Below, in pieces: positions 1-64,000 of a stretch of 64,000 nt of DNA. The stretch spans positions 1 to 64,000 of the forward strand of contig CANFWV010000005.1 of NCBI GenBank assembly GCA_947450695.1. The letters run 5' to 3'. This stretch comes from Comamonadaceae bacterium (GTDB lineage: Bacteria; Pseudomonadota; Gammaproteobacteria; Burkholderiales; Burkholderiaceae_C). The translations under genes and the position numbers were made by a program. The notes below the pieces were generated by a model. That model worked only from the letters and a program-made list of their open reading frames with translations. It did no database searches and had not been told where the DNA came from. Positions within the stretch are counted from its first letter, which is position 1. Each line of letters begins with the position of its first letter.

Positions 1-1412
<1,412 letters not shown>

Positions 1413-1415
1413 GGA

Positions 1416-1503
1416 CTCACCTTGGGACAAAGGTGAGCGTGGTTGCGGGAATCTGCTCCCAAGCCTGACGAAACCTGGGTTTCGCTGCAACGCTCCTTGA
1501 GAA
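1416..1503 (-). ncRNA. S-adenosylhomocysteine (SAH) riboswitch in the leader of the metH C-terminal gene
   Basis: Minus-strand CTCAAGGAGCGTTGCAGCGAAACCCAGGTTTCGTCAGGCTTGGGAGCAGATTCCCGCAACCACGCTCACCTT matches the SAH aptamer pattern (GAGCGyUGC..., GnCAGGCU, ...GCUCAC). GAGCG/CGCTC and TTG/CAA pair, and the CTCACCTT segment can alternatively pair with the RBS AAGGTGAG. Confidence 0.85.
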
Positions 1504-1529
1504 GGCCGTTATTTTAACCGGTCTACGCG

Positions 1530-1808
1530 TCAGGGATCACGCAGCAGCAGCAGCATCTGTTCGACCGCATAACCACAATCCCGCGGCCCGCGCAGGCAGT
1601 GCTGGGCAATCGGCTCGACACTGACGGTTTGGACCGCCATACCGGGGCGCTGGACACTCAATTGCCCTGGTGCGGTGACTGTCACGACGTAATCTGGGTA
1701 TTGACCAACGATTTTTCCGGACAGCAAAACATCCCAGGAGGGCGGCTTTTGGCCGCAAGCTACCAGCACGGCGGCTGCCGCTAGCAGCAGGCATCGCCAG
1801 TGCGTCAA
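1530..1808 (-). CDS. Small predicted lipoprotein, TTG start overlapping the metH N-part stop
   Basis: 92 aa with signal peptide and lipobox LVAC; TTGA overlap with upstream metH stop. Confidence 0.6.
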
Positions 1809-2851
1809 GCCGCCTCTTTATAGAACCCGCCAGATGTCAAACCGCGCGGGCCGAAAGGCGCCACCGCCTGGTGAATCGCGCCAATATGCTCGGGTGTGGT
1901 GCCACAGCAGCCGCCGACGATGTTGACCAAGCCTTCGTCCGCAAACTCACGCAGCAGACGGCTGGTGACGTCGGGAGTTTCGTCAAAGCCAGTGTCGCTC
2001 ATGGGGTTGGGCAGGCCGGCGTTCGGGTAGCAGCTGATATAAGTGTCGCCAGCGACCCTGGCCAACTCCTGAATGTAGGGCCGCATGAGCGTGGCGCCCA
2101 ACGCGCAGTTCAAGCCGATGGCCAGCGGCTGGGCATGGCGAACGCTGTGCCAGAAAGCCGTCACTGTCTGGCCGCTCAAGATGCGGCCCGACGCATCGGT
2201 CACGGTGCCGCTGATGATCAGAGGCAAGCGCTCGCCGGAGTTGTCAAAGTACTCGTCGATGGCAAACAACGCGGCCTTGGCGTTGAGCGTGTCAAAAATG
2301 GTTTCGACCAGCAACACGTCGCTGCCGCCTTTGACCAGCGCTTCAGTCTGCTCGTAATAGGCTTTGCGCAGTTCTTCAAAGCTGGTGTTGCGGGCGCCGG
2401 GATCATTCACATCGGGGCTGATGCTGGCTGTTTTGGGCGTCGGGCCGAGGGCGCCGACGACGAAACGCGGTTTATCGGGGGTTGAATATTTGTCACAGGC
2501 AGCACGGGCAATTCGCGCCGATTCGTAGTTCATCTCAATCGCCAACTCCGCCATGTCGTAGTCAGCTTGGGCCACGGTGGTGGCGCCAAAGGTATTGGTC
2601 TCGATCATGTCGGCACCCGCCGCAAGATAGCCTTCGTGGATGTCCTGAATCACATCCGGACGGGTCAGACTCAAGAGCTCGTTGTTGCCTTTGACGTCTT
2701 TGTGAAAGTCTTTGAACCGCTCGCCACGGTATTGCGCTTCATTGAGTTTGAAGCGCTGGATCATGGTGCCCATCGCGCCGTCCAAGATGGCGATGCGTTT
2801 TTCAAGAAGGGCGGGCAGCGCTTGGCCGCGGGTGTAATTAAAGGCTTTCAT
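1805..2851 (-). CDS. metH: Methionine synthase N-terminal part (homocysteine S-methyltransferase domain)
   Basis: [36 protein letters not shown]...[12 protein letters not shown]; the ORF track N-terminus (to 3136) is an upstream over-extension. Confidence 0.93.
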
Positions 2852-2933
2852 GGCCGCTATTGTAGAAAGGCTGCTAAAAAAAAATAGCCGGCTGGGTCTT
2901 TCCCCGACAATAGGGAGATTGCCTGATCTGACT

Positions 2934-3326
2934 ATGAAAAATCTGAAACCCCTCGACGCTTGGACACACCTGCAGCAGGAACCCGACACGCTGTTCATCG
3001 ACGTGCGCATGGAAATTGAATACATGTATGTCGGCCGCCCGCCGGGCGTTGTCAACGTGCCCTGGTATGAATACCCGGACCTGACCCCTGACCCCGTCGC
3101 CTTTGCCGAGGCCGTCACGCGCGAGGCGCGCGACAAGCATCAAAGCGTGTTGCTGATTTGCCGATCTGGCCAACGCACGCGGGATGCCGGTGCCGCCCTA
3201 GAAGCCGCTGGCTTCGACAACGTGGCGCATGTGCTGAATGGCTTTGAAGGCGAGCTGGACGATCAGTTTCGCCGCTCTACTTTGTCGGGCTGGCGCTTTG
3301 CCGGCTTGCCATGGGAACAGATGTAG
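2934..3326 (+). CDS. Rhodanese-like domain sulfurtransferase
   Basis: [30 protein letters not shown]...[22 protein letters not shown]; active-site CRSGQRT loop. Confidence 0.85.
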
Positions 3327-3350
3327 CGTCCCCTGAACACTGGATATTTT

Positions 3351-5231
3351 TTGCCTTCTAACGCACTTTCTAACGACCCTTCGCCCCTGAACATCCTGAG
3401 CGACGTGTTTGGCTACAGTAGCTTTCGCGGCCCGCAAGAAGACATCGTCAACCATGTGGTGCATGGTGGTGACGCACTGGTTTTGATGCCCACAGGCGGC
3501 GGTAAATCTCTCTGCTATCAAATCCCGGCCATCGCCCGGCAACAAGCCGGCCACGGCGTGACGATCGTCATCTCGCCGCTGATTGCATTGATGCACGACC
3601 AGGTCGGAGCGCTGCACGAGGCGGGCGTGTCGGCGGCTTTTCTCAATTCGACCCAGACGCAAGAAGAAAGCAGTGCGCTCGAAAAGCAGCTGCTGCGCAA
3701 CGAACTCACGCTGCTATACGCGGCACCCGAACGCATCAACACGCCACGCATGAAGGGTCTGCTGGGCTCGCTACATGAGCGCGGTCTGCTCAGCCTGTTT
3801 GCGATTGATGAAGCGCATTGCGTGAGCCAGTGGGGCCATGACTTTCGGCCTGAGTACCGCTCGCTGAGCTTGCTGCACGAAACCTTTCCCGACGTGCCGC
3901 GGGTGGCGCTCACTGCCACCGCTGACGCGCTGACACGGCAAGACATGATTGAGCGCTTGAAGCTCGAAGACGCCCGCGAATTTGTCAGCAGTTTTGACCG
4001 GCCCAACATCCGCTACACGATTGTTGAAAAAACCGACCCAACACGGCAACTGCTGCGCTTCATTGAAACCGAACACGCTGGCGAGTCCGGCATCGTCTAT
4101 TGCCAGTCGCGCAAACGGGTCGAAGAAATTGCCGACATGCTGCAAGACGCCGGCCTCAAAGCCATGGCTTATCACGCCGGGCTGGATGCATCAGTGCGCC
4201 AGCAACGGCAAGACCGCTTCCTGCGAGAAGACGCCATGGTCATGGTCGCCACCATCGCCTTTGGTATGGGTATCGACAAGCCAGATGTGCGCTTTGTCGC
4301 GCATCTCGACATGCCGAAAAACATCGAAGGCTATTACCAGGAAACCGGCCGCGCCGGTCGTGATGGTTTGCCGGCTAACGCCTGGATGGCCTACGGCCTG
4401 CAAGACGTGGTAAACCAACGCCGGATGATCGACACCAGCGAAGTCGCCAGCGAAGAGTTCAAACAAGTCATGCGCGGCAAACTCGACGCGCTGCTGACAC
4501 TAGCCGAAGACACGCGCTGCCGCCGAGTCAGTTTGCTGAGCTACTTTGGTGAAGACAGCCTGCCTTGTGGCAATTGCGACAACTGCCTGAACCCACCCGC
4601 AGTATGGGACGCCACGATTGCCGCACGCAAGATGCTGAGCTGCATTTATCGCGTGCAGCAAGCCAGCGGCATCAGCTTTGGGGCCGGTCACATCATGGAC
4701 ATCTTGCGCGGCAAAGTCACCGACAAAGTGACCCAGTACGCGCACGACAAACTCAGCACTTTCGGCATTGGAGCTGAGCTGGCCGAGACGCAGTGGCGCG
4801 GCGTGCTGCGCCAGCTGATTGCCAAAAACATGGTGCGCGTCGACAGCGAAGCCTTCAGCACCTTGCAGTTGCTGCCCGACGCCCGCGCGGTGCTGCGCGG
4901 CGAAGTGACGGTGATGCTGCGCGAGCAAGCGCTGGGCGGCAGCGCCGATCGCAAGAGGCGCAGTGTCAAAACTTCCGTCAAAGGGATGGCCGAAGCCAGC
5001 CTCAACGCCGGGGCGATTGAGCGCTTGGGCAAGCTCAAAGCTTGGCGCGCCGAAGTGGCCCGCGAACACAACCTGCCGGCGTTTGTGATCTTTCATGACG
5101 CCACGCTGCGGGCCTTGGCTGAGCAAGACCCGCAAAGCTTGAGCGACCTGGAAGGCATCAGCGGCATGGGCGCGAAAAAGTTGCAAGCTTACGGCTCGGA
5201 AGTGCTGCGCGTGTGCGCGGCCGCTGGGTGA
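3351..5231 (+). CDS. recQ: ATP-dependent DNA helicase RecQ
   Basis: [34 protein letters not shown] and HRDC regions. Confidence 0.95.
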
Positions 5232-5343
5232 CAACCACGTTGAATAGCCCGTCGAATGGCGGGTTACCCGCTTGACCCTTAAGCTTGCGCTAGGATTTAC
5301 CGCCCCGTACTGTTGAGAATGCATTAGCTGCGTTTTTCGTTTC

Positions 5344-6393
5344 ATGGAGATTGACTTGCCCACTTTTGTCACCAAAAATATGCTGGGAGCCCTGCTCGCC
5401 GGACTCTGCATGACCGCCTCGCTCCCCGCTTTCGCTGGCAAAACGCTGGACGCTATCAAGTCGCGAGGGCAAGTGATTTGCGGCGTCAACACCGGCGTGG
5501 CCGGGTTCTCGGCGGCCGACTCCAGTGGCAACTGGTCGGGACTGGATATTGACATTTGCAAAGCCGTGGCCGCTGCCACGCTGGGCGATGCTAAAAAAGT
5601 GAAGTTCGTGCCGCTGAACGCGCAGCAGCGCTTCACGGCGCTGCAATCTGGCGAAGTCGATGTGCTGTCGCGCAACACCACCTTCAGCCTGTCACGTGAC
5701 GCCTCACTCGGTCTGCACCAAACCGTTGTGACGTATTACGACGGTCAGGGTTTCATGGTGCCGGCCAAGTTCAACATCAAAAGCGCCAAGCAGCTGAAGG
5801 GCCAAACCGTTTGCGTGCAGTCCGGCACCACCACGGAGAAGAACCTGAGCGATTACTCACGGACCCACAAGCTGGCCATCAAGCCCGTGGTGTTTGAGAA
5901 GTTCGAAGCCGCCAACGCCGCCTATTTCGCGGGTCGCTGCATTGCTTACACCACCGACGCATCAGGTCTGGCATCGATTCGCAACAAGGAAGCCAGAACA
6001 CCTGCAGAGCACGTGATCTTGCCTGATCTGATCTCTAAAGAACCGCTCGGCCCGCTGGTGCGGCGCGGTGACGACGAATGGTTTGCCATCGTCAAATGGG
6101 TGATTTACGGCCTGATCGAAGCCGAAGAATATGGCATGACCCAAGCCAACGTCGACCAGCTGAAAACCAGCACCAGCGACCCGGTGATCCAGCGCATTCT
6201 AGGCACCACCGAAGACACCGGCCGACTGCTCGGCTTGGACAAAGAGTGGATGCTGCGCGCCCTCAAAGCCACTGGCAATTACGGCGAAATTTTCGAGCGC
6301 AATGTCGGTCCCAAATCGCCCCTCGGTTTGCCGCGCGGCGTCAACAACCAGTGGAACAAAGGCGGTCTGATGTACGCCTACCCGCTGCGCTGA
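5344..6393 (+). CDS. aapJ: Amino-acid ABC transporter substrate-binding protein (AapJ-like)
   Basis: Signal peptide then KTLDAIKSRGQVICGVNTGVAGFSAADSSGNWSGLDIDICKAVAAATLGD; followed by two permeases and an ATPase. Confidence 0.85.
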   Translation: MEIDLPTFVTKNMLGALLAGLCMTASLPAFAGKTLDAIKSRGQVICGVNTGVAGFSAADSSGNWSGLDIDICKAVAAATLGDAKKVKFVPLNAQQRFTALQSGEVDVLSRNTTFSLSRDASLGLHQTVVTYYDGQGFMVPAKFNIKSAKQLKGQTVCVQSGTTTEKNLSDYSRTHKLAIKPVVFEKFEAANAAYFAGRCIAYTTDASGLASIRNKEARTPAEHVILPDLISKEPLGPLVRRGDDEWFAIVKWVIYGLIEAEEYGMTQANVDQLKTSTSDPVIQRILGTTEDTGRLLGLDKEWMLRALKATGNYGEIFERNVGPKSPLGLPRGVNNQWNKGGLMYAYPLR

Positions 6394-6399
6394 AGCGGC

Positions 6400-7590
6400 A
6401 TGACGCCCACAACTCAAGCCACGTTGGCTGTTGCGCCCAAGAAAAAATGGTCTTGGCGCAGTCGGATTTTTCGCGGCTTGGTCTACCAAGCACTGATGCT
6501 GCTCTTGATTGCCTTGGCGCTTTGGTACTTAGGTCATAACACGCTGATCAACATGCGCGAGCGTGGCATTCAGAGCGGCTTTGATTTTTTGACGCAGACC
6601 GCCGGTTTTGAGATTGGCGAAAGTCTGTTTCCGTTTGACGCCAGCCAACCCTACTGGCGCGCTTTTTTGATCGGCCTGAGCAACACCTTGCGTGTGGCAC
6701 TGATCGGCATTGTCTTGGCCACGCTGATCGGCACCTTGGTGGGCGTGGGCCGTTTTTCACGCAATGTGTTGGTGCGGGGTTTGTGTTCGGTTTATGTCGA
6801 AATTTTTCGGAACATTCCAATCTTGCTGCAATTGCTCATGTGGTATCTGCTTTTCACGGAAGTGTTGCCTGCCGCCTCGGAAGCTTGGCAACTGGGCTCG
6901 GTGTTCCTGAGCAAAGGCGGCATTAATTTTCCGATTCCCATTTGGTCTGGCGGACATGTCTGGGCTGCGTTGGGTTTGCTGGCTGGTGCCGTGTTGGCGT
7001 GGCTGTACCACCGCCGGGCCGTCGCCCATTTTGAGGCAACCGGACAGTTGCGCAGCACGGTCTGGCTGCCGCTTGGCTTGGTACTTTTGGGTTGCATGAT
7101 GGGCTGGCTGGCCGGTGGTGCACCGACCGCCATGAACGCACCCTCGCGCGGTCTGTTTGCGATTGAAAACGGTGGCGCGCTGACGCCTGAGTTCATCGCC
7201 GTATTGCTCGGCCTGACAGCCTACACCGCGGCCTTTATCGCGGAAGTGGTGCGCGCCGGTATTCAGTCGGTCGCTCTTGGGCAAAGCGAAGCAGCAGCTG
7301 CTTTGGGCTTGAGTCGTCGGCAAGAAATGCGGCTGGTGATGTTGCCGCAGGCGCTGCGCGTCATCGTTCCGCCACTGACCAACCAATACCTGAATCTGAC
7401 CAAAAACTCCTCCCTGGCGGTCGCCATTGGTTACCCCGATGTGGTCTCCATCTCCAACACCGCGCTGAATCAAACCGGCAGGGCTGTCGAGTGCATCAGC
7501 ATCGTGATGGTGATTTACCTTGGCACTTCGCTGCTGACATCGTGGTGGATGAGCCGCTACAACGCCCGAGCGGCCATCAAGGAGCGTTGA
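6400..7590 (+). CDS. aapQ: Amino-acid ABC transporter permease (AapQ-like)
   Basis: FRNIPILLQLLMWY, EVVRAGIQSVALGQSEAAAALGLS, ALRVIVPPLTNQYLNLTKNSSLAVAIGYPD. Confidence 0.85.
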   Translation: MTPTTQATLAVAPKKKWSWRSRIFRGLVYQALMLLLIALALWYLGHNTLINMRERGIQSGFDFLTQTAGFEIGESLFPFDASQPYWRAFLIGLSNTLRVALIGIVLATLIGTLVGVGRFSRNVLVRGLCSVYVEIFRNIPILLQLLMWYLLFTEVLPAASEAWQLGSVFLSKGGINFPIPIWSGGHVWAALGLLAGAVLAWLYHRRAVAHFEATGQLRSTVWLPLGLVLLGCMMGWLAGGAPTAMNAPSRGLFAIENGGALTPEFIAVLLGLTAYTAAFIAEVVRAGIQSVALGQSEAAAALGLSRRQEMRLVMLPQALRVIVPPLTNQYLNLTKNSSLAVAIGYPDVVSISNTALNQTGRAVECISIVMVIYLGTSLLTSWWMSRYNARAAIKER

Positions 7591-7610
7591 GTGACTTCTG
7601 CCGTTGATTT

Positions 7611-8714
7611 ATGACCGCTCAAACTTTCCACGCAATTCCTGCGCGTCCTGCACCCGTTCGCCACGGCGGACTGCAGGGTTGGCTCAAGAGCAACCTGTTT
7701 GCTGACTTTCGCACGACTCTGGGCACGCTGTTGCTGGGTGGCTTGTTGCTGTGGTACTTGCCGCAGTTCATCCAATGGGCCTTGTTGTCGGCCACGTGGC
7801 GACCCGACGTAGAGGCTTGCCGGGCGGCGACAGTGGGGGCCTGCTGGGGCGTGGTGGCCGAAAAATACCGGTTCATCATCTTCGGTCGCTATCCGTTCGA
7901 CGAGCAATGGCGGCCGCTGCTAGCCACCGTCTTGATGCTCAGCGTGTTGGTCGCCAGCTGTGTGCGTTTTTTCTGGAAGCCTTGGCTGACCTTGCTGTGG
8001 TTGGCTGTGCTGGCAGTGTTTTTTGTGCTGATGTACGGCGACAGCTTTGGGCTGACGCGGGTTGAAACCGACCGCTGGGGTGGCTTTCCTCTGACGCTGT
8101 TGCTGGCCTCGCTGTCGATTGCCATGGCTTTTCCCTTGGCCCTTTTAGTGGCCCTCGGTCGACGCTCTGACTTACCGGCGATACGCAGCGCTTGCACGAT
8201 TTATATTGAGCTGGTGCGTGGCGTGCCGCTGATTTCAGTGCTGTTCATGGCCTCGTTCTTGTTCCCACTGTTCATGCCGCAGGGCAGCCGCATCGACGTG
8301 CTGATCCGCGTGCTGATCGGCATCACGCTGTTTGCCGCCGCCTACATGGCCGAGGTGATTCGCGGCGGGCTGCAGGCGATTCCAAAAGGTCAGGTCGAAG
8401 CGGCCGCCACACTCGGGCTGACTTACTGGCAGACGCAACGCAAAATCGTGCTGCCGCAAGCGCTTGCCATCGTCGTGCCGGGCATCATGAACAACTTCAT
8501 TGGCATCTTCAAGGACACTTCTTTGGTGACCATCGTCAGTTTGTATGAGCTCACCGGCGCGCTGGGGTTGGCCCTCAACTCCGACGCCGACTGGCGCGCC
8601 TTCAAGGTCGAGGGCTATCTCTTCATCGCCCTGATCTATTTCACTTTTTGCTTTGCCATGTCGCGTTACAGCCTGTGGGTGGAAAAGCAAGTTAACCAAG
8701 GCCATGCGCGATGA
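7611..8714 (+). CDS. aapM: Amino-acid ABC transporter permease (AapM-like)
   Basis: [48 protein letters not shown]. Confidence 0.85.
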
Positions 8715-9454
8715 GCGATCCCATCATCACCTTCGACAAAGTCAACAAGTGGTACGGCAACGATTTCCATGTGCTGCGCGACATTGACCTGCAAGTCCGT
8801 CAGGGCGAGCGCATCGTGATTTGCGGGCCTTCTGGGTCCGGCAAGTCAACGCTGATTCGCTGCATCAACCGGCTTGAAGAACACCAGCAGGGTCGCCTCA
8901 TCGTCGCTGGTATTGAGTTGTCGGATGACGTCAAGGCTATCGATGCCGTGCGCCAACAAGTCGGCATGGTGTTTCAGCAGTTCAATTTGTTCCCTCATTT
9001 GACGGTATTGGAGAACCTGACGCTGTCGCCGATCTGGGTTGGGAAGATACCGAAGAAAGAAGCCGAAGAAAAGGCCATGCAGCAACTCGAACGCGTGCAG
9101 ATTGCCGAGCAAGCGCATAAGTTTCCGTTGCAGCTGTCGGGCGGCCAGCAGCAACGCGTCGCGATTGCCCGCGCACTCTGTCTGAAGCCCAAAATCATGT
9201 TGTTCGACGAACCGACGTCAGCACTGGACCCAGAGATGATCAAGGAAGTGCTGGATGTGATTGTGGAGTTGGCCGACCAAGGTATCACCCTGCTCTGCGT
9301 GACCCATGAAATGGGCTTTGCCAAAGCCGTTGCTGACCGCGTGATCTTCATGGACCAAGGCCAGATCGTTGAGCAAAACACGCCCGATAAATTTTTCAAC
9401 CACCCGCAAACAGACCGGGCGCAAGACTTTTTATCGAAAATTTTGGGGCATTGA
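8711..9454 (+). CDS. aapP: Amino-acid ABC transporter ATP-binding protein (AapP-like)
   Basis: [44 protein letters not shown]; overlaps the preceding gene by 4 nt. Confidence 0.9.
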
Positions 9455-9571
9455 TTCCGCCTGCTGGTGCCGAGTCTGTACCTGGAGCGCGTCACTTTTG
9501 ACCTCGCTTGCGAAGCCTCTTCTTCAAAAATGTAAAATCTGATCAGTTTAAAAAAGTCCCTAGGAGCCCCT

Positions 9572-9739
9572 ATGTCCAAGTCAGCTGATCATTCCGCCCA
9601 CGATGCACACGCCCATGATGCGCCTGCCGCTGAGGAGGATCCCGTCGAGTCCATCATCTCAATCATCCCCATCGTTGTGCCATTGGCCGGTGCAGTCCTG
9701 ATGTTTTTGCTAGCCTTCATCGCGGTCACGATGGCCTGA
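9572..9739 (+). CDS. Small His/Ala/Asp-rich N-terminus plus single-TM protein (55 aa), below ORF-track cutoff
   Basis: MSKSADHSAHDAHAHDAPAAEEDPVESIISIIPIVVPLAGAVLMFLLAFIAVTMA*; TAGGAG Shine-Dalgarno about 7 nt upstream; terminator at 9792-9820 follows. Confidence 0.6.
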   Translation: MSKSADHSAHDAHAHDAPAAEEDPVESIISIIPIVVPLAGAVLMFLLAFIAVTMA

Positions 9740-9791
9740 ACGGCCTCGGCCATTGATCGGTCGGGGTTCATCTCACCGACCCGCCTCATCT

Positions 9792-9820
9792 AAAAGGTCA
9801 GCCTGAGTGCTGGCCTTTTT
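9792..9820 (+). terminator. Rho-independent terminator
   Basis: AAAAGGTCAGC-ctgagt-GCTGGCCTTTTT stem-loop with T tract. Confidence 0.8.
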
Positions 9821-10079
9821 CACGCCCAAACGAACCAAGTTTTCGCATAACTTTATGCATGTTTTGCATATCTTTCGGCCGTAACCGCTATGTAACCGGT
9901 GTCAGAAGTTCTTAGAATGGCCCTTCGCAGCGGCTCAGAGCATTGTTCAAGAATCATTTTTCAAGGTCCGGCTGCGCTGGCTTTTATGCGTTATTTCGCG
10001 AGTCATTGCATCACCCGGGTACGCACCGGTCGCTTGCGGGGTCTGTCGAAATCACGTTTTTTAACTTTGGAGCTTTTCG

Positions 10080-11948
10080 ATGAACCACCCCGCGATGCAA
10101 GGGCTTGCCCTGAATCCTCCCGCTTTTGTCAAGAACGCAAAATTGATCGCTTGGGTGGCAGACATGGCCGCCTTGTGCAAGCCTGAGGCTATTTACTGGT
10201 GTGACGGCAGCGATGCAGAATACCAGCGCCTGTGCCAGGGACTGGTCGACGCCGGCACCTTCCAGAAACTCAATCCCGTCACACGCCCAAACAGCTTTTT
10301 GGCACTCAGCGACCCTAGCGACGTGGCCCGCGTGGAAGACCGCACGTTCATCTGCTCGACGCTCAAAGAAGAAGCCGGACCCACCAACAACTGGATCGCT
10401 CCAGCGGAGATGCGTGCCACGCTGCAACCCCTGTTTGACGGCTGCATGAAAGGCCGCACGATGTACGTGGTGCCATTTTCGATGGGCCCGCTGGGCTCAC
10501 CGATTGCGCACATCGGTATCGAACTTTCGGACAGCGCCTATGTGGCTGTGAACATGAAAATCATGACCCGGATGGGTCGTGCGGTGTACGACGTGCTGGG
10601 TGTCGATGGCGAGTTTGTGCCTTGTGTACACACCGTTGGTGCGCCGCTGGCGGCTGGCCAAAAAGATGTGAAATGGCCTTGCAACAAGACCAAGTACATC
10701 GTGCATTACCCGGAAACCCGCGAAATTTGGTCTTACGGTTCAGGCTATGGCGGCAATGCGCTGCTGGGCAAAAAATGTTTTGCCTTGCGCATCGCTTCCA
10801 ACATGGGTCGTGACGAAGGCTGGTTGGCCGAGCACATGCTAATTTTGGGTGTGACCAATCCAAAGGGCCAGAAATACCATGTGGCAGCCGCATTCCCAAG
10901 TGCTTGCGGCAAGACGAACTTTTCGATGCTGGTGCCGCCGGCTGGTTTTGACGGCTGGAAGGTCACCACCATTGGCGATGACATCGCTTGGATCAAGCCT
11001 TCGGCCGACGGCCAGTTGCGCGCCATCAACCCGGAAGCCGGTTACTTTGGCGTAGCCCCTGGGACCAACATGCTGACCAACCCGAACTGCATGCTGAGCG
11101 TTCGCAGCGACACCATCTTCACCAACGTGGCGCTGACCGACGACGGCGATGTCTGGTGGGAAGGCATGGAGCAAGACGCGCCCGGCAAGGCTCTGCCCAA
11201 GCATCTAATAGACTGGCAAGGCAAAGATTGGACGCCAGAAATTGCCAACCAGACCGGCGCCAAAGCGGCACACCCGAACTCACGTTTCACGGTAGCCGCC
11301 ACAAACAACCCGGCGCTCGACAGCGCATGGGACGATCCCAAAGGCGTAGCGATTGATGCTTTCATTTTCGGGGGGCGTCGCTCGACCACCGTGCCGTTAG
11401 TGACCGAAGCCCGCAACTGGGTCGAAGGCGTCTACATGGCTGCCACCATGGGTTCCGAAACCACGGCCGCCATCGTTGGCCAAGTGGGTGTTGTTCGCCG
11501 CGACCCTTTCGCCATGCTGCCGTTCATCGGCTACAACATGAGCGACTACTTCCAGCACTGGTTGAACATCGGCGAACAACTCGCCGCCAAGGGCGCCAAA
11601 CTGCCAAAGATCTACACCACCAACTGGTTTCGCAAAGGCGAGGACGGTAAGTTTGTCTGGCCTGGCTACGGCGAGAACATGCGCGTGTTGAAGTGGATGA
11701 TCGAGCGCGTTGAAGGCTCGGCCAAGGGGCAAGACCACACCACCGGCGTCAGCCCGAGCTACGAAGACCTGACTTGGGACGGCCTGAACTTCAGCGCTGA
11801 GCAGTTCAACTCTGTGACCCGCACAGACAAAGCCGCTTTACTGAAAGAACTTGAGCTGCACACGGAGTTGTTCGCACAATTGGCGCATCATCTTCCGACC
11901 GCCTTGATCAAAACAAAAGCCGCTATTGAGAAGAGACTGGCGGTCTGA
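10080..11948 (+). CDS. pckG: Phosphoenolpyruvate carboxykinase (GTP)
   Basis: [46 protein letters not shown]. Confidence 0.95.
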
Positions 11949-11966
11949 CCCTGAACGTCGCCCATG

Positions 11967-11994
11967 AAAAAGCCACCTCACGGTGGCTTTTTTA
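11967..11994 (+). terminator. Rho-independent terminator downstream of pckG
   Basis: AAAAAGCCACCtcacGGTGGCTTTTTT. Confidence 0.85.
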
Positions 11995-12028
11995 TTGACT
12001 AAACCCAACGAGGTTGGCTTCTAAGCGA

Positions 12029-12538
12029 TCAGCTGTTTTGGCGCTGGTAAGCCCGCAATTCTGCACCGCCCAGTCGGACGGCACGGGCTGACAAACCAGC
12101 CGGCGTTGAAGTTTCAGCCAACGACTGTTGGCGGGTGATGGCAGCGTGGAGATCAGCCATAACACGGGTGTCGGTCTTGGCGATGACCCACAGACGTTCA
12201 TCAGCGCGGGCTTTGGCTTGGCCACGAGCCCAGCCGTCGAGCCCAGCCTTGGCGCGTGCCACAAGGCTACGTACAGTTCCCGAATACAAAGCCAAACCCG
12301 TGAATGCCAAGGCCCAAAGGGCCATCCACATCACCAGCAAGTGGCCTTCAACAACGCTGTCCATGACTTCGTAAGCCACAACCAGCACGGCAGCGACGAT
12401 GGACGTCAGCAGCAAAGCCGCCACACCACTGATAGATGACCAGCGTTGACGCAACAGCAAAGCGCCTTCAATGGCGGATTCAGCCCGCTGTACGCCGGGA
12501 TGTTCAGTGAGGTATTGGGTGTGGACGAAAGTGGTCAT
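12029..12538 (-). CDS. Conserved membrane protein of unknown function
   Basis: MTTFVHTQYLTEHPGVQRAESAIEGALLLRQRW... with two TM segments. Confidence 0.65.
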   Translation of the reverse strand: MTTFVHTQYLTEHPGVQRAESAIEGALLLRQRWSSISGVAALLLTSIVAAVLVVAYEVMDSVVEGHLLVMWMALWALAFTGLALYSGTVRSLVARAKAGLDGWARGQAKARADERLWVIAKTDTRVMADLHAAITRQQSLAETSTPAGLSARAVRLGGAELRAYQRQNS

Positions 12539-12711
12539 GATGATTCCCTTGATGAGGGCCGTCAACCTTCAGGGGGTCTGCTTGTTCACGACGGCCAAGT
12601 TGAACAAGGGTTTGATCATAGGGTTAATACTGATGCCGCTCCACTTTATCTTTATGATCCCAGTCATTCACAAGGGTTATAGTCATCTCTATTACCGAGG
12701 ACCCTTTTCTC

Positions 12712-13668
12712 ATGAGCCCACCCAATTTCCGCACCCTCGACCTCAACTTACTACGTGTCTTTGATGAGGTCATGGCTGAACGCAGCTTGACACGGGCTGC
12801 GCGCAACCTGTCTTTAACGCAACCGGCCGTGAGCAACGCCTTGCGGCGACTGCGTGAAACACTGGGTGATGAATTGGTGAAGCGCAGCGGTCAGGGCATG
12901 GCCCCCACACCCCGCGCACGAGCCATTTGGCCGGCGGTGCGCGAGGCGCTGCAGCAACTGCAATTCTCACTGATCCCCAGTGACTTTGTGCCGGCTGAGG
13001 CCAACACCAGCTTTGTGCTGGCGATGGCCGACGCCACCGCTGCCGAACTGATCCCCGGGCTGACGGACATTCTCGAACAAGAAGCGCCTCGCGTGTCGCT
13101 GCGCGTCGTTCCACTGACGACACGTGACCCCCGCCGACTGCTAGACGAAGAAGCCTGCGACTTGGCCGTAGGCTACTTTCCGTCGGTACTGGCGGGTTTA
13201 ACGGCTGGCGCGCAAAGCGGAGAGCAGCAACCTTTTTCGCACTTGCGGCTGTACAACGGCGAGTACGTCTGCGTCATGCGCCGGGACCATCCTCTAGCGC
13301 ACACCCCCTTAACACTTGATCAATTTTGCGCAGCACGTCACATGCTGGTGAGTTTTTCAGGTCGCCCCTATGGCTTCATTGACGAATCGCTGGCTTCCTT
13401 AGGCCGAGAACGACGAGTGGTTCTCACGGTGAATCAATTTTTCACCGCCGGTCGCGTGGTGGCAAATTCAAATTTGCTCACGGTCTTGCCACGCCATTTT
13501 GTACGGGTCACCGGCTTCGCGGAGCAACTGATCTTGCAGCCTTTGCCCTTTGACATTTCGCCGGTCCACGTGGATGCGGTGTGGCACCGGCGCAGCCAGC
13601 AAAGCAGCAGTCACCTTTGGTTACGACAAGCCGTCGTCCGGGCGGCCCAGAAGAGTTTTTCGGCCTGA
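12712..13668 (+). CDS. LysR-family transcriptional regulator
   Basis: LDLNLLRVFDEVMAERSLTRAARNLSLTQPAVSNALRRLRETLGDELVKR HTH. Confidence 0.93.
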   Translation: MSPPNFRTLDLNLLRVFDEVMAERSLTRAARNLSLTQPAVSNALRRLRETLGDELVKRSGQGMAPTPRARAIWPAVREALQQLQFSLIPSDFVPAEANTSFVLAMADATAAELIPGLTDILEQEAPRVSLRVVPLTTRDPRRLLDEEACDLAVGYFPSVLAGLTAGAQSGEQQPFSHLRLYNGEYVCVMRRDHPLAHTPLTLDQFCAARHMLVSFSGRPYGFIDESLASLGRERRVVLTVNQFFTAGRVVANSNLLTVLPRHFVRVTGFAEQLILQPLPFDISPVHVDAVWHRRSQQSSSHLWLRQAVVRAAQKSFSA

Positions 13669-13684
13669 CAGCGACAATGCATCC

Positions 13685-14509
13685 GTGAACATTCAGCTGC
13701 TGTCAGATCTCCACCTCGAATCAAACCCGCACTTTGTAGCGCAGCCGATTCCGGGGGCTGACGTGCTGGTGCTGGCTGGCGACATCGGCTCTTATCAGCC
13801 GGGCTCAGAACTGACGCGCTTGGGGGTTGAAGACTTTGGTTTGGCTCGCTTTTCACCTCGACCGGTCAGCGAAGGTGGTGCCAACTGGCCAACGCCGGTG
13901 CTGTTTATTCCCGGCAACCATGAGTACGACGGCCTGGAATTTGACGATGCCTCAGCGCGTCTTCGTGCCGCCTGCGAACGCTGGGGGTTGATTTGGCTGG
14001 AACAACAGAGCGTCATTCTTCAAGGTGTGCGCTTTCTCGGTTGCACTTTATGGACGGACTTTGATGCGCTGAACGGTGATTCTCTGGCCTCGACGCTGTC
14101 GATTCGAGGCAAGGCATTTCGCGCGGCCAACTACTACCTTCGAAAAAACCATTCACGGCGCGACGGTGTGCCCATCCTCGCACCCGAAGTTCGCGAACTG
14201 GGGTTACAAAGCCAAGCGTGGCTTCGCGAGGCACTTACTCAATCTTTCGAAGCAGCAACCGTAGTGGTCACCCACTTCGCCCCTAGCCTTCTAAGCGCAG
14301 ACCCACGCTATGGGTTGACGCCCGGAACCGCTGGCTTTTGCAACGCCCTTGATGACCTGTTGCCAGCAGCACAGCTGTGGTTACATGGACACTTGCATTG
14401 CCCGCAAGACTATTTGAGCCGCGGCTGTCACGTGGTCGCCAATCCGCTGGGTTATGCGCACAAGGGCGAGCAGAAAAGCTATCGCCCCGAGCAGTTGATT
14501 CGGATTTAA
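13685..14509 (+). CDS. Calcineurin-like metallophosphoesterase (GTG start)
   Basis: VNIQLLSDLHLE, LAGDIGSY, FIPGNHEYDG, VVTHFAPS, LWLHGHLH; ORF-track start at 13550 lies inside the lysR gene. Confidence 0.88.
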   Translation: MNIQLLSDLHLESNPHFVAQPIPGADVLVLAGDIGSYQPGSELTRLGVEDFGLARFSPRPVSEGGANWPTPVLFIPGNHEYDGLEFDDASARLRAACERWGLIWLEQQSVILQGVRFLGCTLWTDFDALNGDSLASTLSIRGKAFRAANYYLRKNHSRRDGVPILAPEVRELGLQSQAWLREALTQSFEAATVVVTHFAPSLLSADPRYGLTPGTAGFCNALDDLLPAAQLWLHGHLHCPQDYLSRGCHVVANPLGYAHKGEQKSYRPEQLIRI

Positions 14510-14690
14510 AGACGCCAGTCGACTCCTAAATAGCTTTGATGAACTGGGTTCATCCACGCAAAATCGGCCGCACAAAATAATTACTAATCAGTCTCAGTAA
14601 TGACCATTGAGTTCATATTGTTACTGTTATGACTTACATTGGGGTGGCACCACACCTTTGGTGCTTACTTTCAACACAATGGAGTCACCC

Positions 14691-15146
14691 ATGAAAAAAT
14701 CTCTCATCGCCTTGACACTGAGCGCCAGCGCTGTCTTTTCGGCTCAAGCTGCCGACATCGTGGACACCGCTGTCAGCGCCGGCAATTTCAAAACCTTGGT
14801 GACCGCAGTCAAAGCCGCCGGTTTGGTCGATACCCTCAAGGGACCCGGCCCCTTTACAGTGTTTGCCCCCACAGACGCAGCCTTTGCCAAGATCCCTAAA
14901 GCCGATCTGGACGCGCTGCTGAAAGACAAAGTTGCCCTGACCAAAGTGCTGACCTACCACGTGGTCCCAGGCAAAGTGATGGCCAAAGACGTCAAAGCCG
15001 GTAACGTCAAGACAGTGCAAGGCGGCAACCTGACGCTGGCCACCATGGGCGGCGTCACGGTGAATGGTGCGAAGGTCGTAGCGGCAGATGTCGCGGCAGA
15101 CAATGGCGTGATCCACGCTGTTGACACGGTCATCATGCCAAAGTAA
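14691..15146 (+). CDS. Secreted fasciclin (FAS1) domain protein
   Basis: Signal peptide; [37 protein letters not shown]...[11 protein letters not shown]...[14 protein letters not shown]. Confidence 0.92.
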
Positions 15147-15232
15147 TTGATGTGATTTGGCGAGGCCTGCGGGCCTTGCCTGCGCAAGAAATGAGCTTTC
15201 GGACGCATAAACCACCTCAAGCCAGTGCGCGG

Positions 15233-15880
15233 CTACTTCCGCAAACCGTCAAAGCAGGTTGTCACAACGAATTCGATGATTTCTTCGTCGTTGTGTTGGC
15301 CACCAGATTGCATGAATTCAAGCACCGGATCGCAAGCCCGCGAATACACGGTGTACAGCACCAAAATGGGCGGTAGAGCCGGGTTCAAACTACCGTCGGC
15401 TTGCGCAGCTTCAATCCAGCCACCGATGTGGTCACTGACCTGCAGCAAGCCGTCCAGATAAGCCCGATTAGCCATTAAATTTGCCCTTAAGCTGGAGTTT
15501 TGGCTTGGTAAGGACGGCATTTCGCCCGCCAATTGCAAGCGCATCATCCATCGCACCACCGCTTTGAGCTGGTCAATGGGCTCAGCATCCGCAGGCAAAC
15601 TTGCCAATAAAACCTGGGCCCGGGCCAACACCCGCACCATGGCCGCTGCAGCCAAATCTTCTTTACTGGGAAAGTGCTTGTAAAGACTGGCCTTGGCGAT
15701 ACCGACCTCGGCAGCGACCTCGTCAACTGTCATCAGATCAAAGCCTTTTTCAGCCAACAGCCGGTTCACGGCCTCGACAATGGCGTCCTCCCGGGCCTGC
15801 AGCATCTGCACCTTGAAGGACACCTTGACGGGCACGGCGACGGCGCTTGCACCGGTACGAGGGGATTGTGATGAAGCCAT
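15233..15880 (-). CDS. TetR/AcrR-family transcriptional regulator
   Basis: VEAVNRLLAEKGFDLMTVDEVAAEVGIAKASLYKHFPSKEDLAAA. Confidence 0.9.
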   Translation of the reverse strand: MASSQSPRTGASAVAVPVKVSFKVQMLQAREDAIVEAVNRLLAEKGFDLMTVDEVAAEVGIAKASLYKHFPSKEDLAAAAMVRVLARAQVLLASLPADAEPIDQLKAVVRWMMRLQLAGEMPSLPSQNSSLRANLMANRAYLDGLLQVSDHIGGWIEAAQADGSLNPALPPILVLYTVYSRACDPVLEFMQSGGQHNDEEIIEFVVTTCFDGLRK

Positions 15881-15972
15881 CGGCGGATTTTAGCGTCGCC
15901 GATTACCGACCACCTATTTTCTGGGGGTCATGCCTGCAAAACAGACAGCTCAAGTATTTTGTGACTCAACAG

Positions 15973-18303
15973 TTAGGCTCTTTCGGGCGTGAACGTTTCA
16001 GCCCCCGACTCGTTAGGGTCAAGATGCCCCAGTGTGAAACGAAACGTCGCACCTTGACCCGGCGCCGACTCTGCCCAGATACGGCCACCGTGCCGCGAGA
16101 TGATGCGCTGCACAAAAGCCAGTCCAATGCCCGTGCCCTCAAACTCAGACGGAGAATGCAAGCGCTGGAACGGACCGAAGAGTTTTTGCGAATAAGCCAT
16201 GTTGAAACCGGCACCGTTGTCGCGGACAAAATAAACCAAGTCTCCGTTGGCACTCGTCTCAGAGCCAAACGTGATGTGCGCGACCGGCTGACCCGCGCTG
16301 AACTTCCAAGCGTTGCCTAACAAGTTGTCTAGTACTTGGCGGAGCAGGCGATGGTCTCCTGTGGCGGTGAGACTAGGCTCAACCTGAGCCTCTACCACGC
16401 GGGCAGGATCCCGCTCGCGCAAAAAGACCAACACTTGATTCGCCAAGTCACTAAGGTCAACACGGTCATGGCGCAAGGGCGCACGTGCCAAGCGAGCAAG
16501 CGACAACAGCGCATCAATCAATTCGCCCATTTGGACCACACCGGCGCGAACCCGATGAAGATAATGCTGTCCTTTCTTGGCCAACGGCTCCGGCAGAGCC
16601 TCAACCGATTGCTCCAGCAGACTGGCAAAACCGTCCACAGCGCTCAAGGGTGAGCGCAGATCGTGCGAGACCGAATAACAAAAAGACTCCAACTCTTCGT
16701 TGGCCGATTTGAGCTGAGCCGTGCGCTGCTGCACACGCTCTTCCAAATTGGCATTGAGGTTACGGATTTCCATATCGGCCTGTAGCCGCTTCAGTTCCTC
16801 CGAGGCACGTGCGGCAAATATTTGCAGCGTCGACACCATCAAAACCGTTTGCTTGAGTGGTTCGTGAAACATCACAAACAACATGCCGGCCAATTCACCA
16901 GATGAATTTTCGAGCCGATGGCCGACATAAGCTTCGGCGTGGACACCAAAAATGGTCTGAACTTCAGGGTAAAGGTAGTGCACGTTTTTGGGCAAGGTCA
17001 CGCTGACATCCTCAATCAGCTCGTGGCATGGTGACAGCGACACGGGGTAGTCAAATCCGTCGACCAATTCACCCTCAACGACACCCGCCACTCGACGCGC
17101 CATCAAGGGCTCGCCGGGCAACAAACGGGTCACAAAGGCGGCTTGTGCGCCCAACGCATCAGCCATGTTGCGCACCAAATGCTCAAAGAAGTTGCTGCCG
17201 CCCTGCACGGACACACCGGCAGCCACCTTGGAAATAGCAGCTTCAAGCTGATCCCGCCAATGGCGCGCTCGAATGCTGTCGATGCCAAAAGCCAGGTTGT
17301 TGGCCAACTCCTGCAATAACAGCACTTCTTCAGAACGGGCAGGAAGTTCGTCGGTCGAATAAAGCGCCAACATGCCGAAAGTCTGATCGGCGTAAGCCAG
17401 GGGCACGGTGAGAACGCTGCGGTAACCCCGAAGCAGCGCCTGTTGCGCCCACTGCACATTATTGGGGAGCGACGCCAAGTTGTGATGCTCACTGACCTCA
17501 CGCCGCCGAATGGCGTCTCCAACGGGGCCAAACGTACCGACCGGCTCACTCGCCCAACTCAGCCAAGTCGACGACAGGTAGCCGTCCTCATGGCCCGCAT
17601 ACGCCATGGGCTCAATGCTGCGCTCTTCATCTTCACGGGCATAACCGACCCACGCCATTCGATAGCCGCCTACCTCAACGGCTAAGCGGCAAACTTCTGC
17701 GAGCAACTTTTGCTCATTGTCCATGCGCGTCAAGGCTCGATTGCACAAGCTGAGCATTTCCAACGCCCGCGCGGTGCTGGCCAGGGCTTCATCAGCCCGC
17801 TTGCGAAAAGTGATGTCGTGAGCCACGCCCACCACCCGCTCGACACGACCGTCTTCCCCGACAACCGGATGGGCGTAGTCTCGAACCCAGAGCACCTCTC
17901 CGCTGGGCAGCATGAGTCGGTACTCCCGCTCAGTCGCCAAACCGCCGAGGTTGGCTTCGAAGGCCGCCACCGCGGCAACACGGTCCTCTGGATGCACACT
18001 GTCAAGATAAGAATCAGGATTGGCGTAGAGGCTTTCACAACTCAGGCCCCACAACCGTTCGTAAGCCGGACTGATGTAAAGCAGAGCACCGGTCGCACCA
18101 TCGCGGCTGTAGTACACATCATTTGTGTTTTCAGCGAGCTCCAAAAATCGCGCCTCTAGGGCAAGCCGTGCAACTTCGGCGGTACGGCTCTCTTTATCTT
18201 CAGCGGGGGTGTTCATGGAATTATCCAAAATGACAGCATGCGCCGCGACAACCCGCGGCAGCAGCCTGTTAATGATGGACTTGCTCAGCGCCACCATCGT
18301 CAA
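15973..18303 (-). CDS. PAS/GAF sensor histidine kinase (start at 18303 or a later ATG)
   Basis: PAS region, GAF-like regions, FCYSVSHDLRSPLSAVDGFASLLE HisKA box, DNGAGFNMAYSQKLFGPFQRLH and GTGIGLAFVQRIISRHGG HATPase motifs. Confidence 0.9.
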   Translation of the reverse strand: MTMVALSKSIINRLLPRVVAAHAVILDNSMNTPAEDKESRTAEVARLALEARFLELAENTNDVYYSRDGATGALLYISPAYERLWGLSCESLYANPDSYLDSVHPEDRVAAVAAFEANLGGLATEREYRLMLPSGEVLWVRDYAHPVVGEDGRVERVVGVAHDITFRKRADEALASTARALEMLSLCNRALTRMDNEQKLLAEVCRLAVEVGGYRMAWVGYAREDEERSIEPMAYAGHEDGYLSSTWLSWASEPVGTFGPVGDAIRRREVSEHHNLASLPNNVQWAQQALLRGYRSVLTVPLAYADQTFGMLALYSTDELPARSEEVLLLQELANNLAFGIDSIRARHWRDQLEAAISKVAAGVSVQGGSNFFEHLVRNMADALGAQAAFVTRLLPGEPLMARRVAGVVEGELVDGFDYPVSLSPCHELIEDVSVTLPKNVHYLYPEVQTIFGVHAEAYVGHRLENSSGELAGMLFVMFHEPLKQTVLMVSTLQIFAARASEELKRLQADMEIRNLNANLEERVQQRTAQLKSANEELESFCYSVSHDLRSPLSAVDGFASLLEQSVEALPEPLAKKGQHYLHRVRAGVVQMGELIDALLSLARLARAPLRHDRVDLSDLANQVLVFLRERDPARVVEAQVEPSLTATGDHRLLRQVLDNLLGNAWKFSAGQPVAHITFGSETSANGDLVYFVRDNGAGFNMAYSQKLFGPFQRLHSPSEFEGTGIGLAFVQRIISRHGGRIWAESAPGQGATFRFTLGHLDPNESGAETFTPERA

Positions 18304-18394
18304 AAGACATACGTCGATAGTAGCTGTATGCGCTCATCGCCGAATGCGCGTATTCTTTATTGCATCGCAGCAATGCACCTCTGGAGCTCAAGCA

Positions 18395-19540
18395 GTGCCT
18401 TTCTGGATAAACGAATTAGCCCGAGCTGCTCGCCAGTCCAACCTCGGGCGTCAGGTGGCTCTGGCCGAGCGGATGCTACGACGCGTCTTAGCCAAAGAGT
18501 TGACGAGTCTGAATGTTTCAAAAGCACTTGTCGCCGCAACGTCCGAACCGGTCAAAACGGAAACTGTTCCGGAACCCAAGGCCGCGGATGCCGAAAAAAC
18601 CATGGCGCCAGAAGCGGCCGAAGCCTCGCCAAAGCTACGCCGTGCCGCGTTCACACGACAAGTTTTTGAATTTGAAGGCGAGCGCTATGGCTTCAATCTG
18701 TATGTTCCACCACTACCGCCATCAGCGTCCCCAACTGACGAGCCCACAGGTGTGCCATTGGTCGTGATGTTGCACGGGTGTAAACAAGACGCCCCCGACT
18801 TCGCCCGCGGTACGTTTATGAACGAGCTAGCCGCTAAATCACCGTGCATGGTTCTGTATCCGGAGCAGTTGCCCAAGGCCAACCAAATGCGTTGCTGGAA
18901 CTGGTTTGACAGCGAACATCAAGGCCGCCACGCCGGCGAACCCGCCATGTTGGCCGCACTGACCCGACACGTCATTGCTCGATACCCGGTGGACCCAAAG
19001 CGGGTTTACATTGCCGGCCTCTCCGCAGGCGGTGCCATGGCCGCGATCGTCGCCGCGCACAACCCGGATCTGTTCGCCGCTGTCGGTGTGCACTCGGGCC
19101 TGCCACCAGGAGCTGCACACGACGTGATGTCAGCTTTCAGCGCCATGCGCCTTGGGGGCCGCTCGCGCACACCCGGCGACCCAGCCGCCAGAGAAGACGT
19201 GATGCCCACCATCGTCTTTCATGGCGACGCTGATCGCACCGTGCACCCGGACAACGGCGACCAGATTGTGCTTGCCGCTATCGCCGCGCTGAAGGCCTCG
19301 GGCGTACCGCTGAAGCGCAGCGTCATCCCCGAAGAATTACCTGCGCCCACTGGTGAGTTGCGCCACACGCTTCGCACGGTGTACAGCGCTGAGGATAGTC
19401 GCAGCTACGTCGAGTACTGGTCGGTCGAAGCCGGGCCACACGCTTGGTCGGGGGGTAGCGCTACAGGGACGTTCACCGACCCTCACGGACCGAATGCCTC
19501 TGCGGCTATGCTGGCGTTTTTCCTACAGCATCACCGCTGA
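18395..19540 (+). CDS. PHB depolymerase-family esterase (extracellular catalytic domain type 1-like)
   Basis: VVMLHGCKQDAPDFARGT, GLSAGGAMAAIVAAHNPDLFAAVGVHSG, IVFHGDADRTVHP; probable GTG start (VPFWINELARAAR). Confidence 0.85.
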   Translation: MPFWINELARAARQSNLGRQVALAERMLRRVLAKELTSLNVSKALVAATSEPVKTETVPEPKAADAEKTMAPEAAEASPKLRRAAFTRQVFEFEGERYGFNLYVPPLPPSASPTDEPTGVPLVVMLHGCKQDAPDFARGTFMNELAAKSPCMVLYPEQLPKANQMRCWNWFDSEHQGRHAGEPAMLAALTRHVIARYPVDPKRVYIAGLSAGGAMAAIVAAHNPDLFAAVGVHSGLPPGAAHDVMSAFSAMRLGGRSRTPGDPAAREDVMPTIVFHGDADRTVHPDNGDQIVLAAIAALKASGVPLKRSVIPEELPAPTGELRHTLRTVYSAEDSRSYVEYWSVEAGPHAWSGGSATGTFTDPHGPNASAAMLAFFLQHHR

Positions 19541-19665
19541 AAAGTCCGGCCCGGAGCCCGACCTTGCCATGCTTGAGTTCGGAAATGCGGGTTCATCGAA
19601 GACAATCACTTGCGATGACCGTGATGACCCTTCCCTTTCTGACGCCCCGTCTGCCGAGCACACCC

Positions 19666-20193
19666 ATGACCTCCTTGCTGTCCAACGCCAAGATTCTCTC
19701 CGCCAACAGTCCGGCTTTTTCTCGGCAGGAATTTCGCAGCGCGCTCGGCATGTTCGCCACAGGCGTGACCATCGTCACTGCCCGCACCGCGGACGGCGAC
19801 TTGGTGGGACTGACTGCAAACTCCTTTAACTCGGTATCGCTGGAACCACCCCTCGTGCTGTGGAGCCTAAGCCGCTCAGCCGCCTCGATGGTGGCGTTGA
19901 GCACGGGCTCACACTACGCGGTCAACATCTTGGCTGCCGACCAAAAGGAGCTCGCCGAACGTTTTGCCGGCAAGCGCGAAGACCGCTGGGGGGGCGTTGA
20001 ATTCATCAGCGGCCTCAGTGGTGCGCCACTGCTGGCTGGTGCTGTAGCCACCTTTGAATGCTTCAATCGCAGCCGCTATGAGGAAGGAGACCACGTCATC
20101 TTCGTCGGCGAAGTCGAGCGTTGCGAACACCGCGCCGGTGTTTCGCCTTTGCTGTTTCACGGCGGCAAGTTCTACACCGAGCACCCGCTTTAA
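19666..20193 (+). CDS. Flavin reductase-family (FMN-binding) protein
   Basis: FRSALGMFATGVTIVTARTADGDLVGLTANSFNSVSLEPPLVLWSLSRSA; start chosen at MTSLLSNAK. Confidence 0.88.
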   Translation: MTSLLSNAKILSANSPAFSRQEFRSALGMFATGVTIVTARTADGDLVGLTANSFNSVSLEPPLVLWSLSRSAASMVALSTGSHYAVNILAADQKELAERFAGKREDRWGGVEFISGLSGAPLLAGAVATFECFNRSRYEEGDHVIFVGEVERCEHRAGVSPLLFHGGKFYTEHPL

Positions 20194-20308
20194 GCGGGGC
20201 TCCAGCTTTGCGGTCGACGGTGGTGGGTCTTGCGAGACTGAAGAGTCAACTTATAACGTCTGACTACACTTGACCTTTTGACTCCCACACACAAGCGCCA
20301 AACCAGAC

Positions 20309-20917
20309 ATGGAAATTTTTGTTCTTTCGTTGATGTTCGCCTTCGTTGGCTACACACTCAAGTCTCGAGCAGAGGGTCGGCGCATCGCCTTGCTCGGGCT
20401 ACATCTGGGCCATTTCCAGATCGAAAAACTCATGGAAACCTTGACCGAAGGCTACGCGCGGGCGCTCGGTGAAAACGATGTCGCCCGGCGCGGCTCGATC
20501 TGGCAACTGATGAACGGCACCGAAGACAAGCTGGCCGCCCAATTCGAGCAATTGGCCGACAGTATGGCCAAAGTAGATGCAGCCAAGACCGGCATCAACC
20601 TGTGGCCCTGGCCCTTGAGCGAAGCCGCACCATGGGCCCCAAGCGCCTGCTTTGACTTGCGCGAGGCTTTGAAAATTCACGCCGAAGCCCTTGCCCGTGC
20701 TGCCAGACAAAACGACGCCATTTCACCGCCATCCCGCGCCTTCACCCTCAGTGCCGAATTGTTTTTGATGCAGCACACATGCCACTGGTTTTGCAAATCC
20801 AAAACCATTGCTTCGGCCCGAATGCTGGTTCGGCACAAGACGACCTATGAGATGGTGTTGCAGTCGGTGTCACCTGAAACACGGCGGGCTTACAACGCGC
20901 TGGTCGGACAGGCCTGA
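20309..20917 (+). CDS. Hypothetical protein
   Basis: 202 aa ORF, N-terminal hydrophobic segment; no family recognised. Confidence 0.6.
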   Translation: MEIFVLSLMFAFVGYTLKSRAEGRRIALLGLHLGHFQIEKLMETLTEGYARALGENDVARRGSIWQLMNGTEDKLAAQFEQLADSMAKVDAAKTGINLWPWPLSEAAPWAPSACFDLREALKIHAEALARAARQNDAISPPSRAFTLSAELFLMQHTCHWFCKSKTIASARMLVRHKTTYEMVLQSVSPETRRAYNALVGQA

Positions 20918-20922
20918 AACAC

Positions 20923-21624
20923 TCAACGACTCACCACCCGACCGTCGACCAGTTCAATCACCCTGTCGCAACGCAGCGCCAACCGCGGGTCATGCGTGAC
21001 GATCAGGCAGGCGCTGCCATGGTCCCGATTGAAGTCGCGCAACAGTGCAAAGACTTCGTCGGCACTGACGGTGTCCAGATTGCCGGTCGGCTCATCGGCC
21101 AATATCAGCCGCGGCTTTTGCGACAAGGCGCGGGCAATCGCCACGCGCTGTTGCATGCCTCCGGAGAGTTCCCCGGGTCGCTTGTATTCGGCACCACTCA
21201 AACCGACACGAATCAGCAGTTCACGCGCCAGCGCTTCGGCCGCAGGTGTGACGGTGCCGTGGCTGATGATTGACGGCAGCAAGACGTTTTCCAGCGCCGT
21301 GAAGGCTGGCAGCAGATGGTGAAACTGAAAGACAAATCCGATGGTCGCACCGCGCAAGGCTGTCAGGCCAACATCGTCCAGCGCCTGCGCCGGCTGCCCG
21401 GCGATTTCCAACTGACCTGCGGTCGGCGGCTCAAGCAGACCAATGATGTTGAGCAAGGTGCTTTTGCCAGAACCCGATGGCCCCTTCAAGGCGACAAACT
21501 CGGCCTGCTGTAGCGCCAATGTTATGCCGTGCAAGACCTCGGTCTCGACCTCGGTGCCGATGTTGTAGCGCTTGGTGATCGCCTCCAAGCGAAGAATGGC
21601 GGCGTTACTGGACGGGTTCATTGG
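20923..21624 (-). CDS. ABC transporter ATP-binding protein (MacB/LolD type)
   Basis: [57 protein letters not shown]; start placed near [19 protein letters not shown]. Confidence 0.9.
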
Positions 21625-21632
21625 TTTCATCC

Positions 21633-22985
21633 TCAGGCACGAATCGCTTGCACCGGGTCCATGCGAGCGGCGCTGCGCGCTGGCACAAAGGCTGCCGCAA
21701 GCCCCACTCCACAAGCCACCAGCGAGGCCAGCAACACCAGTTGCGGGTCAAGCTGCGGCGCAAACATTGGGCTGCCATCTGGACTTTTGAAGACATGCGA
21801 AAACACCACCAACAAGGCATATGCCAGCGCAGCGCCCAAGATGGAACCGGCCAAACCGACCAGCCCGCCTTGCAGTAAAAAGATCGCCATGATTTGACGC
21901 CGGCCCCCGCCCATGGCGCGCAAGATACCAATCTCGCGCTGCTTTTGCACCACGCTGACCACCAACACGCTAGAGATGCCGAGCGCCACGATGAGGACGA
22001 CGAAACTGCGGATCAGGTTGTTAGAGACCGTCTGGTTTGACAGCGCATTCAGCAGCCCGGAGTTGGTCTGCATCCAGCTGTCAACTGTGAGGTCCGTCTG
22101 CAAACGCAGCGTGTCTGCCACGCGATCAGCGTTAAAAAGGTCGGTCACCGTGAGGTCGATATTGGACACCCCGCCGGGCAAATCGAGCAGCGACTGCGCC
22201 AGCTTGAGCGTGACAAAAACCCAGCGCCGGTTGAGGTCTCTATTCCCCATGTCAAAGAGCCCCGTGACCTGCAATGTTTCACTGCGCCCGCTCGCGCTGG
22301 TGACGCGCAGCTTGTCGCCAAGCGTGAGGCCAAGATCCTGCGCGAGGTCGATGCCGATCAGCACACCGGTGCCGGCCACGTCGAAAGTGCCCCGCGTCAT
22401 GTAATTGTCCATGCGCACCACACGGCGATAAACGTCGGGCTTGACGCCCTGCAGCACAACGCTTTTGTTGTAGTTGCCCCGTGCCGCAAAGGCGGGTCCG
22501 CTAGCCACCGGAGAGACCGCCAACACACCGGGCGTTGCAGCGGCCAACGCCGCCACGCGCTCCCACTGATCGACCGAGCGCAAGCGCTGTTCGCGAGGTT
22601 GCACGGCGGCAGCGACCGCCTGGTTCGCATCCGGCTTTAACACCGGTCGGGTCAGCTCTTCGGTCGGCTTGATCACCACATGCGCCTGCGAACCCATGAC
22701 GCGGTCAATGATCGTGCCTTGCAACTGGTTGATGAGTTGCGTCAAAAAAATGATCACCGCCACGCCACCTGTGACACCCGCGAGGATGAGCGTGCTTTGC
22801 ATCCGGCCTTCGCGCAAAAAGCGCAGCGCCAGCAACAGCTCAAAAGGCATCCAGCGCGCCCATGAGCTGAGTTCTGGCCGGTGTCGTGGCCTGTGCCAAA
22901 GCGCCCGCATCCATCGCCAACGCAGCGGCGGTTCTTGCGCGGGGGCGACTGTCGCAGGCAAGGGTGTTGACGGTGCAGGCAACAT
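21633..22985 (-). CDS. ABC transporter permease (FtsX/MacB-like)
   Basis: [33 protein letters not shown]... [31 protein letters not shown]. Confidence 0.88.
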
Positions 22986-23027
22986 GGACTTAAAAGTGAG
23001 TGACGTTGTCGCTGGGCGCTCAATGCA

Positions 23028-24269
23028 TCAACGCGAGAGGAACGAGGGCACTTCCATGCCTTTGCCTTGGAGCGCGGTGCCAGCCTGCCGGACGCGGTCG
23101 CCGGGTAGCGCTTTTTCAGTTTGTGGAATGGCCAGATCGCCCTCCTGCAAACCACTCGCGATTTCGATCGTGCCAATGCCGCTCAGCCCGAGCTTGACCG
23201 GCACCCGCACAGCGCGTTGGTCTTGCAGCATCAAGACCCACGGTGCGGCACTGTCTGACTCACGTACAGCGGCAGCAGGCAACACCAAAGCGTTGGGACG
23301 ATTAGCGCCGATGAGCTCCACCGACACCGTCATGTCAGGCTTGAGGAATGCAGGTGGCTGCGGCACCGCCAGACGCACCTCAACCGTGCCGCGTTGCAGA
23401 TCTACCGCCGGGCCAATGTAGCTCAATTGGGCCGCAAAAGGCTGGGCCGGATAGGCATCGGCCGCAGCCTTGGCGGGCATCCCAAGCGCCAACATATGCA
23501 GATGCTTTTCATCAATGCCGGCGTCAATGCGCGTACGACCCGCAGCCAATCCCAGCAACACCCGTCCAGGCTGAGCCATCGTGCCAGGTTCGACATTGCG
23601 AACCAGCACCATGCCATCGACCGGGCTGGTAATGGCCAAACGTGCTAGCCGGGCCTCGGCCATTTGCACGGCAGCCGATGCTTGCTCCACCCGCACAGCG
23701 GCCAGACCACTTTCAACGCCATGCGGCTGATTCGCCTCAGCCTGCACGTGCGCAGAACGCAAGGCGCTCGCCGCCGACTCAAGCGCACGCCGGGCTTCAT
23801 CCAGTTTTTGCTGTGAGAAAAAGCCTTGCGCCACAAGCGCTTCAGACCGCCGAAATTCACTGTCGGCATTGCGCCAGGCCGCATCAGCCTGCACCACCGT
23901 TTGCACCGCCACCGGGGCGGTCACCGTCGCTTGCTGGGTCGCCCGATTACGCGCCTCACCCAATGCGGCCTTGGCCTGCTGCAAGGCGGCGCGTGCTTCA
24001 GCATCAGACAAGCGCACCAGCAATTGGCCCGCCTTGACTTGATCGCCTTCACGCACCAGCACAGCTAACACGGTCGCCGTGACTTCTGCTGCAAGTTCGA
24101 TGCGGGCCGGCGCATTTAATCGGCCCGTCGCGACCACCGACTGGCGTAAATTGCTGCGCAGTACAGGCACCACCTGAACCGGTGTTCCGCGTTGCTGCAA
24201 CAACAGCGCACCCGTCAACAACACAACGAGCGTCACGACGGCAATGGCCCACTTCTGGCGAGGTTTCAT
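23028..24269 (-). CDS. Periplasmic adaptor (membrane-fusion) subunit of the efflux ABC system
   Basis: Lipoyl/HlyD domain: VLVREGDQVKAGQLLVRLSDAEARAALQQAKA...; same operon as ATPase and permease. Confidence 0.88.
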   Translation of the reverse strand: MKPRQKWAIAVVTLVVLLTGALLLQQRGTPVQVVPVLRSNLRQSVVATGRLNAPARIELAAEVTATVLAVLVREGDQVKAGQLLVRLSDAEARAALQQAKAALGEARNRATQQATVTAPVAVQTVVQADAAWRNADSEFRRSEALVAQGFFSQQKLDEARRALESAASALRSAHVQAEANQPHGVESGLAAVRVEQASAAVQMAEARLARLAITSPVDGMVLVRNVEPGTMAQPGRVLLGLAAGRTRIDAGIDEKHLHMLALGMPAKAAADAYPAQPFAAQLSYIGPAVDLQRGTVEVRLAVPQPPAFLKPDMTVSVELIGANRPNALVLPAAAVRESDSAAPWVLMLQDQRAVRVPVKLGLSGIGTIEIASGLQEGDLAIPQTEKALPGDRVRQAGTALQGKGMEVPSFLSR

Positions 24270-24342
24270 AACTTAAGAATAGCAGCGCCAGACAAAATTC
24301 TATTGACCAGCATCATCTACTACCCGATTAGCCCGCGCCCCT

Positions 24343-24915
24343 TTAGCCTGCGTTTGCCTCTTGTTTAGCCAAGCGCTCGCTCTTCCAGTAAACATCGTCA
24401 CCGCCATTCATGCGGTTGAGCACGCGTGACAACACAAACAGCAAGTCGCTAAGTCGGTTGAGGTACTGGCGTGGTGACTCGTTAAGCGCTTCGGCCAAGT
24501 CCAGCGCTACTACCGCGCGTTCAGCACGACGCGCCACCGTCCGACAGACGTGGGCTAACGCAGCAGCGCGTGTGCCTGCGGGCAAGATGAACTCCTGCAG
24601 GCGCGGCAAGGCAGCATTGTATTTTTCAAGTGCAGTGTCGAGCGTAATGACCGCTTCTGGTTTGAGCAGTTCAAAGCCAGGAATGGAGAGTTCGCCGCCG
24701 AGATTGAACAACTGGTGTTGCACTTCAATCAGCAACGCGCGCACATCGGCGGCCATGTCTTCGCACAGCAGCACACCGATATTCGAGTTGAGCTCATCGA
24801 CATCGCCCATGGCATGCACCCGCAAGCTGTCTTTGGAGACGCGGGTGTTGTCGCCCAAGCCGGTGGTGCCGTTGTCGCCGGTGCGCGTGGCAATTTGGGT
24901 GAGTCGATTGGCCAT
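24343..24915 (-). CDS. Cob(I)yrinic acid a,c-diamide adenosyltransferase (PduO type)
   Basis: MANRLTQIATRTGDNGTTGLGDNTRVSKDSLRVHAMGDVDELNSNIG ... CRTVARRAERAVVAL. Confidence 0.93.
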   Translation of the reverse strand: MANRLTQIATRTGDNGTTGLGDNTRVSKDSLRVHAMGDVDELNSNIGVLLCEDMAADVRALLIEVQHQLFNLGGELSIPGFELLKPEAVITLDTALEKYNAALPRLQEFILPAGTRAAALAHVCRTVARRAERAVVALDLAEALNESPRQYLNRLSDLLFVLSRVLNRMNGGDDVYWKSERLAKQEANAG

Positions 24916-25047
24916 GGGGTTCCCGTCAATAAGTTGCAAGTCTCAGCGGAGCTGCTACCCGTTTTTGCCGGTGCGCGCCGAATCGATGATTATTCACGAC
25001 TTAGATCACGCCAGCGTAAACTTCAAAAAACACGCTGGAGACACACT

Positions 25048-26469
25048 ATGAACGCACCGCTACCAGTCCATTTACTTCCCGAGATTCAACAACGCGAGAC
25101 ACCGACTGCATTGATTGCGGCGCTCAAAGCGCGCTTTGCGGAGCGCTGTTCAACGGCGCTGGTGGTCCGCGAGCAGCACGGCCGCGATGAGTCGTCATTT
25201 GCATCGCCCCCACCCGCCGCCGTGGTGTTTGCCGAGAACACCAACGACGTAGTTGACGCCGTCAGACTCGCCAGTCAATATAACGTGCCGGTCATTCCGT
25301 TTGGCGTCGGCTCCTCGCTAGAAGGGCATTTGCTGGCGGTGCAAGGCGGCATCAGCATCGACATGGGCGGCATGAACCGCGTGCTGTCGATCAATGCTGA
25401 AGACTTGACGGTGACGGTGCAGGCAGGCGTGACGCGCAAACAGCTCAACGAAGCCGTCAAAAGCACAGGTTTGTTTTTCCCGATTGACCCCGGCGCAGAT
25501 GCAACGCTGGGCGGCATGAGCGCCACCCGCGCCAGCGGCACCAACGCCGTGCGCTACGGCACCATGCGCGAGAACGTGCTGGCGCTGGAAGTGGTGACCG
25601 CCAGTAGCGACGTCATTCGCACGGGCACGCGAGCGAAGAAATCATCCGCCGGTTACGACCTGACGCGCCTGATGGTGGGCAGCGAAGGAACGCTAGGCGT
25701 TATCACCGAAATCACCGTCAAACTGTACCCGCTGCCCGAGGCGATTTCGGCTGCGATCTGCTCGTTCCCTAGTATTGAAGCCGCGGTGCGCACGACGATT
25801 GAAATCATTCAGATGGGCGTGCCGATTGCCCGCGTAGAGCTGATCGACGCCAACTCGGTGCGCATGGTGAATGCGCATTCGAAGCTGTCATTGCGCGAAG
25901 AACCCATGCTGTTGATGGAGTTTCACGGCTCGCCGACAGGCGTCAAAGAACAAGCCGAACTGGTACAAGAGTTGGCCCATGATCACGGCGGTAACGCCTT
26001 TGAATGGGCCAGCACGGCCGAAGAGCGCACGCGGTTATGGACGGCTAGGCACAACGCCTACTTCGCAGCCGTGCAGTCGCGTCCAGGTTGCCGGGTTATT
26101 TCAACCGACACCTGCGTGCCGATTTCGCGTCTCGCAGACTGCTTGCTCGACTCCATCACTGAAGCTGATGCCAGCGGCATTCCGTATTTTTTAGTCGGCC
26201 ATGTTGGCGATGGCAACTTTCACTTTGGCTACTTGATTGATCCGACGCAACCCAAAGAGCGCGAAGTGGCCGAGGCCTTGAACCATCAACTGGTGAATCG
26301 CGCACTCAGGCTAGAAGGCACCTGCACTGGCGAGCACGGCGTAGGTCTGCATAAAATGAATTTTCTGATGACCGAAACCGGCGACGGTGCAGTGAACATG
26401 ATGCGCACGATCAAGCGTGCGCTGGATCCAAAAAACATCATGAATCCGGGGAAGATTTTTACACTTTAA
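25048..26469 (+). CDS. FAD-binding oxidase (D-lactate dehydrogenase/GlcD family)
   Basis: VIPFGVGSSLEGHLLAVQGGISIDMGGMNRVLSI... GEHGVGLHKMNFL... PKNIMNPGKIF; ORF-track start over-extended. Confidence 0.9.
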   Translation: MNAPLPVHLLPEIQQRETPTALIAALKARFAERCSTALVVREQHGRDESSFASPPPAAVVFAENTNDVVDAVRLASQYNVPVIPFGVGSSLEGHLLAVQGGISIDMGGMNRVLSINAEDLTVTVQAGVTRKQLNEAVKSTGLFFPIDPGADATLGGMSATRASGTNAVRYGTMRENVLALEVVTASSDVIRTGTRAKKSSAGYDLTRLMVGSEGTLGVITEITVKLYPLPEAISAAICSFPSIEAAVRTTIEIIQMGVPIARVELIDANSVRMVNAHSKLSLREEPMLLMEFHGSPTGVKEQAELVQELAHDHGGNAFEWASTAEERTRLWTARHNAYFAAVQSRPGCRVISTDTCVPISRLADCLLDSITEADASGIPYFLVGHVGDGNFHFGYLIDPTQPKEREVAEALNHQLVNRALRLEGTCTGEHGVGLHKMNFLMTETGDGAVNMMRTIKRALDPKNIMNPGKIFTL

Positions 26470-26513
26470 GTCACCACAATTTTAGCAAGACCTGTAGCGC
26501 GCGGTTGGTTCGT

Positions 26514-26987
26514 TCACGACCACAATCGACGCGGCATGGGCGGTGCATGCCGAGCGTTCATGGCGTTCATGAGCAGGCAAAAAATGGTCAAAAACCGCAG
26601 TGCAATCAACGCGACAATCCAATGCGATGACGTTTGGCCCAAATACACATAGGCATTGAAATAGTCGAGTAACAAGGCGATGACGCTAACGCCCAGTATG
26701 TACAGAGATACCTTTTCGAAATACCAGTCCTTCAGGTAGCTGTACATGTAAAGGCCACTGATCAAAATGACAAAGCTGGCGCGGTACTTGAAATAGATCT
26801 CCAATGTTCCAGCACTGGCACCCGCGTCAAATTGCCCTGTTGCAATCCCTGGGTAATACAACAACTTTAGGGTAAAAGTCACCACTGCCGCAAGCAAATA
26901 AGCCATGCGATATTTGAACCAGGTGTCGATGCCGGCATTAGCCGAACGCACCTGCTTAGAAAACACGGACACAAGCACGTCCGGCAA
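26514..26987 (-). CDS. Multi-pass membrane protein, unknown function
   Basis: Four hydrophobic helices; no family recognised. Confidence 0.55.
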   Translation of the reverse strand: MPDVLVSVFSKQVRSANAGIDTWFKYRMAYLLAAVVTFTLKLLYYPGIATGQFDAGASAGTLEIYFKYRASFVILISGLYMYSYLKDWYFEKVSLYILGVSVIALLLDYFNAYVYLGQTSSHWIVALIALRFLTIFCLLMNAMNARHAPPMPRRLWS

Positions 26988-27141
26988 CGCGTGGCATATT
27001 ACAGGGCGCTGTCACGCCATCAACTGTTCTACCAAGATGCGATTTTGCTTGGAGCATATTGGACTGATGTGAAGCTTGTAAAACTTAACTTGGATCGCCG
27101 ATCAAATCTGTTGGACGAGCCCGCGAAGTGTAATTTAAAGT

Positions 27142-28077
27142 TTACTTACCCCCGCGCAAACGTTCGATCAGACCATTCAGCTCGTCCAATGAGGCAAACT
27201 GAATCGCCAGCTCACCCATGTCTTCACGGCGCCCATTGCGTTTGACCTGTTTTTTCACGCGCACCTCGACCTCGGCCATGAGCAGATCTGCCAATTCTTC
27301 TTCGACCCGGCGCGTGTCACGCGACTTTTCTTTGGTGACTTTCTGCGGCTTCAGGGAGAACTCAGCGCTGAGTTTTTTGACCAGACTCTCCGCCTCTCGA
27401 ACCGACATTTTCTTAGCCGCAATTTGGTTTGCCGCGGTGATTTGCGTGGCACGGTCTAGCGCCAAAAGCGCCCGCGCATGGCCCATGTCGATGTCGCCGG
27501 CCATCAGCATGATTTGCACCGGATCGGCCAAATTGAGCAGACGTAGCAGGTTGCTGGCGGCGCTGCGTGAGCGCCCAACGGCTTGTGCCGCCAGTTCATG
27601 AGTGAGTCCAAACTCCTTTACCAAGCGTTGTAAACCTTGGGCTTCTTCCAAGGGATTCAAGTCTTCGCGCTGAATATTTTCGATCAACGCCATGGCTGCG
27701 GCTGACTCGTCAGGCACATCGCGAACCAGCACCGGCACGCTGTCGAGGCCGGCCAATTTGGCCGCTCTGAAGCGTCGTTCGCCGGCGATGATTTCGTACT
27801 TTCCATCGTTGGCGCCACGGGTCAAGCGCCGCACCAAAATCGGCTGCATGATGCCCTGAACTTTGATGGACTCGGCCAACTCATAGAGCGCGCCTTCGTC
27901 CATGCGGGTACGTGGTTGATACTGGCCCGCCACCATATCGCTCAACCGCAGCGAAGCCGGCAAGCCGGGGCTATTGGCTTCACTGCCGTTTTCAAGCACG
28001 TTCGCCGATTCGCTGACGGTGGGGCCTAGCAAGGCTTGCAATCCGCGGCCTAGGCCTTTAGGTTTTTTAGTGACCAT
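27142..28077 (-). CDS. parB: Chromosome-partitioning protein ParB
   Basis: MVTKKPKGLGRGLQALLG..., GERRFRAAKLAGL, ENIQREDLNPLEEAQ, parS-binding HTH. Confidence 0.95.
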   Translation of the reverse strand: MVTKKPKGLGRGLQALLGPTVSESANVLENGSEANSPGLPASLRLSDMVAGQYQPRTRMDEGALYELAESIKVQGIMQPILVRRLTRGANDGKYEIIAGERRFRAAKLAGLDSVPVLVRDVPDESAAAMALIENIQREDLNPLEEAQGLQRLVKEFGLTHELAAQAVGRSRSAASNLLRLLNLADPVQIMLMAGDIDMGHARALLALDRATQITAANQIAAKKMSVREAESLVKKLSAEFSLKPQKVTKEKSRDTRRVEEELADLLMAEVEVRVKKQVKRNGRREDMGELAIQFASLDELNGLIERLRGGK

Positions 28078-28124
28078 TTTCTTGTCTTTCAGGTTTCGAA
28101 GCATCAATGTGCGGAGAAAACGGC

Positions 28125-28691
28125 TCAGGTGGACGGCGGTGCCTGAACCTGTGCTCGTAATTTTTGTAATTGGGCATGGCCTTCGGGCCAGTCGCCGAGC
28201 TGGCTGTCAGCGTTCAGATGTCCCATCAAGCCTGCGCTCACCCAGTGAGCACCCCATGCATCGGCAAACTGGCGCGCGCGCTCAGAGCTGCAGTACGAGT
28301 CGTTCTCGCTACCCATCAACACGCTGGTAAAGGGCAAGCGTTGCATCGGTACGGGCGACCAGCTGGTCAGCACGGGGCGTAGGGCCTCCTGATCGGGATC
28401 GCCCGGCGCCACCAACAATGCGGCTTTGACGCGGTGCGTGTTTTTCGAGTGGGAAGCCCAAGCGGCGACCAATTGGCAGCCGAGGCTGTGCGCTACCAGC
28501 AGCACGGGTTCGTCTTGCGCTCCCGTTAACAGGACATCTTCGAGCCGCGAGATCCAGTCGCCACGCAAAGGCCGCAGCCACTCGTGCTGCTCGACACGCT
28601 GATAGCCGTGCACGGCTTCCCACCGACTTTGCCAATGCGACGGGCCGCTGTTTTGCCAGCCGGGGAGTATGAGCACGGCAAAAGAGTTCAT
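28125..28691 (-). CDS. RBBP9/YdeN-family alpha/beta hydrolase
   Basis: MNSFAVLILPGWQNSGPSHWQSRWE...LLVAHSLGCQLVAAWA...GMLNADSQLGDWPEG-type ending. Confidence 0.88.
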   Translation of the reverse strand: MNSFAVLILPGWQNSGPSHWQSRWEAVHGYQRVEQHEWLRPLRGDWISRLEDVLLTGAQDEPVLLVAHSLGCQLVAAWASHSKNTHRVKAALLVAPGDPDQEALRPVLTSWSPVPMQRLPFTSVLMGSENDSYCSSERARQFADAWGAHWVSAGLMGHLNADSQLGDWPEGHAQLQKLRAQVQAPPST

Positions 28692-28704
28692 GAGGCTCCG
28701 CCCT

Positions 28705-29490
28705 TCACATGGCCTTGATGCGCTCGACCATCTCAGCCGCAAAAGCCACAAAGGCTTGTGCGCCTTTGGAGGCCGGGTCAAAAACCACCCCCGGCACACC
28801 ATAGCTTGGCGCCTCAGCCAAACGTACATTGCGCGGGATAACGGTGTTGAAAACCTTGTCGCCAAAGTGCTGCTTGAGCTGCTCGCTGACCTGCAGCTGT
28901 AGCGTGATGCGGGGGTCAAACATAACCCGTAGCAAGCCAATGATGGCAAGTTCTTTGTTGAGGTTGGCATGCACCTGCTTGATGGTGTTGACCAGATCGG
29001 TCAGACCTTCCAGCGCGAAATACTCACACTGCATGGGCACGATCACACCGTGCGCGCAGCACAAGCCATTCAGCGTGAGCATGGAAAGCGACGGCGGGCA
29101 GTCGATCAGTACAAAGTCATATTGACTGGCGACCTCGCCAATCGCCTGACGCAGCCGTTTTTCCCGGCGCTCGACGTCGACTAACTCGACCTCCGCGCCC
29201 GCGAGCTCCCGATTAGCGCCCAGCACGTCATAGCTACAACCCGCATCCACCAGCTTTTGACTGGTGACGCGCGCCTCTTCAATCGTCGCCGACTCCAGCA
29301 GAACGTCGTACACCGTAAGTTCAAGTTGCCGCTTGTCGACGCCCGAACCCATGGTGGCATTGCCTTGCGGGTCGAGATCAATCATCAGTACCCGCTGACC
29401 GACTAGCGCCAAGCCAGCCGCCAGATTGACCGTGGTAGTGGTCTTGCCCACACCGCCCTTTTGGTTGGCTACACAGAATATTTTGGCCAT
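28705..29490 (-). CDS. parA: Chromosome-partitioning ATPase ParA
   Basis: MAKIFCVANQKGGVGKTTTTVNLAAGLA, DLDPQGNATMGSG. Confidence 0.96.
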   Translation of the reverse strand: MAKIFCVANQKGGVGKTTTTVNLAAGLALVGQRVLMIDLDPQGNATMGSGVDKRQLELTVYDVLLESATIEEARVTSQKLVDAGCSYDVLGANRELAGAEVELVDVERREKRLRQAIGEVASQYDFVLIDCPPSLSMLTLNGLCCAHGVIVPMQCEYFALEGLTDLVNTIKQVHANLNKELAIIGLLRVMFDPRITLQLQVSEQLKQHFGDKVFNTVIPRNVRLAEAPSYGVPGVVFDPASKGAQAFVAFAAEMVERIKAM

Positions 29491-29552
29491 AGAGGTGGTA
29501 ACGCTTGAAAAAGGGATTGCTTAAGCACAAGGAGAGCGCTGACCATCAGCGC

Positions 29553-30179
29553 TTAGCGGGACAAGGCCAGCTTGAAGCCGAAGCCAATCAAAAAAATACC
29601 CGCTACTTTTTCAAGCGCAGATGAGATACGGGGGTTGGCGCGCAGGCGCGCAGCCAAAAAATGGGTCAGCAGCACGGCACTGAGGCCGTAGACAAAAGTC
29701 AATCCAGCAATGGTCGCCGACATCACGCCAAAAGTAGTGAGCCCTTGATGCAGAACCGGGTCGACAAACAACGGAAAGAACGCCATGTAAAAAACGATGG
29801 CCTTGGGGTTCAGCACGGTGATGAGCATACTTTGACGAAAGTAATGCCCAGTTTTCATTTTAAGAATCGGTGCATCGCCAGATTTCGCCCGCAGCAACTT
29901 GGCACCCAGCCAAGCCAGATAAACCGCCCCCAACCACTGCACCAGATGAAAGGCTGCCGGGTTTGTGGCGAGCAAAGCGGACACACCCGCCACAGCAGCC
30001 CACAGCAACACTTGATCGCCAGCCATCACGCCGAACGTTGCGCCCATGCCACCAACTAGCCCCCCCTTGCCGGTCGACGTGATCAAGGCCAGATTACCCG
30101 GACCGGGTATAGCCAAGAATACGATGATGGCGATGACGAAAGCGCCGTAATCTGCTACACCGGCAAAAGAACCCAGCAT
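29553..30179 (-). CDS. LysE-family amino-acid exporter
   Basis: FLAIPGPGNLALITSTGKGG..., LysE topology. Confidence 0.88.
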   Translation of the reverse strand: MLGSFAGVADYGAFVIAIIVFLAIPGPGNLALITSTGKGGLVGGMGATFGVMAGDQVLLWAAVAGVSALLATNPAAFHLVQWLGAVYLAWLGAKLLRAKSGDAPILKMKTGHYFRQSMLITVLNPKAIVFYMAFFPLFVDPVLHQGLTTFGVMSATIAGLTFVYGLSAVLLTHFLAARLRANPRISSALEKVAGIFLIGFGFKLALSR

Positions 30180-30231
30180 GAAATATCCTTGAATTGAGGG
30201 GTGAGTTTACGTCAGCTATCGCGCGGACAAC

Positions 30232-30897
30232 TCAGATCGACTTCAACCAGACCACGCACCTATCGGCATTCAAACCCGGAACCACTAACTGTTCCACGTG
30301 AAACACTGACACCCCGGCAGGCAGCATTGCGAGCTCATTCTCAGGATGTTTACCTTTCAACGCCATCCAAACACCCTCTGGCGCCAAAGCCTTGACCGAC
30401 CACGAAGTGAAGTCAGCCAAGGAGGCGAAGGCGCGCGAACAGATCACGTCAAAGGGCTCGGAGATGGTTTCAACGCGCGCATGCAAGCCGGTCAAATTGG
30501 TTAAACCCAAAGCCAGCGCCGCCTGCCTGATGAAGGCAGCCTTCTTGCCAACAGTGTCGACACAAGTCACAGACAAGGCCGGACAGCAAATGGCAAAGAC
30601 CACCCCCGGGAGTCCAGCGCCAGAGCCGACATCCAGCAGCCTGGTTCGGCCCCGGCCTCCATCTGGCAAGCTGCTACTCAACAAATACTTTCGCAAGGGC
30701 AGCACCGCCGCCAAACTATCCAGCAGATGATGGGTCAACATCTCCGCCGGATCGCGCACGGCGGTAAGGTTGTAAACCTTGGTCCACTTGCCAATCAAGT
30801 CCTGGTAATCAAGCAGGCTACGAACTTGCGAATCCGAGAGATCCAACGCCAAGGACTTCAGCCCAGCGCGAAGTACCGCTTCATTACCCAGCATCAT
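30232..30897 (-). CDS. rsmG: 16S rRNA (guanine527-N7)-methyltransferase RsmG
   Basis: [46 protein letters not shown]. Confidence 0.95.
30290..30305. promoter_or_regulatory. parS centromere site (one mismatch), inside rsmG
   Basis: TGTTCCACGTGAAACA versus consensus TGTTTCACGTGAAACA. Confidence 0.88.
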
Positions 30898-32933
30898 GTC
30901 GGCGCCTTAGCAGACCGCCCAACACTCCCAGCTTGTTCAAGCTCAGGCTTTGTAACGCCACTCCACAGGTTCTTTTTCAAATGAACCAACAAAAGCGAAA
31001 TGGTCGCCGGCGTGACGCCAGAAATGCGCGATGCTAAGCCGAGAGTCTCCGGCCTGTGCTTCGCCAGCTTTTGCCGCGCCTCAAAACTCAGCGCCGTAAC
31101 CTGCAAATAATCCAATTCCGGGGGCAACTTCAGATTCTCATAATGGGCTGAACGCTCAACTTCCGACTTTTGCAAATCGATGTAGCCCGCGTACTTGGCT
31201 ACTATTTCAATCTGTTCAATCACCGCCTTGAGCATGTCAGCCGGCAGTTGCGCTTCACGCGAAGCAGCCAAACCAGCGCTTTCCGCACCCACTCCCGAGG
31301 TCGGCATTTCGGCGCCTGCAAACCGCCCGCCATCCAAAGACATCAAACTAGCGTAATCGACGTCCGGACGACGCAGCAAGTCCAGCAAGTTGTACTCACG
31401 CTCAATCGCCTTGCCCAGCACACGCTCGGCTTCCGCTACGGGCAGATTATTTGGATGAACCCACAAGGCCCGAAGTCGCTGTGTTTCACGTGAAACAGCA
31501 TCGCGCTTACGGTTAAAGGCATCCCAACGGGCGTCATCGACCAAGCCAAGCTCCCGGCCCTTTTCGGTCAAGCGCATGTCGGCATTGTCTTCACGCAACA
31601 TCAATCGGTACTCAGCACGACTGGTGAACATGCGGTAGGGCTCGGTCACGCCCTTGGTGATGAGGTCGTCCACCAACACGCCTAGGTAAGCTTCGTCGCG
31701 ACGCGGTAACCAGGCATCTTTGCCTTGGCACTGCAACGCCGCATTGATGCCAGCGAACAGGCCTTGAGCCGCGGCCTCCTCGTAACCCGTCGTGCCGTTG
31801 ATCTGGCCTGCAAAAAACAAGCCGCCAATCGCCCGGGTTTCGAAGCTGCTTTTCAGTGAGCGCGGATCAAAGTAGTCGTATTCAATCGCGTAGCCGGGCC
31901 GCAGGATGTGAGCGTTTTCCATACCGGCCATAGAACGAACCAAGGCGTACTGGATGTCAAACGGCAGGCTGGTCGAGATGCCGTTGGGGTAAATCTCGTG
32001 CGTCGTCAAACCTTCCGGCTCCAAAAAAATCTGGTGACTGGTTTTGTCCGCAAAGCGGTTGATCTTGTCCTCCACACTCGGGCAATAGCGCGGGCCAACG
32101 CCGTCAATTTTGCCGGTGAACATGGGACTGCGGTCAAAGCCAGAGCGGATGATGTCGTGCGTGCGCTCATTGGTGTGCGTGATCCAGCAAGGCATTTGCT
32201 TGGGATGGGCAATGCCCGCACCCATGAAGCTGAACACCGGCACGTTGCTGCCCTCGCCGCCTGGCATGCCATCGCCAGGTTGAACGGTGCACTTGCTGAA
32301 GTCGATGCTGCGACCATCAAGTCGCGGCGGCGTACCGGTTTTGAGCCTGCCCTGCGGAAGCTTGAGCTCTTTCAAGCGCGCGCTGAGCGACACGGCGGGC
32401 GGATCACCGGCCCGGCCGGCCGCGTAGTTGTTCATGCCGACGTGGATCTTGCCGTCCAGAAAAGTCCCGGCCGTTAGCACGACAGCGCGGCCACGGAACT
32501 TGATGCCCACCTGCGTCACGGCACCCACCACCCGTTCACCCTCAACCAGCAAGTCGTCAACGGCTTGCTGAAACAGCCACAAATTGGGCTGGTTCTCCAG
32601 CATCCGGCGAATCGCCGCCTTATACAAAATACGGTCGGCCTGCGCCCGGGTGGCACGCACGGCCGGGCCCTTGCTGGAGTTGAGAATGCGGAACTGGATA
32701 CCGCCTTCGTCAGTGGCCAGCGCCATAGCACCACCCATCGCATCCACCTCTTTGACCAAGTGCCCCTTTCCAATACCGCCAATCGAGGGGTTGCAGCTCA
32801 TCTGGCCGAGGGTCTCGATGTTATGGCTGAGTAGCAAAGTCTTGCAGCCCATGCGGGCCGAGGCCAACGCAGCTTCGGTACCGGCATGGCCACCGCCAAC
32901 AACAATCACGTCAAATTCTTCAAGGTAAAACAT
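30894..32933 (-). CDS. mnmG: tRNA uridine-5-carboxymethylaminomethyl modification enzyme MnmG
   Basis: [59 protein letters not shown]. Confidence 0.97.
31482..31497. promoter_or_regulatory. Perfect parS centromere site, inside mnmG
   Basis: TGTTTCACGTGAAACA exact match. Confidence 0.95.
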
Positions 32934-32936
32934 AGT

Positions 32937-33359
32937 TCAGACTTCTATCAGTTCAGTTTTCAGGCCCAGCGCTTCGGCGGCTTGCGCTTGGCGACGGTCA
33001 GCGGTCACAAAAAGGTCCACGCGTGCCGCACGAGCGGCGCCAATGTGCAGCGCCTCCGTGGCGCGCAGTCGGGTATTCTCCATGGCTTGAGTGGCATGCA
33101 CCTCGACCCGACTGTCCAGCGCCACCAGCGTGAAGTCGGCAAAGTCGTCTTGCACGATGGTCATAATGCGAGCGTAGTCATCGGCACTCACCAGCCCATC
33201 ATGGCGCTGGCGGTTCAAAGCGGACGCAATCTCGGTCTTGCAATGCGCGGCCACCACCAGCTCGCTGGCCCGCTCGCCTGCCGCCATCACCTGAGCCCGT
33301 CCGGGCTCGGCGTTGTAGCGCTTGTAGAGCGCTGAGGTGTCCATCAGGATACGCATCAC
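32937..33359 (-). CDS. PIN-domain toxin (VapC-like)
   Basis: RILMDTSALYKRY, TEIASALNR, EALHIGAARAARVDLFVTADRRQAQAAEALGL. Confidence 0.9.
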   Translation of the reverse strand: MMRILMDTSALYKRYNAEPGRAQVMAAGERASELVVAAHCKTEIASALNRQRHDGLVSADDYARIMTIVQDDFADFTLVALDSRVEVHATQAMENTRLRATEALHIGAARAARVDLFVTADRRQAQAAEALGLKTELIEV

Positions 33360-33601
33360 CAGCCCGCCTCGCGCTCTTCAACGATGAGCTGAGCACCCGT
33401 CTTCCCGTCAGGCCTGACGATGTGCAGCGGCTCAATCGCCCGCTTCCAGCTGGGCACTCGAGGGATTGCGGCACTGGTCACAGGCACCAGTTCAGCCACT
33501 GGCTTGCCGTGCCGCAAGATACGCACTGTCTCACCGCGCTCGACCAGATCAATCATGGCCGAAGCATTGGCTCGGAACTCACTCAAAGGGATGTTTTGCA
33601 T
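33356..33601 (-). CDS. Phd/YefM-family antitoxin
   Basis: MQNIPLSEFRANASAMIDLVERGETVRILRHGKPVAELVPV; 4-nt overlap with PIN toxin. Confidence 0.9.
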   Translation of the reverse strand: MQNIPLSEFRANASAMIDLVERGETVRILRHGKPVAELVPVTSAAIPRVPSWKRAIEPLHIVRPDGKTGAQLIVEEREAGW

Positions 33602-33614
33602 TACGGCCCGCTAG

Positions 33615-33642
33615 TTTTGTACAAAAATAATCAATTTGTACA
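33615..33642. promoter_or_regulatory. Candidate TA autoregulatory operator (paired TGTACA palindromes)
   Basis: TTTTGTACAAAAATAATCAATTTGTACA immediately upstream of the antitoxin start; two TGTACA cores 18 bp apart. Confidence 0.5.
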
Positions 33643-33737
33643 TTTTAGCCTGAGGGCGTGCGCCCCATCGCTGACGACCTCATGCAGCCAAGGGCGTAAC
33701 ATTTACAACTTGAATTTTTAAACTACCGGAGATAAAG

Positions 33738-34922
33738 ATGAGTCGTGACGTTGTGATTGTCAGCGGTGTCCGCACCGCGATTGGTACGTTTGGCGGTAGC
33801 TTGAAAGACACCGCACCCACCGAGCTCGCCGCACTCGTGGTCCGCGAGTCGCTGTCTCGCGCTGACGTCGAAGGCAAAGATGTCGGTCACGTGGTTTTTG
33901 GCCACGTGGTCAACACAGAACCTAAAGACATGTATTTGTCGCGCGTCGCCGCCATCAACGGTGGTTGCGCCGAAGGCACGCCCGCCTTCAACGTCAACCG
34001 ACTTTGCGGCTCAGGCCTGCAAGCTATCCTCTCAGCCAGCCAGAGCATCTTGCTGGGCGACACCGACATCGCCATTGGCGGGGGCGCTGAAAACATGAGC
34101 CGCGCACCCTACGTCAGCCTAGCCACGCGCTTTGGTGCACGCATGGGCGACACCAAGATGGTCGACATGATGGTCGGCGCCCTGCACGACCCTTTCCACA
34201 GCATTCACATGGGCGTCACCGCCGAAAACATCGCCGCCAAATGGGGCATCTCACGCGAAGACCAAGATGCCATTGCGGTTGAAAGCCACAACCGCGCCCA
34301 GCGCGCCATCGAAGGCGGACGCTTCAAAGAGCAAATCGTGCCGGTCATGCTGAAAAGCCGCAAAGGCGATGTTGCCTACGACACCGACGAACACTTCCGC
34401 CCGAACTGCACGCTGGCCGACATGGCAAAACTCAAACCCGTCTTCATCAAAGAAAACGGCACCGTCACGGCCGGAAACGCCTCCGGCATCAACGACGCGG
34501 CTGCCGCGCTGGTGATGATGGAGGCCGGTACCGCCAAGGTCCGTGGCATTCAACCGCTGGCTCGCTTGGTGGCCTACGCGCACGCTGGAGTCGACCCCAA
34601 ATACATGGGCATTGGCCCAGTACCCGCCACACAACTGGCACTCAAAAAGGCGGGCCTGACAGTCAACGACTTGGACGTCATCGAAGCCAACGAAGCCTTT
34701 GCAGCGCAAGCCTGTGCCGTCACACGCGACCTCGGTTTAGACCCTGCGAAAGTGAATCCAAACGGCTCAGGCATTTCGCTAGGCCATCCAATCGGCGCTA
34801 CTGGTGCGCTGATCACTGTCAAGGCTTTGTACGAGCTGCAACGCATCAAAGGCCGCTACGCCTTGGTGACCATGTGCATCGGCGGTGGCCAAGGGATTGC
34901 GGCCATTTTTGAGCGCATGTGA
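33738..34922 (+). CDS. Acetyl-CoA C-acyltransferase / beta-ketothiolase (BktB/PhaA-like)
   Basis: NRLCGSGLQAI, NEAFAAQACAV, NPNGSGISLGHPIGATGA, CIGGGQGIA. Confidence 0.95.
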   Translation: MSRDVVIVSGVRTAIGTFGGSLKDTAPTELAALVVRESLSRADVEGKDVGHVVFGHVVNTEPKDMYLSRVAAINGGCAEGTPAFNVNRLCGSGLQAILSASQSILLGDTDIAIGGGAENMSRAPYVSLATRFGARMGDTKMVDMMVGALHDPFHSIHMGVTAENIAAKWGISREDQDAIAVESHNRAQRAIEGGRFKEQIVPVMLKSRKGDVAYDTDEHFRPNCTLADMAKLKPVFIKENGTVTAGNASGINDAAAALVMMEAGTAKVRGIQPLARLVAYAHAGVDPKYMGIGPVPATQLALKKAGLTVNDLDVIEANEAFAAQACAVTRDLGLDPAKVNPNGSGISLGHPIGATGALITVKALYELQRIKGRYALVTMCIGGGQGIAAIFERM

Positions 34923-34927
34923 AATTC

Positions 34928-34964
34928 AAAGGGCCCTGAAGCATCACGTGCTGCAGGATCCTTT
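34928..34964. terminator. Possible bidirectional hairpin between convergent thiolase and soxA genes
   Basis: AAAGG-gc-CCTG-aa-GC-atcacgt-GC-tg-CAGG-at-CCTTT interrupted stem. Confidence 0.4.
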
Positions 34965-34975
34965 GTGATCATGGG

Positions 34976-35779
34976 CTACTTGCGAACGGCCGGCACTTCA
35001 AGCGGTAAACCCTCCCCACGCCACATCAGGTAAAGACTGAGCTGGCGGGCCTCCTGCGCACCCCACTCTAACGGTTCGGCACGCACGCCCGCAAAACAGC
35101 TGCGCAAGCGCCGCTCAAGCGATCCCATGCCTTGCCATTCGAGCCGATAGACTGGATACGCATTGGGCTGACCCTGGCTCAAGAGATCCGTGAACAAACG
35201 CTTGCCTTGATTCTGATCATGGCAGTTGGCGCAAGACAAATTTAACTGCCCCTGCCGCCTTAAAAAAAGTGCCTCCCCTTGCGCCCACTGGGATCGAGCC
35301 GCACCATCAATGTTGACACGCAAGGGCATGTTGTTCGACGCTTGACTCACATACAAGGTAAGTGCCAGTAAATCATCAGACTCCCACTTCAGCTCAGGCC
35401 CCTTCTGGTGCTGAGTCCGGCACAGACGGATTCGGTCTTCAAGATTGAGCAGCCGACCCGTCTTGAGGTCCAGTGCTGGATAGCGCGTCGCAACGCCACG
35501 CATACGCTGCGGAGCTTCTCCGTGACAGCTTTGGCAGCTTTTCCCGTCGACGCCTAAGGATTCGCGCCAGCGCTGCTCACCACGGGTCAACCACAGTTGC
35601 GCCGGGTTGCCAAAGTCGTCTGCTTGCAACGCGCGCACATCAGCACCAGCAAAAGCCAAGCCTGACTTCAGCTGCTCCATCGGCAAACGACGTGTCTGGG
35701 ACTCGGCGGGAGACACTAACACCATCAGCCCAATGCTGAGCGCCAGCAACAACACGCGCCACAAAGAACGGTCGATCAC
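34976..35779 (-). CDS. soxA: Diheme cytochrome c SoxA
   Basis: CQSCHG and CANCHD heme motifs; YPALDLKTGRLLNLEDRIRLCR; YPVYRLEWQGMGSLERRLRSCFAGVRAEP; GTG start overlapping the soxZ stop (GTGA). Confidence 0.92.
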   Translation of the reverse strand: MIDRSLWRVLLLALSIGLMVLVSPAESQTRRLPMEQLKSGLAFAGADVRALQADDFGNPAQLWLTRGEQRWRESLGVDGKSCQSCHGEAPQRMRGVATRYPALDLKTGRLLNLEDRIRLCRTQHQKGPELKWESDDLLALTLYVSQASNNMPLRVNIDGAARSQWAQGEALFLRRQGQLNLSCANCHDQNQGKRLFTDLLSQGQPNAYPVYRLEWQGMGSLERRLRSCFAGVRAEPLEWGAQEARQLSLYLMWRGEGLPLEVPAVRK

Positions 35780-36108
35780 GTCGCGGGCGGCAGTACAGTC
35801 ACGCTTTGCCGCAGCTCGCCGGTGACGCCCTGCTCGTCGATCCATTGAACCCACAACTCACCGGATTCGCCTGCGCGAAAATAAAACTCAAACAAGGGAT
35901 TGCCGGCAATCCCCGATGAAAGTTCGACCTTGAAGACCTGCTGCCCACCGTAGGTGCAGGTCAGCCAAACAATCACGTTGCGGGGAATCAGCTGGCCCTG
36001 TAAGTCCTGCAAATAGCCGCTGTCCATCGGGTGTTGGATCAACAGCCGCGCCTTGACAACGTCACCGCGGACGATGCGGGTGGGAACCTGCAAACGGGCA
36101 TTGCTCAT
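35776..36108 (-). CDS. soxZ: Sulfur-compound carrier subunit SoxZ
   Basis: RIVRGDVVKARLLIQHPMDSG...PRNVIVWLTCTYGGQQVFKVELSSGIAGNPLFEFYFRAGESGELWVQWID. Confidence 0.92.
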   Translation of the reverse strand: MSNARLQVPTRIVRGDVVKARLLIQHPMDSGYLQDLQGQLIPRNVIVWLTCTYGGQQVFKVELSSGIAGNPLFEFYFRAGESGELWVQWIDEQGVTGELRQSVTVLPPAT

Positions 36109-36618
36109 TCAGGTGCCGTCCACACAAGCCGACTCGGTAACGATCACATCCACTCGCTGGTAGCGAAAGCTGCCATCGGACAAACGCGCCAACGCCACCA
36201 CCATCTGAGAACCCGCCAATCGAATGCGCGAACTCACTTCGGCACGACCGGACCAAGGCCCAAGATGAAAAACAGCCATCTGCGTGGCAGGGTTACGCTG
36301 TGACAGCAAATAAATGTGTGTGACATGCGCATCAGGTGTCATGGGACTTTCAACCTGCACCGACACCGGGACCAAGTAGCCGTTGTCGGCCAGAATCGGC
36401 AACATCAGTTTCACACCCTGCGGCAACGCCACACCGCCTTGTAACAGAGGCGCCAGCATTTCCTCGAGACTCAGTAAATGGCCAGAAATCATGCCTTGCG
36501 AACGGGCCGGCAAGACGCTCATAGAGGTCATCGCCAAGACGCCGCTCGCGAATTGCTGCAGCCAACGGCGACGCCTCGACACCACCGTCACGTTGTGAAC
36601 ATCACAAACGACACTCAT
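36109..36618 (-). CDS. soxY: SoxY-like carrier protein with non-canonical C-terminal arm (...TESACVDGT)
   Basis: RRRRWLQQF Tat-like signal; LPILADNGYLVPVSVQVESPMTPDAHVTHIYLLSQRNPATQMAVFHLGPWSGRAEVSSRIRLAGSQMVVALARLSDGSFRYQRVDVIVTESACVDGT*. Confidence 0.88.
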   Translation of the reverse strand: MSVVCDVHNVTVVSRRRRWLQQFASGVLAMTSMSVLPARSQGMISGHLLSLEEMLAPLLQGGVALPQGVKLMLPILADNGYLVPVSVQVESPMTPDAHVTHIYLLSQRNPATQMAVFHLGPWSGRAEVSSRIRLAGSQMVVALARLSDGSFRYQRVDVIVTESACVDGT

Positions 36619-37070
36619 GGTCGATGACTTCCAAGAGGACCCGTGGGAGATTGATCACGCAGCAGATAGGCCACGATGTCTTCAAGCGCTTGTCCCGACA
36701 GTACCGTCTGACCGACATACGCGGTGACGACGCGCTGCAAGCCTTGCGTGCTGAAGTAAGCCGGCATCACCGTGTCAGGATTCAAGAGCCTGGGGTCAGC
36801 GATACGCTGTCGGATCTGCTCTGCGTCAGCGCGTTCAGCCAGCCCCACCAATGAAGGGCCGATGTCACCGCCTCCAACCAAACCGGGCACCACGTGACAC
36901 AGCACGCAACCGCTGTCTTGCCGATTGCTGAGCAACGCACGGCCTCTTTCAACACTGGCCGAGGCCTTCCAAGCGGTAGCAGGAAGGCGATCTTGCGCCA
37001 ATGCAGACAAGGAGCAGAAACCAAGCATCGCCCAAGCCACCCAGGTGCGACACCTAGAACTCAGGCTCAT
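36615..37070 (-). CDS. soxX: Monoheme cytochrome c SoxX
   Basis: CVLCH heme motif; GDIGPSLVGLAERADAEQIRQRIADPRLLNPDTVMPAYFSTQGLQRV...LSGQALEDIVAYL. Confidence 0.9.
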   Translation of the reverse strand: MSLSSRCRTWVAWAMLGFCSLSALAQDRLPATAWKASASVERGRALLSNRQDSGCVLCHVVPGLVGGGDIGPSLVGLAERADAEQIRQRIADPRLLNPDTVMPAYFSTQGLQRVVTAYVGQTVLSGQALEDIVAYLLRDQSPTGPLGSHRP

Positions 37071-39223
37071 GCGCGCGCCAAACTCAGTCCGTGGTTCTTA
37101 AGCGGCAGAGACCGAATACGCTTGCCAGAGGCCGCAAAAATCGCATTGGCCAGCGCCGGCGCCAGCGGTGCCTGTGCCGGCTCGCCAACGCCGCCCCAAA
37201 AACCTCCGGTAGGCGCAATGACCGCCTGAACTTTTGGCATTTCATTCAGGCGCATCAGGCGGTAGTCATGAAAGTTTGATTGCTCGATCCGTCCGTCCTT
37301 GAGCGTCATCTCACCCCAGAAAATAGCGCTCAAACCATGCACCACGCTACCTTGAATTTGCGCCTCAATGTTGTCAGGATTGACCACGTAGCCTGGGTCA
37401 ATACCCATGACCACACGGTGAATCTTGACTTCACCCTTGGCACTGACAGAGACCTCGCAAACGCAGGCGGTGTAGCTGCCGTAACCCTCGGTTTCGGCAA
37501 TGCCACGGAACACACCCTTGGGCAGCGGCCCCCCCCAGTTGGCTGCTTTGGCGACGGCTTGCAAAATGCTACGGTCACGCGGCGATTTCTCGCCCAACAG
37601 GCTCAGCCTGAACGCCAGCGGATCCTTGCCAGCCGCATGCGCGAGCTCGTCAATAAAACTCTCACGCATATAAGGGTTTTGCGAATGGCCCACCGTGCGC
37701 CAAAAGCCCACCGGCACATTGGTGTTGCGCTGTGCGTAATCGACCAGACTGTTTGGAATGTCGTAGGGATGGTCTTGCAAAGACGCCACCGCTTGACCGT
37801 CAACACCCTTAGGCAGTGGCAGCTTGAGGAGCGTGGCCAAAAGCGAGGGCGCGCTAACACGGATGTGCAATGCATCGACCTTGCCGCCGACGTCCATCGC
37901 AGCTTTGAAACGCACCAAACTGGCCGGACGATACAAGTCGTGCTGAATGTCCTCTTCACGGCTCCAGATCATCTTCACCGGCTTGCCGGCCATAGCCTTG
38001 GCAATCATCACACCCTGACGCGTGAAATCCTGCGGACTCTTACGGCCCAGACCGCCACCAAGTTGCATCGGATAGACCATGACCTTGTCTTGCGGCACAC
38101 CCGCTGTCGCAGCAGAAACCGCCAGTGTCCCTTCCGGATTTTGCGTTGATGTCCAAACCTCCAGCTTGTCGCCCTGCAGCCAAGCCGTGCAAACCATCGG
38201 CTCCATGGTGGCGTGTGCGAGATAAGGCGTGAAGTACTCCGCCTCATAGACTTTGCTGGCGCTCGCCAAGGCTTGAGTCGTGTTGCCATCGTTGCGAGCC
38301 ACCGCCAGTTCGGGCTGATCCATACCGGCTCGGAAGTGAGTCATGATGGCCGTATTGTTGAGCGTGGCATGCTCGCCGGTGTCCCAGTCAATAGCCACTT
38401 CACGCAGCGCTTCTTTAGCGCGCCACCAGTTGTCAGCCACCACCGCAACAAACTCACCCAGATTGAGCACCTTGACGATGCCTCGGCGGTTTTCCACCTT
38501 GCTGGCATCCATCGACTTGACGCGCCCGTTGAATACCGGACAGGCCGCCACCGCGGCATACAACATGCCCGGCAATTGAGCGTCGATACCGTAGCGAATC
38601 TTGCCGACCACGATGTCGGGAATGTCTACACGCGCGATCGGCTTACCCACAATCTTCCAGTCCTTCGGGTCCTTGAGCTGAACCTCCTTCGGCGCCTCTA
38701 GCAGGGCGGCGGTCGCTGCCAGTTTGCCGTAACTCAGCGACCGTTTGCTCGCCAAGTGATGCACCTTGCCAAGCGCCGTCGTGCATTGACTGGCCGGCAC
38801 GCCCCAGCTTTGCGCCGCTGCAGCGACCAGCATGTAGCGCGCAGTACCACCGGCTTGACGAAGATAAGCCTGCGAATTGCGAATGGTCCGACTACCAACG
38901 GCTGCCATGTCGCCGTAAACGCGTTTTTGCCGCAGATTTTCGTGCGCCGTGGCGTATTCGACACGGACATTTTTCCAGTCGGCGTCCAGCTCCTCGGCCA
39001 CCAGCATAGGGGCGGAAGTTCGGCTGCCTTGGCCCATTTCGACACGGGCATAACGAATAATGATGGTCTCATCAGGCTGAATTTCGATCCAAGCATTCAG
39101 CTTAGGTGTGTCGGCAGCTTGCGCACGTTCTGGCAGATAAAACGCCAAACTTAAGCCCGCAGCAGCGGTAGCCGAAACTTGCAGAAAGTGCCTGCGCTCC
39201 GGGGAAGTTACTAGCGGGTTCAT
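37067..39223 (-). CDS. Xanthine oxidase-family molybdopterin-binding subunit (isoquinoline 1-oxidoreductase beta/IorB-like), Tat-exported
   Basis: [23 protein letters not shown] Tat signal; [30 protein letters not shown]; catalytic [19 protein letters not shown]. Confidence 0.92.
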
Positions 39224-39678
39224 GCACGGACTCCTTTGGCAGCAACCGCGTGAATCGCCTTGCGGATGCGGGCATAAGTGCCACAACGGCATATGTTCGT
39301 CATGGCCGCGTCGATGTCTTCATCGGTCGGCTTCGGTTTCTTTTTAAGTAAAGCCACGGCCGCCAAAATCTGGCCGCCCTGGCAATAGCCGCACTGCGGT
39401 ACTTGATGCTCAACCCATGCTTTTTGCACGGGATGCAACTTGCCCTTGGTCGCTAGACCCTCAATCGTCATCACCTGCTGACCGGCAGCAGCGGAAACCG
39501 GATAAGAGCAAGAACGCACGGGCTCTCCATTGAGCAACACCGTGCAGGCGCCGCATTGCGCCACACCGCAGCCGAACTTCGGCCCCTTGATATCAAGCTC
39601 ATCGCGCAAAGCCCACAACAAAGGCATTTCGGGTTCGACATCCAGCTCAAGCGCTTTTCCATTGACATTGAGTTTCAT
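39220..39678 (-). CDS. (2Fe-2S)-binding subunit of the molybdenum hydroxylase (IorA-like)
   Basis: [18 protein letters not shown] and [17 protein letters not shown]...[16 protein letters not shown] cluster motifs; ATGA overlap with the Mo subunit. Confidence 0.94.
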
Positions 39679-39784
39679 TCAGGCAGCTCCGTCATTTACA
39701 AAAGCCCACACATTAGGTGAATGCCGTGAAATTGACAATAGGTATTCGCCACATGGACTGAACTAACCCAACACCTTGGAGCGA

Positions 39785-40093
39785 TCACAACACGCGGAAA
39801 GATCCAACAACGCAAGCCAAGGAGCGTGCATTCAAATGAACATCACCAACATGCCCTTTGTCGGCAAACCAGTGCTGAGCCGTTAGGGCAATAATCTTTG
39901 AACCACGCTGAAGTGTGTCCAACGCCAAATCGCTTCGCGTGTGAGCGCGCAACCGATTCACCAGAATCATCTCGGCCAAGCCGGCCTGCAAACTAACGAC
40001 TCGACGGTGTGGCGCCTCATTCAGCGTCTGTGCCACAAAGTCCGCCGGCCGCATGACGTCGCTGAATTGATGCGCGATTGTTGAACTGTCCAT
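39785..40093 (-). CDS. Hypothetical protein upstream of the Mo-Sox operon (start uncertain; ORF open to 40306)
   Basis: ORF MDSSTIAHQFSDVMRPADFVAQTLNEAPHRRVVSLQAGLAEMILVNRLRAHTRSDLALDTL...; no family recognised. Confidence 0.4.
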   Translation of the reverse strand: MDSSTIAHQFSDVMRPADFVAQTLNEAPHRRVVSLQAGLAEMILVNRLRAHTRSDLALDTLQRGSKIIALTAQHWFADKGHVGDVHLNARSLACVVGSFRVL

Positions 40094-40242
40094 ACCAATA
40101 GTGGGTAAAAAAAGGTGGGTGAGAGCGTTCCGCCGACGAAATAAGTCCAGAGAGGGATGCGTCAACTCAATGAAGTCACAAGAGTAAAAAGAACATCGAA
40201 AACTTTGAATCAGGGCCTGACCCCTAGGTTTGTAGGACCAGT

Positions 40243-40302
40243 CCGATAGCATCAAAAACTGCCCCTTCCCCAGCAGGAAATTTCGGAAACCGATAGCATC
40301 AA
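40243..40302. repeat. Direct repeat CCGATAGCATCAA, two copies 47 bp apart
   Basis: 40243-40255 and 40290-40302; related CCGTAGCAT further downstream at about 40336. Confidence 0.6.
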
Positions 40303-40389
40303 TCACTGATCTGGAGGAACTTTTTTGGTTCCGGCCGTAGCATTTCTTTGCAAGGTCCGTTTTTTATTTATCAACAACAAGGCTTTTGC

Positions 40390-41493
40390 ATGACTACTCT
40401 TTTTACCCCTCTACAAGTGGGTGATATTCACCTCGCTAACAGGATCGTGATGGCGCCACTGACGCGCAACCGCGCGCCGGACGCGACGCCAACACCACTC
40501 ATGATCGAGTACTACACACAGCGCGCAACAGCGGGTTTGCTCATCACTGAAGCCACCGCTATCAGCCAGCAAGGCCAAGGTTATTCAGATGTGCCGGGCC
40601 TGTATGGCACCGAGCAACTCGATGGCTGGAAAAAAATCACGGACAGCGTGCACAAGGCCGCAGGCAAGATAGTGGTCCAACTATGGCATGTGGGTCGGAT
40701 TTCACACACCGACCTGCAACCAAACAATGGCGCGCCCGTCGCACCTTCCGCCATAGCAGCAAAAGCCAAAACCGTGCTGATCAAAGACGGGGTGCCGGTT
40801 TTTGTCGACACCTCCATGCCACGCGCACTCACTTCAGAAGAATTGCCAGGCATCGTGCACACCTTCCAAGCCGCCGCGCGCAATGCGGTCGAAACAGCGG
40901 GCTTTGATGGCGTCGAAATTCATGCCGCCAACGGCTACCTGCTCGATCAGTTTTTGAAAAATGGAAGCAACCAGCGGACAGACGATTACGGCGGCAGCAT
41001 TGAGAACCGCGCCCGTCTTCTGCTTGAAATTGTGCGCGCAGTGACAGATGCCGTCGGCGGTGGTCGTACGGGCATCCGCCTGTCACCCGTGACACCGGCT
41101 GGTGATGTGCACGACACCGATCCGCAACCCCTGTTTGAATACGTGCTGCGTGAACTGGCTCAATTTAACCTTGCCTACGTGCACATTATTGAAGGTGCTA
41201 CAGGCGGAGCACGGGAAATGGCCGATCGGCCGATTGACTACGCTGCATTGAAGCGCGCTTACCGCGTCGCCGGTGGCAAAGGCGCATGGATGGTCAACAA
41301 CGGCTACGACAAAGCATTGGCCGAAAAAGCGCTCGCCAAAGGCGACGATTTGGTCGCCTTTGGCCGGCCTTTCATCGCCAATCCTGACCTCGTGCGCCGC
41401 CTGCGTGAAGACGCACCGATGAACACGCCAGACCAAGCCACCTTTTACGGCGGTGGCATTAAAGGCTACACGGACTATCCAGCGCTGGCCTAA
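40390..41493 (+). CDS. Old yellow enzyme-family alkene reductase (NemA-like)
   Basis: [82 protein letters not shown]. Confidence 0.95.
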
Positions 41494-43730
41494 TCAGCGC
41501 GACTTGAAGGCTGCTTAAGCCGCCAACGCTTGAGCAGCAAGGCATTGGCCATGACGCTGACACTTGACAGCGCCATGGCCCCGCCAGCCAGCACGGGGTT
41601 CAAGTAGCCCAATGCAGCCAGCGGAATGCCGGCCACGTTATAGGCAAAAGCCCAAAACAAGTTCTGCCGAATTTTCATCACCGTGCGGTGTGAAATATCC
41701 AGCGCGCCTTCGACCAACGAGACATCGCCACGCATGAGCGTCACGCCGGCTGCGTGCATGGCCACATCCGTGCCGGTGCCCATGGCCATGCCGATATCAG
41801 CCGCGGCCAAAGCGGGTGCATCATTGACGCCGTCACCGACCATCACAACTGTTTTGCCCCCCTGCTTAAGCTCTGCGACCTTCGCCGCCTTATCGCCAGG
41901 CATAACTTCCGCCATCACTTCGTCAGCGCTGAGACCCAGCCTTGCACCCATGGCCAATGCCGCGCCGTGGTTGTCACCAGAGATCATCATGATGCGCAGA
42001 CCGCGAGCGCGCAGCGACGCCAAGGCTTCGCGAGCGCCCGGCTTGGGTTCATCGGCAAAGCCCATCAATGCGCGCAACTCCAACCCTTGCGGCGTGCGCT
42101 GAAGCAAGGCCGACAAGGTCGCGCCTTCGTTTTGCAGGCGCTCGGCTTCCGGAGTCAAACCACCGAGGTTCACACCGAGCTCGTCGACCCAGCGCAGGCT
42201 GCCAATCAGATACTCGGCGCCCGCAACGCGGCCTTCGGTACCTCTACCAGCCACAGCGCGCACGTCGTCCGGCGCCAGCACGTCCAAGCCTCGCTCTTTG
42301 GCGGCATTCAAGACGGCGCGTGCGAGTGGGTGTTCACTGCCGCTTTGCAAGCTAGCCGCCGCGCATAACTGAGCAGACTCTTCAGCATCACCGACGGCCA
42401 CAAACGCCACCAAACGTGGATGACCCACCGTCAACGTCCCGGTCTTGTCAAACGCCACTGTGTCGGCGCGGTGCGCCAACTCCAGCGCCTGCGCGTCCTT
42501 GATCAAAATGCCCGCACGCGCCGCCACGCCAGTCCCAGCCATGATGGCCACAGGCGTGGCCAAACCCAACGCGCAAGGACAAGCAATCACCAGCACCGCC
42601 ACCGCGCGGATCAATGCCACCTCCAGCGGCTCACCCATGGCCAACCAACTTAGCACGGTGGCCACTCCAATCAGCAAGACGACGGGCACAAACACGGCCG
42701 AAACCTTGTCAACCAAGCGCTGAATCGGCGCCTTCGCCGCTTGGGCGTCCTCTACGAGACCGATGATTTTGGAGAGCACCGTGTCGCGTCCCACCGCGCT
42801 GACCAGCATGACTACACGGCCATCGCCGTTGATGCTGCCGCCGGTGAGCGTCGCCTCAGCCTCTTTGGTCACTGGCAACGGCTCACCCGTGAGCATGGAT
42901 TCATCAACCTGCGTGCGACCTTCTTTCAACACACCATCAACAGGTACGCGCTCGCCGGGCAAGACCGCGACACGGTCATCCACCAACAACTCAGCCACCG
43001 GCACATCGGTCTGCTCGCCGGTGCGCAAGATCACATGCGCCAACGCTGGGCGCAAGGCATGCAAGGCGCGAATGGCCGCCGTGGTCTGCCGCTTCGCCCG
43101 CGTCTCTAACCACTTGCCCAACATCACCAGCGAAATCACCACCGCCGAGGCCTCAAAGTACAGATGCGGCATGCTGCCAGGCTCGGCACTCAACCACAGC
43201 CACACCGACAACCCCCAGCCCGCGCTAGTGCCAATGGCGACGAGCAAATCCATGTTGCCCGTCAGCGCCTTCAGCGCATGCCAGCCGGCCCGGTAAAAAC
43301 GGGCGCCCAGAATAAATTGCACCGGCGTCGCCAACAAGAACTGCTGCCACGCCGGCAACATCCAGTGTCGGCCAAACAGATCTGCCAACATCGGCAAAAC
43401 CAAGGGCGCGGCCAGTGCCAGCGCCATTGCAACAGGCGCAAAACCAGCCCAAGGTGAAGCGTCTGGTGCATCGTTCATCAGGTCGGTTTCTCGCACGCCA
43501 TAACCGGCTTCCCGGACCGCCCGACGCATCATGGCTTCTGCCTGACCCGATGCACTAAACGTAATTCGCGCTGATTCCGTTGCCAAATTCACCGTGGCGT
43601 CTTGCACGCCAGGTACTTTTTTCAAGGCCTTCTCAACTCGCGAGACGCAGGAGGCACAGGTCATCCCCTCAATACCAAGGTCTAAGCTGCAAGTAGAGGC
43701 GGTAGAGTCAGCGACAAGTGGGATGTTCAT
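41490..43730 (-). CDS. copA: Copper-translocating P-type ATPase
   Basis: [58 protein letters not shown]. Confidence 0.95.
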
Positions 43731-43744
43731 GAGCGGAGCATAAA

Positions 43745-43769
43745 CCCTGACATCCTGGCAAGGTCAAGC
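43745..43769 (-). promoter_or_regulatory. Candidate CueR operator/promoter for copA
   Basis: Minus strand GCTTGACCTTGCCAGGATGTCAGGG, matching the copZ-side element TTGACCTTGCCANGAT. Confidence 0.55.
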
Positions 43770-43820
43770 GTTTTTTTGAACGTTTTTGACTGAGTACTTT
43801 TAGCCTCGTGCAAATAAAAC

Positions 43821-43853
43821 TTGACCTTGCCATGATAGGAAGCTTCAGACTAT
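43821..43853 (+). promoter_or_regulatory. Candidate CueR operator/promoter for copZ-cueR
   Basis: TTGACCTTGCCATGATAGGAAGCTTCAGACTAT; -35-like TTGACC with dyad CCTTgCC/GGaAGctt. Confidence 0.6.
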
Positions 43854-43881
43854 GCTCATATCAATACAGAGGAACTGAGCC

Positions 43882-44079
43882 ATGAACCAAACCTTCACCG
43901 TTACCGGCATGACCTGCGGTCATTGCGAACGCGCCGTTAAAAACGCCGTCCAGCAACTTGACCCGCAAGCCCAAGTCAGCATCGACCGTGCCGCCAACCG
44001 CGTTGATATCGACAGCGCGCAACCCCGCGAAGCCTTGGCCAAAGCCATCGCCGAAGAAGGTTATGGCGTCACCGCCTGA
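43882..44079 (+). CDS. copZ: Copper chaperone, heavy-metal-associated domain
   Basis: MNQTFTVTGMTCGHCERAVKNAVQQLDP. Confidence 0.93.
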   Translation: MNQTFTVTGMTCGHCERAVKNAVQQLDPQAQVSIDRAANRVDIDSAQPREALAKAIAEEGYGVTA

Positions 44080-44092
44080 TGCATCCAAGGAC

Positions 44093-44509
44093 ATGAACAC
44101 CACTGCAGAGCCTACGCCGGTCAACATTGGCAGCGCCGCCGAACAGTCCGGCGTTTCTGCCAAGATGATCCGTTACTACGAATCGCTCGGTCTACTGGGT
44201 AAAGTGAACCGCACCGACAGCGGCTACCGGCAATACAGCCAAGCCGAAGTGCATGTGCTGCGCTTCATCAAACGATCCCGCGACCTCGGCTTTTCAATGG
44301 CCGAGATCGCAGAGTTGGTCAGCCTTTGGAATAACCGGCGACGCACGAGTGCGAGCGTCAAGCGGATCGCGCAAAAGCATGCTGATGAGCTGGCGCAGCG
44401 TGTCACTGCTCTACAAGAAATGCAGCGCACATTGAGCCACCTCATCCACGGCTGCCACGGAGACAGCCGGCCAGACTGCCCGATCCTCGACGGGCTGGCC
44501 GGTCACTGA
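44093..44509 (+). CDS. cueR: Cu(I)-responsive MerR-family regulator
   Basis: NIGSAAEQSGVSAKMIRYYESLGLLGKVNRTDSGYRQYSQAEV; C-terminal CHGDSRPDC metal loop. Confidence 0.93.
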   Translation: MNTTAEPTPVNIGSAAEQSGVSAKMIRYYESLGLLGKVNRTDSGYRQYSQAEVHVLRFIKRSRDLGFSMAEIAELVSLWNNRRRTSASVKRIAQKHADELAQRVTALQEMQRTLSHLIHGCHGDSRPDCPILDGLAGH

Positions 44510-44648
44510 ACGCACACTTGTTGCAGAAACTTTACAAACACATACCGCGGCATCACGACGCCGATACAAGGTCAGCTCAAACTAACTTTGAAGCTGACAC
44601 CGAAAGCCTCTTTGCTATTGACTCAGCTTCATTTAAAGGGAATACATC

Positions 44649-45182
44649 ATGCGCACATACTTCAAACCACTTCACACGCTGATCTTGGCGGGCGCTCTCA
44701 GCACACTGGCGGGCTACAGCATGGCTCAACCCACTCCGGGCACAGGTCCAAGCGCTGGCCCAGCGGCACATGGCCAAAGCATGGCCAGACAAGATCCAGC
44801 CAAGATGCAGGCCCGCATGACGCAGCGCCTAGCAAACATCAAGGTCAAGCTGAAACTCACACCGGCGCAAGAAGCCGCTTGGACCACCTACACCGATGCA
44901 GTCAAGCCCACGCCTTGGACGTCAATGGGCGCCTCGCATGCAGAGCTGAGCAAGCTGCCAACGCCTGAACGACTGGACCGCATGCGCACCTTGCACGCCG
45001 AGCACATGGCCGCGTTGACGGTCCGCATGGACCAGCGTGCAGAGGCCACCAAAACTTTTTATGCGGCTTTGAGTGCAGATCAAAAGAAAGTTTTTGACGA
45101 GCAATTCAACCGTCTCGCGGGAGGTCATGGCGGCCATCGCGTGGGTCCCATGGGTGGCCAGCACGGACGTCATCCAGGCTGA
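44649..45182 (+). CDS. Spy/CpxP-family (LTXXQ) periplasmic protein
   Basis: Signal peptide; LKLTPAQEAAWTTYTDAVKP; ALSADQKKVFDEQF. Confidence 0.85.
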   Translation: MRTYFKPLHTLILAGALSTLAGYSMAQPTPGTGPSAGPAAHGQSMARQDPAKMQARMTQRLANIKVKLKLTPAQEAAWTTYTDAVKPTPWTSMGASHAELSKLPTPERLDRMRTLHAEHMAALTVRMDQRAEATKTFYAALSADQKKVFDEQFNRLAGGHGGHRVGPMGGQHGRHPG

Positions 45183-45186
45183 TTAA

Positions 45187-45768
45187 TTAGCTCAACGGCA
45201 AGATGCCAATCAGCAGTCCATGCAACAAAAATGCAAAGGCAACCCAAACCAGCGCGCCCACCAGCACGCTGGTCAAGGTGCGGCTCAACAAGCCATGCTC
45301 ATAAGGCAGGCCAGCACGACGATCCCGACGCCGTGCGTTAGCAAACATCACAATCGCCCACACCAAAAAACTACCGAATAGCACAACGCCTGCCAGTGTG
45401 CCATTAGCCAACAAGTGCGCCAGCGCCCAGAACTTGGTGGCGAGCAACATCGGATGACGCCAGCGCGCCTTGAAATGATTGCGCGGGATGTAGGTGGCAG
45501 CCAGCAATACAAAAGCCACCCAAGTCAGCAGCGCAGCAAGCTGTGGCATCCGCACTGGCGGATTCCACAGCTGCACCGGTTGCTGCCGAGCCACGCCATA
45601 GCCCCAAACGATCAAGGCAAAGCCGAGGAGGGATACCGCGCTGTAAAGCCCTTTCCAGTTCGCTTGACCAAGACGTTCAATGCTGCGACTACGCCATCCA
45701 TCAGCGACGATCCGAATGGAATGCACACCCAAAAATACGCCCAAGCCAACACATAAATAGATCAACAT
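45187..45768 (-). CDS. NnrU-family membrane protein
   Basis: [10 protein letters not shown]..., [31 protein letters not shown]. Confidence 0.85.
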
Positions 45769-45949
45769 CTCAACACTCCAACAGCAAGACTATATAAGCC
45801 TTGAGTATAGAAAACTCTTGCTTTATAACTTTGGGGTAAGGTCGATGTCTTCGTTCTCTTGGCGCTGTGCGCGCTGTCCTACAACGCAAGAGCGACAAAA
45901 CGCGGTAAAACTCTCTTTTGAAACTTTTGACACTTCGTTAGTTGCCCTC

Positions 45950-46762
45950 ATGTTTGTTTCGCGATCGGTTCTTCTTTCTCCCAAATCCAACTCGACTTCC
46001 GCCAGCGGTTCGCCGGCTTTTTCTATCAAGGTCATGACGGTGAACATCCACAAGGGGTTCACCTTTTTCAATCGCAAGTTCATCCTCCATGAATTGCGCG
46101 ATGCCGTGAGGTTGGTCGGGGCAGATGTGGTGTTCATGCAAGAAGTTGCCGGTACACACACCACGCATGCCGACAAGTTCGATAACTATCCAGAAGCGCC
46201 GCATTACGAATTTCTGGCAGACAGCATCTGGCCGGAGTTCGCTTACGGACGCAACGCCGTCTATACCAAAGGCCATCATGGCAATGCTGTGATGTCAAAG
46301 TTTCCGATCATCCATTACGAAAATCGCGATGTCTCGATCAGCGGACCTGAACGTCGCGGCTTGCTGCATTGCGTGCTGCAAATGCCCGATCAAAGACCCA
46401 ATCTGCACGCAATTTGCGTACACCTTGGCTTGCTGGAGTCGCACCGCAAGCAACAGATGGACGTGATCTGTGACATGGTGAGCAACGACATCCCAATTAA
46501 CGCACCGGTGGTGGTTGCTGGTGACTTCAATGACTGGCGGATGCATGCGCACAAGCAACTCAAAAAAGGTGCAAACCTGCATGAAGTGTTTGTTCAGACC
46601 CATGGCCGTGCCGCAAGGACCTTTCCGGCGCGCTTCCCGCTGCTCCGGTTAGACCGTATTTATGTGCGCAATGCCGTGGCTCACGCACCAGTGGTGTTGC
46701 CGCGTAAACCTTGGTCACATCTGTCTGACCATGCGCCGCTCGCTGCAGAGATTGCTTTCTGA
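45950..46762 (+). CDS. Endonuclease/exonuclease/phosphatase-family protein
   Basis: [28 protein letters not shown]...VFMQEVAG...[10 protein letters not shown]...[12 protein letters not shown]; start uncertain. Confidence 0.88.
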
Positions 46763-46893
46763 GTTGTTTCGCATCCCTTGGTACCGCTGTTAAAATCTTT
46801 GGCGGTTCAAGTTCGTCTTCTATACGTCGTGCTTAGCCGTTGGTTTCATACCCTTGTATTTGCTTACCCTCGGCCACGCTCCGCCCATCACCC

Positions 46894-47736
46894 ATGACCG
46901 TTGCCCCACCGGCTACTTCATCAGCGACTCCTGCCTCATTTGAGATCAAGAGTGCCAACCTGCCGTTGGTTGCCTTGCTGCTCAAATCCACCGACCTCAA
47001 AACCTTAGCGAGCGACCTCAAGGCACGCTTTGGCGATATTCCCGACTTCTTTGACAACGACCCGCTAGTGATCGACCTCACGCAGCTGAATGCCGCCGCA
47101 CGCCGCAACGGCGTCGATGTCGACGCAATTGATTTCCCGGCTCTCTTGGCTCTGCTGCGCCACTACAGCGTGCTGCCGATAGCCATCAAAGGCGGAAGTG
47201 CCGCTCAGATGGCCGATGGGCTGGCAGCTGGTTTGTTGGCTGCGCCCGATGCCCGTGTGGTGGCCAGCAGTCCTCCCACACCGGAACCCGAGCGACAAGT
47301 CGCTCCGCCGACAAAAGCCACTGCAACGGTCAAGGCATCACCACCAGCGCCCGTCGCTGCCGCGGTGCCGGTGCAGCACATGTCAGAAGCCCCGCTGGGT
47401 GCTCTCGTGATCAACAAACCACTGCGTTCGGGACAGCAAATCTATGCACGCGGCCGTGACTTGGTGGTGTTAGCGATGGTCAACGCCGGCGCAGAAATCA
47501 TTGCCGATGGCCACATCCATGTCTATGCCCCGCTACGCGGCAAAGCCATGGCTGGCGCCCGTGGCAACACCGAAGCACGCATCTTCGCTCTTAGCTTAGA
47601 AGCCGAACTCATCTCTATCGCGGGCATTTACCGCACCAGCGAAACCCCCCTGCCCGCCAACATCCTGGGCAAGCCAGCCCAGGTACGGCTGGTAGCAGGC
47701 CCCGATGGCGACAAATTAGTCATGGATGCAATGTGA
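46894..47736 (+). CDS. minC: Septum site-determining protein MinC
   Basis: MinC N-domain then VINKPLRSGQQIYARGRDLVVLAMVNAGAEIIADGHIHVYAPLRGKAMAGARGNTEARIF. Confidence 0.95.
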   Translation: MTVAPPATSSATPASFEIKSANLPLVALLLKSTDLKTLASDLKARFGDIPDFFDNDPLVIDLTQLNAAARRNGVDVDAIDFPALLALLRHYSVLPIAIKGGSAAQMADGLAAGLLAAPDARVVASSPPTPEPERQVAPPTKATATVKASPPAPVAAAVPVQHMSEAPLGALVINKPLRSGQQIYARGRDLVVLAMVNAGAEIIADGHIHVYAPLRGKAMAGARGNTEARIFALSLEAELISIAGIYRTSETPLPANILGKPAQVRLVAGPDGDKLVMDAM

Positions 47737-47809
47737 AAATGACGCCTTTGCAGGTCATACGCAGCCGCAATCATCAGACCCCACGTTTTCAATCAAAGGA
47801 CTTTCAGTA

Positions 47810-48625
47810 ATGGCCAAAATCATTGTGGTGACTTCCGGCAAGGGCGGCGTGGGCAAAACCACCACCAGTGCCAGCTTTGCAACCGGCTTGGCCCTGCGCG
47901 GTCACAAAACAGCCGTCATCGACTTCGATGTCGGTCTGCGTAACTTGGACCTCATCATGGGCTGCGAACGCCGCGTGGTGTATGACCTGATCAACGTCAT
48001 TCAGGGCGAAGCCAACCTAAATCAAGCGCTCATTAAAGACAAGCAGTGCGAGAACCTGTATGTGCTTGCAGCATCACAAACTCGCGACAAAGAAGCGCTG
48101 ACCAAAGATGGCGTCGAAAAAGTCCTCAAAGACCTGTCCGCGATGGACTTCGAATACATCATTTGCGACTCCCCGGCTGGCATCGAGACCGGTGCGCTAA
48201 TGGCCATGCACTTTGCAGACGAGGCCCTTATCGTCACCAATCCTGAAGTCTCGTCCGTGCGTGATTCAGACCGTATTTTGGGTATGCTTTCGAGCAAAAC
48301 CAAGCGCGGCATTGAAGGCAGCGAGCCGATCAAAGAGCACCTGCTAATCACCCGCTATAACCCTAACCGTGTCGACCAAGGGCAGATGCTGTCGCTCGAA
48401 GACATCACCGACATCCTGCGTATCAAGTTGATTGGCGTGATCCCTGAATCTGAGTCCGTGCTGCAAGCCTCCAATCAAGGCGTGCCGGCTGTGCACATGG
48501 CCGGCACCGACGTTTCTGAAGCCTATAAGGACGTGATCGATCGCTTCCTTGGCGAAGACAAACCGATGCGCTTCATCGATGCACAAAAACCTAGCTTTCT
48601 CAAGCGCCTCTTCGGAGGTAAATAA
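47810..48625 (+). CDS. minD: Septum site-determining ATPase MinD
   Basis: MAKIIVVTSGKGGVGKTTTSASFATGLALRGHKTAVIDFDVGLRNLDLIMG. Confidence 0.97.
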   Translation: MAKIIVVTSGKGGVGKTTTSASFATGLALRGHKTAVIDFDVGLRNLDLIMGCERRVVYDLINVIQGEANLNQALIKDKQCENLYVLAASQTRDKEALTKDGVEKVLKDLSAMDFEYIICDSPAGIETGALMAMHFADEALIVTNPEVSSVRDSDRILGMLSSKTKRGIEGSEPIKEHLLITRYNPNRVDQGQMLSLEDITDILRIKLIGVIPESESVLQASNQGVPAVHMAGTDVSEAYKDVIDRFLGEDKPMRFIDAQKPSFLKRLFGGK

Positions 48626-48628
48626 GCC

Positions 48629-48889
48629 ATGGCGTCTTTCCTTTCCTTCTTGCTCGGTGAGAAAAAGAAAACAGCCAGCGTTGCCAAAGAGCGTTTGCAA
48701 ATCATCTTGGCGCATGAGCGCTCAGGCGGTAACCACAAACCCGACTATTTGCCAGCGCTGCAGCGTGACCTGATTGCCGTCATTTCCAAGTACATCAACA
48801 TCAACCCAAACGACATCAAGGTCAACCTTGAGCGTCAAGACAATCTGGATGTACTGGAAGTCAAGATCGAGTTACCCGACGGCAAGTGA
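48629..48889 (+). CDS. minE: Cell-division topological specificity factor MinE
   Basis: [33 protein letters not shown]. Confidence 0.96.
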
Positions 48890-48898
48890 CGCTAACGC

Positions 48899-51872
<2,974 letters not shown>

Positions 51873-51957
51873 TCACTTATCTCTTTAAAAACCAAACCCG
51901 CGCCGATAACTGACGCGGGTAGGTCGATAGGGCCTTGATGGACCCGCACCTAGCGGT

Positions 51958-53064
51958 TTAAATCCGCATGGGCATCACAACGTATTTAAAAGCAGCATCA
52001 TCAGGAATGGTGAGAAGCGCTGAACTGTTTGAGTCTGAGAGCTCAATCTTCACCATATCTTGGTTCATATTGGCCAGTGCATCGATAAGATAGGTCACGT
52101 TGAAACCAATTTCGATGGCATCTCCACCGTAGTCGATATCAAGCTCATCGACAGCCTCTTCTTGCTCCGCATTGTTAGACGCGACACGCAGTGTTCCCGG
52201 CTCAATATTTAAGCGCACGCCTTTGAATTTTTCACTCGTCAAAATAGCCGTGCGCTGCAAACTTGCTAACAACGGTGCACGGCCGAGAGTGATGATGTTT
52301 TTGTGATTTTTGGGGATCACGCGGTTGTAGTCTGGAAACTTACCTTCAACGAGCTTGGTGACAAATTCCATGCCTTCAAAGCTAAATTTAGCTTGATTAC
52401 CGGCGAACTGCATCTCGATGGCACCTTCTTTGTCACTCAACAGACGTTGCATTTCAAGAACAGTCTTACGAGGCAAGATCACCTCTTGACGCGGTACTTC
52501 AACGTCTAGGATAGCTGACGAAAACGCCAACCGATGTCCATCCGTTGCCACCAAACTTAACTGTTTTCCTTCTGCGACGAACAAAATGCCATTGAGGTAG
52601 TAGCGAATGTCGTGCACGGCCATTGCAAAAGAGACTTGGCTGAGCAATTCTTTAAGCGTTTTTTGCGGAACAGAGAAGCTCGGACCAAAATTAGCTGCTT
52701 CTTGAACCAATGGGAAGTCTTCAGCTGGCAGTGTCTGCAACGTGAAGCGACTTTTGCCACCTTTAAGAATTAATTTATTCTGGCTCGACTCCAAAGAGAC
52801 TGACTGATCGCTTGGCATAGATCTCAAAATGTCAATGAGCTTGCGAGCTCCAACGGTCGTTGTGAAGTTGCCATCATCTCCATCCAGCGCTGCTGTAGTG
52901 CGAATCTGAATTTCAAGGTCACTTGTGGTCAATTGAATTTGTGAGCCACTTTTGCGAATCAGCACATTGGCCAAGATAGGCAGCGTGTGACGACGTTCAA
53001 CGATGCCTGCTACCGATTGAAGTGCTGACAAAACTTTGTCTTGACTGGCTTTGAGAACGATCAT
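51958..53064 (-). CDS. dnaN: DNA polymerase III beta sliding clamp
   Basis: MIVLKASQDKVLSALQSVAGIVERRHTLPILANVLI...FKYVVMPMRI. Confidence 0.98.
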   Translation of the reverse strand: MIVLKASQDKVLSALQSVAGIVERRHTLPILANVLIRKSGSQIQLTTSDLEIQIRTTAALDGDDGNFTTTVGARKLIDILRSMPSDQSVSLESSQNKLILKGGKSRFTLQTLPAEDFPLVQEAANFGPSFSVPQKTLKELLSQVSFAMAVHDIRYYLNGILFVAEGKQLSLVATDGHRLAFSSAILDVEVPRQEVILPRKTVLEMQRLLSDKEGAIEMQFAGNQAKFSFEGMEFVTKLVEGKFPDYNRVIPKNHKNIITLGRAPLLASLQRTAILTSEKFKGVRLNIEPGTLRVASNNAEQEEAVDELDIDYGGDAIEIGFNVTYLIDALANMNQDMVKIELSDSNSSALLTIPDDAAFKYVVMPMRI

Positions 53065-53328
53065 GTCTTGTGCTTTCTTATCTTCTTAATTTTTCAATTT
53101 CAAATTAGTAGTAGTAGTAAGGGACGCTAATTTCTGTGTACATCGCCATTTTCCCCTTTTTTATCAACTACTTGCAGACTGTTTAAGTGTGTGAAAAGAC
53201 CCCTGTTAAAGCGGCTCTAAAAAATGAACAACTTAAGAAAAAACTGTTTTCTGTGGATAACTCACGACTTGTTCATCAATTGTCCCCAGCTTTCTAGCGC
53301 AGGGTTGAAGTGAAGCTAAAGTTTTCCA
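53065..53328. other. dnaN-dnaA spacer, candidate oriC/unwinding region
   Basis: Exact DnaA box TGTGGATAA (53252-53260), near-box TTATCAACT (53161-53169), TAG-trinucleotide array 53106-53117, AT-rich tracts. Confidence 0.55.
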
Positions 53329-54723
53329 TCAGCCTTTAAGCGTTTGTTCTAAAACGTGTAATTGTTGGTTGAGTTCAGTCATTTGCTGACGTTCCGCAGA
53401 CATTTTTCGTACAGCATGCAACACCGTGGTGTGGTCCCGACCTCCAAATAGCTCACCTATTTCAGGCAAACTTTTCTGTGTCAGCTCCTTCGCTAAGTAC
53501 ATGGCTATTTGACGTGGTCTAGCGATGCTCGCTGGCCGTTTTTTGGAATACATGTCCGCAATTTTGATCTTGTAATAGTCGGCGACAGTTTTCTGGATGT
53601 TTTCAACAGAAATTTGTCGGTTTTGGATAGAAAGCAAATCCCGCAGTGCTTCTCGTGCCAGTTGTATGGAGATTTCTTTCTGGTTAAAACGTGAGTAAGC
53701 CAAGATTTTTCGCAACGCACCTTCGAGTTCACGAACGTTAGATCGTACGTTTTTAGCTACAAAAAAAGCGACCTCTTCTGGCATAAGAGTGCCTTCCGCT
53801 TCAGCTTTTCTAATCAGAATAGCGACGCGCATTTCCAATTCTGGCGGTTCAATGGCCACAGTGAGTCCAGAGTCAAAACGGGACACAAGGCGTTCATGAA
53901 TATCAGTTAAGCCTTTGGGGTAGGTATCGCTGGTCATCACAATGTGTGACTTCTTTGTCAGCAAAGCCTCAAAAGCATTGAAGAATTCTTCTTGGGTGCG
54001 GTCTTTATTGGCAAAAAACTGAACGTCATCAATCAGTAGTAGGTCTAATGAATGATAGCGTTCTTTAAACTCATCAAAGGTTTTGCGTTGGTACGCTTTC
54101 ACTACGTCAGAAACAAATTGCTCAGCGTGGATGTAAAGAATTTTGGCCGCCGGGTTGTCTGCTAATAGCTTGTTACCAATAGCGTGAACCAAATGTGTCT
54201 TGCCAAGCCCTACGCCGCCATAAATGAAAAGAGGGTTGTAAAGCTGACCTAAGCTGCTGGCGACATGCATGGCGGCGGCACGACCCATGCGGTTAGCCGT
54301 ACCTTCAATTAACGTGTCAAAAGTTAATGCGGTGTTCAGTCGGCTCTTGAAGGGGACGATGGCAGCATCATCCGTGGCGCTTAAACCTGCGGGTTCAGCT
54401 GCACCCAGAATCTTAAAATTCTGAGGTAAAACGGCAACTTTTGCGTGGTTCTCACGTGGAGCGAGAGCCAGCTCGAGTACAACGGATTTGCCACAAAATT
54501 TTTCTAGCAGAGCAACAATTCTGGGTGCATATTGGGCGCGAACCCAATCAAGCTTGAATCGGTTGCCTACCTGGATAGTGACTTTACTCATGTCGAGGGC
54601 AACGTCAGCAGCTAATGGTTTGATCCATGTGTTGAATTGTTGCTCTGGGAGCTCTTGCGCCAATTGATCAACGCATTGTTGCCACAGGTTGTGACTTATA
54701 GATGGACGAAGAGCCTCACTCAT
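53329..54723 (-). CDS. dnaA: Chromosomal replication initiator DnaA
   Basis: [45 protein letters not shown]. Confidence 0.98.
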
Positions 54724-55106
54724 GGGTAACTTTGACGACAGCTAACGGAAGCGTTAAACAGCTTGGAAACTTGTGGATATTGTCTTTTTTCAGCACCCGT
54801 CATTGTAGTCTTGCGGGATAGTTATCCACAAGGCAATTGATACGGTCTTACCCTCAAAGAGAGCTAAAAATTAGCCATCACAAGTCGCGCTATCTAGCAA
54901 TTATCCTCAGTCTTTACCTAAAGACGTGCCCTCAAGCGGTTGCCAGCAATGAATAAATTTGCCATAATCATCGGTTTCCCTGATTCACAGGGGGTTTCAC
55001 GCGCAGGCGTGCAAACCCGGCGGACCTTGTAACGCTGGCAGTACCTTGCTGCCACCAAGCTCACAAGAATCATCCAGGGGAAGATTTCTAGCCAGTAGGA
55101 TTGATC
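54724..55106. other. dnaA-rpmH spacer, alternative/second oriC segment
   Basis: DnaA box TTATCCACA (54822-54830) and TGTGGATAT (54772-54780) between divergent dnaA and rpmH. Confidence 0.5.
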
Positions 55107-55241
55107 ATGAAACGCACATACCAGCCATCTAAAGTCAAGCGCGCACGTACGCACGGTTTTCTCACCCGAATGAAAACACGCGGAGGCCGCGCTGTGATTG
55201 CAGCCCGCCGTGCCAAAGGCCGCAAACGTTTGGCCGTCTAA
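55107..55241 (+). CDS. rpmH: 50S ribosomal protein L34
   Basis: [44 protein letters not shown] (44 aa, below ORF-track cutoff). Confidence 0.98.
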
Positions 55242-55285
55242 GAATTCAGCTCGCAGTCTGGTCTTGAGGCCATTAGGCGCAGACA

Positions 55286-55729
55286 TTGCAGCGGCTTAAG
55301 ACGCGAGCCCAGTTTCAGGCTGTTTTGGCTGGCGCTACCGTTGCACGTAGCGAACACTTTGCCTTGCATCGATCTATGCTTCCCATTGGCGGTCATGATG
55401 TTGCCGGAAAAGTAGCGCCTGAAGTCGTTGTAAAAACTACGGTTAAAGACGCAAGGGCGCAACAACTATTCCCGGTTGTTGACCTATGGATTGGTGCAAT
55501 GGTGCCCAAGCGTTGGGCTAAGCGCGCTGTTACCCGAAACGCCATAAAAAGGCAGATCTACACCGTGAGTGCTGATTTTTCTCCGACGCAACGTCAAGCC
55601 GCTTTCGTGGTTAGGCTACGGCGTGATTTTTCGCGGAAGATTTATCTAAGTGCAAGTTCAGATTTTCTGAAGCAGGCGGTACGGATAGAGCTAATGGCGT
55701 TAATGCACGAAGGCGCGCGCCAGTCATGA
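55286..55729 (+). CDS. rnpA: Ribonuclease P protein component (TTG start)
   Basis: LKTRAQFQAVLAG...VPKRWAKRAVTRNAIKRQIYTV. Confidence 0.93.
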   Translation: MQRLKTRAQFQAVLAGATVARSEHFALHRSMLPIGGHDVAGKVAPEVVVKTTVKDARAQQLFPVVDLWIGAMVPKRWAKRAVTRNAIKRQIYTVSADFSPTQRQAAFVVRLRRDFSRKIYLSASSDFLKQAVRIELMALMHEGARQS

Positions 55730-56109
55730 AGGGAGTGTCAAAACCTTTGCGAGTCATCTGGTCCGTGCCAAGAGTGCTGTTAATCACCCTGGTTAAAGTC
55801 TATCGCTTGTGTCTTAGCCCATCTCTGGGATCGAGTTGCCGGTTCGAGCCGACATGTTCTGCTTATTCTTTACAGGCGTTACAGGACCACGGCGCAGTCG
55901 CAGGTACTTATCTCACGCTAGGAAGATTGCTTCGCTGTCACCCGTGGTGTGATGGTGGGCTTGATCCTGTTGCGACGCATTTCAGTTTTTTCTCTTCGTC
56001 ATGGTTCTCCGTTCGCAGTATTGCTGACAAAGACGCGCACAAACGAAGCCTTTTCTCCAGTCTGGTCACCTCTGTGGCCACGTCTCCTTCTAAAAAGAAA
56101 CCGTCATGA
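55726..56109 (+). CDS. yidD: Membrane protein insertion efficiency factor YidD
   Basis: VYRLCLSPSLGSSCRFEPTCSAYSLQALQDHGAVAGTYLTLGRLLRCHPWCDGGLDPV. Confidence 0.95.
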   Translation: MKGVSKPLRVIWSVPRVLLITLVKVYRLCLSPSLGSSCRFEPTCSAYSLQALQDHGAVAGTYLTLGRLLRCHPWCDGGLDPVATHFSFFSSSWFSVRSIADKDAHKRSLFSSLVTSVATSPSKKKPS

Positions 56110-57815
56110 ACGACATTCGGCGCACCATTTTGTGGGTGATCTTTGGTTTTTCAATGGTCCTGTTATGGGATCAATGGCAAGTCCACAACGGTCAAAAACC
56201 AACCTTTTTTCCGTCCTCGGCCACACAAAGCGCTAAGACGCCTGTGACAACACCTGTGGTGTCTGTGCCCAGTACCGCAATTCCTGCTTCCGTTGCATCA
56301 GCATCTTCTGTTCCTGGCATGACACCAACGATTGCGACTGAACAAGTTTCAGCTGCCGCTAAAAAAGAACGCTTGGAAGTCAGCAACGATGTATTGACGT
56401 TAACCTTTGACACAGAGGGTGGGACTTTGGTGCGGACTGTGTTTGCTAAATATGCAGACACGATCGATAAAAAAAGTGGTTTTGTCCTGCTTGACGAAAG
56501 CAACAGCCGCGTCTATGTCGCTCAGTCTGGCTTGATTGGTGCGACAGGTACCAACCTGCCGACACACAAAACAGTCATGACCGTTTTGCCAGGCGATCGC
56601 ATACTGAAAGATGGCAAAAATCAGTTTGAAGTCAAGTTCGAGTCCCCTACCGTGGGTGGCGTCAAACTCGTGAAGACGTATACCGTGAAACGTGGTGAAT
56701 ACGACCTCGCGGTACGTCATGAAATCATCAACACGGGCACCGAACCCGTTGCCCCGCAGCTTTACTTGCAACTCGTGCGCGACGGCAACAAGCCATTGGG
56801 CGAGTCTTCGTTCTATTCAACCTTCACTGGCCCTGCGATTTACACAGAAGCCAAAAAGTATCAGAAGGTTGAATTCAAAGACATCGAGAAGGACAAAGTT
56901 GATGTCGAGAAGAAGGCCAGCAACGGTTATGTGGCCATGGTCCAGCACTACTTCGCTTCCGCCTGGATTTTGCCCGACGGCCTCCAGCGTGATTTGTTCT
57001 TGCGCAAGGTCGACAACAATCTTTATGCGGCCGGCATGATCACGCCGCTGGAGACCATTGCACCAGGTGCCAGCAAGATCATCGACAGCAAGTTTTATGT
57101 TGGTCCGCAAGAAGAAAAAATTCTCGAAGCCTTGGCGCCGGGTCTAGAGCTGGTCAAAGACTACGGTTGGTTGACTATTTTGGCCAAGCCTTTGTATTGG
57201 TTGCTTTTCAGGTTGCATGAGTTCATTCAGAACTGGGGCTGGTCGATTGTGGCATTGGTACTGCTGCTGAAAATCGCTTTTTATTGGCTCAATGCGAAGG
57301 CATATGCCAGTATGGCCAAGATGAAAGCGGTTAATCCCAAAATCGTTGAGATGCGCGAGCGCCTCAAAGATAAGCCGCAAGAAATGCAGCAAGCCATGAT
57401 GAGAATCTACAAAGAGGAAAAGGTCAATCCGATGGGCGGATGCTTCCCCATCATGATCCAGATTCCGGTGTTCATTGCTTTGTACTGGGTGCTGTTGTCT
57501 AGCGTTGAAATGCGCAACGCGCCTTGGATACTCTGGATTAAAGACCTCTCAGCACCCGATCCTTATTTCATATTGCCCGTAGTGATGACCCTGACGACGA
57601 TGTTACAAACAGCGTTGAATCCAACGCCACCAGATCCGATGCAAGCCAAGCTGATGTGGTTCATGCCATTGATTTTCAGTGTGATGTTCTTCTTCTTCCC
57701 GGCCGGTTTGGTGATGTACTGGATCACCAACAACATTCTGTCAATCACGCAGCAGTGGGTCATCAATACTCGAATGGGCGTACCTCCCCAGTTCAATTTG
57801 CCTAAGTTCAAATAA
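56106..57815 (+). CDS. yidC: Membrane protein insertase YidC
   Basis: MNDIRRTILWVIFGFSMVLLWDQWQVHNG...; MGGCFPIMIQIPVFIALYWVLLSSVEMRNAPW. Confidence 0.98.
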   Translation: MNDIRRTILWVIFGFSMVLLWDQWQVHNGQKPTFFPSSATQSAKTPVTTPVVSVPSTAIPASVASASSVPGMTPTIATEQVSAAAKKERLEVSNDVLTLTFDTEGGTLVRTVFAKYADTIDKKSGFVLLDESNSRVYVAQSGLIGATGTNLPTHKTVMTVLPGDRILKDGKNQFEVKFESPTVGGVKLVKTYTVKRGEYDLAVRHEIINTGTEPVAPQLYLQLVRDGNKPLGESSFYSTFTGPAIYTEAKKYQKVEFKDIEKDKVDVEKKASNGYVAMVQHYFASAWILPDGLQRDLFLRKVDNNLYAAGMITPLETIAPGASKIIDSKFYVGPQEEKILEALAPGLELVKDYGWLTILAKPLYWLLFRLHEFIQNWGWSIVALVLLLKIAFYWLNAKAYASMAKMKAVNPKIVEMRERLKDKPQEMQQAMMRIYKEEKVNPMGGCFPIMIQIPVFIALYWVLLSSVEMRNAPWILWIKDLSAPDPYFILPVVMTLTTMLQTALNPTPPDPMQAKLMWFMPLIFSVMFFFFPAGLVMYWITNNILSITQQWVINTRMGVPPQFNLPKFK

Positions 57816-57843
57816 AAAAGGGCCGCTTAGCGGCCCTTTTTTA
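57814..57843 (+). terminator. Rho-independent terminator downstream of yidC
   Basis: AAAAAAGGGCCGCttaGCGGCCCTTTTTT. Confidence 0.88.
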
Positions 57844-57854
57844 TAAGACACACC

Positions 57855-59315
57855 ATGCTTGCCCGTCACCTTAATCCCATTGTTGCGATTGCCACCGCGC
57901 CAGGCCGTGGGGCGGTAGGAATTATCAGAATTTCTGGCAAAGACATTGGGCTAATCGTTCAAAAACTGTGTGGTCGTGACTTGCAGCCGCGGCAAGCCAC
58001 CTACTTGCCTTTTTTAGACGAACAAGGGCAAGTGATCGATCAAGGGTTGGCGCTTTATTTCCCAGAACCGCACTCTTTCACGGGCGAAGATGTGCTCGAA
58101 ATGCAAGCGCATGGCGGCCCTGTTGTGTTGCAATTGCTGCTGGCGCGCTGTCTGCAGGCAGCGGCTGAAACTGATGAAGCGACAGGCTTGCAGCGACTCG
58201 CCGGGCTGCGCGTAGCCCAGCCCGGTGAGTTCTCTGAGCGGGCTTTTTTGAACGACAAGATTGATTTGGCACAGGCCGAAGCGATTGCCGACCTGATTGA
58301 CGCCAGCACTGAAATAGCTGCCCGCTCAGCGGCTCGCTCGCTGTCTGGCGAGTTCTCCAACGAGGTGCAGGCGCTGCTCGATAAGTTGGTGCATTTGCGC
58401 ATGCTGGTAGAAGCCACGCTGGATTTTCCGGAAGAAGACATCGACTTTTTAAAGCAGGCAGATGCCAGCGGTCAGCTGCAGAGGCTGCAGTCAACGTTGG
58501 TGAATGTCATGGAACGCGCAACGCAAGGCGCAATCTTGCGTGAAGGCATCAAAGTGGTGATCGCCGGTCAACCCAACGCTGGGAAAAGTTCGCTGCTCAA
58601 TGCCTTAGCGGGAGCTGAGCTGGCCATCGTCACACCGATTGCCGGGACCACACGAGACAAGGTTTCACAACTCATTCAGATTGACGGCGTGCCCTTGCAC
58701 GTGGTCGACACTGCAGGCTTGCGGGACAGTCATATGCCGGACGTTGACGAGGTTGAAAAGATCGGCATATCACGGGCCTGGGAAGAAATTAAAAGTGCTG
58801 ATGCCGTCTTGTTTCTGCACGATCTGACGCGACAGAAAACGCCGGCTGATCCTAACGTAGCGGCGACGTACCGTCTCGGAGACGAAGTGATTCAGCAAGC
58901 TTTGGCAGACAAACTTCCATCAACAACGCCGATCATCGACGTCTGGAATAAATCAGATTCAGCGCCCACTGATGTTTGTGCGGCGGTGACTGCGAGTGCA
59001 CGCGTTAGCGTGGTGATTTCAGCCAAGACCGGTGCTGGTTTGCAGGATTTAAGACAGCAGTTGTTGACGGTTGTGGGTTGGCAATCCGCACCGGAAGGCG
59101 TTTTCATGGCGCGAGAGCGCCACGTCCAAGCCTTGCACGAAGTGGCCAGCGACCTGATGCGTGCTGGTGAGCATATATCCGCCATGCAACCGGCACTTGA
59201 CTTGTTGGCAGAAGACTTACGGCAAGCTCAACGCGCACTGAGTCAAATCACCGGCGAGTTCACGCCTGACGATTTATTGGGTGAAATTTTCTCCAAATTC
59301 TGCATTGGTAAGTAG
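57855..59315 (+). CDS. mnmE: tRNA modification GTPase MnmE
   Basis: [34 protein letters not shown]-terminal [10 protein letters not shown]. Confidence 0.98.
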
Positions 59316-59350
59316 ACCCGCAGGCACCGGTTCTTCAGCCTAAATTACAG

Positions 59351-59373
59351 GGTCAATATCTGCACTATTGACC
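59351..59373. repeat. Perfect 8-bp inverted repeat between mnmE and the CPA2 antiporter
   Basis: GGTCAATA-tctgcac-TATTGACC. Confidence 0.7.
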
Positions 59374-59443
59374 AACGTATCGGGGGCGTAATAACCTCTC
59401 ATGGCAACGTGGCTACGAAGGAGTTAAGTGGTCGCAGGGTGTT

Positions 59444-61438
59444 TCAAGTGGTTCGCCCTCGCAACAGTTTTTCTTCAGCAAGCGCCAACGCAGCCGGCGT
59501 TCCAGACAACACCAGCGTATCACCACCTTTCAGCAGTGTGTTATCTAAAACCGGTTGTGCTTGGCCAGTGCCACGGCGCAAACTGACAACTTTCACGCCC
59601 ACAGTCGTTAGCGCCATGGCGCCAAGCAAAGTACCCACGGCCTTGATCGCAGGCGGCAGCGTGACTGTCGACAGGCGCTCTTGTTCCCGCTCGTTGACAG
59701 AATCATCGTCGGCGCCATGAAAATAGCCGCGCAATAAGTTGTAGCGCGCATCGCGCTGATCTTGCACCACGCGGATCACGCGGCGCATCGGTACACCGAC
59801 CAGCGCTAGCGCGTGGCTCGCCAGCATCAGGCTGCCTTCAATCGCTTCAGGAACGACTTCAGTGGCGCCCGCAGAGCGCAATTTTTCAAGGTCGACATCA
59901 TCGACCGTGCGGACAATCACAGGCACGAACGGAGCGTGCGCGCGCGTGTTTGCCAAGACCTTGATGGCGCTGGCGGTGTTGAGGTACGTCACGACCACAG
60001 CACTGGCGCGCGCTAAGCCGGCAGCCATCAGCGATTGCAGCCTGACGGCATCACCAAAAACGACGGAGTGACCTGCTGCGGCAGCCTTGCGGACACGGTC
60101 CGGGTCGAGGTCGAGTGCGATGTAGGGAATACCTTCAGCATCAAGGATGCGTCCGAGATTTTGGCCGCAACGACCGTAACCGCAAATGATGACGTGCTGG
60201 CTGGTGTTGATGGCTTTGCGCGCAATACTGGTCATTTGCAGCGACTGTTGCAGCCATTCGCTACTCACCAAGCGCATGACGATGCGATTGCTGCTCATGA
60301 TGATGAACGGAGTGGCCAGCATCGACAACACCATGGCAGCAAGGATTGGGTTGAGCAAATTGGCTGGCACCAAACGGTTGTCTTGTGCCAGCGTCAGCAA
60401 CACAAAACCGAATTCACCCGCCTGCGCGATGTACAAACCCGTGCGTAGTGCGACCCCATTTGTTGCACCCAGTGTTTTGGCTAATAGCGTCACCAGCGCC
60501 AGTTTGAACAACACAGGCAGAAGCAGTAGAAATAGCACCAAGGGCCAATTGGCCATCACCTCATGCCAGTCGAGCATCATGCCGATGCTGATGAAAAATA
60601 GGCCCAGCAACACATCATGAAATGGCCTGATATCGGTTTCAACCTGATGCTTGTACTCGGTTTCCGAGATCAACATGCCCGCAATGAAGGCGCCCAATGC
60701 CAAGCTGAGCCCAGCCAGTTCAGTCAGCCACGCCAGACTCAAGGTGACTAGGAGCAAGTTCAGTACAAACAGCTCTTCACTTTTTCGCCTAGCAACGATC
60801 GTCAGCCACCAGCGCATGACACGTTGCCCGCCCATCAGCAGCAGTCCGACCAACGCCGAGGCTTTGAGCAAGGCCAGACCCAGAGCGGCAAAGAGTTGTT
60901 CAGGACGTGAGCCCAAGGCCGGGATCAACACCAGCAGCGGCACCACGGCTAAGTCTTGGAACAGCAAGATGCCCATCACGCGCTTGCCATGCTCAGACTC
61001 CAACTCCAGTCGCTCCGACAAGAGTTTGACGACCAGTGCCGTGCTGCTCATGGCCACCGCGCCAGACAATGCGAGCGCTGTCTGCCAACTTATCGACCAC
61101 CAGACAGGCGCAGCAAGCGTCAAAAGTACAGATCCACCCATCACCAGCAGCATGGTCAGCACGACTTGGTAAAGACCTAGGCCGAATACATGGCGTCGCA
61201 TGGAACGCAGTTTGGGCAGGTTGAACTCCAGCCCAATCACGAACATCAGGAAGACCACACCAAACTCGCCTAAATGGCGAACGCCTGCCGCATCTTGCGC
61301 CAGCCCCAACGCATTGGGGCCGATGATCACGCCTGCTATCAAGTAGCCCAACATCGGGGGTAACTTGAGCAAGCGACATCCCACAACGCCGAGCACGGCT
61401 GCTAGCAGATAAAAGAGCGTGAGTTCTAGCCCGGTCAT
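59444..61438 (-). CDS. CPA2-family monovalent cation:proton antiporter with TrkA-N domain (KefB/KefC-like)
   Basis: MTGLELTLFYLLAAVLGVVGCRLLKLPPMLGYLIAGVIIGPNALGLAQDAAGVRHLGEFGVVFLMFVIGLEF; HVIICGYGRCGQNLGRIL. Confidence 0.92.
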   Translation of the reverse strand: MTGLELTLFYLLAAVLGVVGCRLLKLPPMLGYLIAGVIIGPNALGLAQDAAGVRHLGEFGVVFLMFVIGLEFNLPKLRSMRRHVFGLGLYQVVLTMLLVMGGSVLLTLAAPVWWSISWQTALALSGAVAMSSTALVVKLLSERLELESEHGKRVMGILLFQDLAVVPLLVLIPALGSRPEQLFAALGLALLKASALVGLLLMGGQRVMRWWLTIVARRKSEELFVLNLLLVTLSLAWLTELAGLSLALGAFIAGMLISETEYKHQVETDIRPFHDVLLGLFFISIGMMLDWHEVMANWPLVLFLLLLPVLFKLALVTLLAKTLGATNGVALRTGLYIAQAGEFGFVLLTLAQDNRLVPANLLNPILAAMVLSMLATPFIIMSSNRIVMRLVSSEWLQQSLQMTSIARKAINTSQHVIICGYGRCGQNLGRILDAEGIPYIALDLDPDRVRKAAAAGHSVVFGDAVRLQSLMAAGLARASAVVVTYLNTASAIKVLANTRAHAPFVPVIVRTVDDVDLEKLRSAGATEVVPEAIEGSLMLASHALALVGVPMRRVIRVVQDQRDARYNLLRGYFHGADDDSVNEREQERLSTVTLPPAIKAVGTLLGAMALTTVGVKVVSLRRGTGQAQPVLDNTLLKGGDTLVLSGTPAALALAEEKLLRGRTT

Positions 61439-61557
61439 TTGAGAATAGTAGCTGATGGCTGCGTCGTTAAGGGGCATTGAGTGAGCGGGGGTTTTCCGGC
61501 GTTTGGCTTGTCGGCATGCATCACATCGGTTGCAGGGCGTCTCGATAGAATGCAGGG

Positions 61558-62550
61558 ATGAATGTAGACCGCACCGGCTTTGATCCGGCACAAGCCGTGG
61601 CCCTGGCCCGCAAGACTTTTGAAATCGAGGCTGCGGCTGTACTGAGCATGGCCACGCGTGTTGGCCCCGAGTTTGCCGCCGCCGTTGAGGTGGTTTTGCA
61701 TTGCACCGGTCGAGTGGTGGTGATGGGCATGGGCAAGAGCGGTCACATCGGCCGCAAGATCGCTGCCACGTTGGCCTCAACCGGCACGCCGGCCATGTTT
61801 GTGCATCCAGGTGAAGCCAGCCACGGCGATCTAGGCATGATCACTGCCGTCGACGTCGTGCTGGCGATTTCCAACAGCGGCGAAAGTGAAGAGCTCACCG
61901 TGATCTTGCCGACACTGAGGCGCTTGCAGGTGCGGGTGATCGCCCTCACGGGGGGCGCGCAGTCGGCCTTGGCTCGACACGCGGACGTGGTGCTCGACAG
62001 CAGCGTCGCGCAGGAGGCCTGTCCGCTCAACTTAGCGCCGACCGCTAGCACCACCGCACAGTTGGCCATGGGCGATGCTCTCGCCGTGGCGTTGCTTGAC
62101 GCTCGCGGCTTCAAGCCGGAAGATTTTGCACGATCGCACCCAGGCGGTTCGTTGGGCCGCAAGTTGCTCACCCACGTGGCCGATGTCATGCGCAGTGGCG
62201 ATGCTGTGCCGTCAGTGCGGCCTGAAGCCAGTCTCAGTGAGCTCATGCGTGAGATGAGCGCCAAAGGCTTGGGCGCTTCAGCGGTGGTGGACGCGCAGCA
62301 GCAGGTGCTGGGTATTTTCACGGACGGCGATTTGCGGCGGCTGATTGAAAAAGGTGCCGATCTGCGCTCTATGTGTGCGGCCGACGTGATGCATGCGAAC
62401 CCGCGTCACCTTGTCTCCAGCGCGCTCGCGGTAGAAGCGGTCGCGCTCATGGAACAGCACCAAATCACCAGTGTGCTTGTGGTCGATAAGACCGGGAAAT
62501 TGTGCGGCGCCCTAAACACCAACGATCTGATGCGGGCAAAGGTGATTTGA
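61558..62550 (+). CDS. kdsD: Arabinose-5-phosphate isomerase (KdsD/KpsF family)
   Basis: VVMGMGKSGHIGRKIAATLASTGTPAMFVHPGEASHGDLGMI plus two CBS domains. Confidence 0.95.
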   Translation: MNVDRTGFDPAQAVALARKTFEIEAAAVLSMATRVGPEFAAAVEVVLHCTGRVVVMGMGKSGHIGRKIAATLASTGTPAMFVHPGEASHGDLGMITAVDVVLAISNSGESEELTVILPTLRRLQVRVIALTGGAQSALARHADVVLDSSVAQEACPLNLAPTASTTAQLAMGDALAVALLDARGFKPEDFARSHPGGSLGRKLLTHVADVMRSGDAVPSVRPEASLSELMREMSAKGLGASAVVDAQQQVLGIFTDGDLRRLIEKGADLRSMCAADVMHANPRHLVSSALAVEAVALMEQHQITSVLVVDKTGKLCGALNTNDLMRAKVI

Positions 62551-63191
62551 TGACGCAACCTATTTCCGGCGCAGTTGCTTCATCACTTAATCTTCCCACC
62601 TTGGTTCCCGCACTGAATTTCGCGCCTGAATTGTTATTGCGTGCGCAGGGCATCAAAGTGGCTTTTTTCGATGTTGATGGTGTTCTCACCGACGGAGGCT
62701 TGTACTTCAGTGAGTACGGCCAGCAGCAGACCACGGAAGCGTCTGGCCAGCTCTTTGCGGCTGGTGAAACCATCAAGCGCTTCAGCACCTTGGATGGTCA
62801 GGGCCTCAAGCTGCTGCAAAAAGTGGGTATCACGCCGGTCGTCATCACGGGGCGTGACAGCGTGGTGCTGCGGGCCCGGTTGCAAGCGTTGGGCATCACT
62901 CATGCGCACTTTGGCACTGAAGACAAACGCCCGGCCGCGGAGCTGACACTCAAAACGCTCGGTTTGGAGTGGTCTGAATCTGCCGCCATGGGCGACGATT
63001 GGCCCGACTTGCCCGTGCTGCGCCGGGCGGCTTTTAGCTGTGCCCCGGCCAACGCGCACGCTGAAGTCAAAGCAGTGGTGCACCACGTTACCCAAACCAA
63101 AGGCGGTCATGGTGCAGCGCGCGAATTGTGTGATTTGTTGCTGGTCGCCAGCGGCCGCTATGCTAATTCATTGGCGGATTACGGCACATGA
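62550..63191 (+). CDS. kdsC: 3-deoxy-D-manno-octulosonate 8-phosphate phosphatase
   Basis: FFDVDGVLTDGGLYFSE, VVITGRDS, MGDDWPDLPVLRRAAFSCAPANAH; ATG overlaps the kdsD stop. Confidence 0.93.
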   Translation: MTQPISGAVASSLNLPTLVPALNFAPELLLRAQGIKVAFFDVDGVLTDGGLYFSEYGQQQTTEASGQLFAAGETIKRFSTLDGQGLKLLQKVGITPVVITGRDSVVLRARLQALGITHAHFGTEDKRPAAELTLKTLGLEWSESAAMGDDWPDLPVLRRAAFSCAPANAHAEVKAVVHHVTQTKGGHGAARELCDLLLVASGRYANSLADYGT

Positions 63192-63889
63192 GATCTCAAT
63201 TATTTGCGACCCGTATGGTCCGAACACTGCACGGTCTCAGGGTTTGTGGTCAGAGTTTTGCAGGGCTCTGGGAGCGGTTGTCTCTGTACTTGCCGCTCGT
63301 GATGATGGGTTTCCTGGCGGTGGGTACTTACTGGCTGGTGCGCAACACGCCTGCTGCATACGAAGCCGAGGCTGCACGTCCTGTGAACCATGAGATTGAC
63401 TATTTCATGCGTCGAGCTACCGTGAAAACGTTTGATGACACCGGGCGTTTGAAAACTGAAATATTTGGGACTGAGGCGCGGCATTTTCAGGACACCGAAA
63501 CTCTGGAAATTGATCAAGCGCGAATGCGATCTACAAGCCCGGAAGGTCGTCTCACGACGGCCACCGCGAATCGAGCCCTCAGCAATGATGCCGGTTCTGA
63601 AGTGCAGTTGATAGGTAACGCCGTGGTGGTTCGTGAACCGATGCAAAATCCAGATGGAAGCTGGTTGCCTCGCCTCGAGTTCACGGGCGAGTTTTTACAT
63701 GTTTTTATGAACGAAGATCGCGTCAAGTCGCATCTGCCGGTGGTGCTGAAGCGCGGTTCAGACGAGTTCAGTGGCGACACATTCGCCTACGATAACCTCG
63801 ATCAGGTAGCCAACCTTAAGGGCCGAGTCAAAGGCTTATTGGTCCCGAGAGCGTTGGGGGGCTCCTCGCCTAAAAAATCCACCCGCTAG
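63188..63889 (+). CDS. lptC: LPS export ABC transporter periplasmic protein LptC
   Basis: N-terminal TM, EIDYFMRRATVKTFDDTGRLKTEIFGTEARHFQDTETLEID; downstream of kdsC. Confidence 0.9.
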   Translation: MRSQLFATRMVRTLHGLRVCGQSFAGLWERLSLYLPLVMMGFLAVGTYWLVRNTPAAYEAEAARPVNHEIDYFMRRATVKTFDDTGRLKTEIFGTEARHFQDTETLEIDQARMRSTSPEGRLTTATANRALSNDAGSEVQLIGNAVVVREPMQNPDGSWLPRLEFTGEFLHVFMNEDRVKSHLPVVLKRGSDEFSGDTFAYDNLDQVANLKGRVKGLLVPRALGGSSPKKSTR

Positions 63890-63956
63890 ATTCTCTAAGC
63901 TAAAACGACTTCTCAACAGGGCCTGTTTTTTTCTGGGTTTTCTAACTTGGCAACTT

Positions 63957-63992
63957 AAAAAGGCTCCAAAACCGAAGTTTTGAAGCCTTTTT
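63957..63992. terminator. Near-symmetric terminator hairpin
   Basis: AAAAAGGCTcCAAAACcgaaGTTTTGaAGCCTTTTT, one mismatch, A/T tracts on both sides. Confidence 0.75.
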
Positions 63993-64000
63993 GAGCAGAT

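Follow-up and report, generated by a model that had tools for sequence, protein, structure and literature searches.

In the stretch of Comamonadaceae DNA analysed here (the window, 64,000 nucleotides), methionine synthase is split: its homocysteine-methyltransferase part (metH-N) and its pterin/B12 part (metH-C) are separate open reading frames, and a leader resembling an SAH riboswitch lies between them. The locus raises the question of which half this leader controls, by what mechanism, and whether it acts inside a metH operon or on a transcript of its own. The initial annotation, made from the letters alone, had read it as a translational switch within the operon, acting only on metH-C.

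The aptamer and its place in the family

Pfam and NCBIfam profile matches agree with the gene assignments first proposed for the two halves. The small lipoprotein-like ORF between them has a relative in one locus only among the loci searched, from the same genus. For the leader itself, an Infernal search (cmscan) matched the Rfam model of the SAH riboswitch, RF01057, over model positions 1-78 of 78 with 56.5 bits (E 9.7e-8) against a gathering score of 37, and so confirmed the riboswitch proposed for this region. All 27 of the 27 columns that are invariant among 31 family aptamers are kept, pseudoknot strands included. The location given earlier (1413-1503) was right and its ends were not, since the aptamer begins at 1504 and the Shine-Dalgarno site with the start codon extends to 1410, on the reverse strand. 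The helix GAGCG/CGCTC, which had been taken for P1, is the pseudoknot; P1 is formed by two other strands (Table 1).

This riboswitch class, which is said to go back to Wang et al. in 2008, shares with the window element both the aptamer, as judged by the covariance model, and the target pathway. No categorical difference separates the two, the target in the window being one half of a split enzyme. The ON logic that the link of the class to SAH recycling genes leads one to expect would apply to the window alike. The element is best regarded as an ordinary SAH-class aptamer, and binding of SAH is predicted. It is the only RF01057 match in the assembly searched. A second copy would be expected upstream of ahcY, and it is probably missing because this gene is incomplete on its contig, where AhcY is present only as a C-terminal fragment comprising the last 48 profile positions (G000:C100:7054-7197).

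Across the family, RF01057 was found in 295 of 301 genomes, mostly twice in each, and the split metH halves in nearly all of the 151 genomes searched. One hundred regions upstream of metH-C were fetched and searched with a model built from the 31 family aptamers. In 91 of them the aptamer immediately precedes metH-C, a placement before a gene of the SAH cycle that is the same as in the window. In these loci metH-N may be as close as about 50 bp, as far as hundreds of kb, or on a separate contig. Because the aptamer stays directly upstream of metH-C whatever the distance of metH-N, the riboswitch is to be assigned to metH-C rather than to a metH operon. The claim that only the pterin/cobalamin half is controlled is borne out by this position and by the masking stem on metH-C described below, whereas the view of such control as unusual is not: a switch on the metH-C half alone is, as far as the leader sequences tell, the rule of the family and not a peculiarity of this locus.

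Table 1. Features of the split metH locus, in window coordinates
Feature	Position	Strand	Basis
metH-C, pterin-binding and B12-binding half of split methionine synthase; ATG 1412-1410; cut by contig end	1..1412	-	Pfam Pterin_bind, B12-binding_2; NCBIfam metH positions 325-750
Shine-Dalgarno arm AAGGUGAGU; Shine-Dalgarno AAGG 7 nt from ATG	1415..1423	-	stem pairing
SAH riboswitch aptamer (RF01057)	1428..1504	-	cmscan; invariant columns of 31 family aptamers
Anti-Shine-Dalgarno arm GCUCACCUU	1430..1438	-	9-bp stem with 1423-1415; covariation across family
Pseudoknot 3′ strand CGCUC; last 4 bases shared with anti-Shine-Dalgarno arm	1435..1439	-	family-invariant; overlap read in sequence
P1, 3′ strand UUGGGAG	1456..1462	-	Rfam alignment
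P2 hairpin CGAAAC/GUUUCG	1468..1485	-	Rfam alignment
Pseudoknot 5′ strand GAGCG	1491..1495	-	complementary to CGCUC; family-invariant
P1, 5′ strand UUCUCAA	1497..1503	-	Rfam alignment
Putative -10 box TAAAAT of metH-C transcript; predicted start ~1505-1504	1511..1516	-	conserved position in family leaders
Small lipoprotein-like ORF, 92 aa, TTG start; overlaps metH-N end	1530..1808	-	ORF list; LptM-like N-terminus below cut-off
metH-N, homocysteine S-methyltransferase half of split methionine synthase	1805..2851	-	Pfam S-methyl_trans, 322 bits
Putative -10 box TACAAT of metH-N; starts 13 nt before ATG	2859..2864	-	same geometry in family metH-N genes

The stem that masks the metH-C Shine-Dalgarno site

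The predicted switch hairpin, CTCACCTT/AAGGTGAG, is present in the window leader and covers the Shine-Dalgarno site of metH-C. Its 5′ arm (GCTCACCTT) and its 3′ arm (AAGGTGAGT) enclose a 6-nt loop, UGUCCC, and the predicted energy of -11.9 kcal/mol is reached by 0.2% of shuffles. The 9-bp stem overlaps the 3′ strand of the pseudoknot, so that it and the ligand-bound fold exclude each other. In 100 of 117 family leaders, where shuffles lead one to expect 1.9, the CGCTC region pairs with the leader just downstream of it in a stem of 7 bp or more; the Shine-Dalgarno site usually lies inside the 3′ arm, 6-7 nt before the ATG.

Covariation was assessed in 94 leaders by anchoring the core on GGTGAG, scoring the pairs outward from it and applying a permutation test. 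Pair 7 of the stem is formed in 75 leaders, as compared with 52 expected, and pair 8 in 61, as compared with 49 (permutation p < 0.0005 for each), and the combinations TA, GC, CG and AT are all found among the outward pairs. No covariation was detected at pair 9 in the same test, which limits the conserved stem to about 8-9 pairs. Of the 94 leaders, 80 have C or T facing the invariant G of the stem.

The competition between the two folds was also followed by barring CGCTC from pairing, which mimics the ligand-bound pseudoknot, in 74 leaders and in shuffled controls. The median weakening of the leader was 8.6 kcal/mol, and a loss of at least 3 kcal/mol occurred in 72 of the 74 versus 11% of the shuffled controls; the window leader went from -12.4 to -3.5 kcal/mol, a change of 8.9. 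The helix earlier proposed to mask the Shine-Dalgarno site in competition with the aptamer is in this way upheld by the 9-bp stem, by its covariation and by the folding comparison in which the pseudoknot strand was barred from pairing. The metH-C leader is well supported as a translational ON switch, with SAH binding itself predicted. Once the pseudoknot has formed, a 5-bp hairpin, ACCUU/AAGGU, of about -3.5 kcal/mol is predicted to remain over the core of the Shine-Dalgarno site, so that its release on ligand binding may be partial.

The simple masking model does not fit some 22 family leaders, whose GGTGAG arm is 26-58 nt upstream of the ATG. In several GC-rich leaders with this spacing (L140, L136, L147, L152 and L120, from G008, G035, G063, G128 and G130) the arm stands beside a hairpin of the GGCCGC/GCGGCC type, whose 3′ strand could re-pair with the region of the start codon in a possible two-step relay. 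The GGCCGC/GCGGCC hairpin is strong, and a second partner at the start codon was found 15 times versus 9.8 expected from shuffles; the relay is put forward as a weak lead.

Putative promoters of the two halves and alternative readings

Upstream of the aptamer, the motif TA[AGC]A[AC]T is present in each of the 90 family leaders aligned at the aptamer and in 0.8% of background 20-nt windows. It usually begins 18-19 nt before AGGAGCG, and it is found both where metH-N lies within 2.5 kb (43 of 43) and where it is far away or unlinked (47 of 47). When the leaders were aligned on this box, no enrichment of a -35 element (TTGACA, spacing 16-18) was seen (2.15 matches vs 2.19 in shuffles), and a simple promoter scan that requires a -35 found nothing for the window promoter. 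The mapped transcription starts of Burkholderia cenocepacia have the -10 consensus TAnAAT and a weak -35 (PMC4603805). The TAAAAT box in the gap after the lipoprotein gene most likely directs transcription of metH-C, with the first nucleotide of the aptamer as its start. Since a -10 box stands directly upstream of the aptamer in all these loci, with metH-N near or far, metH-C is most likely a separate transcript with its own promoter.

A different geometry is seen at metH-N. Of 63 family genomes, 55 have a -10 box that starts 12-15 nt before the ATG (37/43 with linked halves, 18/20 with unlinked ones), against a background of about 3.7% per 4-position window, as do 7 of the 8 named loci of Comamonadaceae type; this geometry is absent in Burkholderia-type split metH and, L212 excepted, in unsplit metH. 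Leaderless genes of B. cenocepacia carry a TA-rich box directly upstream (PMC4603805). A box at this distance predicts a leaderless mRNA, and the message of metH-N appears to be leaderless or near-leaderless, with its own promoter and no SAH switch. In one relative (L131, genome G140) metH-C lacks the aptamer and is preceded by TACAAT at 13 nt from its ATG; metH-C there may itself be leaderless.

These promoters bear on the initial placement of the riboswitch inside the metH operon, according to which metH-N, the lipoprotein gene and metH-C would share one polycistronic transcript and an internal riboswitch would tune the last cistron only. The three genes do follow one another in the same direction, with the end of metH-N overlapped by the lipoprotein ORF, and a search of the gap between this ORF and the aptamer gave no terminator supported beyond chance. 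The closeness of the two, noted earlier, holds, although the distance is 25 nt (stop codon 1532-1530) and not about 27. An aptamer internal to an operon, however, would be transcribed only from the promoter of the upstream gene, and the 25-nt gap contains a -10 box that stands just upstream of the aptamer in the same place in 90 of 90 leaders, 47 of which have metH-N far or unlinked. The polycistronic arrangement is therefore considered unlikely, and transcription may run on from metH-N and the lipoprotein gene into metH-C.

A leader hairpin that works as a terminator or antiterminator would be another way to control metH-C, and relatives suggest that the class can act so on metH. Azoarcus-like Betaproteobacteria with unsplit metH (L222, L227, L228 and L239) have the same aptamer as the window and, like it, a TAAAAT or TAAACT box just upstream. 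They differ from the window in their unsplit enzyme, and in two of them (L222:2906-3010 and L228:2815-2915) a terminator-like hairpin with a T run follows the aptamer and replaces the masking of the Shine-Dalgarno site, which suggests a transcriptional version of SAH control on metH. In the window the hairpin is instead followed by CCATG, and its 3′ arm is the Shine-Dalgarno sequence itself; control of this kind is very improbable here. Still less probable is that the aptamer has decayed, or is tuned to another ligand, and persists as a fossil upstream of metH-C. Every invariant core column is kept, the score is well over the cut-off, and covariation of the platform is seen throughout the family.

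The best explanation of the locus, held with a confidence of roughly 0.85, is an SAH aptamer that drives a translational ON switch for a separately transcribed metH-C. When SAH is scarce, GCUCACCUU would pair with AAGGUGAGU and the Shine-Dalgarno site would be masked. Bound SAH would let the pseudoknot GAGCG/CGCUC reclaim CUC, shortening the masking stem from 9 to 5 bp, and ribosomes could load, in a response whose size is likewise a matter of prediction. More MetH-C would then help to turn homocysteine, which SAH hydrolysis yields, into methionine and so would pull SAH breakdown forward. MetH-N would be made outside the switch, from its own promoter and a leaderless mRNA.

Known systems, natural variants and significance

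MetH is already known since 2014 as a target of SAH riboswitches specific to Comamonadaceae, beside ahcY and metF, according to the main text of Leyn et al. (PMC4239095). No discussion of the half that is controlled, the expression platform, the position of the promoter or a leaderless partner was found in that main text. A split MetH has been described for Burkholderia by GapMind (PMC7311316) and, as in the window, the S-methyltransferase half is apart from the pterin/B12/reactivation half, with the same split point. In the Burkholderia-type loci fetched, unlike the window, the two halves are directly adjacent, no aptamer separates them, and the promoter stands at an ordinary distance. What is new comprises the probable separate promoter of metH-C, the apparently leaderless metH-N and the switch on the other half in some relatives, of which no mention was found in a literature search that covered neither supplements nor subscription papers.

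The last of these points concerns genome G126 (L082:1713-1875) and Comamonadaceae bacterium OS-4 (L168:1046-1151), where the TAAAAT box, the aptamer and the masking stem precede metH-N and not metH-C. The stem still pairs there, with altered sequence just before the metH-N ATG, as GCTCACT/AGTGAGC in OS-4. In G126 the two halves overlap (TGATG), so that both could respond. In four other genomes (G002, G010, G053 and G027) metH-N abuts metH-C, and no aptamer was found there.

For the Comamonadaceae-like lineage as a whole, the balance tips slightly towards an enzyme whose homocysteine half is leaderless and independent of SAH and whose cobalamin/folate half is separately promoted and gated by SAH, so that two modes of initiation coexist and the supply of one half sets the output of the enzyme, the switch having moved to the other half in G126 and OS-4. 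Such a lineage would show how regulation is reassigned when an enzyme gene splits, one half keeping the riboswitch and the other gaining a message of its own, probably leaderless. With the two relatives that carry the switch on the other half, nature would offer a clean test of whether control of a two-part enzyme can rest on limiting one of its subunits, and also of what leaderless initiation serves. The family-wide covariation defines an ON platform for bench work on SAH riboswitches.
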